Of a DNA stretch of 64,000 nucleotides, positions 1 to 64,000 are shown in pieces (the stretch's first letter is position 1; each line of letters begins with the position of its first letter). Under the pieces are notes generated by a model that searched no databases, was not told the DNA's origin, and saw only the letters and a program-made list of their open reading frames with translations. Where the stretch lies: the NCBI GenBank assembly GCA_021775735.1, contig JAJFHG010000075.1, positions 1 to 64,000 on the forward strand. Direction: 5' to 3'. The stretch comes from Hyphomicrobiaceae bacterium (lineage in GTDB: Bacteria; Pseudomonadota; Alphaproteobacteria; Rhizobiales; Hyphomicrobiaceae). The position numbers and the translations under genes are program-made.

Positions 1-58
1 TTTGACATTTTCCCCATCGTCGGCAACAGATAAGCCATGAACTGCGGAAAACGCAGAA

Positions 59-394
59 ATGGGGAGACATCCAATCGTGACAGATCAATCCAATGCACTT
101 CTGGAGCGTGCGGAAAACGATCCAGAATTCAAAACGCTTGTTGCTGCAAGATCCCGCCTCGCCTGGATCCTAACCACCATCATGATGGTTATCTACTTTG
201 GCTTCATATTGACGATTGCGTTTGCACCTGCCCACCTTGGCAAACCGATTGGCTCCGGCGTGACCACCATTGGAATTCCCATCGGCATTTTCGTTATCCT
301 CTCCGCTTTTGTCCTCACTGGCATTTACGTTTGGCGCGCCAACTCTACGTTTGACTCCATCTCAAAACGGATTGCAGAGAGGGCCGCGCAATGA
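59..394 (+). CDS. DUF485 inner-membrane protein (YjcH-like)
   Basis: Small inner-membrane protein of the DUF485 family, which is normally encoded just before the acetate permease actP. The product has two hydrophobic segments (about residues 36-56 and 69-91) and ends with a basic/acidic tail. Its stop overlaps the actP start by four bases (ATGA), so the two are probably translationally coupled. The role in acetate uptake is inferred only from this constant pairing. The start is ambiguous: the ATG used here has a weak GGAA upstream, while an in-frame GTG at 77 is preceded by GGGGAG at 61-66 and would give a protein six residues shorter. Confidence 0.9.
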
Positions 395-2076
395 AATCCA
401 AGCTAAAGGTTCTTCTCGCTGCCAGCGCGCTCGCGCTTCTGCCGGAGTTAGCGAGCGCGGCACCAGCCCTTGAGGGTGGCGAAAAACAACCCCTCAACAT
501 TCCCGCAATCGTAATGTTTCTAGCGTTCGTTGCTGCGACGCTATTCATTACCAAATGGGCAGCATCCAAAGTCCAATCTGCAGATGGGTTTTATGCAGCT
601 GGCGGTAATATCTCGGGCTGGCAAAATGGATTAGCGATTGCTGGCGACTATATGTCAGCGGCATCGTTTCTTGGCATCTCAGGCCTTGTGTTCGCATCCG
701 GCTTTGACGGTCTCATTTATTCCGTTGGTTTTCTTGTTGGCTGGCCCATTGTGCTATTCCTGGTCGCCGAGCGCTTGCGCAACCTCGGCCGCTATACGTT
801 TGCTGACGTTGCCGCCTATCGCCTTCAGCCAGGCCCCATTCGCTCGCTTTCAGCCTTGGGCACACTTACTGTCGTAGCATTTTATTTGATCGCGCAAATG
901 GTAGGTGCGGGCAAACTGATCGAGGTATTGTTTGGGCTGCCGTACCTTTATGCGGAAATTCTCATTGGCTTATTGATGATCGTTTATGTTGCGTTTGGCG
1001 GGATGGTCGCCACAACCTGGGTTCAGATCATCAAAGCCTGCTTGTTGTTGGGCGGTGCCACTGTCATGGCGCTTGCTGTTTTGGCACAGTTTAGCTTTTC
1101 GCCTGAGGCCTTATTCCAGTCAGCCACTGAGGCGCACCCCGACGGGTTATCTATTCTATCACCTGGCAAATTGGTGTCAGATCCCGTATCCGCAGTTTCG
1201 CTTGGCATGGCATTGGTGTTCGGCACTGCCGGCTTACCGCATATCTTGATGAGGTTCTTCACTGTCAAGGACGCCTCAGAAGCACGCAAGTCCGTGTTTT
1301 ATGCCACCGGCCTCATTGGCTATTTTTATGTCCTAACCTTCATCATTGGCTTTGGCGCAATCACAATGCTTATGAACGATGCCTCGTTCTTCAAGGCAGG
1401 CGCGGATGGCAGTTTTGACAAGATCAAAGATATGCTCGGCGGTACCAATATGGCGGCGATTCATTTGTCAAAGGCCGTTGGCGGATCGTTGTTCCTTGGC
1501 TTTATCTCAGCAGTAGCCTTCGCAACTATTCTCGCCGTTGTGGCCGGACTGACGCTGGCTGGCGCAAGCGCTATCTCACACGACCTGTGTGCCAGTGTGT
1601 TTGCCAAAAACATGTCGGATGCAACCGAAGTCAAAGTCTCGCGCATCTCCGCCGTCGTCATCGGCCTGATCGCGATAGTGCTTGGATATAAATTTGAGCA
1701 TCAAAACGTTGCATTTATGGTCGGACTCGCATTTGCAATTGCAGCCAGTTGCAACTTCCCGGTTTTGATATCCACCATGTTCTGGAAAGGGGCCACGTCC
1801 ATCGGCACTTTTGTTGGTGGGATGATCGGTCTTATCTCAGCGGTGACAATGGTTATCCTCAGTGAAACCGTATGGGTCAAAACACTTGGCAACGCTGAGG
1901 CTATCTTCCCCTATTCAAGCCCAGCACTATTTTCGATGCCACTGGCGTTTGTCACCATCTGGCTGGTATCCAATCTTGATCGCAGTGCGCGGGGCAATGC
2001 TGAACGAGCGCGTTACAATGCCCAGTTTGTGCGTTCGGAAACCGGCATTGGTGCATCAGGTGCATCAAATCACTAA
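391..2076 (+). CDS. actP: Cation/acetate symporter ActP
   Basis: Sodium:solute symporter family permease importing acetate and related short monocarboxylates across the inner membrane. The 561-residue protein starts with a signal-like hydrophobic stretch (residues 1-24), as ActP proteins do, followed by many membrane helices. The SSS-type segment containing [10 protein letters not shown]-like and [11 protein letters not shown] residues lies at about 60-95. Its length is normal for the family. The DUF485 gene precedes it with a four-base overlap, the standard yjcH-actP arrangement. No acetyl-CoA synthetase gene is visible in the window. Confidence in the family is high; the exact substrate range cannot be read from the sequence. 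Confidence 0.95.
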
Positions 2077-2168
2077 TTGATCACGCATATAAAAATGCGA
2101 ATGACACGACGCCAGCCATCCGCCTTCAAAATTTATATTGATGTGGACGCAAAGCGATAAGCGAAGTT

Positions 2169-2327
2169 CTACAGCTTGCCAGCTACGTCGGTGAATATGG
2201 CAGTTAGCTTTGGCTCAAGCACGACCAGCGCAGGAATGATTGCAACACCAATTCCAACAGCAATGAAGGCATATTCAATGGCCGTCGCACCGCTATCATC
2301 ATCTAAGAATGATTTTATACTTCGCAT
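2169..2327 (-). CDS. Flp/PilA-type pilin, class IVb
   Basis: Flp-family major pilin of 52 residues, the subunit of Tad/Cpa adhesive pili. A short charged leader with DDDSGATAIEYAFIA resembles the Flp motif, in which a prepilin peptidase cuts just before the conserved hydrophobic stretch with Glu-Tyr. The rest is one hydrophobic helix and a short tail. I chose the ATG at 2327 because AAGGTAGG lies upstream; a longer reading to 2426 adds 33 residues unlike any pilin leader. The other pilus genes in this window sit near 39-45 kb, so the pilin is separate from them. A possible half-matching CtrA-like element (TTAA-N7-TAAA) lies upstream at 2401-2415. Confidence 0.88.
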   Translation of the reverse strand: MRSIKSFLDDDSGATAIEYAFIAVGIGVAIIPALVVLEPKLTAIFTDVAGKL

Positions 2328-2549
2328 AGCCACACCTACCTTGCAGATCCCATCTTTGGTGCTATTTCGCACACCCAGGTGTAGAGTACAGAGAGTGGCC
2401 TTAACGAGACGTAAAATCCGATGCAAATGAAACCGTGTTTAGTAACCAATGGCAAACAGTCCATGACCTGGATAACCACATGCTGGCGGGTCTAAATCAA
2501 CGTTTGATTGACTTTATTAATTCTCAAAGCGCAGATCTTCGCCGGTTAC

Positions 2550-2566
2550 GGCTCGCTTAGCGAGCC
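2550..2566. repeat. Perfect 7-bp hairpin downstream of pepF
   Basis: GGCTCGC, a three-base loop, then GCGAGCC, starting 17 bases after the pepF stop. There is no T-run on either side, so it is not a classical intrinsic terminator. It may stabilise the pepF 3' end. Confidence 0.5.
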
Positions 2567-2582
2567 CCTAAAACCAGCAGTT

Positions 2583-4454
2583 TCAAACAGTTTTATCCAT
2601 TTCTTCAAGTTCATCAATCATCGCTTCAATGACCCCGAGACCCTTCGACCAGAAAGCTGGGTCACGCGCATCAAGACCAAATGGTTCCAATATTTCTGAA
2701 TGATGCTTGGTGCCCCCTGCTTTCAACATTTCAAAATATTTGTCGACAAATCCAGGATGCGCTTCCTGGTAAAGCCCATAGAGTGAATTCACCAAGCAAT
2801 CGCCAAATGCGTAAGCATAGACATAGAATGGCGAGTGAATGAAATGCGGGACATAAGACCAGAACACTTCGTAACCAGGCTTTAACCCTATGGCCGGGCC
2901 TAAGCTCTCCGCCTGGATACCCATCCAGATCTCACCAATCTGGTCTGACGTGAGTTCGCCTGCCCGGCGCGCCTCATGCACGTCACGCTCAAAACAATAA
3001 AACGCAATCTGGCGGACAACAGTGTTGAGCATGTCCTCAACTTTGCCAGCAATCATGGCCTTCTTTTCTTTGGCGTCTGTCGTCTCTTTTAACAACGCTT
3101 TGAAAGTGAGCATTTCGCCAAAGACAGAGGCGGTCTCTGCCAGAGTCAACGGAGTTGGTGCCATTAACGGGCCCTGCTGACGCGCCAGCATCTGATGGAC
3201 ACCGTGCCCCAGCTCGTGGGCGAGCGTCATCACATCGCGTGGTTTGCCCTGATAGTTGAGCAATACGTATGGGTGGACCGACGGAACGGTTGAGGCAGAA
3301 AAAGCACCCTGTGCCTTGCCTTTGCGCACGGGCGCATCAATCCAACGCTTATCAAAAAATTCTTTGGCGATGGCCGACATCTCAGGTGCAAAGCCAGCAT
3401 AAGCGGTTAACACTGTGTGTTGTGCCTCCGCCCAACCAATGACCCGTTCTGGCTTATCCGGTAACGGCGCGTTGCGATCCCAATGCGCCAGTTGGTCCTG
3501 ACCAAGCCATTTCGCTTTCATGGCATAGTAGCGATGCGATAACCTTGGATAGGCAGCCCGTACGGCCTCGACCAACGCATCAACAACAGGCCCTTCAACA
3601 CGATTGGCAAGGTGGCGGCTGTCGGCAACATCCTCAAAGCCATGCCAGCGGTCATAAACCTCTTTGTCTTTGGCAAGCGTATTCGTGATCAACGTCAAAA
3701 GACGCACGTTGTCCTTAAATACCACCGACAGGGCTTGAGACGCTGCTGCGCGCCGATCCCCATCTGGACTAGTCAGCATGTTAAGGGTTGCTTCAAGTCC
3801 CATCGGCTCAGCTTCACCCTCAACCTCAAACTGAAGCGATGTCATGGTCTCATTGAATAAACGGGTCCAGGCGCCGCGCGCTGTCTGGCTCTTTTCGTGA
3901 AATAGAGTTTCAACAATTTCTTCGCGCTGGTGTGGCTTATCTTTGCGGATATCAGCAATCCACGGCTTGAAGCGGCTGACATCGGGATGGGCCAGCGCAG
4001 TTTTCAACTGTCCTTCGTCAATGTTATTGAGTTCAAGTTCAAAGAAAATCAGATCCGTTGAAATGCGATTGAGCTTTTCAGAAATATCACCGTAAAACTT
4101 GGCGCGCTCGGGGTCGGATTGATCACCCGCGTAATAGAGTCCAACGTACGATCCCAGCTTTCCGAGTTGATCTGCAAGCGCCTCATATTTCGAGATGGCA
4201 GCACCAAGATTGGCGCCATCTGACGCTGCACGCGCCAACTTACCTTGATAGTTTTCACGAATTTCTTTGGCAGTTTTTTCCGTCTGCTCAAGATCATTGG
4301 TAATGGCCGGGTCGTCTGGGCTTTTATAAAGATCACTCAAATCCCACTCCGGCAACGCACCCAGCTCCGAGGGGGTTGCAGATGCCGTCTCGGCAGGTGC
4401 CCTTACGAATTTTAAGATACGGGTAAGATTTGGCGCAGGCAAAATCGACGGCAT
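2583..4454 (-). CDS. pepF: M3 family oligoendopeptidase F
   Basis: Cytoplasmic zinc oligopeptidase of the M3B/PepF family that degrades short peptides. The zinc motif HELGH is at residues 413-417, followed about 25 residues later by the glutamate-containing helix (LAETASVFGE) that gives the third ligand. The 623-residue length fits the family. The start at 4454 is chosen because AAGGAG lies nine bases upstream; a longer in-frame reading to 4571 adds 39 residues with no ribosome site. The gene stands alone between the pilin and a divergent sigma-54 regulator. The physiological substrate is unknown. Confidence 0.94.
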   Translation of the reverse strand: MPSILPAPNLTRILKFVRAPAETASATPSELGALPEWDLSDLYKSPDDPAITNDLEQTEKTAKEIRENYQGKLARAASDGANLGAAISKYEALADQLGKLGSYVGLYYAGDQSDPERAKFYGDISEKLNRISTDLIFFELELNNIDEGQLKTALAHPDVSRFKPWIADIRKDKPHQREEIVETLFHEKSQTARGAWTRLFNETMTSLQFEVEGEAEPMGLEATLNMLTSPDGDRRAAASQALSVVFKDNVRLLTLITNTLAKDKEVYDRWHGFEDVADSRHLANRVEGPVVDALVEAVRAAYPRLSHRYYAMKAKWLGQDQLAHWDRNAPLPDKPERVIGWAEAQHTVLTAYAGFAPEMSAIAKEFFDKRWIDAPVRKGKAQGAFSASTVPSVHPYVLLNYQGKPRDVMTLAHELGHGVHQMLARQQGPLMAPTPLTLAETASVFGEMLTFKALLKETTDAKEKKAMIAGKVEDMLNTVVRQIAFYCFERDVHEARRAGELTSDQIGEIWMGIQAESLGPAIGLKPGYEVFWSYVPHFIHSPFYVYAYAFGDCLVNSLYGLYQEAHPGFVDKYFEMLKAGGTKHHSEILEPFGLDARDPAFWSKGLGVIEAMIDELEEMDKTV

Positions 4455-4724
4455 CAAAAACGTCTCCTTAAGACTGATTTTTGGGTGATCTCTTTCCCAA
4501 CCCTTTCCAGGTGGGGTTTTGGGGCAGCTTTGGTGAATGTAATCATAACTATTCGAATTACGAGGGGGCAAAAAGGCTCAAGGTGAGAGGATCAGCAATA
4601 ACTTGTTTACCGTTGTGGGGCACACTCACGTCAATATGAGTAGTCGGTGACGAACTGTCCTCAATTGGGGCAGCTCAAGTTTTGTCACCTTGTTGTACCT
4701 GTTAGAGTTGAGTTTGAGTGCCAC

Positions 4725-6233
4725 ATGGCTAAAAGAGTACTTATCGTCGATGACGACCCCGCGCAGCGCCGTATCCTAGAAGAAGCCGTCAAGCGGTTCG
4801 GTTTTGAGACCAAGGCGGCCAACTGTGGCCAGCAGGCCCTAGACCTTCTCGACAAGGCAGACCAAAGCGGTGTTTCCCTGATCATTTTGGACCTCGTCAT
4901 GCCAGACGTCGATGGCATGGAAGTGCTTGAGCGGCTGAAATCCAAACCCGGTATCCCGCCTGTCATTGTTCAAACAGCCCATGGCTCAATTGATGCTGCC
5001 ATTCAGGCCATGCGTGCGGGCGCGACCGACTTTGTGATCAAGCCGGCAAGTCCTGAGCGTCTTGAAGTCTCTATTAATAGCGCTCTAAAAATTGAAGCAC
5101 TTGCCGGTGAAATCAAACGCATCAAGAAGAAAGTTGAAGGCACGCTGACCTTTAGTGATCTGATTGTTCGTGGCAACGCTATGGAGCGCGTCATTGACCT
5201 TGGTCGCCGTGCCGCAGGATCCACGATCCCGGTTCTCATCGAAGGCGAATCTGGTGTTGGCAAGGAATTGATTGCCCGCGCTATTCAAGGTGAAAGTGAC
5301 CGTGCTGGTAAGCCGTTTGTTACGGTCAATTGCGGTGCCATTCCTGAAAACCTGATCGAAAGTATTTTGTTCGGTCACGAAAAGGGATCATTCACGGGTG
5401 CAACCGACAAACGCATCGGCAAGTTTCAAGAAGCTGATGGTGGCACGTTGTTCCTCGATGAAGTTGGCGAACTACCACTAGACGCACAGGTAAAGCTACT
5501 GCGTGCTCTGCAAGAGGGTGAGATTGACCCGGTTGGCTCAAAGAAATCCGTAAAGGTCAATTTCCGCCTCATCTCGGCGACCAATCGCGACATGATTCAA
5601 TTGGTCAAAGACGGAAAGTTTCGTGAAGACATATATTACCGATTGAATGTCTTCCCAGTGTGGGTCCCGCCTCTAAAAGATCGCCTGGAAGATGTGCCGG
5701 AACTCGCGCGCCACTTCATCACACGCTTTGCCGCCGAAGAAGGTAAGCGCGTCAACGGCCTTACAGACGACGCCACAAAGCTTTTGATGTCGTACAGCTG
5801 GCCAGGCAACGTTCGCCAGTTAGAAAACGCTGTCTTCCGTGCTGTGGTTTTGACCGATAGCGCCGATCTGGGCGTCAGTGAGTTCCCTCAAATCGCAGCT
5901 CACGTTGATGGCTTTGAAGCACGCGTTCCTGCAGCTCCTGCTGCGCTATCAACCGAACCCTCATTTGATGGCCCCGCATTGTTGGGTGCTGAAAAAGCAG
6001 TGCCACAAACCATCGAAGTGCGCTCAGACGAAAAAACCTCTGCCCTTGGCATTCCAGCGATCAGTCCAAACGGTGACATTCGCTCGCTTGAAGATATTGA
6101 GGCCGACATGATCAGACTCGCGTTGGGTCGCTATCGCGGACACATGACGGAAGTGGCCAAGCGACTCAAGATTGGCCGTTCAACGCTCTACCGCAAAATG
6201 CAGGAGTACGGTCTGGAGCCCCGCGTCAACTAG
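4725..6233 (+). CDS. Sigma-54-dependent response regulator (NtrC family)
   Basis: Transcription activator with three domains. A receiver domain (residues 1-120) has phosphoacceptor Asp56 and an acidic pocket near residue 10. The AAA+ sigma-54 domain (about 150-385) has Walker A GESGVGKE at 174-181 and a GSFTGA loop at 221-226. A Fis-type helix-turn-helix occupies the last 45 residues. The loop is GSFTGA rather than the usual GAFTGA, a known natural variant. No histidine kinase gene adjoins it, so the partner is unknown. The ATG at 4725 places the start directly before the receiver domain; upstream in-frame codons encode unrelated sequence. A strong terminator follows, so it is a single-gene unit. 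Target genes cannot be inferred. Confidence 0.93.
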   Translation: MAKRVLIVDDDPAQRRILEEAVKRFGFETKAANCGQQALDLLDKADQSGVSLIILDLVMPDVDGMEVLERLKSKPGIPPVIVQTAHGSIDAAIQAMRAGATDFVIKPASPERLEVSINSALKIEALAGEIKRIKKKVEGTLTFSDLIVRGNAMERVIDLGRRAAGSTIPVLIEGESGVGKELIARAIQGESDRAGKPFVTVNCGAIPENLIESILFGHEKGSFTGATDKRIGKFQEADGGTLFLDEVGELPLDAQVKLLRALQEGEIDPVGSKKSVKVNFRLISATNRDMIQLVKDGKFREDIYYRLNVFPVWVPPLKDRLEDVPELARHFITRFAAEEGKRVNGLTDDATKLLMSYSWPGNVRQLENAVFRAVVLTDSADLGVSEFPQIAAHVDGFEARVPAAPAALSTEPSFDGPALLGAEKAVPQTIEVRSDEKTSALGIPAISPNGDIRSLEDIEADMIRLALGRYRGHMTEVAKRLKIGRSTLYRKMQEYGLEPRVN

Positions 6234-6258
6234 CCAATCGACGTGCTTTAGATCACGA

Positions 6259-6289
6259 GGGGTCTGGCTCCACCGCCAGGCCCCTTTTT
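6259..6289 (+). terminator. Intrinsic terminator after the sigma-54 regulator
   Basis: Ten-base stem (GGGGTCTGGC with GCCAGGCCCC, one G-T pair), six-base loop, then five T residues. It lies 26 bases after the stop codon. Confidence 0.9.
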
Positions 6290-6507
6290 GCGTGCTCAAT
6301 GGCGCGACGTTCAATTTTCAGAAACAAACGATGTCCCGCGTTCCAATGCTGACTCTGGTGCCAACAGAGCTTGGTCAACAAACAAACCGGCCCGAACTGG
6401 TTTTTTAGCTCACAGCCGATAGGCATTTCTGCAACATCCCTCTCTCAACCCTGTTTTCCAATAACTTCCGTAGGTTCAGGTCTGGCCAATTCCTGTTGAC
6501 TTGAATA

Positions 6508-6520
6508 GGGTCCTAGACCC
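6508..6520. promoter_or_regulatory. 13-bp palindrome upstream of the L,D-transpeptidase
   Basis: GGGTC-CTA-GACCC, 19 bases before the ATG at 6539. It could be an operator or a small leader hairpin; nothing in the sequence names a regulator. Confidence 0.35.
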
Positions 6521-6538
6521 AAATATTGGAGAGTCGAG

Positions 6539-8653
6539 ATGCGATTTTTTCCTGTCGGCGCCCTGGCGTCTGCTGTCACACTTTTATACGCCGGCACCGC
6601 GTTGAGCGAGCCTGTGACCAGCACGACCGCTGAGGCGCCCAGTGCTGTCTCAGACCGCATACCGCATCCGGTGGTCTATATAGATAGTTTAAAGACGCAA
6701 GGCAGCGGACGCATCCCGCATCCCGTCGTTTATGATACCGAGACGACCGCGCCAGACGTTAAGGTTGAGTCGCGTGTTCCTCATCCCGTTGTCTACGATA
6801 CGGCGACACCAAAGCCTGAGACCCAATCGCATGTTCCACCAACGGTCGTTTATGCTGACGATCCCCCTGTAGCGAATGACGCTGAGCCCGTGATCGCGCC
6901 GCCTAATCCAGATCTTGATACATCTGAGCCGCAAGTCGCAAAACCTGAGCCCGTTGCAGAGCCCACACACCGCATCGCCACACCCGCGCCACGAGAGCCA
7001 TCAGCGGCGGCTGGTCCAATTTCGGCTCTGATCGAAGAAAAAGCGATACGCGACCTGGGTGATGTTGAATGGGCTGGCATCGCGAAAGTCTATAGCGAGC
7101 GTTCCTATGAACCAGCGTGGATTTCTGAAACCGGCTTGACACCGCAAGGGCGCAAACTTGTTTCAACCCTCGAGAACGCTGACGATTGGGGATTAGAACC
7201 GAAGCATTTTACAACGCCTGAAATTGCAGATGCCGAAGAGGGTTCTGCATCACTTGAACCCGAAACTTGGGGTCGGCTTGAACTTGAGTTAACCGCCGCT
7301 GCTTTGCGCTATGCCAGCCATGCGCGTGGCGGACGCATTCCCAATCCAACCGAGCAATTAAGTTCGTATCTGGATCGCCAACCACAACTGAAAGATCCGG
7401 CCATTGTCCTCAGCGACCTTCTGGCCGCAGAGGATCCTTCAGCGACGCTCCACGCGCTGCATCCTCGCCATCCACAGTTTGAAAAACTGCGTCAGAAACT
7501 ATTGGCACTCCGAAACGCCAGTGATCGTCCAGAAGTGGTCCGCATTCCGCGTGGTGCACTGTTGCGCAACGGCATGAAGCACGCCCATGTCACACTTCTC
7601 CGCAAACGTTTGGAAATTGCTGAAATAGCGCCAGACGATAACACCCCATTTGACCCTGAAGTCTTTGACGATACCGTCGAAGCTGCAGTGAAAGCCTTTC
7701 AAAAAGACTATGGCATTTCGACAGACGGCCTTGTCGGCAATGGTACGCGCACAGCTTTGAATGATATCCAAGGCCCTGACCCTGAAAAATTGATCGCCAA
7801 TATGGAACAATGGCGCTGGATGCCGGACGATCTTGGCGAGACGTATATCTGGGTCAACATTCCAGAGTTCAAAGTCCGCCTGGTTCGCGATGGTGAGGTA
7901 GTGCACGAAGAGCGCATCATTGCAGGACAAACCAACAAACAAACGCCTGTATTTTCCGACGCACTGGAAACGCTGTACTTTCACCCAAGATGGAATGTTC
8001 CAGATAGCATCAAGGTCAACGAAATTTACCCAAGCCTGGCGCGAGGCGGTAGTTATGCCAGACGGCAAAATTTAAAGATTGCCTACAATGGACGTTCCAT
8101 CGACCCCTACAGCATGGACTGGAGCAATCGCGATATTCGCCGCTACCATGTGTTCCAACCACCTGGTCCAGGCAATGTGTTGGGTGTCGTGAAGTTCACC
8201 TTCCCCAACAAGCACCAAGTTTATATGCACGACACACCAACCAAGCACTTGTTTAAGAAAAGGTCGCGCACCTTTAGTCACGGTTGCATGAGGGTGCGTA
8301 ATCCGGTGCGCCTTGCTGAGCTAATTGTCGAAGCAGCCAACGGCATGTCTCGATCAGACGTGGAAAAAATCCTCAAGGGTCCAAGAAAAGAAACGCCGGT
8401 GAAGCTGGAAACTAAAGTGCCAGTGCACGTAACCTACTTAACGGCGTGGGTGGATGAAGACGGCAACGAACAAACGGGGAAAGACATTTACGGTCACGAA
8501 AAGAAAATTGAGCTAGCGTTGGCTGGACGTTTTGATCGTATCGCCGTTGGTCCTGACCATCTAGCGCCTGTGAAATTCGTGCCACGAAAACAGCAATTCT
8601 ACGGAACAACGGCTGTAGAAGACTTCTTCAAAAATCTATTTCCAGGTTTTTAA
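6539..8653 (+). CDS. L,D-transpeptidase (YcbB-like) with N-terminal PHPVVY repeats
   Basis: Periplasmic peptidoglycan cross-linking enzyme of the YkuD-fold L,D-transpeptidase family, large YcbB-like subtype, 704 residues. Order: signal peptide (1-23); a Pro/Thr/Glu-rich linker with four copies of an octapeptide R(I/V)PHPVVY at about 40-47, 58-65, 79-86 and 98-105 (the last degenerate); a YcbB-type scaffold; a peptidoglycan-binding domain near 350-420; and the catalytic domain, with SHGCMRV at 580-586 and catalytic Cys583. GGAGAG six bases before the ATG supports the start. The repeat region is unusual for the family and its purpose is unknown. A 13-bp palindrome upstream and a terminator downstream mark a single-gene unit. 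Confidence 0.93.
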   Translation: MRFFPVGALASAVTLLYAGTALSEPVTSTTAEAPSAVSDRIPHPVVYIDSLKTQGSGRIPHPVVYDTETTAPDVKVESRVPHPVVYDTATPKPETQSHVPPTVVYADDPPVANDAEPVIAPPNPDLDTSEPQVAKPEPVAEPTHRIATPAPREPSAAAGPISALIEEKAIRDLGDVEWAGIAKVYSERSYEPAWISETGLTPQGRKLVSTLENADDWGLEPKHFTTPEIADAEEGSASLEPETWGRLELELTAAALRYASHARGGRIPNPTEQLSSYLDRQPQLKDPAIVLSDLLAAEDPSATLHALHPRHPQFEKLRQKLLALRNASDRPEVVRIPRGALLRNGMKHAHVTLLRKRLEIAEIAPDDNTPFDPEVFDDTVEAAVKAFQKDYGISTDGLVGNGTRTALNDIQGPDPEKLIANMEQWRWMPDDLGETYIWVNIPEFKVRLVRDGEVVHEERIIAGQTNKQTPVFSDALETLYFHPRWNVPDSIKVNEIYPSLARGGSYARRQNLKIAYNGRSIDPYSMDWSNRDIRRYHVFQPPGPGNVLGVVKFTFPNKHQVYMHDTPTKHLFKKRSRTFSHGCMRVRNPVRLAELIVEAANGMSRSDVEKILKGPRKETPVKLETKVPVHVTYLTAWVDEDGNEQTGKDIYGHEKKIELALAGRFDRIAVGPDHLAPVKFVPRKQQFYGTTAVEDFFKNLFPGF

Positions 8654-8677
8654 AAATGCTTGGGTGCGAAAGTTTAG

Positions 8678-8706
8678 AGGGGAGGCACAAGACCTCCCCT
8701 TTTTTT
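8678..8706 (+). terminator. Intrinsic terminator after the L,D-transpeptidase
   Basis: Stem AGGGGAGG with CCTCCCCT, seven-base loop, run of T residues, 25 bases after the stop codon. Confidence 0.92.
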
Positions 8707-8731
8707 ATGTCTTCTTCCTGGTTGACGAAAT

Positions 8732-9043
8732 CTAGTTGTGTTTCTTGCGGAAGATCCGCCGGTTTTGGCGATTGAGATTGCGGTGCATCCGCACACGTTC
8801 ACCGCGGGTTACGACACCATCACTCTTAAAACGACGTTCCTGTTCTCTGAGACGCGCCTGGCCGCGCATCAATTGTCCCGTTTCCTGAAACGTTAGAGAT
8901 CCATTCTGCACACCGTCATAGATGCGCTCTGCTTGACGATGTTGGCGATTGTCAACGCCCGGTGTGGATTGCGCTGAAGCGCTGTCTATCAAGGTCGAAA
9001 AGAGAGTGGCGACAGCTGCGGTGCCTGCGAGAACTTTAAGCAT
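8732..9043 (-). CDS. Small secreted basic protein, function unknown
   Basis: 103-residue protein with a clear signal peptide (about residues 1-25, ending in ASA). The mature part is hydrophilic and arginine-rich, predicted helical, with a DGVQNGSLTFQE segment and a later SDGVVTRGERVRMHR segment. Proteins of this layout are common and uncharacterised in Hyphomicrobiales; the paired DG..(L/V)T segments look like a degenerate repeat. The ATG at 9043 has GGAG nine bases upstream and begins exactly at the signal peptide; the longer reading to 9100 does not. It lies just beyond the histidine kinase gene, on the same strand but 220 bases away. No function is assigned. Confidence 0.8.
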   Translation of the reverse strand: MLKVLAGTAAVATLFSTLIDSASAQSTPGVDNRQHRQAERIYDGVQNGSLTFQETGQLMRGQARLREQERRFKSDGVVTRGERVRMHRNLNRQNRRIFRKKHN

Positions 9044-9263
9044 AAGAAAAACTCCATCGGAGAAACGATTATTGGTTTGGGTACCAGCATCGGACGTCAT
9101 ACGCCGTTGCTATGCGGGTAGATCTATCTTGTTGCGCCTGATTGGAGTCTGAGCCCAGCTGTCAGCAAAATGTCAGTTTGGCGACACGCCGGTCCGCAAC
9201 ACTTGGAGCCTATCCTTGAAGGGCATTGCTGAATCAAAGCACCTGCCACCAATGTCTCAGATC

Positions 9264-10640
9264 CTAGTCCACATCACCGTGGCTCGGCACGGGCACGCGC
9301 ACCGATAGCTTCAGGCCTGTTGGCCTCTCATTGCTCAAATTGAGTTCAGCCCCATACGCCTCCAGCGCTTTGATCGCGATGGCAAGTCCAAGACCGGCTC
9401 CCGTCTTCTGCTCATCAAGGCGGTGCCCACGCTGCAATATTTCAGAAATCCTTTTGTCCGGCACGCCTGGTCCGTCATCGACAACATCGATGACGACTGT
9501 CTCACCGGACCGCGCGCACCGTATCCACACCTCATGCTTCGCCCACTTGCGGGCATTGTCGAGAATATTGCCAAACACCTCAAAGAAATCTTGGGCATCA
9601 ATAGGAACGATCATGTCTTTATCAATATCAAGTTGCCAGTCGAGCTCATCACCTCCAGGCTGTGTACGCATCGCCTTAACAATTTTGGCGACGCTTTCTT
9701 TGACGTTCGTACGCCCAACAGACCCACCACTTTGCCCACGCAGACGCACTACTGCCAGGTGTCGCTCAACACGAAGGCGCATTTGTTCGACTTGCGTTTC
9801 AATTTCTTGGGCAGCTTCAACTTCATTGCACTCGGCCAAACGCCGTCCTTCAGCTTGCAAGACAGCCAGCGGTGTTTTCAATCCGTGCGCCAAGTCTGCG
9901 GCGCTGTCACGCGCGCGGGCCACCGCTTGGTCATTCGCGACCATCAACGCATTGACCTCGCCAACCAGGCTTTGCACCTCTCTTGGATAGGCCCCATCAA
10001 GACGGGTTGCCGTGCCCGTTCTGACATCATTGATGCGCTGGCGTATTTCGCCAAGCGGGCGTAGTCCAAAAAAGATTTGCAATCCCGAGGCTGCCAGCAA
10101 TGCGATACCAAGCAGCCCCAGTGCACGCACAAGGTCCCAAGTAAACGCTGTGCGCGCGGTTGTAATTTCTTTTTTGTTAAGCGCCGCGGTTAATCGAAAG
10201 GCTTGATCACCACTCGGCTGCTCCAAAAAGATTGTTTGAGCGCGTGCAATCAGCTGTTCATGGTCTGGACCCTCGACCTCATAAGCTTGAGGTGTATGCA
10301 CAGTCGGGTCGAGCTTTGGCAGACTAAGCGTTTGGTCCCACAAAGATCGCGATCTCAAGACGACGCTTTTTTCATCCTCAATCTGCCAATAAAGACCGGA
10401 AAGGGGCCGTTCAAATCGCGGGTCAGCCAAGCGCACTCTTAAAGTTGGGCCGGTACGTTCACCGACTTCAAGTCCTGCGGCCAACTGCTTGATATAGACA
10501 ACAAGTTCTTGGTCTACGCGACGCGTGACGTGGCGCTCAAACAAAAACAACAGAAAAAAACCGGACAACGTGAGCGCTGCAATGATCGACAGGGCTGCTG
10601 CAAGTGATAGGCGAAGATTGAGCGAAGATCGGTAGCTCAT
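9264..10640 (-). CDS. Sensor histidine kinase, PhoQ/FeuQ-like
   Basis: Inner-membrane sensor kinase of 458 residues. A first membrane helix (13-34) is followed by a periplasmic sensor region of about 135 residues, a second helix (about 170-192) and a HAMP-like linker. The HisKA box DLAHGLKTP carries phospho-acceptor His252. The ATPase domain shows N-box DNARKWA, DDGPGVP and GAGLGLAI. The gene overlaps the upstream response regulator by four bases (ATGA), so the two form a cognate pair. The H-box wording (AHGLKTPL) and domain order resemble the PhoQ/FeuQ branch. The signal is unknown; a PepSY protein gene just upstream suggests envelope or cation sensing, which is inference. Confidence 0.93.
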   Translation of the reverse strand: MSYRSSLNLRLSLAAALSIIAALTLSGFFLLFLFERHVTRRVDQELVVYIKQLAAGLEVGERTGPTLRVRLADPRFERPLSGLYWQIEDEKSVVLRSRSLWDQTLSLPKLDPTVHTPQAYEVEGPDHEQLIARAQTIFLEQPSGDQAFRLTAALNKKEITTARTAFTWDLVRALGLLGIALLAASGLQIFFGLRPLGEIRQRINDVRTGTATRLDGAYPREVQSLVGEVNALMVANDQAVARARDSAADLAHGLKTPLAVLQAEGRRLAECNEVEAAQEIETQVEQMRLRVERHLAVVRLRGQSGGSVGRTNVKESVAKIVKAMRTQPGGDELDWQLDIDKDMIVPIDAQDFFEVFGNILDNARKWAKHEVWIRCARSGETVVIDVVDDGPGVPDKRISEILQRGHRLDEQKTGAGLGLAIAIKALEAYGAELNLSNERPTGLKLSVRVPVPSHGDVD

Positions 10641-11314
10641 GTTTTCGCGCCCTCATCGTCATCATTGATGACATAGCCATAGCCACGCCGCGTCTCGATC
10701 AAGGTGACGCCGAGCTTGCGACGCACGCGACCAATCAAAACCTCAAGCGTATTGTTATCGCGATCACAATCTCCACCATAAATGTGCTCAGCCAATTCTT
10801 GTTGCGCGACCACGCGCCCACGATGATGAATCAAAAAGGCGATGGCGCGATATTCCAACGGAGAAAGTGCAATTGGAACACCTGCCACGCTCACTTGCAT
10901 CGTGCGTGGATCATGCACCACGTCACCAATCTCTGTTCGCGAGGTGGCATGTCCTGCAGTTCGGCGTAACACCGCACGTAAGCGGGCCAATAGCTCTTCA
11001 ATTTGAAACGGCTTGGGCAAATAATCGTCCGCCCCTGCATCTATACCTTCAACGCGCTCGCTCCAACTGCCGCGCGCGGTCAAGATGAGTACTGGTGTTG
11101 CAACACCAGCCGTGCGCCATCGCTTAAGAACCGAAATTCCATCTAAACGTGGCAAGCCAAGATCCAAAATGACCGCTGAATAGTCCTCAGTCTCGCCGCG
11201 AAACCAAGCATCTTCACCATCCTCTGAGATGTCCGGCACATAACCTGATGCCGCAAGTGCGCGCGCAATGTCAGCAGCCACTTTTTTTTCATCTTCGACG
11301 ACCAGAATACGCAT
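10637..11314 (-). CDS. OmpR/PhoP-family response regulator
   Basis: DNA-binding response regulator of 225 residues: receiver domain (1-115) with phosphoacceptor Asp51 and the conserved Lys in PKPFQ, then a winged-helix OmpR-type effector domain ending near residue 218. It is translated just before the histidine kinase with a four-base overlap, so the kinase is its partner. The gene order PepSY protein, regulator, kinase on one strand, with an 86-base gap after the PepSY gene, suggests one operon. Resemblance is to the PhoP/FeuP branch. Target genes are unknown, though the neighbouring secreted-protein genes are natural candidates. Confidence 0.94.
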   Translation of the reverse strand: MRILVVEDEKKVAADIARALAASGYVPDISEDGEDAWFRGETEDYSAVILDLGLPRLDGISVLKRWRTAGVATPVLILTARGSWSERVEGIDAGADDYLPKPFQIEELLARLRAVLRRTAGHATSRTEIGDVVHDPRTMQVSVAGVPIALSPLEYRAIAFLIHHRGRVVAQQELAEHIYGGDCDRDNNTLEVLIGRVRRKLGVTLIETRRGYGYVINDDDEGAKT

Positions 11315-11400
11315 CTGGGATTTGTTCCGTTGTTAGATCACATCTTGACTTAAACCATCGGCAATGCCTGTCACGCGCTTCACCTCGTGCGGGCACGCAT

Positions 11401-11958
11401 TCATCTGGGTCGGCGGACAGGCGGTGGTATTGATTGACGGGAGGGTGGGTATTGTCGTGAGTTTGGCAACCGTTCCAACGGGGGAGGTGGGCGCTGCGCG
11501 TTTGGTGGCATCAAATTAGGAGGTAGCGGAACACCATCACCAACTGACTTGTCTTTGAGGTCCAACACCTCAAGAGAACGCCCATCAACAAACACATCAC
11601 GTACGCGTCCGTTTGGGGTCAGAACCCGCAAACCATATACCCATGCGCCGCCATTTTGATGCAAGTCCACATCAAGTATTTCTGCGTTTGAACGCTGTCG
11701 TACCCTTGCAATAACGTCACGCAATGGTCGGATCTCTCCGCGCCGGATGGCACCGCGTGCACGATCTGGCAGTCCATCACCGCGTCGATGTAAACGTCGA
11801 ATAGCACGCCTGCGCATGCGTCGCATTCGGCGCATACGACGTCGGCCTCGCTGCGCTTCAGCAGGATCCACGACACCCCCAACCAACAATGCGGCAAGAC
11901 CTGTCATGAGGACACTGCGGCGACACAAGGCCGAACTTTTAGAGGTTTGCGTGCCCAT
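11401..11958 (-). CDS. Secreted PepSY-domain protein with arginine-rich stretch
   Basis: Periplasmic protein of about 185 residues. A signal peptide with a twin Arg before the hydrophobic core (about 1-35) is followed by a strikingly basic run of Arg and Met. A PepSY-like domain comes next, with ARGAIRRGEIRPLRDV, an acidic/aromatic strand (GGAWVYGLRVL) and DGRSLEVLDLK. The end is Pro-rich. PepSY proteins next to PhoPQ-like systems are common, and some act on the sensor; that role here is inference. Two in-frame ATG codons at 11967 and 11958 share one GAGG; neither spacing is ideal, and I use the second. Confidence 0.8.
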   Translation of the reverse strand: MGTQTSKSSALCRRSVLMTGLAALLVGGVVDPAEAQRGRRRMRRMRRMRRRAIRRLHRRGDGLPDRARGAIRRGEIRPLRDVIARVRQRSNAEILDVDLHQNGGAWVYGLRVLTPNGRVRDVFVDGRSLEVLDLKDKSVGDGVPLPPNLMPPNAQRPPPPLERLPNSRQYPPSRQSIPPPVRRPR

Positions 11959-12091
11959 TTTGGTCATCGCCTCAATATCTCGCGACCAACCTGTCAGTTT
12001 CCTGACACTCACCATCAGGGGCGCGTCAGGACCAGGTCTTTAGGGTGCATTTCGGGACCTCGCCATCGTTCAAGATGAAAGGTAAACGACT

Positions 12092-12355
12092 ATGCCAACA
12101 CTTATGCTAACCCGAGTTATGGCGGTACTGTCAGTTGTTTTTGTGACAAGTGCCTCATCAGCGCCTGCAAACGCCCATCCAGGTCATCATTTGCGCCCCG
12201 CCCATATCGCCGCTCATGTGGTCGGGCGTACGCTCCGCCATCGCCACCACCGTTGGCACCGACGCCATTGCTATCGCCACCGCCACTGGACTGGCGGCAT
12301 TCGGCACCGCCATTGCCACGGTCGCCGACACCGGCATGGTCATCGTCATCACTAA
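12092..12355 (+). CDS. Small secreted His/Arg-rich protein (frame uncertain)
   Basis: 87-residue reading with an N-terminal signal peptide (about 1-28, ending ANA) followed by a tail in which about half the residues are His or Arg. AAAGG lies ten bases before the ATG, and a terminator at 12421-12471 closes the unit. However, from about 12150 the +1 frame is also open to 12371 and encodes a hydrophobic Ala/Ile/Thr-rich segment ending in TGMVIVITNEAHE, with a more C-biased third codon position. The His-rich tail may thus be a shadow of a frame-shifted membrane segment. If real, a His-rich periplasmic protein beside a PhoPQ-like system would suit metal binding. Confidence 0.45.
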   Translation: MPTLMLTRVMAVLSVVFVTSASSAPANAHPGHHLRPAHIAAHVVGRTLRHRHHRWHRRHCYRHRHWTGGIRHRHCHGRRHRHGHRHH

Positions 12356-12420
12356 CGAAGCACACGAATAACAAGCAAAAAGAAACCGACATCGACCCCG
12401 CGCAACTCCCTCGCAACCAG

Positions 12421-12471
12421 AGCCCGACGTCACAACCCCGCTGAAGGCTCCGTTGTGAGGGCTTTTTTTTT
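12421..12471 (+). terminator. Intrinsic terminator after the His-rich ORF
   Basis: AGCCC and TCACAAC pair with GTTGTGA and GGGCT across a 15-base loop, with a four-base bulge on the left arm, then nine T residues. It shows that a plus-strand transcript ends here. Confidence 0.75.
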
Positions 12472-12932
12472 GCAAACGCAGCTGACCACCTGCTCGCAAA
12501 CCCCAAATTCACTACATATTTCAGGAAAAATACGGCGAAATTCTTCGCAAAACAGCATGCTGCAGCCCTTGGGGGTACCTGGAAACGGCTGAGCGATCGC
12601 CGATATCTAGAGACTACTCTTTGATTTTAGGCCCCTGGAGGGCTCCAACTTTTAATGCTGATACAGCGTCTACGACGCGCATAGCTGCCTAAAATCGATC
12701 CAATCGGGCCGCGATTTTGCCGCCATGGCCAACTATTGATCTTGTTGTTTCACAACACAACGGCTGTTATTTGGGCGCAAAATGAAACGCGAGTCAGATT
12801 AATGTCGGTGACTAAAGGGACAGAAGCCTGCCCACGCACTATCCGGTGCACACACCAACCCAGTCAACTTTTGCACAATGATAACGATTGAATGGTTTTT
12901 CGCTCAATAGACGACGTCAGGACACGATCCAA
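12472..12932. other. Intergenic region before the DUF882 gene
   Basis: About 460 bases with no convincing ORF. I see no clear promoter or repeat. It contains an isolated GCGATCGC palindrome near 12593, which is probably chance. Confidence 0.5.
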
Positions 12933-14498
12933 GTGAAACACACCTCACTTCGCCGAACATTGCTCGTCGTCTCATTGCTTGCGCTCATGAGTACGCCTGC
13001 TGTTCTACAGGCCGGTCCGGAAAAAGAACGTACCATTTCATTTTATCACATCCACACCAAGGAAACGATCTCCCTCACCTATAAGAGAAATGGGCGCTAT
13101 ATCCCAAAAGCGATGAAAAGCATCAATTGGTTTATGCGTGACTGGCGACAAAACACAGAAATCAAAATAGATCCGCGCGCTATCGACATCTTGTGGGAAA
13201 TGCACACAGAGCTTGGCTCTCAGGAACCCATCCACATTATCTGCGGCTACCGCTCTCGCAAAACCAATAACATGCTGCGTAGAACCAGGGGCGGTCAGGC
13301 CAGCAACAGTTTGCACATCTCAGGCAAGGCCATTGATGCGCACTTTCCCGATGTGCCGGTACGTTACGTGCGCTACGCTGGCCTTATTCGTCAGCGCGGC
13401 GGTGTTGGATACTACCCAACATCAGCGTTGCCGTTCGTGCATGTGGATACGGGCCGCGTTCGCCATTGGCCACGCATGAAACGCGATGAGTTGGCGTTGT
13501 TATTTTCTAACGGCCGCTCGAAGCACGTGCCACGCGGCGGACGGCGCATCCGACAGAGTGATGTTGCGCGGGCCAAATCTCGGCGACAGAAATTGGCCAC
13601 GCAGGTAGCTGCTTATCATACCTTGCGCGTCACACCCAAAACACCAACTATCCTGGCAGACACTGGCATCATAAAGCCGCCCAAACCTCAGCGCGTCGAC
13701 CGGCCCGCTAAAACACAACCAACACGTGTTGCGCTTGCGACACCGCCGTCGATACCGAAAGCGGACCGAAAGCCTATGTCGATTGCTACCCCATCTCAGC
13801 CCCCTCCAAGCTCACCGTGGAACGTGGAAGTTGCGCCAAATTTACGCGTCGCGTTGGCCACGCCAAAGCCTACCGACCGCCCACAAACAGCACTAACCTT
13901 TCAACCACGCCCCTCTGAAACTGATCGCGCACGGCTTAATCGTTTAATCGCACAGACAACGTTTATGCCGCTCGTTGAGCCACCTCAATTATTGCGCGCA
14001 ACTGAACCACAATCAAATGGACCAGAAAACACAGATCCACAGTCGGCAAACAGTCAGGCTTTAGATCCCTCGTCACAAGACAAACCTAAATTGATCGCGC
14101 CACCAACCCGCGTGACACGCGGACGCGACAGATTTGACTATGCTCCCGGCATAGTCGCTGTTCTGGATGATCGCGCATGGACCGCAGGACCGGAATACGA
14201 TGACGACCATCCCGATGAGCTGGCGTACCGCCCGTTCCCAATTGAACCGCTGATGACGGCAAGCCTCGACAATCCAACCCTGTCGAGGATGTCAAAGCCG
14301 GACAATGGAAAGACGCTTGAATTGCTTGGTCAAGCCGGCACCATTCCGCGTATGCGACTAAGACCGCCGCAGCAGGTGGCACAACTCATGTGGCGGCAAG
14401 AATTTTCAGGGGCGGCGGTACAGATTCATAGCAATTATGCAGCAGACAACGAGAGTTCTGATCTCAACGCACGGCGCATTTCGACGTCACGACAATAA
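12933..14498 (+). CDS. DUF882 (YcbK-like) M15-fold peptidase with long Pro-rich tail
   Basis: Exported protein of about 521 residues. After a signal peptide (1-27) comes a DUF882/peptidase M15 domain (about 30-205). It carries the expected zinc ligands: His in SLHISGKAID, the Asp six residues later, and the His in FVHVD. This points to a peptidoglycan-hydrolase-like metallopeptidase. The remaining 300 or so residues are Pro/Thr/Gln-rich and low in complexity, with no domain I recognise. The GTG at 12933 is preferred: an AGGA lies upstream and it begins at the signal peptide; a TTG at 12888 would add 15 residues. It is monocistronic. Confidence 0.87.
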   Translation: MKHTSLRRTLLVVSLLALMSTPAVLQAGPEKERTISFYHIHTKETISLTYKRNGRYIPKAMKSINWFMRDWRQNTEIKIDPRAIDILWEMHTELGSQEPIHIICGYRSRKTNNMLRRTRGGQASNSLHISGKAIDAHFPDVPVRYVRYAGLIRQRGGVGYYPTSALPFVHVDTGRVRHWPRMKRDELALLFSNGRSKHVPRGGRRIRQSDVARAKSRRQKLATQVAAYHTLRVTPKTPTILADTGIIKPPKPQRVDRPAKTQPTRVALATPPSIPKADRKPMSIATPSQPPPSSPWNVEVAPNLRVALATPKPTDRPQTALTFQPRPSETDRARLNRLIAQTTFMPLVEPPQLLRATEPQSNGPENTDPQSANSQALDPSSQDKPKLIAPPTRVTRGRDRFDYAPGIVAVLDDRAWTAGPEYDDDHPDELAYRPFPIEPLMTASLDNPTLSRMSKPDNGKTLELLGQAGTIPRMRLRPPQQVAQLMWRQEFSGAAVQIHSNYAADNESSDLNARRISTSRQ

Positions 14499-14543
14499 TG
14501 CAGCAGGCAGCGATGCCTGAACGCCAACTCACCGGCGGCGCGA

Positions 14544-15524
14544 TCACGCTTTGACAGACTTTTTACGTTTTTTTGTACGCGCGCTGGCACCGCCGGAAAC
14601 CACGGCGGATTTTGCCATTGGCAACGGACCCGCAGTCCACGCCTGGCTTACCAAGCGTCCAAGTTCCTTGAAGTCACTGACACGGGGACTTGTCTTACGC
14701 CACACAAGACCAATGTTACGGAACGGTTCAGGCTCTGCAAATTTCGCCAACGCGAGGTCTCGTCCACGCGTTTCGACACCAAGACACAGCTCCGGCAGTA
14801 ACGTGATGCCAAGATTTGCCGACACCATTTCAACAATTGTCGACAAACTCGAAGCACCAAACGTGTTGAACTGATCAACATGCTGCAAATTGCAGTAAGT
14901 TAGGGCCTGGTCACGCAGGCAATGGCCTTCTTCAAGCAATAACAAACGTTCGCCCTCAACATAGTCCGCTGTTGCGCGCACCCGACCCGACAACTTTTTG
15001 TCCTGAGGCATTGCTAGAACAAACCGGTCTTTAAACAGATCCATCTCGACCAGGTCAGGATGCTTAATGGGCAGCGCAAGCAAAACGACATCCAACTTGC
15101 CCTCAATCAGTTCGTCCGTCAGAACTCCTGTTTGCGTTTCACGAACGTGCAATTCCAATTCAGGATATGCATCTCTTAACAAGGGCAACAATGGCGGTAA
15201 CATGTAAGGCGCGACTGAGGGAATAACACCCAAGCGCAAGGTTCCGGCAAGAACACTGCTTGCGTGATGTGCGAACGTGATGAGATCACGGACATCTCCG
15301 AGAACACGTGCAGCACGATCTGAAATCTCACGACCCTTTGTCGTCAACTGCACGCCAGACCGCGTACGCTCTACCAACATCAGGCCAAGTGACTCTTCCA
15401 ATTCATGAATCTGCATAGAAAGTGCCGGCTGCGTTACTGCACACGCCTCTGCTGCACGCCCAAAATGTAGCTCTCGCGCCAGCGCATCAAAATACTTCAG
15501 CTGTTTAAACGTGATATGAGCCAT
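14544..15524 (-). CDS. oxyR: Hydrogen-peroxide sensor, LysR family OxyR
   Basis: LysR-type regulator of 326 residues: winged helix-turn-helix (1-60), linker helix, and substrate-binding-like domain. The peroxide-sensing signature GHCLRDQA is present, with Cys202 and Cys211 nine residues apart, matching Cys199 and Cys208 of Escherichia coli OxyR. These form a disulfide on oxidation in the characterised protein. A basic C-terminal tail (KKRKK) is extra. No catalase or peroxiredoxin gene is nearby. A palindrome at 15539-15553, just before the start codon, fits a LysR-type T-N11-A site and may be the autoregulatory operator. Confidence 0.93.
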   Translation of the reverse strand: MAHITFKQLKYFDALARELHFGRAAEACAVTQPALSMQIHELEESLGLMLVERTRSGVQLTTKGREISDRAARVLGDVRDLITFAHHASSVLAGTLRLGVIPSVAPYMLPPLLPLLRDAYPELELHVRETQTGVLTDELIEGKLDVVLLALPIKHPDLVEMDLFKDRFVLAMPQDKKLSGRVRATADYVEGERLLLLEEGHCLRDQALTYCNLQHVDQFNTFGASSLSTIVEMVSANLGITLLPELCLGVETRGRDLALAKFAEPEPFRNIGLVWRKTSPRVSDFKELGRLVSQAWTAGPLPMAKSAVVSGGASARTKKRKKSVKA

Positions 15525-15538
15525 ATGAGCAGGGATCC

Positions 15539-15553
15539 ATCAGATTGTCTGAT
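15539..15553. promoter_or_regulatory. Candidate OxyR/LysR operator
   Basis: Perfect palindrome ATCAGA-TTG-TCTGAT containing T-N11-A, 14 bases upstream of the oxyR start. The position suits autoregulation by OxyR and control of a divergent transcript. Confidence 0.5.
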
Positions 15554-15678
15554 TTGCAGCGCAAAAAAATACGATTGGAGCTTATTATCAAACTCTCCTA
15601 CAACTGCCGTCAATGCTGTTCCTGTGTTAGCCCATCACAATGCGTTGACTAAGAACGTTGATGAGCCACGTTTGCAGG

Positions 15679-15792
15679 AGTTGTGGGCGTGCGTTGCACG
15701 CCAGATCAGAGCACAACTGCTTCGACCTCTACTAGGTTCAAGGCAGTCGGGAGAGCCCCTGGCCAAACGCCGATTTGGTCGGGGGCTTTTTT
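15679..15792 (+). ncRNA. Candidate small RNA divergent from oxyR
   Basis: Predicted RNA of about 114 nucleotides with no ORF. A nested 5' hairpin (AGTTGTG 15679-15685 with CACAACT 15712-15718, enclosing GGCGTGC/GCACGCC around a three-base loop) is followed by a single-stranded stretch and a strong 3' terminator. A TTGACT box at 15645-15650 is correctly placed for a start near 15679, though the -10 (ACGTTT) is poor. Size and divergent position recall OxyS of enterobacteria; there is no sequence similarity I can point to. Expression is unproven. Confidence 0.5.
15754..15792 (+). terminator. Strong intrinsic terminator with no upstream protein gene
   Basis: Fourteen-base stem (AGCCCCTGGCCAAA with TTTGGTCGGGGGCT, G-T pairs allowed), six-base loop, six T residues. 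The nearest plus-strand protein gene upstream ends at 14498, so it ends an independent transcript. Confidence 0.85.
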
Positions 15793-15990
15793 GTATTGAG
15801 GCTAAACCTCAGAACAGCGTCGTAAGGCGAGGGCTGCACGCGCCGTTGTAAGACTCAGTTTCTGCAGCCTGAAACCGCATCCAACATCTCGCTGACGCGA
15901 GTGAATTTATCAAAAATGAAGCTTGGCGCTTCTACATTGGGTCAAATGCAAATTTCATCGGTAGCCAGCACTCCCGTCAGTTCAACAGCC

Positions 15991-16022
15991 AAAAGCCGAC
16001 ATGGCGGAAACCACATCGGCTT
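15991..16022 (-). terminator. Intrinsic terminator after gapR
   Basis: Read on the minus strand: AAGCCGA and TCGGCTT form a seven-base stem with further inner pairing, followed by TTTT. It lies about 42 bases past the stop of the DUF2312 gene. Confidence 0.7.
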
Positions 16023-16063
16023 GGTTCGTGTCGCTATCACGAGTGAAAACCCGTCTTGCCGTA

Positions 16064-16357
16064 TTACTCCGCTGCAACGAGCGTTCCGGCAGATGCCGTT
16101 TCAGAGTCTTCGTCGAGCATGCCCAGCGCATGCATATAGACAGCCAGCATGTCTTCTTCTTCCTGACGTTCAGACGCACTCTTCTTGCGCAAACGCACAA
16201 TCTGGCGCAGCGCTTTGACGTCAAAGCCAACCGCTTTGGCTTCAGCAAACTTATCGCGAATATCATCCGCAAGCGCTTTTTTTTCTTCTTCGAGCCGCTC
16301 GATTTGTTCGACGAATTGGCGCAGATGCTTTTGCGCGGAAACTTGCAGCGTGGACAT
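16064..16357 (-). CDS. gapR: GapR-type nucleoid-associated protein (DUF2312)
   Basis: 97-residue DUF2312 protein. In Caulobacter the family member GapR is a nucleoid protein that clamps overtwisted DNA ahead of replication forks. The conserved core is visible: coiled-coil IERLEEEKKALADDI, then KAVGFDVKALRQIVRLRKK and RQEEEDMLAVYMHALG. A C-terminal extension of about 17 residues (acidic, then TASAGTLVAAE) goes beyond the usual end. The ATG at 16357 follows GGGGGTGG. It is a single gene with its own terminator. Function is by homology; the extension is of unknown use. Confidence 0.9.
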   Translation of the reverse strand: MSTLQVSAQKHLRQFVEQIERLEEEKKALADDIRDKFAEAKAVGFDVKALRQIVRLRKKSASERQEEEDMLAVYMHALGMLDEDSETASAGTLVAAE

Positions 16358-16580
16358 AACCACCCCCATAGGATGAAAAAAGTACGGCCCAAAAAGTAAG
16401 CCTTGGGAAGACGTTTATGACCTGCGGATACGCGCAAAAACAGCGCAAGCACGTGGCGTCTCGGAATCAAAAATTAGACCCTGGAAAGAGCCGCATCAAG
16501 GTCGACAAAAGGCTCATCCAGAGGTATTTGGGACACGGCGCATCCGCCATACGCCCGTTGCGGTGCGTTAGGGCCGGGAC

Positions 16581-16889
16581 CTAGTGATCCTTCGGCTTAT
16601 TCACTTCAAAATCTGCTAACTGTTCTGGTGTCGCTTCGCGGTGATACTTAGCCTGCCAGTCCGCATAGGGCATACCATAGACGATTTCGCGGGCCGCCTC
16701 TTTTGTCAGTGTATGACCTTGTTCGTTTGCTGCCTCTTGATACCAACGCGCCAGACAGTTGCGGCAAAAGCCAGCCAAATTCATCATATCGATGTTTTGA
16801 GCATCTGTGCGCTCGCGCAAATGCGCAACAAGACGGCGATAGGCGGCGGCTTCCAATTGAATGCGCTCATCATCAGTAAACGTGCTCAT
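16581..16889 (-). CDS. DUF1244 family protein
   Basis: Small conserved proteobacterial protein of 102 residues with the DUF1244 core: FCRNCLARWY near residues 41-50, containing a CxxC pair, and GMPYADWQAKY near 72-82. The biochemical function is unknown; the CxxC suggests metal or redox chemistry, but no more can be said. AAGGA stands nine bases before the ATG. It follows the N-formylglutamate amidohydrolase gene by 15 bases on the same strand, so the two are likely co-transcribed. Confidence 0.9.
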   Translation of the reverse strand: MSTFTDDERIQLEAAAYRRLVAHLRERTDAQNIDMMNLAGFCRNCLARWYQEAANEQGHTLTKEAAREIVYGMPYADWQAKYHREATPEQLADFEVNKPKDH

Positions 16890-16904
16890 GGCATCAGTCC
16901 TTTT

Positions 16905-17747
16905 CTATTCGACACCTTGGGCGGCAGGTACCGCCTTCTGGTTAGCCTCAAATCGCGCGAGTGTTTTTTCCAGCGCTCGCGCAAGACAACCGCCCCATAC
17001 TTTTTGACCCGCCGCATCCTTGATCAAATCCTGACGCACTTCAATGAGGGCATGGGGCAAACCACGCTGTGTTCCATGACGCCACATTGTATCGCCTTCT
17101 AACTCACCAGAGTACGGCTCATTATCTCCCACGACCAAATCACGCTCTTGTCGCAAACTTTCAAGAAGTGGTACCGCAATGCGCGGATCTTTGTCCCACA
17201 AGATTCCAAGCTGCCAGGGTCGCGGTACGCCCCTCCAGGTCTCGGTAAAACTATGTAGTGAGATCATCACCGGTGTCTGCTTGCGCTGACAGAAAGCGTC
17301 AATACACGCGTCCAGAGCATTGTGATAGGGACGGTAAAACGTATCGCGACGCGCAAGGCGCTCTGCTTTATCCAACGCGCGATTGCCCGGCACCACCGCG
17401 CCATCAGCAATCCGCATCACCAGCGTTGGGTCGTCTTCACCGCGATTGGGATCAATCAGCAGTCGCGAAAACCGGCTGAGTATGGCGGTGGCGCCAAAAT
17501 GTTCCGCTAAAATCTTTGTGACACCCGCAGCTCCGGGGTCATATGCAATGTGGCGCTGCAATTGATCTGCACCAAGGCCCAGCCCGCGATAGCGCTCAGG
17601 AATATGATTGCTAGCATGATCGCAGATGAACATCAGTCTGCAGGCCGGATTTGTGGCCTGGAGGATGTCATAGACCGGCCCCTCGGGATCGTGTTCCCGT
17701 TGCACATTATCTAAGGGGGTGGAGGGAGAGCAAGATTCGGTGTCCAT
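16905..17747 (-). CDS. N-formylglutamate amidohydrolase family protein
   Basis: 280-residue FGase-fold protein. Members hydrolyse N-formyl-L-glutamate at the end of histidine degradation, but many family members have no tested substrate. Visible marks are CDHASNHIPERY (about 42-53), the RLLIDPNR segment, ISLHSFTETWRG and LIEVRQDL near the end. No hut genes are near, so a role in histidine use is not supported by context. It is the first gene of a two-gene unit with the DUF1244 protein. A second, divergent paralogue lies at 24363-25262. Confidence 0.87.
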   Translation of the reverse strand: MDTESCSPSTPLDNVQREHDPEGPVYDILQATNPACRLMFICDHASNHIPERYRGLGLGADQLQRHIAYDPGAAGVTKILAEHFGATAILSRFSRLLIDPNRGEDDPTLVMRIADGAVVPGNRALDKAERLARRDTFYRPYHNALDACIDAFCQRKQTPVMISLHSFTETWRGVPRPWQLGILWDKDPRIAVPLLESLRQERDLVVGDNEPYSGELEGDTMWRHGTQRGLPHALIEVRQDLIKDAAGQKVWGGCLARALEKTLARFEANQKAVPAAQGVE

Positions 17748-17885
17748 ATGGCTTTATATCGTGCCTCGCGGCCCCAATACCAGAGCGACCTTGAGACGCT
17801 TGACGGCGCGGGAGCGATCCCGCACACCTTGGGGTGTGCAGTGATGCGACAGCAGATCCCTTCCTAAAGTACAATCCCGTAAGCC

Positions 17886-19190
17886 ATGGCCCCTATGAAC
17901 ACCTCTACCTCCGTTGAACAGCGCGTGCTTTTGCGCAAAATGTATGATGCCGCAGTTGCTGCAGCCCACCCCGCCAGTTGTGTGCCGCCTCATTTGCCTG
18001 AGGTGCCAAAGACTGGTCGTCTCCTGATTGTCGGGGCAGGCAAAGCCGCAGCCGCCATGGCGCAGGCCACAGAACGCCACTACATGGCGCTCGGCCAAGG
18101 CGAGCGTATCCAGGGATTTGTCACGACCCGGCATGGTTATGGGTTGCCAACCGAGTTACTGCCCGTTCTCGAAGCTGGCCACCCGGTGCCCGATGCCAAC
18201 TCCGTTGCAACCGCCAAACTTGCCACCGACTTTGCACGTCGCGCAACACCAGATGATTTGGTTCTCTGTCTGCTGTCAGGTGGTGCGTCCGCACTTTGGT
18301 CCGCACCCGTCGCAGGTGTCAGCTTTGATGATAAACGAAAGATAACGTCGCAGCTTTTGAAATCAGGCGCGCCAATTTCCGAAATGAATTGCGTGCGCAA
18401 ACACCTGTCTCTCATCAAGGGCGGCGGCCTGGCAGCAGCGACCTACCCGGCACGGTTGATTACGCTGGCGATCTCGGATGTCCCCGGGGATGACCCCGAC
18501 GCTATTGGCTCTGGCCCAACCTATGGCGATCCAACGACACTTGAGCAAGCGCGTGAAATTCTTGCCCGTTATAATATCGACGCGCCAGACTCTGTCACCG
18601 CAGCACTCAACAATGCCGAAAATGAAACACTACAACCGGGAGATGCTAAATTAAGCAACTCAACTTACACTTTGGTTGCAGCTCCAAAAGCATCTTTGGA
18701 AGCCGGTGCTGAATTGGCGAAAGCCGCAGGCTATCATGTTGAGATGCTGGGTGACGCACTAGAAGGTGAAGCGCGTGACGTTGGTAAAGCGCATGCTGAA
18801 ATGGCACTTGCCGCAAAAACCAAGGGCGCACGCGTGGCGCTTTTGTCAGGTGGCGAGTTCACTGTCACGGTGTCCGGCAACGGACGTGGCGGACCGAACC
18901 AGGAATATGCTCTCGGCCTTGCTATCGGCCTCAATGGCGCCGACGGCATTTCTGCAATAGCAGGCGATACGGACGGTATTGATGGCGGCGGCGGCGATGC
19001 CGACGATCCTGCAGGTGCTGTTGTGGCACCAGAAACACTGCAGACGGCGGAGGTTCAAAATCTCAATGCCGCCGCTTTCCTGGCCAATAACGACTCCACG
19101 GGGTTCTTCGACAAGATTGGCGACCTGTTGCAATGCGGCCCAACGCAAACCAACGTCAACGATTTCCGCGCCATTCTGATTGACCCATAA
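17886..19190 (+). CDS. Glycerate 2-kinase (GckA/TtuD, MOFRL family)
   Basis: 434-residue kinase that phosphorylates D-glycerate at C2 to give 2-phosphoglycerate. N-terminal DUF4147 features are clear: IVGAGKAAAAMA, CLLSGGASALW, and a lysine-rich KHLSLIKGGGLA segment. The C-terminal MOFRL domain has LSGGEFTVTVSGNGRGGPNQE and GDTDGIDG. A second ATG at 17895 would remove three residues; neither has a good ribosome site. Pyruvate kinase is encoded two genes downstream, so with enolase (not in the window) the pair would feed glycerate to pyruvate. The DUF1036 gene follows immediately. Confidence 0.93.
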   Translation: MAPMNTSTSVEQRVLLRKMYDAAVAAAHPASCVPPHLPEVPKTGRLLIVGAGKAAAAMAQATERHYMALGQGERIQGFVTTRHGYGLPTELLPVLEAGHPVPDANSVATAKLATDFARRATPDDLVLCLLSGGASALWSAPVAGVSFDDKRKITSQLLKSGAPISEMNCVRKHLSLIKGGGLAAATYPARLITLAISDVPGDDPDAIGSGPTYGDPTTLEQAREILARYNIDAPDSVTAALNNAENETLQPGDAKLSNSTYTLVAAPKASLEAGAELAKAAGYHVEMLGDALEGEARDVGKAHAEMALAAKTKGARVALLSGGEFTVTVSGNGRGGPNQEYALGLAIGLNGADGISAIAGDTDGIDGGGGDADDPAGAVVAPETLQTAEVQNLNAAAFLANNDSTGFFDKIGDLLQCGPTQTNVNDFRAILIDP

Positions 19191-19254
19191 AAAATTTGTG
19201 ATGTGTTTGTGCAAATGCCAACCGTCAAAAAGCGGTGGTGTTGTGGTGCGAACG

Positions 19255-19785
19255 ATGTCACAAACCAACGAAAAAAGAGCACGCGGAGCTACCATTTTGC
19301 AGCACTTGGACTGGGCACCTGTCAAAACGCACTTTCGCAGTGGCGCGTTGCGTCCATTCCACAAATATGCGGTCTGCCTGACATTGATTTTGGCGGGCCT
19401 CACACCAACACCTGCTAGCGCTGATTTGGCGCTATGTAACGCAACATCCAGCCGGGTTGGTGTTTCCATTGGCTACCAGGACACTAAAGGCTGGGTCACC
19501 GAAGGTTGGTGGACCATCGGCTCTCAATCGTGTGAAACACTCCTAAAAGGCACTTTACCAAGCCGCTTTCTCTATGTTCATGCCGTTGACTATGACCGCG
19601 GTGGGGAATGGGTCGGCTCGAACTTCATGTGTACGGCTGCAAAATCGTTCGCGATAAGGGGGGTTCAGAATTGTAGCAAACGCGGGTATAAGCGCACCGG
19701 ATTCTATGAAGTAGATACCGGCAAGGCGCAAGAATGGACGATCCGCCTTTCCGATCCTAAAGCGAAAGGCCAAAAAGGCGAATGA
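19255..19785 (+). CDS. Secreted DUF1036 protein
   Basis: DUF1036 family protein of about 176 residues. A hydrophobic export segment near residues 38-55 ends in PASA. The mature domain begins with the typical LALCNATS.RVGVSIGY and contains GWWTIGSQSCETLL and conserved Cys residues. The function is unknown. The start is uncertain: an upstream ATG at 19180 overlaps the glycerate kinase stop, and the one used here leaves an unusually long pre-signal region. Its stop overlaps the pyruvate kinase start (ATGA), so the two are coupled in translation. Confidence 0.83.
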   Translation: MSQTNEKRARGATILQHLDWAPVKTHFRSGALRPFHKYAVCLTLILAGLTPTPASADLALCNATSSRVGVSIGYQDTKGWVTEGWWTIGSQSCETLLKGTLPSRFLYVHAVDYDRGGEWVGSNFMCTAAKSFAIRGVQNCSKRGYKRTGFYEVDTGKAQEWTIRLSDPKAKGQKGE

Positions 19786-21254
19786 AACGCGACCGTCGGG
19801 TCAAAATTGTAGCCACACTCGGACCCGCCTCTTCTGAACCTGAAACTCTTGAGCGATTGTTTTTGGCCGGTGTTGATGTGTTTCGCATCAACATGAGCCA
19901 TGCAAGCCACGAGAACGCACGCCAATCGGTGTTCGCGGTTCGCCAACTGGCTAAACAACATCGCTACCCGATTGGCATTCTGTTTGATCTTCAAGGCCCA
20001 AAACTGCGCCTTGGCGAGTTCCACGGAGGACGCGTCTTCGTCAATGAGGGTAGCTCGTTTGTTTTTGACCAAGATGAAACGCCAGGCACGGCAGAGCGCG
20101 TAATGCTACCGCATCCGCAAATTTTTGAGGCCATCAAGCCGGACGAAGTCCTTCTACTTGATGACGGTAAACTCAAAATGCGCGCCACAGATGTGGCCAA
20201 AGGAAAGATCACCGCCGAAGTTATGGTTGGTGGTGCGCTGGCAAGCCGTAAGGGTGTCTCCCTACCCGACACCATCTTGCCAATTGGCCCGCTTACAGAA
20301 AAAGATCAAGCCGATCTGGAATGTGCACTAGACCTCGGTGCGGATTGGATCGCGCTGTCGTTTGTGCAACGCGCGGAAGATGTCTTGGAAGTCAAATCGA
20401 TTGTTGATGGTTTGGCTGCCATCATGGTCAAAATTGAAAAACCATCCGCGATTGAAGACCTGGATGCCATTATCCGGGCAGGCGACGGCTTCATGGTAGC
20501 GCGCGGTGATCTTGGCGTTGAAATGCCGGTCGAGCGCGTACCTGGTTTACAAAAGCACATCACCCGCAAAGCGCGCACAGCGGGCAAGCCGGTGATCGTC
20601 GCCACCCAAATGCTGGAAAGCATGATTTCTTCGCCGGTGCCGACGCGCGCCGAAGTCTCTGATGTTGCAACTGCCGTTTTTGACGGTGCTGATGCTGTGA
20701 TGCTGTCAGCTGAGTCCGCTGTTGGTCAACACCCCGTGACCACCATCAAGATGATGAACCGCATCGCTGTTGAAGCGGAAAGCGATCCTGACTATCGTGC
20801 GTTTGTCCACGCAACACATATCATGCCGCAAGCCACTGGTGCCGACGCCATTGCTGGGGCCGCCCACGCGATCGCGCAAACTGTCAAGCTGGCGGCCATC
20901 GTTTGCTACACTGCAACCGGCTCTACCGCCCTACGCGTTGCACGTGAACGCCCTGGCCTGCCGGTGATTTCGCTGACGCCTGTAGAAGCCACCGCGCGCC
21001 GTTTGTCGCTGGTTTGGGGCATTCAAACCTTCCTCACTGCCGATCCCAAAAATCTCGCCGACATGGTTCAGAAAGCAGCAGAAATTGTTTACGAAGAAGA
21101 ATGGGTCAAAGCAGGTGAAGGCATGGTGATCACAGCTGGCATCCCGATTGGATCGCCCGGCACAACCAACATGTTGCGCATTGCGTATCTGGATGAAAAC
21201 GGCATTCCCGACGGTCACGCCAGCAACGAAGCACTGACAAAGTCAGAGGCTTAG
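19782..21254 (+). CDS. pyk: Pyruvate kinase
   Basis: Cytoplasmic glycolytic enzyme converting phosphoenolpyruvate and ADP to pyruvate and ATP. The 490-residue protein shows KIVATLGPAS at the start, FRINMSHAS, and the signature IMVKIEKPSAIEDLD near residue 208. The active-site region MVARGDLGVEMP and VIVATQMLESM, then MLSAESAVGQ, follow. The C-terminal regulatory domain is complete. It is the third gene of a likely unit with glycerate kinase and the DUF1036 gene, overlapping the latter by four bases. Confidence 0.97.
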   Translation: MKRDRRVKIVATLGPASSEPETLERLFLAGVDVFRINMSHASHENARQSVFAVRQLAKQHRYPIGILFDLQGPKLRLGEFHGGRVFVNEGSSFVFDQDETPGTAERVMLPHPQIFEAIKPDEVLLLDDGKLKMRATDVAKGKITAEVMVGGALASRKGVSLPDTILPIGPLTEKDQADLECALDLGADWIALSFVQRAEDVLEVKSIVDGLAAIMVKIEKPSAIEDLDAIIRAGDGFMVARGDLGVEMPVERVPGLQKHITRKARTAGKPVIVATQMLESMISSPVPTRAEVSDVATAVFDGADAVMLSAESAVGQHPVTTIKMMNRIAVEAESDPDYRAFVHATHIMPQATGADAIAGAAHAIAQTVKLAAIVCYTATGSTALRVARERPGLPVISLTPVEATARRLSLVWGIQTFLTADPKNLADMVQKAAEIVYEEEWVKAGEGMVITAGIPIGSPGTTNMLRIAYLDENGIPDGHASNEALTKSEA

Positions 21255-21271
21255 GGTTTGCACAATTTGGT

Positions 21272-21280
21272 TGCTATAAT
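21272..21280 (+). promoter_or_regulatory. Extended -10 promoter candidate
   Basis: TGC-TATAAT, a perfect -10 with the TGn extension, ends 42 bases before the membrane-protein ATG. No matching -35 is present at 17 bases. Confidence 0.4.
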
Positions 21281-21322
21281 AGTGCTTTGCCAACGCAATA
21301 GCTTCAGCCGAGACGTACACCG

Positions 21323-21790
21323 ATGCTCAACCCACTATCGATCATTATAGCGCTCCACGCCATCTGTGCCGTCATCTGGGTCGGCGGAATGTTCTTTGCT
21401 TACGTGATTTTGCGTCCATCACTCGGCACGCTCGAACCGCCACAGCGGCTGACTCTTTGGAATACTGTCTTTACGCGTTTTTTCATTTGGGTTTGGATTG
21501 CGATAATCATTCTACCAGCGTCTGGTTATCTGCTCGTCTTCAACCAACTGGGCAATTTTCAATCCGCCGGACTACACGTTCACATTATGCATATCCTAGG
21601 GCTCACGATGGTCGGGCTTTTTTTGTTTTTATATTTTTCGCCTTATCGGCACTTTCGCGTTGCCGTTGCGGCAAAGGACTGGCCACAGGCAGCACAGCAT
21701 CTCAACTCGATACGGCGCGTCGTCAGCATCAACACACTACTGGGCCTTGCCACCGTATTTATCGGAGCATCAGGTCGTTTCTGGATTTGA
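21323..21790 (+). CDS. CopD-like integral membrane protein
   Basis: 155-residue protein with four predicted membrane helices (about 5-27, 50-72, 82-104 and 131-151). The N-terminal LHAICAVIWVGGMFF, with a conserved His in the first helix, matches the CopD/DUF2269-type superfamily, some of which handle copper or heme. No copper-binding periplasmic partner is nearby, so the function stays open. It has its own candidate promoter and faces the convergent TPR gene. Confidence 0.78.
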   Translation: MLNPLSIIIALHAICAVIWVGGMFFAYVILRPSLGTLEPPQRLTLWNTVFTRFFIWVWIAIIILPASGYLLVFNQLGNFQSAGLHVHIMHILGLTMVGLFLFLYFSPYRHFRVAVAAKDWPQAAQHLNSIRRVVSINTLLGLATVFIGASGRFWI

Positions 21791-21841
21791 TTGGGGTCGA
21801 CAAAGCCTGGCGGATCGACCGCACGGCTTAAACCTAAACAC

Positions 21842-22825
21842 TTAAATCTGTTCACCTTCAACTTTGCGGGTCAGCTCTTCAATGCGCTTGGTGACACCGG
21901 GGGCTTGAGGGTGCAGGCGTTTCAGTTTGCGATAGGCTTTTAGTGCAGGCCGGTTTTCACCGACACTCTCTAAAATCGCGCCAACCCGATCCAACGCTAA
22001 GAAATGACCGGGTTCAAGGGCCAGCACGCGTCGCAGGTCGCGCAAGGCACGCGTTGGCTGGCGACGTTGATACAAAATAAGTGCGCGCCGCATCCAGCCT
22101 TCCGTGAAATCAGGCTGTAATTTCACAATGGCATCGGCAAATGTTTCGGCAACACCCCACCGCCGCGTTTCAATTGCGCGGTCGGCACGCTTCATCAGAA
22201 TATCGGTCGTCGGACTGCCAGAGTGCAGCCACAGTCGTTCAATGGACGTTGCCAGACGTGCGGCTTGGGATTTATCTTTGGCGTTGGAGAGATAGCCGTA
22301 AAGACGCGTCAAAATTTGCCTGCGTTGCGCATCAGCACTGGGCGGCATTACATTTGGTTTGGAATTTGAGGGAGACGCGCTGCGTCCCGGGCGCGCGGAT
22401 TGTGATTGCGACTTTGGCGGCGCGTTCAGGTTTGGATCGGCGCGTTGGGCTGAGGGCGCCGATGACGAGCCTGGTGGGCGTTGCGCATTGCGATTGCCGC
22501 GGTGGTGTCCGGGATGTCGGGTCCTTGGCTGCTTGCTTTTAGAACGGAATGGAGAATTGGAACCTGGTGCGCTTTTCAACATCGGTACGCGCGGCGACGG
22601 CGGTCCGTTTTGCTTATCTTTGGGTCGTGGCTCGTAGTCCTCGATGCGAGGCATGTACTCATAGTTGAGACGTGGACCACCCGGACCAGACAAACCAGCC
22701 TTGGCAAGATCCTTCCCTAACGTTGGTCCCATCACGACCAATCCTGCGCTCAATACACACGTCAAAGCGTGTCGGCGCACTGAAACAGACAATTCAATTT
22801 GAAACTGAGGTGTGCTTTTACCCAT
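21842..22825 (-). CDS. TPR-repeat protein with Pro/Ser-rich linker
   Basis: About 327 residues. A hydrophobic export-like segment (about 19-36) is followed by a low-complexity region rich in Pro, Ser, Arg and Asn up to residue 165. The C-terminal half has three or more tetratricopeptide-like helices (for example AETFADAIVKLQPDFTEGW and ALRDLRRVLALEPGHFLAL). Such proteins act as scaffolds; the partner is unknown. The start at 22825 begins just before the export segment, but no clear ribosome site is seen; a longer reading to 22924 is possible. Confidence 0.75.
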   Translation of the reverse strand: MGKSTPQFQIELSVSVRRHALTCVLSAGLVVMGPTLGKDLAKAGLSGPGGPRLNYEYMPRIEDYEPRPKDKQNGPPSPRVPMLKSAPGSNSPFRSKSKQPRTRHPGHHRGNRNAQRPPGSSSAPSAQRADPNLNAPPKSQSQSARPGRSASPSNSKPNVMPPSADAQRRQILTRLYGYLSNAKDKSQAARLATSIERLWLHSGSPTTDILMKRADRAIETRRWGVAETFADAIVKLQPDFTEGWMRRALILYQRRQPTRALRDLRRVLALEPGHFLALDRVGAILESVGENRPALKAYRKLKRLHPQAPGVTKRIEELTRKVEGEQI

Positions 22826-22950
22826 CACGCCAGCATAGGCCGAGGTAGTGAGCACGTCAAAAACCCTACGAAGACGCAGAGCCCTTAAATAGCAAATGGC
22901 GGAACCCTCTCCGGACACCGCCACATCATTGCTACCAATTGGATGTTCTT

Positions 22951-23076
22951 TTAGCCTTGGCGCGCTTTGAATTTACGCTGCGTCTTGTTGATAATGTAGA
23001 CGCGACCGCGACGACGCACCAAACGGTTGGCACGATGACGGGTCAAAAGCGACTTGAGTGAGTTTTTGACTTTCAT
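22951..23076 (-). CDS. rpmJ: 50S ribosomal protein L36
   Basis: 41-residue L36 beginning [15 protein letters not shown] and ending [13 protein letters not shown], the standard alphaproteobacterial form without the zinc-binding Cys residues. AGGTTAG upstream supports the ATG at 23076; the longer reading to 23220 is spurious. Confidence 0.95.
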
Positions 23077-23314
23077 TTTCGATCTAACCTTTGTTGTGCT
23101 GGCGCAGCGTTGAGGTTTGGCCGTGGGCTCAAGACGACTTTGGCTTTTTTTTGCCGAGCCCTGCGCGCCTGCTGGCCCCATGGAAAGGGCTTTGAAAAAG
23201 AGCCCGGAACCTAGGCGCATCGTGCTGCGCTGTCAATTCATCGTGCCAGTGATCCAACGCCTGCGACACCATCACCACAGTGTTTCGGTGACGTGTTGCT
23301 GTCGCGAGGGCAAA

Positions 23315-23389
23315 TGGTGGGCGGTACTGGGATCGAACCAGTGACCCCTTGGATGTCGACCAAGTGCTCTACCGCTGAGCTAACCGCCC
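23315..23389 (-). tRNA. tRNA-Val (anticodon GAC)
   Basis: Full cloverleaf with encoded CCA: acceptor GGGCGGT/ACCGCCC, D-stem GCTC/GAGC, anticodon stem CTTGG/CCAAG, T-arm ACTGG-TTCGATC-CCAGT. The anticodon loop reads TCGACAT, giving GAC at 34-36 but C instead of the near-universal U at position 33. Confidence 0.93.
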
Positions 23390-23509
23390 ATCTGCCCCTC
23401 GGACAAGGGCCTCCTATATCGAGAATGCCTCAGATAGGCAAGCAATGGCACGCCGTTCAACAGCGCGGCGGAACGTCCATAAGTGACGGACCTCCGGATG
23501 GCGCGGGAT

Positions 23510-23896
23510 TTACGAAATCAGCAGTTGCTCGACTTCAGCGACGAGATCTTTGAGGTGAAACGGCTTTGAGAGGACCCGGGCATCCTTCGGCGTTTCTGCC
23601 TCACTGTTCAGTACAACGGCAGCAAAACCTGTGATGAACATGATTTTGAGATCTGGGTCGAGCTCACTGGCGCGACGCGCCAATTCAATACCATCCATTT
23701 TCGGCATCACGATATCGGTCAACAGCAGCGTGAACGGTTCAGACATGAGCTGCTGATATGCCTGTTCTCCATCAGCATATGCCCGCACCTCGTACCCAGC
23801 TTTCTTCAAAGCTCGCTCCAGGAACCCCCGCATTGCATCGTCATCTTCAGCCAGCAGAATGCGATGAATGGGAACGCGCGAAGGATTGATGGACAT
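23510..23896 (-). CDS. cpdR: Single-domain response regulator CpdR
   Basis: 128-residue receiver-only protein. CpdR in Caulobacter, unphosphorylated, primes the ClpXP protease for cell-cycle substrates and is controlled by the CckA-ChpT relay. Signature stretches are HRILLAEDDDAMR, Asp61 in LLLTDIVMPKMDGIELARRA, and the CpdR-typical DLKIMFITGFAAV followed by RVLSKPFHLKDLV. The protein is slightly longer at the N-terminus than Caulobacter CpdR. The gene is divergent from an N-formylglutamate amidohydrolase gene. Confidence 0.94.
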   Translation of the reverse strand: MSINPSRVPIHRILLAEDDDAMRGFLERALKKAGYEVRAYADGEQAYQQLMSEPFTLLLTDIVMPKMDGIELARRASELDPDLKIMFITGFAAVVLNSEAETPKDARVLSKPFHLKDLVAEVEQLLIS

Positions 23897-24362
23897 GGGC
23901 TACTCTATGAAACAGCTGCGGGCCTACGAAGGGCGGTGATTGGCACTAAATTTGACGTGAGTTTGGTAAATGGAAGTTAAAATCTCAGCGATTTTTTGGG
24001 TGAGCCTAAGATAATTCGACCTAATTGGCTCTGAAGTCCCTCCTCCAGGTGGAAAGTTGCAGCTGCCAAGACCTGCAAATGGGCTGAGATCCACGATAAA
24101 CTGCACAGCGCGCCCCTACTCCGATAGACAGAGCCTGGCCGCAACGGCACTATAAAGGCAATCTGAGTCTCAAAGCGAGGCCTGAACACGATTGAGGTTG
24201 ATACGAGACCCAAGACCATTTTCTGTTGGTGAATGCGGCACAAACCAAATGCCGATTGTCAGCCCCAAAATGATCGGCTTATACCTCGTCATCGCCGCAA
24301 TAGCCGATCACAATCCGAGACGAGACCTCAATGGACTTTTAGACGGCACACAAGAGGACGTT
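23897..24362. other. Divergent intergenic region, cpdR / amidohydrolase
   Basis: About 466 bases between divergent starts. An open frame runs into the amidohydrolase from 24192, but its sequence does not look like family protein. No clear promoter, terminator or repeat is seen. Confidence 0.5.
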
Positions 24363-25262
24363 ATGCCAGCCGAAGAGCGCGCCGCAATCGAAGCTGAGTT
24401 GGACCCTCCGTTTAAGGTCCACCGTCCGGCCGAGCAAACCACACCCGTGGTCTTCTGCTCGCCGCACTCAGGTCGAATCTACCCGAGACATTTCCTCAGC
24501 CAGTCCCGCCTTGATGCCAACCAGCTGCGTAAATCCGAAGATGCCTTTGTGGACGAACTCTATGACTGCGCCCCCGAATTCGGTGCACCGCTGATCACGG
24601 CTGAATTTCCGCGCGCGTACCTGGACGTCAATCGCGAACCCTTTGAGCTGGATCCAGATTTGTTTGCTGAACCGTTGCCGGATTTTGCCAACATGCACTC
24701 AATCCGTGTCGCTGGTGGCCTGGGCACGATAGCGCGCGTGGTTGCTGACGGTGAAGAAATCTACGAGCACCGATTAAGATTTGGCGCAGCCCTTGAACGG
24801 ATCGAACGACTCTATCGTCCGTTTCATACGGCCCTTGAGGGTTTGCTTGAAGAAACGCGCCAAAAGTTTGGCTTTGCAATTCTCATTGATTGCCATTCGA
24901 TGCCATCTAACTTAATGGCATATAACCCGGGCGTTCGACCTGATTTTGTCATTGGTGATCGATTTGGTGCCTCATGCGATCCCAGATTAACTGAAGTGAT
25001 TAACACACACCTTTCAGCACTCGGCTATGAGGTGTTTCTCAATCGCCCATATGCGGGGGGCTTCATTACTGAAAACTACGGCAAGCCCACACATGGGGTG
25101 CACGCAGTGCAGTTGGAGCTCAATAGGTATCTGTATTTGGATGAAGCCCGGATCGAAAAGTCTGATGGCTTTTCAGCTGTCCGAAAAGACCTCACTACAA
25201 TGATTGCGCGCCTCGTCGATGTTGCGCCAACGCTCTCGACACGGGCGGCAGCTGCGGAATAA
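24363..25262 (+). CDS. N-formylglutamate amidohydrolase family protein (second copy)
   Basis: 299-residue FGase-family protein, closer to HutG-type sequences than the copy at 16905-17747. Visible are VVFCSPHSGRIYP (about 30-42), the EFPRAYLDVNREPFELDP segment, ILIDCHSMPSN, and NRPYAGGFITENYGKPT before the end. The ATG at 24363 has GAGG six bases upstream and begins at the family's usual start. No other histidine-degradation gene is in the window, so the substrate is assumed only from the family. Confidence 0.9.
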   Translation: MPAEERAAIEAELDPPFKVHRPAEQTTPVVFCSPHSGRIYPRHFLSQSRLDANQLRKSEDAFVDELYDCAPEFGAPLITAEFPRAYLDVNREPFELDPDLFAEPLPDFANMHSIRVAGGLGTIARVVADGEEIYEHRLRFGAALERIERLYRPFHTALEGLLEETRQKFGFAILIDCHSMPSNLMAYNPGVRPDFVIGDRFGASCDPRLTEVINTHLSALGYEVFLNRPYAGGFITENYGKPTHGVHAVQLELNRYLYLDEARIEKSDGFSAVRKDLTTMIARLVDVAPTLSTRAAAAE

Positions 25263-25380
25263 ATGCCCGCACCTTCCCTTTAAGGCAGCCTAACAATCCG
25301 AAAGACCTCGCTTGGTTGCCAATCTTGGCTGGCTGTATGCATGGAGTTGGCAGCAACACGGGCCACGTGACCCTGTAAAG

Positions 25381-25473
25381 AAAAAAGGCCGTCCATAAAA
25401 ATGAACGGCCCAAGTCTAGGGAGGAAACGCCCGAGATGGGCGGCGGTCCAACGGAAAAACCGTCGATATCGCA
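25381..25473 (-). ncRNA. Small RNA candidate 1 (anti-SD motif, tandem copy)
   Basis: Read on the minus strand, about 93 nucleotides: small hairpin (25451-25463), GC-rich hairpin CGCCC/GGGCG (25428-25442), then unpaired TTTCCTCCCTAGACTT. A nine-base terminator stem follows (25387-25395 with 25402-25410), with six T residues. A promoter fits: -35 TTGCAA (25503-25508), 17 bases, -10 TAATTT (25480-25485). The CCTCC core is complementary to Shine-Dalgarno sites, as in the rhizobial families alpha-r14 (NfeR1) and alpha-r8/MmgR. Family membership is not established. Confidence 0.72.
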
Positions 25474-25644
25474 ATGCACAAATTATGTGGGCGCTGCACC
25501 ATTTGCAACTGCTTTTTTTGCAATGCAGCTAGAACCTGACCGCGTGAGACTGGAAAAAAAGCCTCAATTTAGCCGCGCAAAGCAGCAATCCAAGACTGCC
25601 CAATCGTTGGCGCCAAGCTTGCAATGCATTGATTTTTAAGAGAA

Positions 25645-25740
25645 AAGAGGCCGTCCACAATGATGAACGGCCCAAGTCTAGGGAGGAAACGCCCCAAAAG
25701 GGCATACGGTGCTGATGAAGTGCATCAAATCACCGTGTTC
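25645..25740 (-). ncRNA. Small RNA candidate 2 (anti-SD motif, tandem copy)
   Basis: Second copy, minus strand, same layout as the copy at 25381-25473 and sharing a 31-base identical core (25663-25693 here, 25401-25431 there). The 5' arm is a different hairpin: ACGGTG 25706-25711 with CACCGT 25731-25736, with GATG/CATC inside. Next come a GCCC/GGGC hairpin, the same unpaired TTTCCTCCCTAGACTT and a terminator stem (25649-25657 with 25664-25672) with interrupted T residues. Loop bases differ between copies while stems are kept, which supports RNA function. The promoter is less clear (TTGCTG at a plausible distance). Confidence 0.7.
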
Positions 25741-26137
25741 AAAAGCATGCGCCTGTTCGCTGATTCCAGCAATTCACCGATTGGTTGAGTTGTGGGCATT
25801 TAACCCTCATAGGTGTGTTTTCATCACACTCTATCCCCGATCCGGTGGATTTTGTTGCTCAGCTGTGCAGAATCTCGGTGTTTTCCACAGGGCTACAACC
25901 CTAGCTTAGACCTCAAAGCGAGACCGGGCCCGTGACTCAGTGTCGTTTCGAACCGCCGCCACGGCGCGATCAAAAACCATTTTTAGGTTGTGCAGCCACC
26001 TCGGCAGACTAATCATCAGACATTTCATAAATCATTTCCGTTTTACGACAGAGTGATCTAGCCCTTGGCCACACCCGCGGTTAACGCTATCACCGCCATC
26101 TTTAAGACGAGCCATTCTTCCTGCCCTTGGAACTGAC
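25741..26137. other. Intergenic region before the hisN-like gene
   Basis: About 400 bases with no convincing protein gene or repeat. It holds the presumed promoter of the second small RNA at its left end. Confidence 0.5.
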
Positions 26138-26944
26138 GTGCCCAAAACACCCGCATTAAATGCCCGCTCCGCATTGGCCTTCGCACACGACCTCGCGGAT
26201 CGTTCCGGCGCAGTCACATTGCGCTACTTCCGCAAAGACATCAGCGTTGCCAACAAACTCTGTGATGGCGGCTTTGACCCGGTGACAGCAGCAGACGAGG
26301 CCGCAGAACGTGTTATGGCAAACCGCGTGGCACGCACATTTCCACACCATGGCATTATTGGCGAAGAGTACGGCACGACCGGAAATGACGCACGTTATAG
26401 ATGGGTGTTCGACCCAATCGACGGCACCCGCGCGTTCATCATGGGCCAACCCATGTGGGGCACGTTAATTGGTCTACTCGATGGCGATGAGCCAATTCTT
26501 GGCATCATGAACCAACCGTTCACTGGCGAGCGTTTTTGGGCGAGCCAAGATGCTGCTCACTATCGGTTAGGAGAGGGACGCGCCAAACGCATCAAAACAC
26601 GTCGCGGTGTCAAACTATCTTCCGCCATTCTGACCACAACACATCCTGATCTGTTTACTGTCGCGCGTGACGCCAAGGCCTTTGCGCGTCTTGCCGAAAA
26701 AGTACGTATGACGCGCTATGGCGGTGATTGTTATAATTATAGCTTGCTGGCCGCGGGCCATATTGATCTGATTGTCGAGGTTGATCTTAAACCACACGAC
26801 ATCGTCGCTCTTATCCCGATTGTCGAACGCGCTGGCGGTGTGATCTCAACCTGGGCTGGACAACCTGCCATCAATGGTGGTCGCATCATCGCGTCTGGCG
26901 ATAAAAAACTACACCAAGCCGCGCTAAAGATATTGAATCGGTAG
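26138..26944 (+). CDS. hisN: Inositol-monophosphatase-family phosphatase, histidinol-phosphatase-like
   Basis: 268-residue Mg-dependent phosphatase. Metal-site motifs are present: GEEYG (about 74-78), WVFDPIDGTRAF (about 90-101), and GGDCYNYSLLAAGHIDLIVE followed by KPHDIVALIPIVERAGG. The C-terminal motif wording is that of the histidinol-phosphatase HisN group rather than SuhB inositol phosphatase, but the two are hard to separate by eye. The start is a GTG with GGAAC upstream. No other his gene is adjacent. The tandem small RNA candidates lie upstream on the other strand. Confidence 0.85.
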   Translation: MPKTPALNARSALAFAHDLADRSGAVTLRYFRKDISVANKLCDGGFDPVTAADEAAERVMANRVARTFPHHGIIGEEYGTTGNDARYRWVFDPIDGTRAFIMGQPMWGTLIGLLDGDEPILGIMNQPFTGERFWASQDAAHYRLGEGRAKRIKTRRGVKLSSAILTTTHPDLFTVARDAKAFARLAEKVRMTRYGGDCYNYSLLAAGHIDLIVEVDLKPHDIVALIPIVERAGGVISTWAGQPAINGGRIIASGDKKLHQAALKILNR

Positions 26945-27085
26945 CGCAATACGCGCGTCATCGCTTTAACGTGCGGGCTGATACGCCTTGAAGCCTGGCC
27001 GCTGGAACGTGGGCCGAAAACGGAAAACCAATCTTCGCGTACTGGCTTAGCGCACTGGCCGGTCACCAAGCCGCGCGCAAAAAAA

Positions 27086-27160
27086 TGGTGATCCCTAGGA
27101 GAATCGAACTCCTCTTTCCAGAATGAAAATCTGGCGTCCTAACCGATAGACGAAGGGACC
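27086..27160 (-). tRNA. tRNA-Glu (anticodon TTC)
   Basis: Cloverleaf with encoded CCA; acceptor GGTCCCT/AGGGATC (one G-T pair), anticodon loop TTTTCAT giving TTC, T-arm GAGGAGTTCGATTCTCCT. Confidence 0.95.
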
Positions 27161-27250
27161 ACTGGACCGTGGGTATAAGGGCCTTTGCGGCCGGTTGCAA
27201 GAGACCCAAGTGTCGCTTTTTACTGAGGCGTCGACACCCCTAAAATTTGC

Positions 27251-29134
27251 CTATTTCGAGGCCCGCGGGTCGGCCGCATCAAGGATTTGAAGCTCAATTT
27301 TATCGCGCCCACCCCAGGTGTCGCGACGTAGCTGACCAGCGACATGGATCGGCATGCCAGCAGAGGTCAGCAGCAATTCACCCAGCGGTTGATCGGCAGC
27401 GCGAAAAGCGATGGCGTCGATGCGGCTGCCATCGCCTGCTTGCAGCGCACAGCGCACATGAGCACCGCCCACCACTTTGGCAAAGCGCACACTCACACTT
27501 GGAAAGGCAAAACTTGGTTGCGGATTGCCTTGCCCATAGGGTCCGGCTTGCTCCAAAAGGCCAACCAGGGTGTGATTGGCAGCTGATGGAGTCAAAGCGC
27601 CATCAAGCGACAGACTTGGCGCTTGGCGCTCACCAGCTTCTGCGGCAGCCACTTCGCGGTTCAAAAATACCTTGAGTGCATCAAGTTTCCCACGCGTCAC
27701 AGTCAGACCTGCAGCCATGGCATGACCACCACCTTTAACAAGCAGGTCTTCATCAACCGCCTGGCGGATGGCGCCACCAATATCAACGCCTGCGGTAGAG
27801 CGCAAAGACCCCGTGCCTTGGATGGTGGCGCCATCGCCCGACTGCTCCCAAGCAATGACACAGGTTGGACGATGGAAACGCTCAACTAGGCGCGAGGCAA
27901 CGAGACCGACGACACCCTTGTGCCAATCACGACCATCCACGACCAGCATCGCCAGATCCGGATCCGTCGCCAGTGCCAACTCTGCTTTGGCGACAGCCGC
28001 CTCTAAGACATCCGTTTCGATGTCTTTGCGATCTCGATTGAGCTTATCAAGTTGGGCTGCAATTTTTGCGGCTTCGGTTTCATTGTCATCACTGAGAAGT
28101 TGAGCACCAAGACCAGCGTTGCCGATCCGACCACCGGCGTTGATGCGCGGCCCAAGAATGTAACCCAAATGATAAGGTGACGGCGCATCGGAAAGACCTG
28201 CAGCATCAGCCAGAGCGCGCAAGCCCACGTTGTTTCGGCTCTTCATCACCATCAAACCCTTGGTGACAAACGCACGGTTCAAACCTTTGAGCGGCACAAC
28301 GTCTGCAACAGTTGCTAACGCGACCAGATCTAAGAGTTGCAGCAGGTCGGGTGCTGAAATTGTGCCGTTGTACGTGTCGCGCCTTTTGAGTTCGCGGACA
28401 ACACTTGCCAATACGAGAAACACAACGCCAGCCGCACACAGGTGACCCTGACCAGAAAGATCATCCTGACGATTAGGGTTCACGATGGCATGGACTTCGG
28501 GGAGCGTCTCATCGGCCTGGTGATGATCAATGACAACAACGTCGACATCGCGCGCGGTGGCCGCCGCAAGCGCTGTACCACTTGTGGTTCCACAATCGAC
28601 AGTAATGATAAGACCTGCACCATCATCTATCAATTTGTTCAACGCATCGGGGTTTGGGCCATAGCCTTCCAATATACGATCTGGAATGTGGAGTGCGACG
28701 GCGCATCCATCGTGGCGTAAAAATTTGGCCCACAATGCCGCCGAACACGCACCATCGACATCATAGTCACCAAAGACTGCAATCTTCGTACCCGCTTCAA
28801 TGGCATCAGCAATCCGCTTCGTGGCTTTGTCCATGTCCTGAAGAGAACTCGGGTTTGGCATCAGGGACTTGATGGTCGGATTGAGAAAGAGCTCAACCTC
28901 ATCCACACCGACGTCGCGCGCTGCCAGCACGCGACCAAGCAATTCTGGCACACCGTGTTGCTGAGCAATCGTTGTCGCAATGCCAACTGACGATGCTTTG
29001 AGACGGTCTTGCCATGTTTGATCGCGCACTGATCGGCTGACCTGCAAAAGGTAGGGGGCTGCATCTCCGCCCATAGCCGGGCGATCTGGTTCAGCATCAG
29101 ATTCAACGGGTTGCTTTTTAAGTGCTGCCGCCAT
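27251..29134 (-). CDS. recJ: Single-stranded-DNA-specific exonuclease RecJ
   Basis: 5'-3' exonuclease on single-stranded DNA used in recombination and mismatch repair. The 627-residue protein carries the DHH motifs FGDYDVDGACSAAL, ITVDCGTT and VVIDHHQADE, then the DHHA1 domain with KGGGHAMAAGLTV, and the C-terminal OB-like part. The ATG at 29134 follows GGGGATCC; a reading to 29200 adds 22 residues without a site. It lies in the conserved order aminotransferase, hom, glpX, recJ, but here a phasin and a secreted protein gene are inserted between glpX and recJ. Confidence 0.95.
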   Translation of the reverse strand: MAAALKKQPVESDAEPDRPAMGGDAAPYLLQVSRSVRDQTWQDRLKASSVGIATTIAQQHGVPELLGRVLAARDVGVDEVELFLNPTIKSLMPNPSSLQDMDKATKRIADAIEAGTKIAVFGDYDVDGACSAALWAKFLRHDGCAVALHIPDRILEGYGPNPDALNKLIDDGAGLIITVDCGTTSGTALAAATARDVDVVVIDHHQADETLPEVHAIVNPNRQDDLSGQGHLCAAGVVFLVLASVVRELKRRDTYNGTISAPDLLQLLDLVALATVADVVPLKGLNRAFVTKGLMVMKSRNNVGLRALADAAGLSDAPSPYHLGYILGPRINAGGRIGNAGLGAQLLSDDNETEAAKIAAQLDKLNRDRKDIETDVLEAAVAKAELALATDPDLAMLVVDGRDWHKGVVGLVASRLVERFHRPTCVIAWEQSGDGATIQGTGSLRSTAGVDIGGAIRQAVDEDLLVKGGGHAMAAGLTVTRGKLDALKVFLNREVAAAEAGERQAPSLSLDGALTPSAANHTLVGLLEQAGPYGQGNPQPSFAFPSVSVRFAKVVGGAHVRCALQAGDGSRIDAIAFRAADQPLGELLLTSAGMPIHVAGQLRRDTWGGRDKIELQILDAADPRASK

Positions 29135-29482
29135 TTTAGGATCCCCATATTGCAGCCGCGACCAAACCGCCTCAAATCGGAATCGATTTTCGGCAGACAA
29201 GTTGCTCTAGAACATACGATTGTCTGCGATCTCAACCTGCCTTGGCGAGCCTCGTGGCGGCGTTCTCCCCAGCTTTGGTAGCTCAAAGTGGACAGGGCCT
29301 GCGCCTGCCTGCGTCCATGCGGTCACCATCCCCTCCTAAATCAGGTATTTACAGCATGACAACTATGGCAGATGATTAGCTTTATCGCCGCCCGGTATCT
29401 TCTGGCCGTTATGCACCCAGGGCTGTGCATTTCCTTGGCTCAATTGAGACGGCGCATTTCTTTTTTATGGCAGGAGACCCAG
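29135..29482. other. Divergent region between recJ and the phasin gene
   Basis: About 348 bases. An open frame reads into the phasin from 29372 but lacks a ribosome site. No clear promoter or repeat is seen. Confidence 0.45.
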
Positions 29483-29863
29483 ATGGCCAATCAAAATCCT
29501 TTTGAAATTCCAGAGCAGATGCGCAAAATGGCGGAACAAAGCGTTGAACAAGCGCGGAACAACTATGGCCAGTTTATGGAAGCCGTATTGAATGCACAGA
29601 GCATGTGGATGTCTTCCATGCCAACCAACAGCGCAACAGATGGCTTCAAAGAAGTTCAAAATCTCGGCGTGAAATTTGCCCGAGAGAACTCCGAAGCCGC
29701 GCTTAATCTGGCCAGCGAAGTTTCTAAAGCCAAAGATTATTCTGAAGTACTTCAAATCCAAAGCCGTTATGCACAAACTCAAATGCAAACGTTCGGCATT
29801 CAAGGCCAAGAAATGGCAAGCTTAATGAGCACAATGGCGCAACGTGCCGGCACAGGCCGCTAG
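29483..29863 (+). CDS. Phasin family protein
   Basis: 126-residue phasin, a protein coating polyhydroxybutyrate granules. The sequence is amphipathic helix almost throughout, with EQMRKMAEQSVEQARNNYGQFMEAV at the start and LASEVSKAKDYSEVLQIQSRYAQTQM in the second half, both typical of the phasin domain. AGGAGA five bases before the ATG fixes the start. The PHA synthase gene is about 5 kb away in this window, so granule metabolism is supported by context. Confidence 0.93.
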   Translation: MANQNPFEIPEQMRKMAEQSVEQARNNYGQFMEAVLNAQSMWMSSMPTNSATDGFKEVQNLGVKFARENSEAALNLASEVSKAKDYSEVLQIQSRYAQTQMQTFGIQGQEMASLMSTMAQRAGTGR

Positions 29864-29886
29864 AAAAATTATCTAAAAGAAAATGT

Positions 29887-29921
29887 TGACGTGTTGGGGC
29901 TCATTGAGCGCTAACACGTCA
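29887..29921. terminator. Convergent hairpin between phasin and secreted-protein genes
   Basis: TGACGTGTT and AACACGTCA form a nine-base stem with an inner GCTC/GAGC hairpin. On the plus strand it is followed by the T-rich stretch CCTTTCTT; its right arm overlaps the stop codon of the minus-strand gene. Confidence 0.7.
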
Positions 29922-30446
29922 GCCTTTCTTAAGTAACAATGTCATGCCAATAAGCGTGGCGCTATCAAAATGCACTTCAACAATCTGACGCGCATCTTTG
30001 ACAATGATCTCCATATGCGCGTTGAGATCCTTGCCATTTACTTTGATCCGGAAGCCACGCTTAGTGACGCTGCCATCAAGCTCGCCTGATAAGTTATAAA
30101 GCAGTTCCTTCCACGTGCCTGTAAGCTTGTCGCCCTCGACGTGGTCAATTTCACTTTTCAGTTCAACTTTGCCACTGGCAGATGCGCAGCGAATATTCTG
30201 CCTCAAGTGCTGCCCTTGATTGTCTACAAAATAGGTGGCACGGCATTTGATGTTTTCAATGTCACCGCTTTTAAAACCAAGCCTGCCCTCACCCACCCAG
30301 CGCCCAGGCAGATTGACAAACGGGCTACCATCTTCGGCACCCGCTGCTTGCAATTGAACGAACACGCCTGACAAACACACGCCAACGACCATCGCAATCA
30401 GGCGCAACGCACGGGATGAAAAACCAGCTTTGTTGATATTCAGCAT
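29919..30446 (-). CDS. Secreted protein of unknown function
   Basis: 175-residue protein with an N-terminal export signal (hydrophobic core about 14-33). The mature part is rich in beta-strand pattern, starting with GRWVGEGRLGFKSG and containing two Cys residues (in NIKCRATYF and NIRCASASG) that could form one disulfide. The shape resembles small beta-barrel or lipocalin-like periplasmic proteins, but I recognise no named family. It is convergent with the phasin gene and follows glpX on the same strand at 88 bases, so it may be in the glpX unit. Confidence 0.82.
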   Translation of the reverse strand: MLNINKAGFSSRALRLIAMVVGVCLSGVFVQLQAAGAEDGSPFVNLPGRWVGEGRLGFKSGDIENIKCRATYFVDNQGQHLRQNIRCASASGKVELKSEIDHVEGDKLTGTWKELLYNLSGELDGSVTKRGFRIKVNGKDLNAHMEIIVKDARQIVEVHFDSATLIGMTLLLKKG

Positions 30447-30534
30447 GGGAGCTCCGTTGGTCTTGAGAAGGCACGATCTAGAAGTGAAATTGTCTCAAAA
30501 AATAGAGCACTTCATCAGCCTTGGTTCGTGATTT

Positions 30535-31518
30535 TTAAAGGCTGGCAGAATCTGGCAAACCTCTAAACTTTGTACGCACGCGTCGCACGGTGCTGGTCTT
30601 GGACCGCATCACAATCGTTTCAGTTTCAATGATGTCACCGTCAAACTTCACACCATCGAGCAATGAGCCACTGGTGACGCCGCTGGCGGAAAAGATAACG
30701 TCATTGGCCGCCAACTCCTCAAGTTGGAATTTACGATTGATGTCATCAATACCCATCTTGGCGGCACGTTTGCTCTCACTATCATCTGTTGGTGCAAGAC
30801 GGCCCTGCATTTGCCCACCAATCGAGCGCAGCGCCGCTGCAGCAAGAACACCCTCCGGGGCCCCTCCCGATCCTAGGTAAATATCAACACCGGTTTCTTT
30901 CGGGTCGGTTGTCCAGATGACGCCAGCAATATCACCATCAGGGATCAGTTGAACGCTGGCACCGGTTTCGCGCACAGCCTGAATAATTTTGGCGTGGCGT
31001 GCACGATCCAAAAGGCAGGCCGTCAATTCTGAAACGTGAACACCCTTCGCCTTGGCAAGCGCGTGCAGATTATCTGTTGCGCTGGCATCCAAATCAACAA
31101 CACCGTCAGGATAGCCTGGACCAATTGCAATCTTGTCCATGTACATATCAGGCGCATGCAACAAACTACCCTTTTCAGATATCGCCAAAACAGCAAGCGC
31201 ATTCGGTGCAGACTTGGCACAGATGGTTGTGCCTTCGAGCGGATCAACAGCGATGTCAACTTCGCAACCACCGCCACCAAGTTTTTCACCGATATACAGC
31301 ATCGGCGCTTCATCCATTTCGCCTTCCCCGATCACAACCGTCCCGTTGATTGGTAGCCTGGCAAGTTCAGCGCGCATGGCATCAACAGCAGCCTTGTCAG
31401 CCGCTTTTTCGTTGCCATGTCCACGCAATTTAGCAGCTGCAATGGCCGCCACTTCTGTTACCCGGACCACTTCCAGAACCAGATTGCGATTCAAGATGCC
31501 GCTCTCTGCTTTGCTCAT
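30535..31518 (-). CDS. glpX: Class II fructose-1,6-bisphosphatase
   Basis: Gluconeogenic phosphatase of 327 residues, Mn/Li-sensitive class II type. Motifs seen: VVIGEGEMDEAPMLYIGE (about 62-79) and VDIAVDPLEGTTICA (about 87-101), which form the metal and phosphate sites, and IYLGSGGAPEGVLAA later. The ATG at 31518 is chosen because AAGGGA sits seven bases upstream; two earlier in-frame ATGs are too close to it or lack it. It lies 62 bases after hom on the same strand, as in other Hyphomicrobiales. Confidence 0.95.
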   Translation of the reverse strand: MSKAESGILNRNLVLEVVRVTEVAAIAAAKLRGHGNEKAADKAAVDAMRAELARLPINGTVVIGEGEMDEAPMLYIGEKLGGGGCEVDIAVDPLEGTTICAKSAPNALAVLAISEKGSLLHAPDMYMDKIAIGPGYPDGVVDLDASATDNLHALAKAKGVHVSELTACLLDRARHAKIIQAVRETGASVQLIPDGDIAGVIWTTDPKETGVDIYLGSGGAPEGVLAAAALRSIGGQMQGRLAPTDDSESKRAAKMGIDDINRKFQLEELAANDVIFSASGVTSGSLLDGVKFDGDIIETETIVMRSKTSTVRRVRTKFRGLPDSASL

Positions 31519-31580
31519 TGTCATTCCCTTATACTGACGCATTGCATTTTGCGTGCACGCTCACTCCGTGCAAGATTGCT

Positions 31581-32885
31581 TTAAAGCGCTTCAATGCGAA
31601 TCATCTGCGGTTTCTCCGCCACTTTGCCATCTTGTTCAATGGCCGCGAGCGCAGATCTGATCTTTTCCTCAGTCGTCTCATGGGTAATCATAATGACCGT
31701 TGCCGCAGCCCCACTTTCAGCCCCCATAGTGGCCTGCCGCTGAACAATGCTTTCAAGTGAAACGCCTTGATCTCCCATGCATTTTGCAATCGCTGCCATG
31801 GCACCTGGACGGTCATAGACGGCAAGACGAATATAGTATGCACCGTGGTGCGCATCCAAGTTGGCACGCTTAAATGGGGTTAACGCCTCCGCTGGGCGCA
31901 CAAATGGGGCCAACACAATGCCGCGCGCGATATCAACAATATCTCCAGCAACGGCAGACGCTGTTGGGGCGCCACCAGCACCGGGGCCAACAAGCAACAA
32001 GTTGCCAGCCTCTTCGGCATCAACGGCAACACAATTGGTAACGCCTGACACTTCTGCTACCGCGCGATGCTTTGGCACCATGGCTGGATGCACGCGAGCT
32101 TCAATACCGCTGTCGGTTTCAAGCGCAACGCCCAGAAGCTTGATGCGATAACCCAAATCCTTAGCCGCTTCGATGTCTGCCGATGTGATGGCCTCAATAC
32201 CTTCAACATGGACTTCATCAAACTTTACCGCTGAGCCAAAGGCCAAGGTGGTAATAATGGCCAACTTGTGGGCTGCATCAAAGCCACCAATGTCAAACGT
32301 TGGGTCGGCTTCAGCGTAACCCTTTTCTTGAGCGTCTTTCAAAACATCTGAAAACGCCAGGTGTTTGTCCTGCATCTGACTGAGAATATAGTTGCAGGTT
32401 CCGTTCAAGATGCCATAGACACGATGGATCTTATTTGCAGCAACTGATTCACGTAATGTTTTGATGATCGGAATTGCGCCAGCAACTGCAGCTTCATAAT
32501 TTAATGCAACACCTTTTTCCTCGGCGCACTTGGCTAAGGCTATGCCATGTTTTGCTAGCAAGGCTTTATTCGCGGTAACCACGTGCTTGCCCGCTTCAAG
32601 CGCGGCTTCGACTGCTTCCTTTGCAACACCGTCTTCCCCACCAATCAATTCAACGAACACATCAATCTCAGAATCTTTAGCAAGCGCGACAGCATTGTCG
32701 ACCCAGCGCACATCATCAAGCGACACACCTCGGTCACGACCCTGAGTACGTGCAGATACTGCAGAAACCGTTATGGTGCGACCCGTCATTCCCGCCAAAT
32801 GATCGCGATTATCTGACAGCAATTTGAGAAGGCCAGTGCCGACAGTACCAAGCCCTGCAATGCCCAATTTAAGTGGCTGTGTCAT
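31581..32885 (-). CDS. hom: Homoserine dehydrogenase
   Basis: NAD(P)-dependent enzyme converting aspartate semialdehyde to homoserine, the branch point to threonine and methionine. The 434-residue protein begins with the Rossmann motif GIAGLGTVGTGLL. It contains the catalytic region AGAIPIIKTLRES and NGTCNYILSQM, a Lys/Asp-containing FDIGGFDAAHKLAI stretch, and a C-terminal ACT domain (YIRLAVYDRPGAMAAIA) used for feedback control. It follows the aminotransferase gene by 50 bases. metY is encoded nearby, so homoserine use in methionine synthesis is consistent. Confidence 0.96.
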   Translation of the reverse strand: MTQPLKLGIAGLGTVGTGLLKLLSDNRDHLAGMTGRTITVSAVSARTQGRDRGVSLDDVRWVDNAVALAKDSEIDVFVELIGGEDGVAKEAVEAALEAGKHVVTANKALLAKHGIALAKCAEEKGVALNYEAAVAGAIPIIKTLRESVAANKIHRVYGILNGTCNYILSQMQDKHLAFSDVLKDAQEKGYAEADPTFDIGGFDAAHKLAIITTLAFGSAVKFDEVHVEGIEAITSADIEAAKDLGYRIKLLGVALETDSGIEARVHPAMVPKHRAVAEVSGVTNCVAVDAEEAGNLLLVGPGAGGAPTASAVAGDIVDIARGIVLAPFVRPAEALTPFKRANLDAHHGAYYIRLAVYDRPGAMAAIAKCMGDQGVSLESIVQRQATMGAESGAAATVIMITHETTEEKIRSALAAIEQDGKVAEKPQMIRIEAL

Positions 32886-32935
32886 GAGTGTCTTTTTTTG
32901 TTGATCGTTGGTTGGGAAGTAAAAATGTTTATTTT

Positions 32936-34147
32936 TTAGGGAGTGGGAGCCACGTTATGCACCGTTTCATCTGCCTCGGCGAGGAACTTTTTCACCGAGC
33001 GCGCAGCCTGGCGAATGCGCTGTTCATTTTCAACCAATGCAATGCGCACAAAGCCTTCTCCATATTCGCCAAATCCACGACCCGGCGAGACAGCAAGTGA
33101 CGCCTTTGAGATCAATAGCTTGGAAAACTCAACTGAGCTTAAATGCTTGAAACGCTCTGGTATTGGGCACCAGGCAAACATGGTTGCAGGTGGCGGTGGA
33201 ATATCCCAACCGGCACGCGCAAAACTTTCCACCAAACAATCGCGGCGCGATTGATACATTTGGCGGATTTCTTCAACGCAGTCTTGTGGCCCGTTTAACG
33301 CTGCCGTTGCAGCAACCTGTATTGGCGTGAACGCCCCATAGTCGAGATATGACTTCACGCGTGCCAGAGCGCTGATCATGCGTTCGTTACCAACTGCAAA
33401 GCCCATCCGCCAACCCGGCATACTGTAGGTCTTTGAAAGAGAGGTGAATTCAACCGCTATATCCACCGCACCATCAACCTGCAAAATTGATGGTGGTGGA
33501 ACATCCTCAAAGTAGATTTCAGAATAGGCCACATCGGACAAGATGATCAGATCCAGCCGCTTAGCCATTTTGACAGCCTCTTTGTAGAACTCAAGATCGA
33601 CTACACGTGCTGTTGGATTGGACGGATATGATAAAACAACCGCGACAGGTTTGGGGGCCGAACGCTTTACGGCGCCTTCAACAGAGCGCAAAAAGGATTC
33701 ACCATCTTCGGCCGGTATATGGCGAATAGCAGCGCCTGAAATAATAAAACCAAACTCATGGATTGGGTAGGTTGGGTTGGGAACCAGCACAACATCGCCT
33801 GGCGCAACGATCGCTTGCGCCATATTGGCAAATCCTTCCTTCGAGCCAAGCGTTGCCACCACCTGCGTATCTGGGTCCAGCTTCACTCCAAACCGACGCG
33901 CATAGTAGTTTGCCTGCGCACGACGCAACCCAGGTATGCCCATTGAGGTCGAATAGCGATGGGTGCGCGGATCCCTTACCGTCTCAACAAGCTTTTCAAC
34001 AATATGCTCAGGCGTGGGCATGTCTGGGTTGCCCATACCAAGGTCAACGATGTCGGCACCCTCCGCCCGTGCTTCCGCTTTTAGTCGATTGACCTCAGCG
34101 AAGACATAAGGCGGCAGCCGCTTAACCCGGTAGAACTCATCAATCAC
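32936..34147 (-). CDS. Class I/II aminotransferase, AlaC/LL-DAP-aminotransferase-like
   Basis: PLP-dependent aminotransferase of 403 residues. Marks: VDLGMGNPDMPTPEH, LGSKEGFANMAQAI, the PLP lysine in SLSKTYSMPGWRMGFAVG and a C-terminal FVRIALVENEQRIRQA. The sequence type is the alanine-forming AlaC group, often labelled LL-diaminopimelate aminotransferase; substrate cannot be decided. I start at a GTG at 34147 because AGGGG lies seven bases upstream and the family usually begins with a similar EFYRVKRLPPYVF. An open frame to 34393 would add 82 unrelated residues. It is the first gene of the unit with hom and glpX. Confidence 0.92.
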   Translation of the reverse strand: MIDEFYRVKRLPPYVFAEVNRLKAEARAEGADIVDLGMGNPDMPTPEHIVEKLVETVRDPRTHRYSTSMGIPGLRRAQANYYARRFGVKLDPDTQVVATLGSKEGFANMAQAIVAPGDVVLVPNPTYPIHEFGFIISGAAIRHIPAEDGESFLRSVEGAVKRSAPKPVAVVLSYPSNPTARVVDLEFYKEAVKMAKRLDLIILSDVAYSEIYFEDVPPPSILQVDGAVDIAVEFTSLSKTYSMPGWRMGFAVGNERMISALARVKSYLDYGAFTPIQVAATAALNGPQDCVEEIRQMYQSRRDCLVESFARAGWDIPPPPATMFAWCPIPERFKHLSSVEFSKLLISKASLAVSPGRGFGEYGEGFVRIALVENEQRIRQAARSVKKFLAEADETVHNVAPTP

Positions 34148-34524
34148 GGATAGCCCCTGCAAAATCGAATTTGTGTGGCCGTTGAACGGCTTACAGTTCA
34201 CCGAACATTTACGCCCTTGGACCGGGCTACGTCTAGTCTTTTGGCTCATTGGTCTGCATACATTAGGGCGCAAATCACACGGCTTTGCTGTGGGTTTATG
34301 CCAGTAAACAAGTTTAATGCGTGCCATAACGAGGCCGGGGTCCGGATTAGCGAGATCAAAGGTTCCCCGGCAGGGCACGCTTACAGGCTCCATGATATCT
34401 GCCCCAACTTACCCTTTAAGCCTTCAACTTCTGTGCGATTGGTTTATGTTGGAAAGTTGATAGACTCGCCCTTACCTACCGAGGACTTACTCGGGACTTA
34501 CATTCGGGACCCCCCAACACCGCC
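34148..34524. other. Divergent region, aminotransferase / phaC
   Basis: About 377 bases. Open frames on both strands here lack ribosome sites and family features. No obvious regulatory repeat is seen. Confidence 0.45.
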
Positions 34525-36360
34525 ATGACAGATAAAAAAGCTGATCCTGAGAATAAAACAAATCCTGAACTCAGCGCTTACCAGATCTCCGATCCTGAAG
34601 CCTTTGCCCAAAACTTGCTTAAAATCTTTGAGCAAGGCAGCAAACTCGCATCAGAATATTGGAACCGTGCGGATGGCAAGGCATCGCCTTACTCTCCCGC
34701 CAGCGAAGCTAATGAAGCCTCAAATACCATCAATGAAATTTCGCAGATATGGATGGCCAATCCTGCCAAGTTCACTGAGGCACAAACCGAGCTACTACAA
34801 AATTACTTCAGGCTATGGAATAGACAGCTAAGGCGCTTGTCGGGTGAAGAGGTTTCCCCACTTGTCGAGCCCGAGCCAAGTGACAATCGCTTTAAAGATC
34901 CTGAATGGTCCCAAAACCCATTTTTTGATTTTTGGAAACAAGCCTATTTGCTAACAACAAACTGGGCTGAGAACGTGCTTGATGAGACAGAAGGTCTTGA
35001 TGAGCACGCCCGTCATAAAGCTGAGTTCTACTTCCGCCAAATCTCAAGTGCGCTGTCACCCTCCAACTTTCCGATGCTCAATCCGGAAGTCCTGCGCGCG
35101 ACCATGTCGAGCAATGCGACGAACCTGGTGCAAGGTCTCTCTCAACTCAATCAGGACATGGAGAAATCCGGCGACCTTTTAAAGATCAGCCAGACAGACA
35201 CAAGCTCATTTGAAGTCGGTGAAAACCTGGCCACCACTCCTGGAAAAATCGTCTTCCAGAATGATGTTTTGCAACTCATTCAATACACGCCCACAACTGA
35301 TAAGGTGCGTGAAACACCTTTGATGATGGTGCCACCGTGGATCAACAAGTACTACGTGCTTGATCTCAATCCGCAAAAGAGCTTCATAAAATATGTTGTT
35401 GACCAGGGCTTTACGACCTTTGTGATCTCGTGGGTCAACCCAGACGACAGCATGTCACACAAAACCTTCGAAGATTACATGATCGAAGGATTGCTCACCG
35501 CAGCCGATGCGGTAAAGCGCGAAACCAATGTCGATCAAATCAACGTTCTTGGCTACTGCGTCGGCGGCACACTGCTCGGCACCACGTTGGCCTACATCGC
35601 CCAACACGGCGAACAGCCCTTTAACTCAGTGACATTTCTCACCACGCAAGTCGATTTTACCAAAGCAGGTGATCTGTTGTTGTTTACTGATGATTCCCAG
35701 CTTGGTGCGCTTGATAAGATGATGAAAGAGCGCGGCTACCTTGATGGCTCGCGGATGGCTAACGTCTTCAACATGATGCGGCCACGTGATTTGATTTGGC
35801 CTTACATCGTCAACAACTACATGTTGGGCAAAAAGCCGTTCCCATTTGATCTACTGTATTGGAACCAGGATTCAACGCGCATGGCAGCGGCCAACCATGC
35901 CTTCTATCTGCGCGAATACTACAATGAGAACAATCTTGCCGAGGGGCGCATGTCAATTGCGGGCACGAAACTCGATCTAAGCAAGGTTGACCTGCCAATC
36001 TATGAGCTTGCCACCAAGGAAGATCACATCGCACCTGCAGTCAGTGTGTTCAAAGGAGCCAAATTGTTCTCAGGGCCAGTGGAATTTGTTCTTGCTGGTT
36101 CTGGACACATCGCCGGCGTGGTCAATCCACCTGAAAAAATTAAGTATCAGCATTGGACGCACCCACATGATCGCGCACCTCGAGAGGAAACTCTGGAAGA
36201 GTGGCTCTCCAATGCTGTCGAGCAGCCAGGTTCGTGGTGGCCGCATTGGAGTGAGTGGTTGACTGAAAAATCTGGTGATTTGATTGCGCCACGTGAACCA
36301 GGCGCGGAGCTTGGCGTGATCGAAGATGCACCGGGCTCTTTTGTAAAAGTGAAATCATAA
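34525..36360 (+). CDS. phaC: Class I poly(3-hydroxyalkanoate) synthase
   Basis: Polymerises 3-hydroxyacyl-CoA into polyhydroxyalkanoate at the granule surface. The 611-residue length is that of class I synthases. The lipase-like box GYCVGG holds nucleophile Cys345, with later Asp (KEDHIAP) and His (GSGHIAGVVNPP) completing the triad. WINKYYVLDLNP and the SWVNPD region are conserved. The first 35 residues are an acidic, variable lead. No phaA or phaB gene is adjacent. A bidirectional terminator separates it from the convergent metY. Confidence 0.96.
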   Translation: MTDKKADPENKTNPELSAYQISDPEAFAQNLLKIFEQGSKLASEYWNRADGKASPYSPASEANEASNTINEISQIWMANPAKFTEAQTELLQNYFRLWNRQLRRLSGEEVSPLVEPEPSDNRFKDPEWSQNPFFDFWKQAYLLTTNWAENVLDETEGLDEHARHKAEFYFRQISSALSPSNFPMLNPEVLRATMSSNATNLVQGLSQLNQDMEKSGDLLKISQTDTSSFEVGENLATTPGKIVFQNDVLQLIQYTPTTDKVRETPLMMVPPWINKYYVLDLNPQKSFIKYVVDQGFTTFVISWVNPDDSMSHKTFEDYMIEGLLTAADAVKRETNVDQINVLGYCVGGTLLGTTLAYIAQHGEQPFNSVTFLTTQVDFTKAGDLLLFTDDSQLGALDKMMKERGYLDGSRMANVFNMMRPRDLIWPYIVNNYMLGKKPFPFDLLYWNQDSTRMAAANHAFYLREYYNENNLAEGRMSIAGTKLDLSKVDLPIYELATKEDHIAPAVSVFKGAKLFSGPVEFVLAGSGHIAGVVNPPEKIKYQHWTHPHDRAPREETLEEWLSNAVEQPGSWWPHWSEWLTEKSGDLIAPREPGAELGVIEDAPGSFVKVKS

Positions 36361-36365
36361 GAAAA

Positions 36366-36397
36366 GACGGTGCAGACACCCTGCACCGTCTTTTTTT
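36366..36397. terminator. Bidirectional terminator between phaC and metY
   Basis: Ten-base perfect stem GACGGTGCAG / CTGCACCGTC, five-base loop, seven T residues on the plus side and a short A-run on the other, serving both convergent genes. Confidence 0.93.
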
Positions 36398-36401
36398 ATA
36401 G

Positions 36402-37703
36402 TTAGGCCAGCGCCGCCAACGCCTGCTCCAGGTCAGCCGTCAAATCTGCAACGTCTTCAATGCCTACGGACAACCGCACAACATCGGGGCCTGCCCCCGC
36501 CCTGATTCTTTGCTCATCGGTAAGCTGGCGGTGGGTTGTTGATGCGGGATGAATCACAAGCGAGCGCACATCGCCAATGTTGGCCAAATGCGAAAACAGC
36601 TTGAGGCCTTCGACTAGTTTTACACCGGCTTCATAACCACCCTTCAAACCAAACGTGAACACAGCGCCGCTGCCCTTCGGACACAGCTTCGTTGCCAGTC
36701 CATTGTTACTACTTGAGGCAAGACCAGCATAACTCACCCAATCCACCTCAGGGCGAGCATCCAACCACTGAGCAAGCGCTAGCGCATTTTCTGAATGCTT
36801 GGCCATGCGCAGAGGTAAAGTCTCAATACCTGTAAGGATCAAAAATGCGTTCATCGGCGCAATCGCCGGGCCCAGATCACGCAAGCCCATGACACGACAG
36901 GCAATTGCAAAAGCGAAGTTACCAAACGTCTCCGCCAACTTCATACCGCCATAAGATTCATTGGCATCCACAAGTGTCTTGTATCGGTGCTTTGCACCAA
37001 GCCAATCAAACGTGCCGCAATCGACAATGATGCCGCCAATAGAATTACCATGTCCACCTAGAAACTTTGTCATTGAGTGAACAATGATATCTGCACCATG
37101 CTGCTTGGGCTGGCACAGGTACGGCGTTGCAAGCGTGTTATCGACAATCAGCGGAATGCCGGCCGCCTTAGCCACTGCGGAAATTGCAGGCAGGTCAACC
37201 ACTAAGCCACCAGGATTGGCGATGCTTTCAACAAAAATTGCTTTGGTCTTATCAGTGATCGCAGCCTGGATGGTGTCAGGGTTTGTTGCATCCGCCCAGG
37301 CAACATTCCAATCAAACTTTTTAAACGAGTGATTGAATTGGTTGACAGACCCACCGTAAAGCTGCGTCGCGGCAACAAATTCATCACCCGGCTCCAACAA
37401 GGTATGAAACACAAGAAATTGGGCTGCGTGTCCTGACGCCACGGCCAGTGCTGCCGTGCCACCCTCCAGCGCTGCAACGCGTTCTTCGAGAGCAGCCTGA
37501 GTTGGATTCATGATCCGCGTATAGATATTGCCAAACGCCTCAAGCCCAAACAGGGAGGCTGCATGATCTGCATCATTAAAAACATAAGATGCTGTTTGAT
37601 AGATCGGCGTCACACGGGCACCCGTTGACGCATCGGGCGCGGCGCCAGCATGGACTGCAAGTGTTGAAAATTGCGGCGTGGGTAAATCAGCGCCATCTGT
37701 CAT
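36402..37703 (-). CDS. metY: O-acetylhomoserine sulfhydrylase family enzyme
   Basis: PLP enzyme of the Cys/Met metabolism family, 433 residues, making homocysteine from O-acetylhomoserine and sulfide. Seen: TLAVHAGAAPD, YTRIMNPTQAALEERVAALEGG near residue 50-70, the PLP lysine in VHSMTKFLGGHGNSIGG, and HPASTTHRQL near the end. An AGGAGG five bases before the ATG at 37703 defines the start. I looked upstream for a SAM-II riboswitch, common before alphaproteobacterial met genes, and did not find its conserved core. Confidence 0.94.
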   Translation of the reverse strand: MTDGADLPTPQFSTLAVHAGAAPDASTGARVTPIYQTASYVFNDADHAASLFGLEAFGNIYTRIMNPTQAALEERVAALEGGTAALAVASGHAAQFLVFHTLLEPGDEFVAATQLYGGSVNQFNHSFKKFDWNVAWADATNPDTIQAAITDKTKAIFVESIANPGGLVVDLPAISAVAKAAGIPLIVDNTLATPYLCQPKQHGADIIVHSMTKFLGGHGNSIGGIIVDCGTFDWLGAKHRYKTLVDANESYGGMKLAETFGNFAFAIACRVMGLRDLGPAIAPMNAFLILTGIETLPLRMAKHSENALALAQWLDARPEVDWVSYAGLASSSNNGLATKLCPKGSGAVFTFGLKGGYEAGVKLVEGLKLFSHLANIGDVRSLVIHPASTTHRQLTDEQRIRAGAGPDVVRLSVGIEDVADLTADLEQALAALA

Positions 37704-37862
37704 TAAAGCCTCCTGTAACACAAATTATTGCGCACCTTTAGGAGGCGATCAGACAGATGAAGTCAAGCCAAACTACAGTCCAATGGGTACCGCGTGGGCG
37801 GTGGCCACGCGACACGGTGGCCTAAAACGCCAGACGAGGAGCTTTTGAGCAGGAAACAAGAG

Positions 37863-38069
37863 CTAGATCTTTGCGAACTGGCCTGCCGGGCGACATGACC
37901 ATTTCTTCAGCTCATAGTTAGGGTGCCCGTCCATCCATTTGGCGATTTCGATCTGGCCCATCATCATACATTGGCGCGGTGTGACAGCTGTCTGAAAAAA
38001 TGACAGGCGCTCCTCGCGGCAGCGCGTCGGCTCATCGATGAAACAAACAGAGAAAATAAGTTCAATCAT
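37863..38069 (-). CDS. Small conserved Cys-containing protein, function unknown
   Basis: 68-residue protein with four Cys residues (near 8, 16, 34 and 61) and a C-terminal WMDGHPNYELKKWSCRP segment. The overall form matches short alphaproteobacterial hypothetical proteins. An AGAGGA six bases before the ATG at 38069 is one of the best ribosome sites in the window, so the ORF is very likely translated. It lies beyond metY on the same strand, upstream of it. The Cys pattern may bind metal or form disulfides; this is inference. Confidence 0.8.
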   Translation of the reverse strand: MIELIFSVCFIDEPTRCREERLSFFQTAVTPRQCMMMGQIEIAKWMDGHPNYELKKWSCRPAGQFAKI

Positions 38070-38758
38070 GTTGGTTCCTCTCATCAGGTCATGTCCGCAA
38101 GTTGCGGACCTCAAAACCCCGAGAGCGTTTCCCAACACTTTTGTTTTCGCCTTTGAGCGCGCAACCAAACTTGGTGTGTGCGCCAAGACATTTAAACGCT
38201 GTGTCCCCGCAGCTCATTGGCCGCGAATCAGATCAAGATTGAACCATGAAACTCCTTACCGAAAACCTTCCAACGACCGTCCAGGCCGTCTAAACCCCAT
38301 TATGCAACACTGGGGTTGCATATGTGCATCAATCTAGATGACGTGCGTAGGTGCCTAATAAACAATCACAAACTAGGGGTCTGGCAGCACTCACATCCCG
38401 TGAGGACAACCCGGCTTGGGACTTTTAAACAACAAGCCACCCTCAGCATTCACTTAAGTAGAGATGCTCAACTCACTGATACATATCAATAAATCAGAAA
38501 GCACTTTCAACCTCCATAACAGACATTGGGGATAGCGAGGACGACCACGCCACAGTGGGCTTGGCAACCACCGAATCATTTTACGACTCGCCGGAGTAAG
38601 TCGCGTGACGTGATGCCTGAACGTATTGGGCTCGAGTTGCAGTTTAGATCGCGTAAAGCGTTGCGTTGCTTCAAAGAGCAAGTTGGGAGTTGGCACTTTT
38701 GAGTTGGGGGTATGTGCCAAGTTTATGAGTCCTCTGTAGAGGGTTAGTGGGGTAAGTT
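38070..38758. other. Intergenic region with overlapping inverted repeats
   Basis: About 690 bases with no convincing gene. It contains two overlapping hairpins at 38293-38321 and a G-rich leader before tadD. A TGGCAC at 38691 lacks the GC element of a sigma-54 promoter. Confidence 0.5.
38293..38321 (+). repeat. Two mutually exclusive 7-bp hairpins
   Basis: AACCCCA (38293-38299) pairs with TGGGGTT (38311-38317), while ATGCAAC (38302-38308) pairs with GTTGCAT (38315-38321). The arms share bases, so only one stem can form at a time. Confidence 0.5.
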
Positions 38759-39628
38759 ATGTTGCATACGTTGCATTCTATGGGTTTTAAGGCTGCCATG
38801 CGCCGTGGGTGTGCATCGAGTGCCTTAGTAGGGACCACGGTTCTTGTCTCTGCATGCGCTAGTGGCTCTGGTGATCTCGCCACAGCATCGCTGGCACCAC
38901 CGCCGGAAACGGCGACAACGCTGGGTCAGCGCACAACAGACCACGTTTCAAGATCAAAGCTTGCAAATATCGGAACTTCACCGAAAGCCGCGGCAGGTGG
39001 TTCTGAGAATGCCGTCCTTGAGGAGGCACGCCAATTGCGTTTGGCGGGCAAGAAAGCCAAAGCGCTAAAAACCTTGGACGAGGCCGACAACTCAGAAACG
39101 ATACCCGCTTTAGTCAAGCAACGTGGCATGCTCGCCCTTGAACTCGGCCAATTGGCCAAGGCTGAAAAGCTTTTGACCCGCGCGCGTGACGACTCTGAAC
39201 CTGATTGGCGCGTACACTCAGCACTTGGCGCCACTCTCTCTGCACGCGGCAACCAACAAGCGGCTCAGTTAGAGTTATCAAAAGCTCTGAAACTGGCGCC
39301 AGATCATCCATCGATCCTGAACAATCTGGCGTTATCTTACGCCCTTGACGGCAATCATACTCAGGCCGAAACGCTCCTGCGTCGCGCCGCCCACGATGAT
39401 CAGAGCAAGGTGAAAACCAAGCAGAATCTAGCGCTTATTCTGGGCTTAAATGGTGACGTAAAAGAAGCTCAGCGTGTAAGCTCGCTTGTCTTGCCACGCG
39501 ACAAAACGGAAGCCAATGTTGCCTACTTTGCCTCACGCAAAATGAAACCAGCAAAAGTTTCAAAGGCCGCACCAACGCATACAAGCCCTACACAAACTGC
39601 GCGGGCTGAAACGGCAGCCAAACGCTAG
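38759..39628 (+). CDS. tadD: Flp pilus assembly lipoprotein TadD (TPR)
   Basis: 289-residue TadD-like protein, an outer-membrane pilotin-like lipoprotein of the Tad pilus machine. A lipobox ending LVSAC at about residues 29-33 follows a hydrophobic signal. TPR helices run from about 85 to 235 (RLAGKKAKALKTLDEAD, LELGQLAKAEKLL, DHPSILNNLALSYALDG). The C-terminus is Ala/Thr/Lys-rich. GGGG lies seven bases before the ATG. It stands alone, divergent from and about 740 bases away from the cpaC-cpaD genes, and a terminator follows. Confidence 0.87.
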   Translation: MLHTLHSMGFKAAMRRGCASSALVGTTVLVSACASGSGDLATASLAPPPETATTLGQRTTDHVSRSKLANIGTSPKAAAGGSENAVLEEARQLRLAGKKAKALKTLDEADNSETIPALVKQRGMLALELGQLAKAEKLLTRARDDSEPDWRVHSALGATLSARGNQQAAQLELSKALKLAPDHPSILNNLALSYALDGNHTQAETLLRRAAHDDQSKVKTKQNLALILGLNGDVKEAQRVSSLVLPRDKTEANVAYFASRKMKPAKVSKAAPTHTSPTQTARAETAAKR

Positions 39629-39694
39629 GAGCCCGCTGGGGTTGAGTTCACCGACGCTCACATCAGTGAAGTGACATCCAAGGACGATAAAAAC

Positions 39695-39730
39695 AAAAAA
39701 CCATCTCTGGTAAAATGGAGATGGTTTTTT
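39695..39730. terminator. Terminator after tadD
   Basis: CCATCTC / GAGATGG stem flanked by six A on the left and six T on the right, so it can act in both directions. Confidence 0.85.
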
Positions 39731-40370
39731 GTTGCCTGTCGTACGGCCTGATTGCCCGACACTGCAAACCTATCAATCAATCACTAACACCCTTGAAACA
39801 TGTAGCCATGCGGTAGGAAAACCAGTGCATGATGTTGATCGCAGTTTCATTAAAAATATACTGGCTCATTTTCAAATGACAAAAAGTGACAGCTGTTTGA
39901 TCAAGAAAAAACACCGGACTGAAGATCTGTCTTGCAGACTGCATAAAACCTGTCACGGCTAAGCTCGACCAACACACCGGGTTCAGGCGTTGTCGCTCGA
40001 TAGGCGGACGATTTATTATTATGCGCAAACAAAACACATAATCGCTGCAGCAAACGTCTGAAACGGACACGTCAGATCAAGACCCCACTGACCTGGCCGG
40101 GTGTGTGGCAGTGGAAATTTAGAAAAACAGCTGGAGCTCACCATCACGTTGGCAATCCAGGGTCGAATGTCGTTCGGAGGTCCCTCGTCGCTGAGCGCAG
40201 ATATGCCTTGGGAAAATAGCCCCATGAAATGAGATCTGTAATGCGACGAACTGGGTCGCCGAGTTCAGAAGCTGGTCTGAATAGTTTATTTAATCAAATC
40301 ATGCCCGCCGACATGTAGAAAAACAAATATGTCTCAGCATTCCCGGCCAACAAAAATATGACTGAGACAC
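39731..40370. other. Intergenic region between tadD and cpaD
   Basis: About 640 bases, fairly AT-rich, with no convincing gene, RNA or repeat that I can support. Confidence 0.5.
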
Positions 40371-41126
40371 TTATTGCGAAACACTAGGTGCTGTGGGCGC
40401 TGTGCTGACAGGAGCTGCACCTGACAACGACCCGCTATCGCCACCAGCATCACCACCGGCACCGACATAATCTGTCCAGGTCACGCTGCGGCGCTCACTA
40501 GAGCGTGGTGCTGACTGCTGCGGATGTTTCAGATCACGTGAATTGGCGACCATCAACGCTAGATTACTCTGTGAAGCGCAACCAAAGTTACGGGTCGTCA
40601 AACGCTCGCGGTCTACGCCCATGTCTTTTGAAAAATCTTCACAATGCGGCGGCAGGGCAACGGGTCTGCGATAAGCAAGACGTAATGCAGGCCCGAATTC
40701 TGGATTACTCCCGGAATAATCCTGCATGCGGATAGCATGCCTCGGAATACCAGCACCTGACACAATATCCTCAACCTGACGCATAGAGCGCGCAATAGCA
40801 AAGCGGCCACCCATTGAGCGTGGCGCGGCGATACGAATGCCACCGGTACTTTCGACCTTATAGCGCTCCACAAACCGGCGTACATCTGCCGCTTGGTTTT
40901 GACTGAGGTCACCACCACCGCTGGGCAACTCAACGTAGAGTGTTTCTGACTCCGACGTGTAATTGATCGCATGCTTCTTTTCAGGATCAGATAGAACGCG
41001 TGCAGTGTAATTATCTAGACCCCTGCACCCAGTCGCCGTGAGCAATGCTAATGAAGCTGCCAACATGGTTATGTGCTGCGGGGTAGCACCTGAGAAAACA
41101 GGTGAAAGCTTAAAATGAGAGATCAT
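40371..41126 (-). CDS. cpaD: Pilus assembly protein CpaD
   Basis: 251-residue CpaD-family lipoprotein of the Cpa/Tad pilus. A lipobox (TATGC at about 30-34) follows a hydrophobic signal. The core has VELPSGGGDLSQNQAADVRRFVERY (about 65-90) and RMQDYSG, and a conserved end region with CEDFSKDMGVD and NFGCASQSNLALMVANSRDL. The tail is Gly/Ser/Ala-rich. The start overlaps the cpaC stop by four bases (ATGA), so the two are coupled. Confidence 0.92.
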   Translation of the reverse strand: MISHFKLSPVFSGATPQHITMLAASLALLTATGCRGLDNYTARVLSDPEKKHAINYTSESETLYVELPSGGGDLSQNQAADVRRFVERYKVESTGGIRIAAPRSMGGRFAIARSMRQVEDIVSGAGIPRHAIRMQDYSGSNPEFGPALRLAYRRPVALPPHCEDFSKDMGVDRERLTTRNFGCASQSNLALMVANSRDLKHPQQSAPRSSERRSVTWTDYVGAGGDAGGDSGSLSGAAPVSTAPTAPSVSQ

Positions 41127-42661
41127 CCCTTCACTCCCGGATAGTCGATGACATAGCCATAGTCACCGTTGAATTCATGTGGACCAGGGGCGACTTCGCC
41201 ACCATAAATGCGATTGATATTGCCAAAGAATAGCTCTCTCAGCTCACTTTCCGGCATATACCCGTCTGTCGGCTTTACCATTGTTGATGCTGAAGCATGC
41301 GTTGCAATGTACGGCGTCACCAAAATCACAAGCTCAGTTTCTTTGCGCCGAAAATCGTTTGATCTAAACAAGGCACCAAGAACCGGCAGGTTTTTCAGCC
41401 CAGGCACACCCTCAACGCTTTGACGCGTTTCATCTGACAGCAAGCCTGCCATTGCCAACGTGCCACCGCTCGGCAGTTCAAGTGTTGTCTCAGCACGGCG
41501 AACGCGCAGCGCGGGCAACGTAATGAGATTAAGCGTAATGGCACCTTCAGATGAAAGCTCGCTTACTTCTGCCGCAATATTGAGACTAATTTTGCCTTCG
41601 CTCATCACCACAGGCTTGAACGAAACATTGACACCGAATTCTTTGTAATCAACCTTGATACGGTTATCTTCTTCAGCGATCGGAATTGGGAACTCACCAC
41701 CAGCTAGGAACTTCGCGGTTTCACCAGATATCGCTGTAAGTGTTGGTTCAGCCAGCAATTTGAGAACACCACGCCGCTCCAACGCCTGGACCAACGTCTG
41801 AACGCTTTGTCCTCCCGACTGCCAGGTTGAGTGCAACGCAGAACCCGCTGCAACAAATGGCGCCGTTGCCGGTGCGACCGCAGTCGCGCCCGCCACAATT
41901 GGGGAGGTCACAGGAAACTTATTTTCAATCACCTTAGCAAAGGTGAAATTGCCAGAAGATAAAATCGAACCTGGAACATCAACACCAATGCGGCGTAATG
42001 CGTCCCGTTGAATTTCCGCGACCTGCACTTTCAGCAGGACCTGCTCTTTGCTCTCGGTGTTGAGCATATTCACAACACCGTCTTTCTTTTTGATAAACTT
42101 GGCTGCCAATTCTGCTGCGCGATTAGCTTGTATTGGCGTTGAAACGATGCCCGTGAGAACAACGGTATCGCCCATCATCTCAGCATTGATCGATGATCCC
42201 GGAATGAGACGATGCAAAGTGTCACGTAGGACCGTCACATCGCGTGCAACTGTCACTTCGAGATAGAGAATCTTGCGACCATCCGGTCCCATGAAGTGCA
42301 CGTTGGCTTCGCCAGCAAATTTTCCCAGCAGATATACCTGTTGGGATGTCTGCACGACAGCATCAACCACGTCCGGATTGGATACCAATACGTTCTGAAG
42401 TGCTGTGGGCACCTCGACAAGCATCGACTTGTCGAGACCAACCGTTACTTTGCGCTTGATTGGATAAGGGCCACCAGGGGGTATCTTGAGCTCAGAACGA
42501 TGTTGCGGGTCGTGAGCTACCGCACCCAGACCAAATGCATCCTGCGCTTGTCCAGTCGCAGAGGTAAGCAGCGCGACACACATTAGTGCGAGCGCGCAAA
42601 CTAACGCCTGACAAAACAACACCGAGCACGCCGAACACGACGCACGCAAACGTATCACCAT
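41123..42661 (-). CDS. cpaC: Pilus secretin CpaC (RcpA)
   Basis: Outer-membrane secretin through which the Flp pilus emerges. About 512 residues: export signal (1-40), N-terminal BON/secretin-N domain with VTVGLDKSMLVEVP and NPDVVDAVV, then the secretin core with VLLKVQVAEIQRDALRRIGVD, a Gly-rich plug region, FLAGGEFPIPI and the barrel motif LPSGGTLAMAGLL...VPGLKNLPVLGALFRS. The ATG at 42661 begins at the signal peptide, with GAGAG close by; a reading to 42733 has no signal. cpaD follows with overlap. Other platform genes (cpaB, cpaE, cpaF, tadB, tadC) are not in the window. Confidence 0.94.
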   Translation of the reverse strand: MVIRLRASCSACSVLFCQALVCALALMCVALLTSATGQAQDAFGLGAVAHDPQHRSELKIPPGGPYPIKRKVTVGLDKSMLVEVPTALQNVLVSNPDVVDAVVQTSQQVYLLGKFAGEANVHFMGPDGRKILYLEVTVARDVTVLRDTLHRLIPGSSINAEMMGDTVVLTGIVSTPIQANRAAELAAKFIKKKDGVVNMLNTESKEQVLLKVQVAEIQRDALRRIGVDVPGSILSSGNFTFAKVIENKFPVTSPIVAGATAVAPATAPFVAAGSALHSTWQSGGQSVQTLVQALERRGVLKLLAEPTLTAISGETAKFLAGGEFPIPIAEEDNRIKVDYKEFGVNVSFKPVVMSEGKISLNIAAEVSELSSEGAITLNLITLPALRVRRAETTLELPSGGTLAMAGLLSDETRQSVEGVPGLKNLPVLGALFRSNDFRRKETELVILVTPYIATHASASTMVKPTDGYMPESELRELFFGNINRIYGGEVAPGPHEFNGDYGYVIDYPGVKG

Positions 42662-43125
42662 AACTCTCAGAACCCCAACTAATAGAGCCCGGTGCCAACG
42701 CCCACAAACGGCACCGTATACGCAACCCCACACCTGCGCGAACTATTACTCAACCCCACGAGCGTCCAAATTAGACGCTGCATTGAAAGCATCATCACGC
42801 ATTACCGGTTGGGTTAAAAGGCGAGCGTCTTTGAAGCTGTGGCATTCCCCACGCGTAGACACAGGTTATACACAGACCAACCACTGGTGGTGCCGTCTCG
42901 GCTATCCCCCTGAGCGTAGATCTGTCCTCTAAATTATCACTCTAAATCAATGCACAAGCAGCCTGGATTTGAAAAACACATGACGGTTTTGCCCAAACGC
43001 TGCTAATCCGGGATAAAAATGTGCACAAATGCACCGTAAGCGGCTTGTTTAGCTCCGCAAAAAGCATGTGCTTCAGCTCTTGAGCCCGCTCTGCGCTGCG
43101 CGCGCGCGGATAACGGTCCGTCGTG
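42662..43125. other. Intergenic region between tadG and cpaC
   Basis: About 460 bases with no gene. One TTATACACA (42866-42874) fits a DnaA-box consensus, and AGCGTC-N7-GACGCT forms a small hairpin near 42757. Neither is enough to call an origin or operator. Confidence 0.45.
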
Positions 43126-44766
43126 CTATCCAGAAACCCGTAGATTAGAGATCTCACGTCCAATATTCTGGAACGACTGGATTAAAGCACTGCCATTCGA
43201 GGCGGGGAAAAAATGGTCATCAGACGTTGCACATGATCTGAGCAACGCAGTGGTGTTGGCGTCACTCTCGAGGCGAAAGGCCACTGTATAGACGATAACG
43301 CCCTCTGCTTTAGCCGCCGTGCAGGTCGATTGGGTCTTGGTATCAATGGATGTACGATAGCCAGTACCCGTGTAGGTTGTGCCAAGTCGGCCTTTAGAAG
43401 CGTATCCACGCGCACCATAACGCGACAGATTGTGATCCGATTTTGCGGAATAAACATTCTGCCCATCTGTCATCACAATCAGAAATTTTTTGTTTTTCTC
43501 ATCCGTATATTCGCGGCCGTTTGTGAACGGCTCACCTGGTGACAACACACGCCATCCCCACGCGACACCCTCAGCAATATTTGTATAACCACCAGCGCCG
43601 AGCGCTGTAATGGCATCAGAGATAGTGGTTTCGTCCGAGGTCAGGGGCTGAATAGGCGTTGTGGTACACATATAGTTAGGCCCGCTACCCCCTGTTATAG
43701 ATGCACCTTTGTACTTGCAGGTTCTCGCCTGGGCATCTGTTACTGAAATGGGGTCCACGCTCCAGCGCGTACACTCACCAGTTTTGCTATTTCGACGCGT
43801 GCACGTATAGGTTGGAGTGGGGCAATCGCCACCAAAGTCTGAGATATAGTTGTTTGAGTAATTTGAATACCCAGCGTTGGACGCATTCACACTGTCGGGC
43901 TCATCCGGCGCAAACATGGGAACAAACATTGTATCCGTAACACCCAAATTTGGCGCTGTATCATTGACGTCATAGGGAGCGGGGCGTGCTTCCACACACC
44001 CTGCCCATGACTGGCCAAGATCTGAAAACAGATCAAAGCGGGATTTCACCTGATCAAAATTTTCGGAATGGATGGAGGATTGTGCCCCTGTATCAATCCA
44101 AGCCGCGCCCGCATTTAGAGAACCAACATTGACAGAGGCAGCAAACGGCACCAAGCCCATTTGAACTTTGTCGGAGGCGGCGGCATTGCTGTCGAGGACA
44201 AGATTAGCAAGATCTTGAGTTGCGATCTTAAGGTCGGCGATATAACTGCCAGACATAGATCCAGAATTATCAAGCACCATTGCAACTTCGACCGTGCCAT
44301 CACCCTTGGCGACGCTGGCGGTGACTCCGATATCAAGATTATCGAAGCCAAATATTTTCAGGATATGAGTCTTCATCAACGTGCCGGCACTCGCATCAAC
44401 TTTGCCGCCAGCGGCATCAAAATTGATGTCGTTAATTTTTGCAGTGCTGGAGTCCTTCAAATTTTCCTGAAAGAAGGCACGCGCAACCTCTTCACCTTTG
44501 GTTGCCTCATCTTCTTTACCAAGTTGGTGGGCTGCTGCGAGTATTGCAGCGTCAAGCGCTGACTGTTCCTCAAGTTGTTCAGTAACCGCTCGCGTGTAGT
44601 CGATCCCCAACCCAATTGAGAACATCAAAACAGCAAAAACAATACCAAAGATGATTGCCGTAACACCGCCCTCGTCTTGGCCAAAATGGCGAGAAAACTG
44701 GACAGCAGATTTGCCCCTATGGTTCTTTTGTTGAACCCAGGCCAGGACACCCAGACGACGCGCCAT
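43126..44766 (-). CDS. TadG-like pilus protein with von Willebrand A domain
   Basis: 546-residue protein. A TadE/TadG-type N-terminus (DEGGVTAIIFGIVFAVLMFSIGLGIDYTRA at about 31-60) anchors it in the inner membrane and is followed by a vWA domain with the MIDAS motif DNSGSMSGS near residue 165. A Cys-rich insertion of about 90 residues lies within the vWA fold, and FLIVMTDGQN further on completes it. Such minor pseudopilin-like proteins accompany Flp pili. The gene is on the same strand as cpaC and cpaD, about 460 bases before cpaC. The ATG at 44766 is assumed. Confidence 0.9.
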   Translation of the reverse strand: MARRLGVLAWVQQKNHRGKSAVQFSRHFGQDEGGVTAIIFGIVFAVLMFSIGLGIDYTRAVTEQLEEQSALDAAILAAAHQLGKEDEATKGEEVARAFFQENLKDSSTAKINDINFDAAGGKVDASAGTLMKTHILKIFGFDNLDIGVTASVAKGDGTVEVAMVLDNSGSMSGSYIADLKIATQDLANLVLDSNAAASDKVQMGLVPFAASVNVGSLNAGAAWIDTGAQSSIHSENFDQVKSRFDLFSDLGQSWAGCVEARPAPYDVNDTAPNLGVTDTMFVPMFAPDEPDSVNASNAGYSNYSNNYISDFGGDCPTPTYTCTRRNSKTGECTRWSVDPISVTDAQARTCKYKGASITGGSGPNYMCTTTPIQPLTSDETTISDAITALGAGGYTNIAEGVAWGWRVLSPGEPFTNGREYTDEKNKKFLIVMTDGQNVYSAKSDHNLSRYGARGYASKGRLGTTYTGTGYRTSIDTKTQSTCTAAKAEGVIVYTVAFRLESDANTTALLRSCATSDDHFFPASNGSALIQSFQNIGREISNLRVSG

Positions 44767-44925
44767 ATCTCACTCCCTTAACAAGATCTTGCGAGAGTGT
44801 ATTCAATTGGTCCTTATGGGATGTAAACGAGACGTCTACAATTTTATCGAAATCCGATTGTTTTTGCCGTTATTGGTGTAAAAGTGGGGCTAGCGTTGTC
44901 TTAAACTGCGTGTTGACCGTCATCT

Positions 44926-46524
44926 GTGGGTTCGAAAATGGTAAATTCTGAGTTTGATCATCAACCGACAGAAACAACGTTATTCACCGCCTTACTCAAC
45001 CAAGCGAAACGCGGCGGCAAAAAAAAAGAGGCGATTGAGGATAACGATGCTCAAACTTTAAGCTATGGGCGATTAATTCTCGGTGCGCGCGTCCTGGGTC
45101 GCAAAATTGACGCGTTGGCGCAACCAGGCGAACGGATTGGAGTGCTGCTGCCAAACGCTGCAGGCATGGTTGTAACTCTGTTCGGTCTCAATGCGTTTGG
45201 CCGCACCGCTGGTCTTCTAAATTTCACGGCAGGGCCACGCAATGTTGCAGCAGCTATCCAAACAGGTCCGTTGCCTGTCGTTCTAACCTCACGGCGCTTT
45301 ATCAAGCTCGCCAATCTCGAACCACTGATCAAAGACCTGGAAAAAGTTGAGGTAACGCCCGGCCGTCCCGTTGCAATACACTATCTTGAGGATGTCCGTG
45401 AAACGATCTCACTCACAGACAAACTTTCGGCCATCGCAAGTTCGCCACGCGCGCTAGCCCAGCACCAACGTACGGCAATGAAGTTCGATGATATCGCCGT
45501 CATCCTATTTACCTCTGGCACAGAGGGCGCACCGAAGGGCGTGGCATTGACCAATCAGAACTTGATTGCAAATGCCATGCAGATTTACCGCCACGCAGAC
45601 GGCATGCTGACGCCGAAGGACATCGTACTAAATCCGCTGCCGATGTTCCATTCTTTTGGCCTAACCGCAGCGACACTGATGCCATTGCTCAACGGGCTCA
45701 AAGTCGTGCTTTATCCCAGCCCCTTACATTACAAAGAAATTCCAAAATTCATAAAAAAGACGAAAGCCACAATTGTGTTTGCGACGGATACATTTTTGCA
45801 AGGCTATGGACGCGCTGCAACGGATGACGATCTCAAATCTGTCCGCTTTGTTATCGCTGGTGCGGAACGTGTGAAAGACCAGACACGGGTGCGCTGGCGG
45901 CAGGTGGAGACGGAAATATTGGAGGGTTATGGTGCCACAGAATGCTCGCCCGTCATTGCGTGCAATCTACCCGTTGCCAATCGCACAACATCAGTTGGTC
46001 AAATCCTGCCTGGCATAGAAACACGTATCGAACCTGTCGCTGGTATTTCAGACGGTGGTCGACTTTTCGTGCGCGGGCCCAACATCATGGCGGGCTACAT
46101 CTTTCATCACACACCGGGTGAGCTTGTACCTCCAAACGAGGGTTGGCATGACACGGGCGACATCGTCACTCTTGATGAGCGTTTTTTAACAATCGCCGGA
46201 CGAGCCAAACGCTTCGCGAAAATAGGCGGGGAAATGGTGTCACTGGCCGCGGTTGAAACGGCCATCGCCGATCTATGGCCGGAACACAATCATGTCGTGG
46301 TCAATATTGCAGATGACCGCAAGGGCGAACAATTAGTATTAGTGAGCAATTGCCCCACGGCAAAGCGCCAGGACGTGTCGGCTCATCTCAAGGCTCACGG
46401 ATTGCCTGAATTATGGGCCCCAAAATCCATTCTGGTTGTCGATGAAATTCCCGTGCTTGGCACTGGCAAGGTCGATTTTGCAGCCACCCACCAGCTGGTC
46501 GCTGCGCGCCAAGACAGCACCTAA
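44926..46524 (+). CDS. Acyl-ACP/acyl-CoA synthetase-like enzyme (Aas C-terminal type)
   Basis: AMP-forming acid-activating enzyme of about 532 residues. Motifs: ILFTSGTEGAPKGVALT (about 190-206), PMFHSFGLT, EGYGATECSPV, HDTGDIV and the C-terminal lysine in GTGKVDF. The N-terminal part closely matches the acyl-ACP synthetase half of Aas (LLPNAAGMVVTLFGLNAFGR and TAGPRNVAAAIQ), but the acyltransferase half is missing. It probably activates fatty acids for lipid recycling; substrate is inferred. The GTG at 44926 or the ATG at 44938 may be the start; neither has a strong site. Confidence 0.88.
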   Translation: MGSKMVNSEFDHQPTETTLFTALLNQAKRGGKKKEAIEDNDAQTLSYGRLILGARVLGRKIDALAQPGERIGVLLPNAAGMVVTLFGLNAFGRTAGLLNFTAGPRNVAAAIQTGPLPVVLTSRRFIKLANLEPLIKDLEKVEVTPGRPVAIHYLEDVRETISLTDKLSAIASSPRALAQHQRTAMKFDDIAVILFTSGTEGAPKGVALTNQNLIANAMQIYRHADGMLTPKDIVLNPLPMFHSFGLTAATLMPLLNGLKVVLYPSPLHYKEIPKFIKKTKATIVFATDTFLQGYGRAATDDDLKSVRFVIAGAERVKDQTRVRWRQVETEILEGYGATECSPVIACNLPVANRTTSVGQILPGIETRIEPVAGISDGGRLFVRGPNIMAGYIFHHTPGELVPPNEGWHDTGDIVTLDERFLTIAGRAKRFAKIGGEMVSLAAVETAIADLWPEHNHVVVNIADDRKGEQLVLVSNCPTAKRQDVSAHLKAHGLPELWAPKSILVVDEIPVLGTGKVDFAATHQLVAARQDST

Positions 46525-46874
46525 CGAGGCCCTTTTAGGCGCTGTTGCTATATTTTCAGCAAATGTAGACGTCATTTTTTCTCAATCCCTGCAAAAGAAT
46601 GACCAGACCTCAGCCTGAAAATGGCGAGACGCTACCTTCAATTAACCATCCTCTGTGCATCTTAGGCGCTCACGCGAAACTTAGGCGCGGGCTTGGCGAT
46701 CGCCAACCGTGTCTTAGGAACCACGAAGGTTAACCGAACCCGTCAATGCCCTGCTGTTGTCTTGACCCCAAACAGCCCAAGACGTCATTATCAATTCATC
46801 AATCATGATAGCGGCGCATGCGCCATAAATTGAAAACAGGCGGATCAAGTACCCCTTAATCCGTTGAGGAACGA
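46525..46874. other. Intergenic region before the small membrane protein
   Basis: About 350 bases without a gene. The perfect 14-bp palindrome TTGGCGATCGCCAA (46693-46706) and several CTTAGG words are the only structure I notice. Confidence 0.5.
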
Positions 46875-47105
46875 ATGTCCGAAGTATCACAATCCCAAGC
46901 CCACCTAACTGCACTCCGTAGCGATATCGGTATTGCCTGGTTCATCAAAAGAACCATTATGGCCGTGCTGATTTTGTGTGTCAGCATCGGGGGTGTCGCA
47001 TGGCTTCTACATGCTTCGATCAAACCAACGCTGAATGCAAATGCCGCCGTAGTGACTTCAAGCAATCAGGCGTTGGCACCCACTGGTTCAATTGCCAGAC
47101 ATTAA
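46875..47105 (+). CDS. Small single-pass membrane protein, unknown function
   Basis: 76-residue protein with one membrane helix (about 22-47), a basic flank before it and a Thr/Asn/Ala-rich tail outside. GAGGA four bases before the ATG strongly supports translation. It is convergent with the beta-propeller gene and about 350 bases past the acyl-ACP synthetase gene. No family is recognised. Confidence 0.75.
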   Translation: MSEVSQSQAHLTALRSDIGIAWFIKRTIMAVLILCVSIGGVAWLLHASIKPTLNANAAVVTSSNQALAPTGSIARH

Positions 47106-47150
47106 ACCGTCGACTGAAATCTAAAAAAATAGAACACAACGCTGCATTGG

Positions 47151-48455
47151 CTACGGCTTTTGTGTCTGATCTGTTGCGCGCCCTTCTGTAGTTAAGCAGT
47201 AAAAATAACCGGTCGCAGTCCCAATCCAAATCTTGCCATCAATGATGCAGGGTGAAGATATGATGCGGCCATCGAGCTTGACCTTCCATACGAGTTTACC
47301 GCTAGCAGCGTCCAAACAATAAAAATGGTGATCTCTCGAACCAAACAGCACCTTCCCATCAATCACGGCTGGGGAAGACCAAATTGCATCTCCCGTCTTA
47401 AAGGTCCACAACGGCGCACCCGATTTTGCATCAATGGTATGCATCGCGCCATCTTGACCGCCAACATGAAGTCGACCCTTCGCAACTGCAGGTGTTGACC
47501 AATACCCTTTTGTGTTGCCAGCGTAGCGCCACAACTCTTTCCCCGTTTTTCGCTCGAAACAATAGACGTACGAGGCAAGTTCTTCAGCGCAGGCATAAAC
47601 ATAGTCATCCCAGATCACCGCTGAAGCATCCGTATCGTCATACGTGTTTGCTTTCCATTTGACTTTGCCGTCTTCGGTATCGATACAAAACAAATATCCA
47701 TCATAGGTTGCCGTATAGAGTTCACCATCAGCGATGGCAGGCGATGTTTCAGATCCATTTGATCCAAGTTTGGTCCCAGGCCCAATACCACCCACAAAGC
47801 GCTTCCAAATCAGCTCCCCCGTTCTTGGGTGGAGACAGCGCACATACCCATTCTCGCCTGCAACATAGAGGCGGTCATTAATCACACAGGGAGAGGAGTC
47901 TAAATCATTGCCGGTGTCATGACGCCAAAGCATGCGTCCAGTTTCAGCATCTATGCAGCGCAAGAGGTTATCGGTATTACCAATGTAGAGGCGATTTTCA
48001 TAAAGGCACAACGAGCCCTTAAACATGCCCCGTCCCTTGAGCTTCCAAATCAATCGTCCACCATGGGCGTCAAACGCATAAACATATCCCCCAACCGAGC
48101 CGACAAATACATAGTTGCCAAGTTTGACGGCAGTCCCAGTCCAACCTGTTCCAGCCCAAACAATGCGCTCGCCACGCAACCGACTTTCAACGCGCGCGGT
48201 ACGAAACTTCCAGGCGATCGCGGGCGCTGTCTCAGGTATTGGGCCGGTGCCATAAAATGTGTGTGCACCATTGCCGCGGAACATGAGCATGGCATCGTCT
48301 GCAACGCTGTTTTTGCCGTAGGCCCACTTGGGCAACTGAGCCCGTGACTTACCGCGAGATCGCGCCTGTGCCGTCGTCGGCAAAAGTGATCTGGAGAACG
48401 GAAGCGTCAATGAGACCGCAAGACCAGCAAAAAACTGGCGTCGAGACTGAGGCAT
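47151..48455 (-). CDS. Tat-exported PQQ-like beta-propeller protein
   Basis: 434-residue periplasmic beta-propeller of the PQQ-repeat type. A twin-arginine signal (SRRQFFAGLAVSLTL) opens the protein. Seven or eight blades follow, each with a pattern like DAETGRMLWRHDTGN / SSPCVINDRLYVAGENGYV. No PQQ-dehydrogenase catalytic residues or cofactor-binding region is evident, so it may be a binding or scaffold protein rather than an enzyme. AGGAGC seven bases before the ATG at 48455 fixes the start. It is convergent with the small membrane protein gene. Confidence 0.88.
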   Translation of the reverse strand: MPQSRRQFFAGLAVSLTLPFSRSLLPTTAQARSRGKSRAQLPKWAYGKNSVADDAMLMFRGNGAHTFYGTGPIPETAPAIAWKFRTARVESRLRGERIVWAGTGWTGTAVKLGNYVFVGSVGGYVYAFDAHGGRLIWKLKGRGMFKGSLCLYENRLYIGNTDNLLRCIDAETGRMLWRHDTGNDLDSSPCVINDRLYVAGENGYVRCLHPRTGELIWKRFVGGIGPGTKLGSNGSETSPAIADGELYTATYDGYLFCIDTEDGKVKWKANTYDDTDASAVIWDDYVYACAEELASYVYCFERKTGKELWRYAGNTKGYWSTPAVAKGRLHVGGQDGAMHTIDAKSGAPLWTFKTGDAIWSSPAVIDGKVLFGSRDHHFYCLDAASGKLVWKVKLDGRIISSPCIIDGKIWIGTATGYFYCLTTEGRATDQTQKP

Positions 48456-48581
48456 ACAAACGGCTCCTGGTGCTTCGCAGCAGGCATTACGCATGTTGCT
48501 ACGACACGTTGCCAACACACAGCGACAATTGTGATTGTGCCGCCATATGCTCCAACCCTAGAGCCATCGAAATTATTTCAC

Positions 48582-50834
48582 TCAATCAAGCGGCAGACCA
48601 AAACGGCCTGATCTCGGAAAGCCCTTCGGCACCATGCGCCCAGCCTGGGCCCGCTTACCAACCCAATCGCGCAACTCGGTAAATGACAACGTAAAGGTGC
48701 GTCCCGCTGGATCAACCCAACTTAGACCGTCGGCTTTGTCAAACACCTGCGCGTCCGATACACCACCATCCTTATAGCGCTGCATAATGTTGCCCTTACC
48801 GCGGGTCATTTCATAAAGCTCACTCAGTTCAAAGACGAGTAGCTTGCGGTTTTCGCCGACAACAGCCACATGATCTCCATCAACGGGAACACATATTTTT
48901 GCCTCATCAGGTTCTGAGACATTCAAAACCTGTTTGCCCTTACGCGTTGAGGCCATAATGTCGTTTTCCTGCACGACGAAACCATAACCACTTGTTGAAG
49001 CGACCAACAAACGTCGTTCCGGTTGATGGACAAACACATCGACAATGTCGTGATTTTGCTCAACGTCAATCATCAATTTAAGCGGTTCACCGTGACCACG
49101 CCCTCCAGGCAACTGGCTACACTCAAGCGTGTAAAACCTACCATTGGTAGCAAACACGATGAGTTTGTCTGTTGTGTTTGCTTTGACAGCACGCTTCAGG
49201 CGATCGCCACGCTTAAAGTCGAGTTTACCAAGCTTGTCCTGATGTCCCCTCAGAGCACGAACCCAACCTTTATCAGACACGACAATAGTGATTGGTTCGC
49301 GCTCCACTAAGACCTGATCAAGATCAATATCAATCTCTGGAGCCTCTGAGATCTCACTACGCCGGCGACCAAGCGGGGTCGACTTGGCATAAGTCGTCTT
49401 CAACTCTTTGACTTCGCTGGCAACGCGATCCCATTGCAAATCATCTGACTTCAAAAGCCGCTTCAAATCGCGTTTTTCTTTCGTCAGCTTTTCATGTTCA
49501 GCGCGCAGCTCCATCTCTTCAAGCCGCGACAAGGCTTTCAAGCGTAAATTCAGAACAGCGTCAGCTTGCAATTCCGAGAGCTTAAATGCTGCGATGAGCT
49601 TTTGTTTTGGCTCATCCTCAAATCGTACAATTCGGATCACCTCATCAATATTAAGAAAGGCAATCAAATAACCATCGAGAATTTCAAGGCGGCGCTCAAT
49701 GCGGTCCAAACGGTATTTTGTACGCCGAACAAGGACTTCAATGCGGTGTTCAAGCCATTGCGACAGCACATCGCGCAAACTCAACACGTTGGGGATCTGC
49801 CCTGCCGACAGAACGTTCATATTGAGACTGAAGCGGGTTTCCAAGTCGGTAAGCTTGAACAAACTTTCCATTAACACGACGGGATCAACGGTGCGGTTCT
49901 TCGGCTCAAAAACGACACGTACTTCTTCAGCCGATTCATCGCGCACATCACCAAGCAGCGGCAGCTTCTTGTCCTGCCACAACTCTGCGGTTTTCTCGAT
50001 CAGCTTGGATTTTTGTACCTGGTAGGGGATTTCCGTCACCACCACCCGATAAGCGCCACGTCCGGCATCTTCCTTATGCCAACGCGCGCGCATGCGAAAA
50101 CCACCACGCCCCGTTTTGTAGGACTCAAGGATACTGTCCTTAGGCTCAACAATGATGCCCCCGGTTGGAAAGTCTGGCCCTGGAACAAACTCGACAAGTT
50201 TTTCAATGGTCGCGTTGGGGTGCTTGATCAAATGCAAAAGCGCATTTGCCAATTCCTCCATGTTATGTGGCGGAATGCTGGTCGCCATACCAACCGCAAT
50301 GCCAGTCGCTCCGTTGGCCAAGATATTGGGCACAGCGGACGGCAGGACCGCAGGCTCCTCATTGGTTCCATCATAGGTTGGGCGAAAATCAACAGTGTCT
50401 TCACTAATGCCATCGAGCAGGGCTTGGGCGACGGCCGTCAATCGACTTTCCGTGTAACGCATCGCCGCCGCGTTATCGCCGTCGATATTGCCAAAGTTAC
50501 CTTGACCATCAACCATCGGGTAGCGCACTGCAAAATCTTGCGCCAGGCGCACCAGTGCGTCGTAAATCGCCTGGTCACCGTGGGGATGATAGTTACCCAT
50601 CACCTCACCGACAATTTTTGCGCACTTTTTATAGCCTGCTTCCGGGTTGAGCTTTAATTCGCGCATCGCGAACATGATGCGCCGGTGCACAGGCTTTAGG
50701 CCATCACGCACATCAGGCAGCGCGCGATGCATAATCGTTGACAGCGCATAGGCCAGATAGCGCTCTTCCAACGCCTCTTTCAGGTCCACAGCCTCAAACG
50801 GCCCGCCTGCGTCTAGAATCGGTTTGTCACTCAT
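48582..50834 (-). CDS. parC: DNA topoisomerase IV subunit A
   Basis: Type II topoisomerase breakage-reunion subunit that decatenates chromosomes. 750 residues; catalytic tyrosine Tyr127 in [10 protein letters not shown], preceded by the usual HPHGD and DGQGNFGN segments. The C-terminal half has the beta-pinwheel repeats. ParC rather than GyrA is indicated by the shorter length, the [22 protein letters not shown] wording and the context next to recO, a known arrangement. parE is not in the window. Confidence 0.96.
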
Positions 50835-50948
50835 AAGATTTGCCTACTCCGGTGCGCTCCGCGGGGCAAGATCTGAGCCTGCGTAGCCCCCTGCGCAAAC
50901 CCAGAACTGTGGTTGTTTTGCCCAATTTTTCTCAACCTCCGGGCCTTG

Positions 50949-51680
50949 TCAGGCCTCTGACACCCGCTTCAGAAGCGTAATCAGGCGTTCGCGCGCCGTT
51001 GGCATCTTACGTTCACGCGGTCCAAGAACGCGGGTTTGCAAGAAGTGCCCCGTCAATTCAAAGCCGCGCATCAAGTCATCGCCCATAACCGCACCCCGTT
51101 GGCTACGATTCAAAAATGACGGCAAGTCCAAGAGACGGTCTTTGTAAGGCTCACCTGCCGAGGCCGAAACAGCACGGCCTGACTTTGGCGACACATAGAT
51201 CAACTGATCGTTGCTCCCCGTTGCTGCACATTCCGATAAATCCAGACCAAAACCCAGCTCATCAAGGAGTGAAAGCTCCCAGCGCACAATCAACGCCGGC
51301 CAAACATCCGGTGCATCCAGAAAGCCCAACACAAATTGAGTCACTTCATAAAGATTCGGGTGGGGTTCGCGTTCTGCAACGAGGTGCAGCAACGCGCACA
51401 TTGACGTCAGCGCAGTGAGTGTCTTGGGCTCACTCATAGCCTCACCCGCATATCCGCGGCGCAACTCCACTGTCATTGTGCCAAGATGTTCTGGCAAACG
51501 CCCCTTCCAGCTAACATCAACGACATTTCCAATTTGCAGAACCGGGCGCGAGCGGCGCGAGCGCCCACCATGCACCAACCCCAGCCAACGGCCGTGGTTG
51601 GACGAAAAAACCTCGGCAATGGCCGCTGTTTCTCCGTGCGGGCGCACACCTACAATGATGGCTTCGTCAGACCAGTGCAT
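50949..51680 (-). CDS. recO: DNA repair protein RecO
   Basis: RecFOR mediator that loads RecA on gapped DNA. About 243 residues: OB-fold start WSDEAIIVGVRPHGETAAIAEVFS, then the helical domain with MCALLHLVAEREPHP and LDELGFGLDLS. The usual zinc Cys residues are reduced (one in SECAATG), as in many alphaproteobacteria. I use the ATG at 51680, which aligns with family starts; an upstream TTG at 51689 with AGGA nearby is an alternative adding three residues. It follows era by 60 bases on the same strand. Confidence 0.92.
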   Translation of the reverse strand: MHWSDEAIIVGVRPHGETAAIAEVFSSNHGRWLGLVHGGRSRRSRPVLQIGNVVDVSWKGRLPEHLGTMTVELRRGYAGEAMSEPKTLTALTSMCALLHLVAEREPHPNLYEVTQFVLGFLDAPDVWPALIVRWELSLLDELGFGLDLSECAATGSNDQLIYVSPKSGRAVSASAGEPYKDRLLDLPSFLNRSQRGAVMGDDLMRGFELTGHFLQTRVLGPRERKMPTARERLITLLKRVSEA

Positions 51681-51748
51681 TCCTGCCAAGATATCCTATC
51701 GCGTTGCATATCGATTATAGATGACTCGGCACGGATTGCGTCGAAAGG

Positions 51749-52696
51749 TTAATCACCTTTTGGAAATTCAAGGCCCATCTCACGATAGCGCTCGGGGTCA
51801 GAGCCCCAATTCTCGCGAACTTTGACGAACACGAACAGATGAACCTTGCGATCGAAGAGTTCTGTCAGTTCACTGCGCGCTGCCGACGAGATTTTTTTGA
51901 CTGTCTGGCCGCCTTTACCAAGCACAATGCTCTTCTGACCCGCGCGCTCCACAAAAATCGTTTGCTCAATGCGCACCGAGCCATCTTTGAAATCTTTCCA
52001 ATCCGTGGTTTCAACCGTGGTCGCGTAGGGCAATTCCTGATGCAAGAAGTGATAGATTTTTTCGCGAGTAATTTCGGCAGCTAAAACCCGTTGCGGCGCG
52101 TCCGACATATCATCTTCAGGAAAATGCCATGGCCCAACAGGTGCTTTTTCAGCAAGGTAGGCTTTGAGATCGTCAACGCCATCGCCGTTTTCGGCAGAGA
52201 TCATAAAGACCTGCTCGGCGCGGCCGTCTGCACTTAATTCCTGTATTTGCTCAAGCAATTTTTGTTTGTCGCGCACGCGGTCAATCTTGTTGAGCGCAAT
52301 AATGAGCGGTGTGGTTATCTTGGAAATCTTTTCTTTGATCTGAGCGATGTCGTCATCAAGACCCAACGCCGCATCGATCATGAGCACCACAAGGTCACCG
52401 CTCCTCGCACCACCCAAAGCCGCATCGACCATAGCCCGGTCCAACCGCCGCTTGGGTTCAAAAATGCCTGGTGTATCAATGAACACCAGCTGGGCATTTC
52501 CAACAGCTGTAATGCCTCGTAGAGGCGTACGTGTCGTTTGTACTTTTCGCGAAACGATGGTGACTTTGCCACCAACCATGCGATTAACCAAAGTTGACTT
52601 GCCCGCATTCGGCGCACCAATGACCGCAATAAAGCCACAGCGTTTTTCATTTTGCTGGGTGCTAATTTCGCCTGCCTCCGACTTATTGGTCATCAT
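51749..52696 (-). CDS. era: GTPase Era
   Basis: Ribosome-assembly GTPase that binds 16S rRNA. 315 residues: P-loop GAPNAGKST (27-35), DTPGIFEPKRRLD, NKID, then a C-terminal KH domain (about 210-310) with SIVLGKGGQTVKKI. It overlaps the end of rnc by 14 bases, so the pair is coupled. An extended acidic N-terminus of 18 residues precedes the P-loop domain. Confidence 0.96.
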   Translation of the reverse strand: MMTNKSEAGEISTQQNEKRCGFIAVIGAPNAGKSTLVNRMVGGKVTIVSRKVQTTRTPLRGITAVGNAQLVFIDTPGIFEPKRRLDRAMVDAALGGARSGDLVVLMIDAALGLDDDIAQIKEKISKITTPLIIALNKIDRVRDKQKLLEQIQELSADGRAEQVFMISAENGDGVDDLKAYLAEKAPVGPWHFPEDDMSDAPQRVLAAEITREKIYHFLHQELPYATTVETTDWKDFKDGSVRIEQTIFVERAGQKSIVLGKGGQTVKKISSAARSELTELFDRKVHLFVFVKVRENWGSDPERYREMGLEFPKGD

Positions 52697-53393
52697 TCAA
52701 CACTCCAACAACACCTTCCCGTTCCAGAAGCGTGCGCGCGGCAACTTGTTCCGCTTGGCGCTTGGAGCGACCATGACCAATCGCTGGATCGCATCCCTTT
52801 ATGCGAACTTCAGTTGTAAACTTTGGTGCGTGATCGGGCCCATCGCGCGATAGCTCCACATAGCGCGGCAAAGAAAGCCCACGACCCTGCGCCCATTCCT
52901 GCAACACAGACTTTGCGTCGATCTGTTGTGATCCTCGTTCATCCAATAGCGGTTGCCACAAATGAAGGACAACGTCGCGTGCGGGGTCAAATCCTGCGTC
53001 CATGAACACAGCACCCAGCACCGCCTCGATGGCATCTGCCAGGATGGTTGCTTTCTTACGCCCGCCGCTACTCTCTTCGCTTTCAGACAGGATCATAAAC
53101 TCGCCAAGACCAAGCTCACGAGCAACGATAGCGCACGTCTCCCCTTTAACAAGACCATTGTAGCGTCGGGCGAGCTCACCTTCACGCGCATCCGGCAAGG
53201 CCAGACTTACCGCTTCAACAATTGCCAAGCCCAGAACGCGGTCGCCAATGAATTCAAGGCGTTCGTTGTCGTGCTTGACCATGCGCCCACCGCGCATGCT
53301 GGCGTGGATCAAGGCACGCTCAAGCCACTCTTGATTTTTGAACCTGTGCCCAAGACGCTGTTCAAGATCTTTGTATTTGCGCGCCTTGAACAT
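52683..53393 (-). CDS. rnc: Ribonuclease III
   Basis: Double-stranded RNA endonuclease for rRNA processing, 236 residues. The signature NERLEFIGDRVLGL lies near residues 43-56 and the catalytic ADAIEAVLGAVFMDAG near 118-133. The C-terminal double-stranded RNA-binding domain ends with KRQAEQVAARTLLE. It is six bases after lepB and overlaps era. Confidence 0.96.
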   Translation of the reverse strand: MFKARKYKDLEQRLGHRFKNQEWLERALIHASMRGGRMVKHDNERLEFIGDRVLGLAIVEAVSLALPDAREGELARRYNGLVKGETCAIVARELGLGEFMILSESEESSGGRKKATILADAIEAVLGAVFMDAGFDPARDVVLHLWQPLLDERGSQQIDAKSVLQEWAQGRGLSLPRYVELSRDGPDHAPKFTTEVRIKGCDPAIGHGRSKRQAEQVAARTLLEREGVVGVLNDDQ

Positions 53394-53399
53394 CTAACC

Positions 53400-54164
53400 C
53401 TATCGAACAAGATTGAAGAACCGGCCCCAACGCAAGTCGGAAGGCCAAGTCCAGGGGCTGGTCCAGCTCAAAGCGCCAGGCTCATCAACGGCTGCAGAAA
53501 AGAAAATAATTTCTGCACGTCCAACAAAGTTTTCAAGCGGGACCAAACCAACATCATGTGTTGCGCGACTGTCGGTTGAGTTGTCACGGTTGTCGCCCAT
53601 CATGAAGTAATACCCTTCAGGAACCGTGACGGGACGTGTGTTGTCAAAAACACCATTTGGGTCGGCATCAAGCACCGTATATTTCACCCCGTTAGGTAAC
53701 GTTTCTTCATATGATGGGATTGAAATCTGACGACCCGTATAACTCGTTGTCTTGAACACACCCTTGCGCTTTTTCGGAATAGCTTTGCTATTGATATGAA
53801 GCACGCCATCGCGCATTTCGATGGTATCACCCGGCAAACCAATGACACGCTTGATGTAATCTGTCTCGTTGTCGCGCGGGAGTTTGAACACCGCGACATC
53901 ACCACGTTCCGGCTTGTCTTCAAAAAGACGCCCCTCAAATAATTTTGGAGAATACGGGAACGAATAGCGCGAATAGCCATAAGACAGCTTGGAGACAAAC
54001 AGATAGTCACCAATCAGTAGCGTTTCTTTCATTGAGCCAGATGGAATATTAAACGGCTGATAGAAGAAGACCCGAACAACCAAAGCGATGATCAGCGCCT
54101 CGATAATAATCTTGAAGGTTTCACCCCAACCGGAGCGGGACGCCGTCGCCATATTCGCTTCCAC
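53400..54164 (-). CDS. lepB: Signal peptidase I
   Basis: Inner-membrane leader peptidase of about 254 residues. One membrane helix (about 15-37) is followed by the catalytic serine in PSGSMKETLLIGDYLF, the lysine in DYIKRVIGLPGD and the conserved MMGDNRDNSTDSR. A GTG at 54164 follows GGAG at six bases; an ATG four codons later also has a site, so the start is uncertain by four residues. It is followed by rnc at six bases. Confidence 0.95.
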   Translation of the reverse strand: MEANMATASRSGWGETFKIIIEALIIALVVRVFFYQPFNIPSGSMKETLLIGDYLFVSKLSYGYSRYSFPYSPKLFEGRLFEDKPERGDVAVFKLPRDNETDYIKRVIGLPGDTIEMRDGVLHINSKAIPKKRKGVFKTTSYTGRQISIPSYEETLPNGVKYTVLDADPNGVFDNTRPVTVPEGYYFMMGDNRDNSTDSRATHDVGLVPLENFVGRAEIIFFSAAVDEPGALSWTSPWTWPSDLRWGRFFNLVR

Positions 54165-54300
54165 CTTTTTCTCCTCGTTTTAACCGCACTGTTATCACCG
54201 CTTCGCGGCGGTTTGTGCCTAATGATGTAGCGCACAATCGATCAAAACCAAGGATTGTATCGAGGCTGTGGCGCAAATGCCGCCATTCAGGGGCGGCGTC

Positions 54301-54711
54301 TCAGGGCGTTATATCAACGGCAACACCGGAAATAATAACCACCGCCTCTGCCAATGGGAAATCGTCTGTCAGAGTGAGATCAATTTGCGCCCGAACACCA
54401 TCTGGCGTTAAGCACGCCAATTGCCGCGCCGCCCCGCCGGTAAGCGCCAACGTTGGCCGCCCAGAATTGAGGTTAACGACCCCCATGTCGCGCCAAAAGA
54501 CGCCGCGACTAAATCCCGTACCAAGTGCCTTTGAGCACGCTTCTTTGGCTGCAAAGCGTTTGGCATAAGACGCCGCACGATTGGCACGGCAGTCCGATTT
54601 TTTACGTTCTGTGTCCGTAAAAATGCGATCCAGAAACCGATCACCGAAGCGCTCTAGCGTCGATTCAATGCGACGAATATCAATTAAATCATTGCCAATA
54701 CCAATGATCAT
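54301..54711 (-). CDS. acpS: Holo-[acyl-carrier-protein] synthase
   Basis: Phosphopantetheinyl transferase that activates acyl carrier protein, 136 residues. Begins [14 protein letters not shown] and has the second metal motif [14 protein letters not shown]. Its ATG overlaps the pdxJ stop by four bases, so pdxJ and acpS are coupled. Confidence 0.95.
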
Positions 54712-55481
54712 GAGGCCTGACGGGCACGCCGACGCACCTCCAAACGAGCCTCCTCGATCAAATTACGCATGCGTGTGATGGCACCGTTCAGCCCAACAAA
54801 CAGGGCTTCACCGATGAGAAAATGCCCGATGTTCAGCTCGGTAATTTCTGGCAGAGCGGCAACCCGCCCTACGGTGTTGTAAGTCAAGCCGTGCCCCGCG
54901 TGTACTTCCAAGCCGACTGCATCTGCTTGGCTCGCGGCCGTCGCAATGCGTTTGAATTCATCTGCAAAACCTGCGGCATCATCCTTCAAAGCAGCTTCAC
55001 AATAAGCGCCCGTGTGCAGCTCTACGATATCAGCACCAAGGGTCATGGATGTTTCCACCGCTCGCATATCAGGCTCAATAAATAGTGAAACGCGAATGCC
55101 AGCATCTTTGAGACGGGCAATAAAATCCTTTAAATCTGAACGCGCGCCTGCAACATCAAGTCCACCCTCAGTCGTACGCTCCTCACGTCGCTCAGGCACG
55201 AGGCAACATGCGTTGGGAACATGACGCAACGCAATCTCCAGCATTTCGTCGGTGGGAGCCATTTCAAGATTGAGTGGCCGCGTGACTTCAGACTTAAGCC
55301 GCGCGATATCAAGATCGGAGATATGGCGACGATCTTCGCGCAGATGTGCCGTAATACCATCCGCACCAGCTTCAACGGCTTGGTGCGCAGCGCGCACAGG
55401 GTCCGGGTGGCGTCCACCACGCGCATTTCTAATGGTGGCGACATGATCAATATTCACGCCAAGGCGCGGAAGAGTAAGCAT
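54708..55481 (-). CDS. pdxJ: Pyridoxine 5'-phosphate synthase
   Basis: Final ring-closing enzyme of vitamin B6 synthesis, 257 residues. TIM-barrel motifs [32 protein letters not shown] and [12 protein letters not shown] are all present. It is the first gene of the coupled pdxJ-acpS pair and lies upstream of lepB-rnc-era-recO on the same strand. Confidence 0.96.
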
Positions 55482-55554
55482 GGTTCGGGTGTCTCAAACT
55501 TAAAGGTGATGTACCAAGCCCGCCATACGGGCACCAATCTCAACCCCAACTCTA

Positions 55555-56142
55555 TCAAACTGGAGTTGGCTCGGAAAGGTATGCTGTAGCACGCGCGCGC
55601 TGATAAGCAGCGATCAGAGGGCGCAATGTATAGTAAATAACGGTGGCAACGATGAGACCCAGCGGCAGCGACCCTGCCAGCATCGGTTTAAGCACTGGCC
55701 AAACCAGGGTAATGGCATGATCAATAACGTCTGGCGACCATGTGGCCAGAGCGTCCACAAAACGCATCAGATAATATTCTAGTCCTGAAAATGTCAGGAC
55801 GTTTTCAACACCAAGCATATAGCATCCTGCTAGATATGTACCTCCCCAAATTAGCGGCCAGCTCAACGGATTGCCAAAGAAGGTACCAATCAACGCTGCG
55901 GGAATATTAGCGCGGATTGCAAATGCTAACAGTGCGGCGAGTAGCATCTGCGTGCCAAGCAACGGTGTAATGGAAACAAAAACGCCAGCTGAACAACCCA
56001 GCGCAACTTGGTGGGGACTGGATTGCAAACGTTCTAAACGATGCATGAAATAACGTAGAGAACGTGTCCAGCTACGTCGCGGCCAAAGCCATGTGCGTGC
56101 GCGCTCAGCAAACGTCTGCGGTGTGCGCCGTTTAAACAGCAT
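55555..56142 (-). CDS. DUF2062 membrane protein
   Basis: 195-residue inner-membrane protein with a basic N-terminus and DUF2062 core: SSPHQVALGCSAGVFVSITPLLGTQM and FGNPLSWPLIWGGTYLAG. Three hydrophobic segments are visible. The function is not established. GAGGG lies before the ATG. A perfect 12-bp inverted repeat (56157-56182) stands just upstream in the leader, downstream of the rsh stop. Confidence 0.9.
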   Translation of the reverse strand: MLFKRRTPQTFAERARTWLWPRRSWTRSLRYFMHRLERLQSSPHQVALGCSAGVFVSITPLLGTQMLLAALLAFAIRANIPAALIGTFFGNPLSWPLIWGGTYLAGCYMLGVENVLTFSGLEYYLMRFVDALATWSPDVIDHAITLVWPVLKPMLAGSLPLGLIVATVIYYTLRPLIAAYQRARATAYLSEPTPV

Positions 56143-56156
56143 ATCGTTCCCTCAAC

Positions 56157-56182
56157 ATCAGCACACAGTCCTGTGTGCTGAT
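56157..56182. repeat. Perfect 12-bp inverted repeat between rsh and the DUF2062 gene
   Basis: ATCAGCACACAG and its complement separated by two bases. It lies 15 bases past the rsh stop and 15 bases before the DUF2062 start; no T-run follows on the minus strand, so it is not a normal intrinsic terminator. Confidence 0.75.
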
Positions 56183-56197
56183 CCCCGTGACATCATC

Positions 56198-58441
56198 TTA
56201 CTCAAACACGCGTTCAACGTCACTGACCACGGCCTTCTCTTTTAGACCAGCAATAATGTGGGTTAGATGTGGCAAATCCCAGACCTCAAGCCCAATCTTC
56301 ATTTCGGAGAATTCTACACCGCGATTTGTCAAATTTATGCTGTCTATGTTGCCGCCCGCACCGCCAATAACGTCGGCTACCTCTGCCAAGGTACCCGGTT
56401 TATTAGGCGCCGTGATATTGATAACGGCCGGAAAACGTTCAGGTTTATCAGGGTCTAGGTCCCAGGTGACGTCAATCCATTCCTGATGCTCAAAGTCGCG
56501 CAAACGGGGTGAATGGATATGAAAAATGCGAATTCCTTCACCATCTTTCATAACACCAACAATACGGTCCCCTGGCACGGCACCGCCCTCAGCAAATTTT
56601 ACCGGAACATTATCCTTCAATCCACGAATGGCAATAGAGCTCGATTGGCTGACCGGCTCGGCATCTTTCGTGCTGAACTTCAAACCGATTGCAGAGGCCA
56701 GTTTATACCAACCCTTCTGTCCCTGAGCGCGACCAATCCGTGCCTGTGGTTTGCATTTTTTTTCAACAACCTCTGCATCTTCTTGCTTATACTCAGGAAA
56801 CAATAGTGGCATGAGCTTTGAAACGTGCAGGTCTTTGCGTCCAACAGCCACCAAAATATCCTCAGGTGTCTTTTGTGGCAGCGCCCCTATGGCTTTCGTC
56901 AACAAACTTTCATCGTAAGTTGTTCCAAACTTCGACATTTCGGCAAGCACTAGTCGGCGACCAAGCTCAATGTACTCATGGCGCTGTTGTTCGCGCGCTG
57001 CTTTGCGAATTGCTGACCGTGCGCGACCGGTGACGGCAAAGTTTTCCCAAGCGGCTGGTGGTGTATGGGCCTTGGAAGACAGGACCTGAATTTCATCACC
57101 ATTACGCAAACGCGTATCGATAGGAACTTTGCGTCCATTCACAATGGCACCAGTTGCACGTCGACCGAGGTCGCTGTGAACAGAAAAAGCAAAATCGAGC
57201 GGTGTCCCGCCCCGCGGCAAAGCGATAAGACGCCCTTTAGGCGTGAAGCAGAAGACTTGATCCTGAAACAACTCCAGCTTGGTGTGCTCAAGAAATTCTT
57301 CCGAATTTGAGCCCTCCAAAAGGGCTTCCACCATGCGTCGCAGACCGACATAAGGATTTACATCACGCGACACCGCACTTCCATTAACGGGAGGACGCTC
57401 TGATCCGGGCGCATCTTTATAAAGCGCATGCGCAGCGATGCCATATTCAGCGACCTCGTGCATTTTTCGAGTACGGATTTGCAACTCAACCCGTTGGTGC
57501 TTCGTACCAACAACGGTTGTATGGATTGATTGATAGTTATTTTGCTTTGGTGTCGAGATGTAGTCTTTAAAGCGACCTGGCACCGTGCGCCACGAGGTGT
57601 GCACGACACCCAACACGCGATAGCACGCCTCTATATCATCGACCACAATGCGGAACCCAAAAATATCTGACAATTGCTCAAGCGAAATCTGCCGGTTTGT
57701 CATCTTCCGCCAGATAGAATAAGGCGTCTTTTGACGACCAAAAACCTCAGCCTCGATACCGCCTGCTGCAAGCTTTTCTTTGAGCGCGCTTGTCACATCA
57801 TCAACGATGTCCTGATTGCGCTCGAACAACTCATCAAGCTTATCGGTAACCGCTTTATAACCATCAGGATTGACCCAACGAAACGCGAGCGACTCAAGCT
57901 CTTCGCGCATGGCCTGCATACCCATACGGCCTGCAAGTGGAGCGTAGATTTCTAAAGTTTCTTCTGAATTACGCTTACGGCTTTCCGGCTTTTTGTGTTC
58001 CAGCGTGCGCATATTGTGTAAGCGATCAGCAAGCTTGACGAGAAGCACGCGAATGTCACTTGAAATTGCCACCAGAAGCTTGCGAAAATTTTCCGCCTGT
58101 TGCGCTTCTCTGGACACCAGATCAAGGCGATTTATTTTGGTGAGGCCATCAACCAGAGCGCCAATACGTGGGCCAAAAAGCTCATCAATTTCAGCTCTAG
58201 TCGTGTCTGTGTCTTCAATTACATCATGCAGGAGAGCCGTTGCGATCGTCGCATCATCAAGCTTGAGCTTAGTCAGGATGCCTGCAACTTCAAGCGGATG
58301 TAGAAAGTAAGGATCGCCCGAAGCCCGCTTTTGATTAACGTGGGCCTTCATGGCATAGACATAAGCGCGGTTGAGAAGCGCCTCATCCGCGTCAGGGTCG
58401 TAGCTTTGTACGATTTCAAGTAGTTCGTACTGCCGCATCAT
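56198..58441 (-). CDS. rsh: Bifunctional (p)ppGpp synthetase/hydrolase Rsh
   Basis: Stringent-response enzyme of 747 residues that makes and degrades (p)ppGpp. Hydrolase domain: His48 and the His72-Asp73 pair (LLHDVIEDTD) give an intact HD site. Synthetase domain: RFKDYISTPKQNNYQSIHTT. TGS and ACT domains follow (QVFCFTPKGRLIALPRG; INITAPNKPGTLAEVADVIGG). This is the single long Rsh typical of alphaproteobacteria, next to rpoZ as usual. An ATG one codon later is equally possible. Confidence 0.96.
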   Translation of the reverse strand: MMRQYELLEIVQSYDPDADEALLNRAYVYAMKAHVNQKRASGDPYFLHPLEVAGILTKLKLDDATIATALLHDVIEDTDTTRAEIDELFGPRIGALVDGLTKINRLDLVSREAQQAENFRKLLVAISSDIRVLLVKLADRLHNMRTLEHKKPESRKRNSEETLEIYAPLAGRMGMQAMREELESLAFRWVNPDGYKAVTDKLDELFERNQDIVDDVTSALKEKLAAGGIEAEVFGRQKTPYSIWRKMTNRQISLEQLSDIFGFRIVVDDIEACYRVLGVVHTSWRTVPGRFKDYISTPKQNNYQSIHTTVVGTKHQRVELQIRTRKMHEVAEYGIAAHALYKDAPGSERPPVNGSAVSRDVNPYVGLRRMVEALLEGSNSEEFLEHTKLELFQDQVFCFTPKGRLIALPRGGTPLDFAFSVHSDLGRRATGAIVNGRKVPIDTRLRNGDEIQVLSSKAHTPPAAWENFAVTGRARSAIRKAAREQQRHEYIELGRRLVLAEMSKFGTTYDESLLTKAIGALPQKTPEDILVAVGRKDLHVSKLMPLLFPEYKQEDAEVVEKKCKPQARIGRAQGQKGWYKLASAIGLKFSTKDAEPVSQSSSIAIRGLKDNVPVKFAEGGAVPGDRIVGVMKDGEGIRIFHIHSPRLRDFEHQEWIDVTWDLDPDKPERFPAVINITAPNKPGTLAEVADVIGGAGGNIDSINLTNRGVEFSEMKIGLEVWDLPHLTHIIAGLKEKAVVSDVERVFE

Positions 58442-58534
58442 TGCGGGCCTACCTCACATCACTTGCGTGTGCAGATAGACTAGCTTGCAACGAAACAAAA
58501 ATCACGCGCGCGGCTCTAAATAATTACGGCAAGC

Positions 58535-58966
58535 TTACCGGCTGCGATCACGTGGCGCACCACTCGCGCCAATGTTAGCGGATGGCTCCGTGGGTGTTTG
58601 GCTTTCAAGGCCACGCAGCAACTGCTCTTCGGTCATCACATCAACTTGCGTGTCGCTGGATTGTTCATCACGGCCAAGCATTGGGCCGCGGCGATCATTT
58701 GGTAACAACGGTGCGGCATCAGCTTCAGGCTCATCGACTTCGGTATTTTTCTGAATTGAGTGAATCAGGGCTTCACGCATGTCATCAGGAACAACGGTTT
58801 GCTCTGCGACTTCGCGCAGCGCAATAACAGGGTTTTTATCACCATCGGGGTCAATCGTCATTGCACCGCCATTGGCGATTGCACGGGCGCGGTGGGCGGC
58901 TAGCAACACGAGCTCAAACCGGTTCGAAACCTTATCGACACAATCTTCAACCGTGACACGTGCCAT
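58535..58966 (-). CDS. rpoZ: RNA polymerase omega subunit
   Basis: 143-residue omega subunit beginning [20 protein letters not shown], with ARAIANGGA and [16 protein letters not shown], the conserved core. The C-terminal half is an acidic, variable tail. It lies just upstream of rsh, its usual partner. A hairpin at 59102-59126 insulates its leader. Confidence 0.95.
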
Positions 58967-59101
58967 ATCGTAAATTCCCTCAAGATCGACCGACAGCGAA
59001 ATAACCGTCGGATAAAGATGTCCAGTGCGGAGCGGCCAGTCGACCCAGGGTGAGGCGTAAAACGTACCTCATCAATGCTCCGTGAATGGCAAAGAAAAAC
59101 G

Positions 59102-59126
59102 GGCGAAATCTCGGTCCGAGATCGCC
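59102..59126. terminator. Bidirectional hairpin upstream of rpoZ
   Basis: GGCG-(AA)-ATCTCG-GTC-CGAGAT-CGCC, with TTTT after it on the plus strand and CGTTTTTC after it on the minus strand. It can end transcription in either direction. Confidence 0.65.
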
Positions 59127-59330
59127 TTTTCAAGCAATTGAATGACATACTTATCATTTCAGCGCAACAAACAGCTTCGATTTTGAGAAATCGTGGACAA
59201 GGTTGTTTGGACATCAAGATAAAAATCGATATTACTGCAAAATTCTTCCGTATCCCCAAGTTCAAAATATATTTTTGAAGCTTTCCCAAATATTACACTA
59301 AGAAATACTACGCCAAACAAACTATGTTAT

Positions 59331-59362
59331 TTGTGTATACTAGTGCTTAGGTCTAGTATACA
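59331..59362 (+). promoter_or_regulatory. 10-bp inverted repeat overlapping a candidate promoter
   Basis: TGTATACTAG (59334-59343) and CTAGTATACA (59353-59362) are perfect inverted repeats nine bases apart. They overlap TTGTGT (59331-59336) and TAGTAT (59354-59359), spaced 17 bases, a plausible -35/-10 pair on the plus strand. This looks like a repressor site on a promoter reading towards the NYN gene, 440 bases away. Confidence 0.5.
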
Positions 59363-59800
59363 TTCGTATAAATGAAAATAATGCGTTTAGTTCGTTGAGA
59401 CGTGTGCTGACCTTAGGCTTGCGGCAGCAATTTACGCTCAAAGAAAAGACGCTGACTTCAGCAATTTTCTGGTTGCTGTCCTGGCTCGCGACGTGGGTTT
59501 GGCAAATGGTTAATTGCCAACAAAATACACCTTTTGGTCGATCTGCAGTTGCGTTTACCGGCGAGTTCTAGCACAACTCAGACAAATCCATTCAGTTTCC
59601 CCTGACGTATTGGATTCTAAAATCGGACTCTTGGTGTACAGCCTTGTGGGCAGTCGTATTTTGCCTATGGGACTGTCATATTGCCATAATGTCTATCGAT
59701 AATCCCTGCAGATCGCTGTGACTTCATCATGTGCACGCGCTTTGTACTTTAATCCTAACTCTGCCATTGCGCAGTTCTACATTCTTTTAGAGGACGCCGA

Positions 59801-60409
59801 ATGTACTTCGATAAATCTGAACGTGTTGCTTTGTTTATTGATGGCGCAAATTTATACGCCACATCAAAGGCACTCGGCTTTGACATTGACTACAAGCGTC
59901 TCCTGTTTTTATTTCAAAAGCGCGCGCAGTTGATTAGAGCCTCCTACTACACAGCTCTCATTGAAGATCAGGAATATTCTTCAATTCGCCCATTGGTCGA
60001 TTGGCTAGATTATAACGGCTACTCGATGGTGACCAAGCCAGCCAAAGAATTCACGGACGCTTCAGGGCGGCGCAAAGTAAAAGGCAATATGGATATTGAA
60101 TTAACGGTTGATGCCATGCGTCTTGGCAAAAACCTCGATCATATTGTTCTCTTTTCTGGTGATGGTGATTTTCGTTACGTCGTTGCCGCCCTTCAACAAG
60201 ACGGCAAACGCGTCAGTGTTATCTCTACGCTGCGGACCCAGCCGGCTATGGTTGCTGATGAATTACGTCGTCAGGCCGATCAGTTTATTGATATCGCTGA
60301 TCTTGAAGATGAAATTTGCCGAACAGGCGGCCCTCAGCACAATCAAACGAGAAATAACAAGAATTACGAAGATGATTTAGAACCTGTCTATGTTGATGAA
60401 GATCTTTAA
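59801..60409 (+). CDS. NYN-domain (LabA/PIN-like) RNase-type protein
   Basis: 202-residue NYN-domain protein, a PIN-like metal-dependent nuclease fold. Catalytic acidic residues are visible: FIDGANLY (about 13-20), the NMDIELTVD stretch near 95-103 and SGDGDFRYVV near 120-129. The C-terminus is acidic and less ordered. GAGGA six bases before the ATG supports the start. It sits between rpoZ and the uracil-DNA glycosylase gene, a common order in the lineage. The RNA or other substrate is unknown. Confidence 0.92.
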   Translation: MYFDKSERVALFIDGANLYATSKALGFDIDYKRLLFLFQKRAQLIRASYYTALIEDQEYSSIRPLVDWLDYNGYSMVTKPAKEFTDASGRRKVKGNMDIELTVDAMRLGKNLDHIVLFSGDGDFRYVVAALQQDGKRVSVISTLRTQPAMVADELRRQADQFIDIADLEDEICRTGGPQHNQTRNNKNYEDDLEPVYVDEDL

Positions 60410-60457
60410 GACAACAACAGGCTTGGACACACTCAAATAATCGCCTAATCTGCGGCG

Positions 60458-61144
60458 ATGGTAGCTGTTACGTCTTCGTCCCATTCCGCCACAAACACCA
60501 ACAGCCCTGAACCCAGCGCTGAATGTCGGTTATGTCCACGGCTGACTCAATTTCGTGCGCAAAACGCAGATGATAATCCAAGTTGGTTTAATGCGCCTGT
60601 ACCCTCGTTTGGGCCTCAAAGTGCTGAGTTGCTAATTGTCGGCCTCGCACCAGGCCTCAAAGGCGCAAACAAAACGGGCAGACCGTTTACCGGCGATTAT
60701 GCTGGCGACCTTCTCTATGAAACTTTGTTGAATTTCGGCTTTGCCAAAGGCCTGTATCAGGCCCGTGCCGATGATGGGTTACACCTTGTCAATTGCATGA
60801 TCTCCAATGCAGTCCGCTGCGTGCCGCCGCAAAACAAACCCGTTGGCAAAGAAATATCGACTTGCCGCCAATTTCTGACAGCGCGCATCAACAGCCTAAA
60901 AAAACTAAAAGTCATTATCGTATTGGGGCGCATTGCCCATGATTCAACACTTACTGCACTTGAGGTGAAAAAGTCTGAGCACCCCTTTGGACATAACAAA
61001 ACGCATCATATTTCAGGAAATGATCGGCACGGTCTGATTGTAATTGATAGCTATCATTGCTCGCGTTACAACACCAACACCGGTCGACTCACGCCTGAGA
61101 TGTTCACGGCTGTGTTTGAAAACGCGCAAAATTACGTCGGTTAG
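60458..61144 (+). CDS. Uracil-DNA glycosylase, family 5 (UDGb-like, iron-sulfur)
   Basis: 228-residue DNA repair glycosylase. Four Cys residues in the family arrangement (Cys23, Cys26 and a later pair in VRCVPP and STCRQF) suggest a 4Fe-4S cluster. Motif A reads GLAPGLKGANKTGRPFTGD, the family 5 form, and the later motif is YHCSRYNTNTGRLT, where Cys replaces the more usual Pro after His. It excises uracil from DNA by homology. It follows the NYN gene on the same strand and converges with smpB. Confidence 0.9.
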   Translation: MVAVTSSSHSATNTNSPEPSAECRLCPRLTQFRAQNADDNPSWFNAPVPSFGPQSAELLIVGLAPGLKGANKTGRPFTGDYAGDLLYETLLNFGFAKGLYQARADDGLHLVNCMISNAVRCVPPQNKPVGKEISTCRQFLTARINSLKKLKVIIVLGRIAHDSTLTALEVKKSEHPFGHNKTHHISGNDRHGLIVIDSYHCSRYNTNTGRLTPEMFTAVFENAQNYVG

Positions 61145-61164
61145 ATGTGGCACAACACAGATCT

Positions 61165-61641
61165 TCACCCTTTGTCGCGTAAAATGCGCGCTTTCTCGCG
61201 GTTCCAATCACGTATCTTCGCGCTTTCACGCTTATCGTGCAGCTTCTTGCCTTCGCCCACTGCAACCTTCAATTTGGCTTTCCCTTTATCATTAAAATAA
61301 AGTGACAAAGCCAAAAGCGTCATGCCTTTACGCTCTGTTGCCAGCGCCAATTTGTGCATCTCGCTCTTGTTAAGCAGCAGTTGGCGTTTGCGATGCGGCT
61401 CGTGCTGAAAAAACTGACCAGCGCCTTGGTATTCTGGGATCAACGCATTAATCAGATAAAGGCCATCGTTTTCAACAGAGACGTAGCCTTCTGCGATGTT
61501 GGCCTGACCATTGCGCAGCGACTTGACCTCGGTCCCTTTAAGGACAAGGCCCGCTTCATAAGTGTCTCCAATCATGTACTCGTGGCGTGCCCTGCGATTT
61601 TCAGCAATGATCAAACGCCCGTCTTTGGATTTGGGCGGCAT
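61165..61641 (-). CDS. smpB: SsrA-binding protein SmpB
   Basis: tmRNA partner for rescue of stalled ribosomes, about 158 residues. Visible: ENRRARHEYMIGDTYEAGLVLKGTEVKSLR, the HEPHRKRQLLL segment and the basic C-terminal tail ending WNREKARILRDKG. The ATG at 61641 follows TGGAAC; an ATG four codons earlier is possible. It lies 84 bases after dapA on the same strand, the usual order. No tmRNA gene is in the window. Confidence 0.95.
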   Translation of the reverse strand: MPPKSKDGRLIIAENRRARHEYMIGDTYEAGLVLKGTEVKSLRNGQANIAEGYVSVENDGLYLINALIPEYQGAGQFFQHEPHRKRQLLLNKSEMHKLALATERKGMTLLALSLYFNDKGKAKLKVAVGEGKKLHDKRESAKIRDWNREKARILRDKG

Positions 61642-61725
61642 GCCGCGTTCCATTCTGGTGTATCGCCAGGACTGAACCGGACGTGGTCCAATCGCCTAGC
61701 ATTCAACTGAGCTTCGTCTTTGTAT

Positions 61726-62616
61726 CTAAGCAGCGGCGCTGGCACCAACAAGGCCCACTTTTTCCAGCGCTGCATCAACAATGGCCTTGGCACGATCTGT
61801 GATCGGAACCATCGGCAGGCGGGCCGTTGGTTCGCAGAACCCAAGACGGCTTACTGCATACTTCACAGGGCCAGGACTGCTTTCGCAGAACATAGCATCA
61901 TGCAACGGCATCAGACGGTCCTGAATAGTCAGTGCTTTAGCGAAATCACCTGCAAGACACGCGTTCTGGAATTCAGAACAAAGTCGCGGCGCAACGTTAG
62001 ACGCTACAGAGATGCACCCATGCCCACCATGGGCCATGTAGCCCAGCGCTGTCGCATCCTCACCAGACAGCTGATTGAACTCTGGTCCCATCGCTGCCCG
62101 TTGTTGTGAAACACGTGCGATATCGGCGGTTGCATCTTTGACGCCGGTGACGTTCTTCAACTCAAAACAATGCGCCATTGTTTCAACTGTCATATCGACA
62201 ATCGAGCGACCTGGAATGTTGTAGATAATGATCGGAATAGACACTGCGTCATTGATCGCTTTGTAGTGTTCATAGAGACCATCTTGGCTTGGCTTGTTAT
62301 AATAGGGGGTCACAACCAACACGCTCGACGCACCTGCTTTTTCCGCATGGGTGGCAAAATCAACAGCCTCAGACGTCGCGTTTGATCCAGCACCTGCCAT
62401 CACAGGCACCTTGCCGCCTGCTGCATCGACTGCAATCTCAACGATACGTTTGTGCTCTTCGGGCGAAAGTGTTGGGCTTTCCCCGGTGGTACCAACCGGC
62501 ACCAAGCCATGGGTTCCCTCCGAAATTTGCCAGGCGATGAACTTCCGATACGCGTCTTCATCTACCGCGCCATCTTTAAACGGCGTAATCAAAGCCGTAT
62601 AAGAGCCTTTGAACAT
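61726..62616 (-). CDS. dapA: 4-hydroxy-tetrahydrodipicolinate synthase
   Basis: First committed enzyme of lysine and diaminopimelate synthesis, condensing pyruvate with aspartate semialdehyde. 296 residues; [27 protein letters not shown] and the Schiff-base lysine in [10 protein letters not shown] are present. The ATG at 62616 gives normal length and follows GGGGAT at a slightly long distance; a TTG at 62643 would add nine residues. smpB follows on the same strand. Confidence 0.95.
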
Positions 62617-62888
62617 GCTTGCTTGATCCCCAAAATTCGCCAATCCAGCAGGACGGGAACGCCCTGTGGATCACTCTTGATCTGTCATCTACCGGTTTTC
62701 GAGCGAAAAATCGCGTGTAGCGTCACCGGCAAGCCAAAAATACACCCTAATTCACACTGATTGAGAGGCTGGTATCTCGAACCTAAACGCCGCAGCATTA
62801 GCCAGCCTCAGTTTGACTACAGATTAGGCGGTTGCCGGAAGGCGTACAAGACGCCACTGTTGCGCGAATCGCAAAAAAGGAGCGCCCC

Positions 62889-64000
62889 TTGCGCTTATTA
62901 GCATTACCACGATCTTGGCCCAAGCCGCTCGTTTTCGCACAAACGGGTTACCAACGTCATGCTAGGGCAAGCGCGCAATTAATAAGACGCAGTCGTCGCA
63001 CCGTACTGGCAAGCCTCGTGATTGCTGCCGGGCTCACCTCAGTACTTTCAGCCCCTATCCTTGATCAGTTGGGACCCAACCTTGTTGATCGCGCCGTCGC
63101 CAAAGGGCGCCAAATCCCGAAAATCAAAATCTCCGCTGAAGAAGCCGCTCATAACGCGCATTTTGATAAAGCCATCGCGCCCCTTCTGAAACACAAGCTC
63201 ACACAGGAAGATGGCAAACGCATCAAAGACGCTTTTTCGGCGATCAACAAACGTAAGCCAGCAGATTCGGCCCAACTACAAGCTGCCATCACAGATCCCG
63301 TTGGCGCAAAAGTGGTACAGTGGTATCGCCTCAATCGCGGTTATGGCACGGCCCAGGATTACCGGACTTTCCTCAAAGAAAATCCCAATTGGCCGCAGTC
63401 CCATATTCTGCAGCAACGCTTAGAGGAAGCGCTATTCATTCAAGGTGGCAGCGCTTCAAGTATTCTCAGCCACTTCAACGCCAATAAGCCACGCACGGGT
63501 GTTGGTTTAGCAGCCCTTGCATCAGCGCATCTTGCACTTGGCAATACCGATAAAGCACAAACACTTGCGGCTGAGGCGTGGCGTCACAAAGATCTGCCAA
63601 CCACGTTGGAAACAGGATTCCTCAAACGATTTTCCAAAATCCTGACGCCCGCTGATCACAAATGGCGCTTTGATCGCCTCGTCATCGATGATTTCCGGTG
63701 GAAGTCTGCACGCTCAAAGCGCGCCAAAAAAGCGCGCCGCATGATCCCTTTGCTCACCGCGAAGGAACGCAAAAAAGCGCAGGCGCGTCTGGCTGTTTTT
63801 TCCCGTTCAAAATCAGGCCTGAAACGCGTTTCAAAATTCTCCAAACAAAAGCCTGTTGATTGGGGGCTAAATTTTCATCGCATCCAGGCACTGAGACGGG
63901 CTAAGAAATATGATGCTGCCGCAAAGTTGATGCTGGCAGCCCCAACCGATCTCGCTACACAAGTAAACCCAGACGGGTGGTGGAAAGAACGGCGCGAAAA
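62889..64000 (+). CDS. Soluble lytic murein transglycosylase (5' part, cut by window end)
   Basis: Open reading frame of at least 370 codons running off the right edge. After a basic N-terminus there is a signal-anchor-like segment (RRTVLASLVIAAGLTSVLSA). A long alpha-helical superhelix follows, with WYRLNRGYG, YRTFLKENPNWPQ and LALGNTDKAQTLAAEAWR, typical of the U-shaped domain of Slt70-like enzymes. The catalytic domain lies beyond the window. The start is a TTG at 62889, chosen because AGGAG stands six bases before it; no in-frame ATG or GTG lies between it and the export segment. It is divergent from dapA. Confidence 0.85.
   Translation, partial: MRLLALPRSWPKPLVFAQTGYQRHARASAQLIRRSRRTVLASLVIAAGLTSVLSAPILDQLGPNLVDRAVAKGRQIPKIKISAEEAAHNAHFDKAIAPLLKHKLTQEDGKRIKDAFSAINKRKPADSAQLQAAITDPVGAKVVQWYRLNRGYGTAQDYRTFLKENPNWPQSHILQQRLEEALFIQGGSASSILSHFNANKPRTGVGLAALASAHLALGNTDKAQTLAAEAWRHKDLPTTLETGFLKRFSKILTPADHKWRFDRLVIDDFRWKSARSKRAKKARRMIPLLTAKERKKAQARLAVFSRSKSGLKRVSKFSKQKPVDWGLNFHRIQALRRAKKYDAAAKLMLAAPTDLATQVNPDGWWKERRE

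Follow-up and report, generated by a model that had tools for sequence, protein, structure and literature searches.

Tandem alpha-r8 (MmgR-type) small RNA genes with two types of promoters, and a candidate antisense sponge RNA, in the family of Hyphomicrobium

The window studied here, i.e., the whole stretch of 64,000 nucleotides from a Hyphomicrobiaceae bacterium, carries on its minus strand two adjacent small RNA (sRNA) genes of the alpha-r8/MmgR type, named copy D (on the side of the FGase gene) and copy U (on the side of HisN). This pair is constituted by members of a known RNA family at its known place. We consider it quite probable that these tandem alpha-r8 genes are driven by different promoters, with copy D likely repressed by PhaR, and that a separately encoded and conserved antisense RNA acts as a sponge of both. 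Transcription of these genes, repression by their products, and the actions of PhaR and of the sponge are what we infer from sequence. The new part is the division of promoters (tandem siblings with the same seed and two promoter classes, one of them with PhaR-type boxes) together with the conserved antisense partner, both being computational findings. If true, the scheme would amount to a three-RNA circuit, in which a PhaR-controlled alpha-r8 and a differently controlled alpha-r8 share a common antagonist. The features of the window are collected in Table 1.

Table 1. Features of the alpha-r8 locus in the window (strand "." where none is given)
Feature	Position	Strand	Basis
alpha-r8/MmgR sRNA, copy D	25372..25448	-	cmscan; predicted transcript ~25473-25378
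alpha-r8/MmgR sRNA, copy U	25634..25710	-	cmscan; predicted transcript ~25737-25639
anti-Shine-Dalgarno 10-mer UUUCCUCCCU, copy D	25418..25427	-	pattern match; 10-mer per PMC12559287 (partial text)
anti-Shine-Dalgarno 10-mer UUUCCUCCCU, copy U	25680..25689	-	pattern match
intrinsic terminator, copy D	25386..25411	-	terminator scan
intrinsic terminator, copy U	25648..25673	-	terminator scan
20-base site UCCCUAGACUUGGGCCGUUC in copy D, complementary (G-U allowed) to the candidate sponge (contig C3)	25403..25422	-	
same 20-base site UCCCUAGACUUGGGCCGUUC in copy U	25665..25684	-	
promoter-like TTGCAA-17-TAATTT, copy D	25480..25508	-	read from sequence; similar in relatives
promoter-like TTGCTG-17-CATGCT, copy U, GCGAACAGGCG in spacer	25744..25772	-	read from sequence; similar in relatives
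PhaR/AniA-type box (complete motif as published), 5' of copy D -35	25513..25533	.	motif scan
further half motif YGCRNYGCR of the PhaR type, overlapping the predicted copy D start	25470..25478	.	motif scan
FGase gene (PF05013), usual alpha-r8 neighbour	24192..25262	+	Pfam E 4.7e-76; predicted start
HisN histidinol-phosphatase, other flank	26138..26944	+	TIGR02067 306.7 bits, cut-off 275.15

The alpha-r8 pair and its locus

The original prediction described two minus-strand sRNA candidates, possibly of the alpha-r8/MmgR type, about 260 bases apart, each with an anti-Shine-Dalgarno stretch between a 5' hairpin and an intrinsic terminator. When compared with Rfam by cmscan, both segments gave full-length matches on the minus strand, within 25372-25710, to RF00519 (suhB/MmgR, alpha-r8; the Rfam title of suhB is 'Makes More Granules Regulator RNA'), with 65.2 bits (E 3.5e-11) for copy D and 60.3 bits (E 6.1e-10) for copy U, over a cut-off of 41. 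The copies start 262 bases apart and form a 63-nt repeat of 89% identity, and both contain the 10-mer UUUCCUCCCU given for the family in PMC12559287, a paper that was available in part. The identical core that had been noticed is present, with a length of 32 bases instead of 31 on direct reading (ATGAACGGCCCAAGTCTAGGGAGGAAACGCCC on the plus strand), and the sequence TTTCCTCCCTAGACTT, with up to two mismatches, was found within the 64 kb just in the two copies, where 0.01 were expected. The two intrinsic terminators were recovered by the scan, which found 2 against 1.6 expected in shuffles, so that by itself the scan is weak; their loops differ and their stems are kept, as predicted, and since the stems are identical between both copies they provide no covariation. 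Folding predicts the 5' hairpin in both copies. Regarding the proposed single-strandedness of the anti-Shine-Dalgarno stretch, it was seen in copy U, where UUUCCUCCCU is unpaired in the fold, but not in copy D, where its CCU pairs with bases 3' of the terminator that the folded segment included. Both copies therefore have the layout of alpha-r8, a 10-mer after a weak hairpin and a Rho-independent terminator, with a predicted single-strandedness that is clean for copy U alone. Hfq is encoded in the genome.

The surroundings are also those of alpha-r8, in such a way that the PF05013 gene adjoins the copies (the FGase of the window is below the HutG cut-off of NCBIfam), with CpdR beyond it. The source genome belongs to the family that holds Hyphomicrobium, in which alpha-r8 matches were detected at E<=0.001 in 99 of 103 genomes, and above the cut-off in 97 of 103. 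Among the 30 best-scoring loci of this family, 8 have three occurrences of the 10-mer, 21 have two and 1 has a single one. FGase and HisN were found in 29 each, and the loci where one of them was not found are truncated by the end of a contig. The copies of the relatives lie between two opposite-strand genes, with promoter and terminator on the strand of the sRNA, instead of being conserved only as a plus-strand coding leader, which was the finding named beforehand as contrary to the prediction. In the available text of PMC12559287, alpha-R8 RNAs are described in all Alphaproteobacteria except Rickettsiales, mostly as a single copy beside the FGase gene, with the 10-mer single-stranded and with several copies, some of them adjacent, in many genera; the pair of the window fits this description. 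Other suhB matches in the same genome were weak (24.3 bits or less). A putative third copy at G000:C31 (38.2 bits, below the cut-off) was discarded, as it is actually the BjrC1505 sRNA (RF02356, 86.8 bits; L003:1508-1648), which also has a CCUCCC motif and matches the suhB model weakly.

Membership in alpha-r14/NfeR1, raised as well in the original prediction, found no support. Rfam contains models for both alpha-r14 and alpha-r15, and besides tRNA only suhB (RF00519) reaches its cut-off in the window. It is true that a CU-rich anti-Shine-Dalgarno motif is common to these families (PMC3927594 and PMC7143759, both available in part), but alpha-r14/NfeR1 RNAs, with an Rfam model of their own, bear CCUCCUCCC in the loops of hairpin modules, and alpha-r15/AbcR RNAs have three stem-loops and two CU-rich unpaired motifs, whereas the copies of the window have a single motif, located in the spacer and not in hairpin loops, and lie at the alpha-r8 locus. 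That they are RNAs of the alpha-r14/NfeR1 or alpha-r15/AbcR type is thus extremely improbable.

By homology with SisA of Caulobacter crescentus, an alpha-R8 RNA for which Hfq-dependent repression via the 10-mer at Shine-Dalgarno regions was shown by others (PMC12559287, partial text), both copies would be trans-acting, Hfq-dependent repressors of the MmgR/SisA type, with UUUCCUCCCU pairing with the Shine-Dalgarno regions of their targets. The same source describes sisA as adjoining FGase and SisA-D as siblings of this family with differing promoters; SisB-D are dispersed and have unrelated promoters, whereas here the siblings are in tandem and their promoter types recur across the family. MmgR from Sinorhizobium meliloti shares with the copies of the window the Rfam family RF00519 and the 10-mer, and a PhaR/AniA-type box is reported for mmgR (PMC12542648, also available in part), like the one at the FGase-side copy. 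According to PMC12559287 (partial text), S. meliloti has no alpha-r8 sRNA other than MmgR, whereas the locus studied here has two copies, and the box occurs mainly at one of the two.

Promoters of the two copies and a proposed link to PHB

The promoter TTGCAA-17-TAATTT predicted for copy D is present and has similar counterparts in relatives, but it is missed by a generic sigma-70 scan, which detected no promoter in the region of either alpha-r8 copy. On reading 97 distinct alpha-r8 copies, two promoter types were seen. Searched by regular expressions, the TGCA type was recognized in 35 of the 41 D copies against 2 of the 41 U copies, and the GCGAA type in 28 of the 41 U copies against 2 of the 41 D copies, these classes being set by copy order, with a few misplaced (e.g., L176, L179); the D copy of the window itself matches neither of them.

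For PhaR/AniA of S. meliloti, the published motif reads WNWD2NYGCRNYGCRNH2WNW, and mmgR is among the genes listed with a site (PMC12542648, partial text). The full motif upstream of copy D is one of 2 matches in 64 kb, where 0.82 were expected, and as two or more were found in 17 of 100 shuffles, this box is not significant alone. The half motif YGCRNYGCR was detected in 39 of 41 D promoters, where mononucleotide shuffles give 1.0, and in 5 of the 41 U promoters, where they give 1.1; third copies had it in 9 of 11 cases and single copies in 3 of 4, for shuffle values of 0.5 and 0.1. Across the window it is not enriched (60 seen, 54.6 expected), in such a way that the evidence for a PhaR input is the recurrence of half boxes at D promoters and not their frequency in the window. 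The promoters of the candidate sponge presented below showed no excess of PhaR boxes (2 of 31, with 1.2 expected). The genome has a gene for PhaR. These data suggest that copy D is under PHB control like mmgR and copy U is not; copy D would probably be repressed by the PHB-sensing regulator PhaR/AniA, and copy U would answer to something else. A third half box lies between both sRNA copies, at 25620-25628.

Whether alpha-r8 siblings are redundant, and whether all of them serve carbon metabolism, are questions left open by PMC12559287 in its available part. As the siblings lie here side by side under different promoters, one of them with PhaR-type boxes, the question of redundancy can be tested at one locus.

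The original prediction had connected the pair to PHB through the phasin and PhaC encoded in the window. On the input side the link stands, given the half boxes at copy D and the PhaR gene, and on the output side it is weak. The start region of the phasin gene (Phasin_2, 29486-29863) pairs with alpha-r8 at the 5th percentile of the background, so phasin is at most weakly suggested as a target; phaC, at the 49th percentile, finds no support as one. Phasins are classic targets of PhaR, and no YGCRNYGCR box was found near that of the window, the closest ones being at 27441 and 30403.

A candidate sponge RNA and its conservation

When the alpha-r8 locus was searched against its own genome, three places beyond itself were found, namely 9570-9595 of contig C3 (92% identity over 26 bases, E 0.002) and two others with E values of 0.09 and 0.59. 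The C3 place reads GAACGGUCCAAGUCUAGGGA on the minus strand, and is complementary over 20 bases, including G-U pairs, to both alpha-r8 copies. The putative gene has around 100 nt and contains a segment of 16 bases that is antisense to both copies at their spacer and at the foot of their terminator, with TTGACA-17-CATGGT upstream and a terminator-like hairpin downstream; generic scans at this place returned no sigma-70 promoter, and one terminator for 0.7 expected. Searched back against the genome at E<=0.1, the region matched only itself and the two alpha-r8 copies, and its duplex with each of them was better than all of 1000 shuffles. No Rfam model matched the sponge at cut-off in 10 loci, where one suhB match had 27.1 bits and was on the opposite strand. 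The terminator of the sponge covaries: of the 14 pairs in the model, 9 have changed at both positions, all of them in the terminator, a number that none of 500 shuffles attained; the small hairpin of the antisense segment is invariant and therefore uninformative in this respect. In relatives, the terminator hairpin often precedes a poor U tract. An A-rich stretch lies 5' of the sponge hairpin, which we take to be a possible site for the distal face of Hfq.

The distribution of this RNA was analyzed by two ways. A 16-mer pattern scan of a collection of 84,980 species returned 52 stretches, of which 28 are sponge, 1 (L115) is neither, and 23 (Rhizobium, 'Rhizobiales bacterium', L121) were discarded for being alpha-r8 itself read on the other strand. 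TTGAC[A/G]-17-CATnnT was present in 31 of 32 distinct loci of this first set; L115, which lacks the promoter, was dropped as sponge. A covariance model (R1) built from 30 rows was matched at E<=0.01 in 59 of 102 family genomes and 15 of 25 genera, or 58 and 14 excluding G021, the sole match of its genus (27.3 bits). There was no sponge match in the other 43 genomes, though nearly all of them have alpha-r8. In the whole order, 26 of 347 genomes had a match at the same threshold, 13 of them in the family of Hyphomicrobium; the 13 from other families, with 10 candidates scored per genome, were all of 29.1 bits or less, and we claim no sponge for them. Extra matches of R1 in G081 (C52, C24), G089 (C183) and G068 (C3:2328104, an alpha-r8 locus) were left uncounted, each genome having a proper match elsewhere.

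The core was found in 59 of 62 loci read, all 59 with TTGACN-17-NANNNT, although 31 of these 59 had previously been kept for having a promoter (with L115 dropped). In L132 the core differs by one base and the promoter is of the type just described; L155 and L156 belong to elements of another kind and are not sponge. With L132 there are 60 loci (8 of them repeats), i.e., 52 distinct regions, all with a 17-base spacer, and with a -10 of the form CAnnnT in 52 and CATnnT in 47. PCu(A)C, a frequent neighbour of the sponge, was also looked for in G021 and in 29 of the family genomes that gave no model match, and was found in 27 of these 30; of the 30 loci scanned next to it, three had weak partial sponge sites without TTGAC in the upstream sequence displayed, and the rest had none.

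At least 15 contiguous pairs with the sponge of the same genome are possible in 68 of 72 alpha-r8 copies from 33 genomes, a count partly built in because the segment was located by a regular expression close to the complement, and at least 12 pairs in 70 of 72; two of the four copies below 15 were also below 12. Shuffled sponges reached 12 contiguous pairs in 8 of 3600 cases, with a maximum of 17. One alpha-r8 copy from G086 (stem foot AGGCC), outside the filter and not among the 72, would pair less well. As the loci had been found through the 16-base segment or through a model that contains it, invariance and pairing counts are in part built in. A less biased set is that of the 21 distinct regions to which the model led, one of which the pattern scan had returned as well. 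Only 4 of these 21 have the scan sequence GGTCCAAGTCT[A/G]GGGA, and most of the variants are C/U facing G or A/G facing U, changes that preserve the pairing. The exceptions are L132, mismatched close to the 5' end of the segment, and the g14 members and G100, where an inserted base limits pairing to stretches of at most 15. One of the alpha-r8 copies of G097 has GGACC and the sponge there GGUCC, a full Watson-Crick match. As the alpha-r8 side hardly varies, these data speak of conservation of pairing more than of rich covariation. A third alpha-r8 copy at L172 (G077), with an altered core CCTCCCAGACTTCGGGGCC as in a diverging sibling, pairs with the sponge over just 12 bases.

The neighbourhood is also conserved. 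CoaBC, on the opposite strand, was found upstream of the sponge in 35 of the 38 loci whose sequence extends far enough, and PCu(A)C, on the same strand, is within 600 nt in 24 of 55 loci, a figure that comes from tblastn with a single query and so is partly a limit of sensitivity. These data bear on one alternative, an ordinary redundant tandem duplication of alpha-r8 plus an inverted, decaying and functionless duplicate as the antisense segment, for which it counts that adjacent copies are already known (PMC12559287, partial text) and that the segment is short and itself alpha-r8-like on the other strand. We hold this to be unlikely, as the segment recurs in synteny across many genera, its 52 distinct regions bear the TTGAC-17-CAnnnT promoter, the terminator covaries, segment changes in the 21 model-reached regions mainly keep the pairing, and the promoters of the alpha-r8 copies differ in kind.

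The antisense RNA could instead be a target of alpha-r8 or a leader, for example the 5' leader of glpD in the genus of the window, where in two genomes, and only there, glpD follows the sponge directly and on the same strand. In 8 other loci with a glpD match this gene is 2.2-4 kb from the sponge (many loci being too short to tell), and a terminator-like hairpin stands between the sponge RNA and glpD. A protein-coding leader was discarded since ATG is found 4-12 nt after the segment in just 2 of 60 loci; any start codon is found at that distance in 23 of 60, about chance by our estimate. A target or leader thus seems to us rather improbable.

Proposed sponge action and comparison with CrfA

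The partner RNA most likely acts as an alpha-r8 sponge, similar in role to CrfA and with another site, as its complementarity suggests. In the proposed mechanism, the small hairpin GGUCC-AAGUCUA-GGGA would offer its loop AAGUCUA to the UAGACUU of alpha-r8, the duplex would spread into the 5' arm of the alpha-r8 terminator and the 3' half of the seed, and the sponged alpha-r8 would be blocked or degraded; the 5' half of the 10-mer is left free by the sponge. Like CrfA of Caulobacter, which is trans-encoded and whose stem-loop is complementary to every one of the alpha-r8 siblings (PMC12559287, partial text), the candidate is encoded in trans, is complementary to the sRNA siblings and is conserved, in loci found through the segment itself. 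CrfA is described there as pairing with the 10-mer core (G33-C45 of SisA), whereas the candidate reaches just the UCCCU of the 10-mer and otherwise covers AGACUUGGGCC and the foot of the terminator, and for this reason, judged by the described site of CrfA, it was not classified as CrfA.

We tend to believe, with fair confidence, that the family of Hyphomicrobium encodes a conserved alpha-r8 sponge that does not use the site of CrfA, has its own promoter near coaBC, often with PCu(A)C in between, and would attack the spacer and terminator foot and not the seed. If true, alpha-r8 would be sponged at two different sites in two orders, and this second sponge would point to alpha-r8 as a hub against which lineages evolve RNA off-switches again and again. 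Our search of the literature, which covered few subscription journals, gave a single paper on any alpha-r8 sponge, PMC12559287, and none for this family; in two other papers that name MmgR, in their available parts, 'sponge' refers to AbcR or GcvB.

Some further observations were made on these loci. In L155 and L156 (G081, contigs C52 and C24), GGGGAGGAAA would pair with the alpha-r8 10-mer itself, and the TTGAC promoter was not seen; they possibly represent another antagonist or a Shine-Dalgarno context. The 130 bases at the sponge are identical in several genome pairs, such as L058 and L103 (H. facile), and L051, the only relative in the genus of the window, shares its sponge region with L118, from an alphaproteobacterial bin. 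Besides H. facile, H. sulfonivorans (L076) has the sponge gene. Finally, a -10 of the CATnnT type (25744-25749 in the window) and a 17-base spacer are common to copy U and the sponge, unlike copy D, in such a way that copy U and the sponge may share a regulator or a sigma factor.
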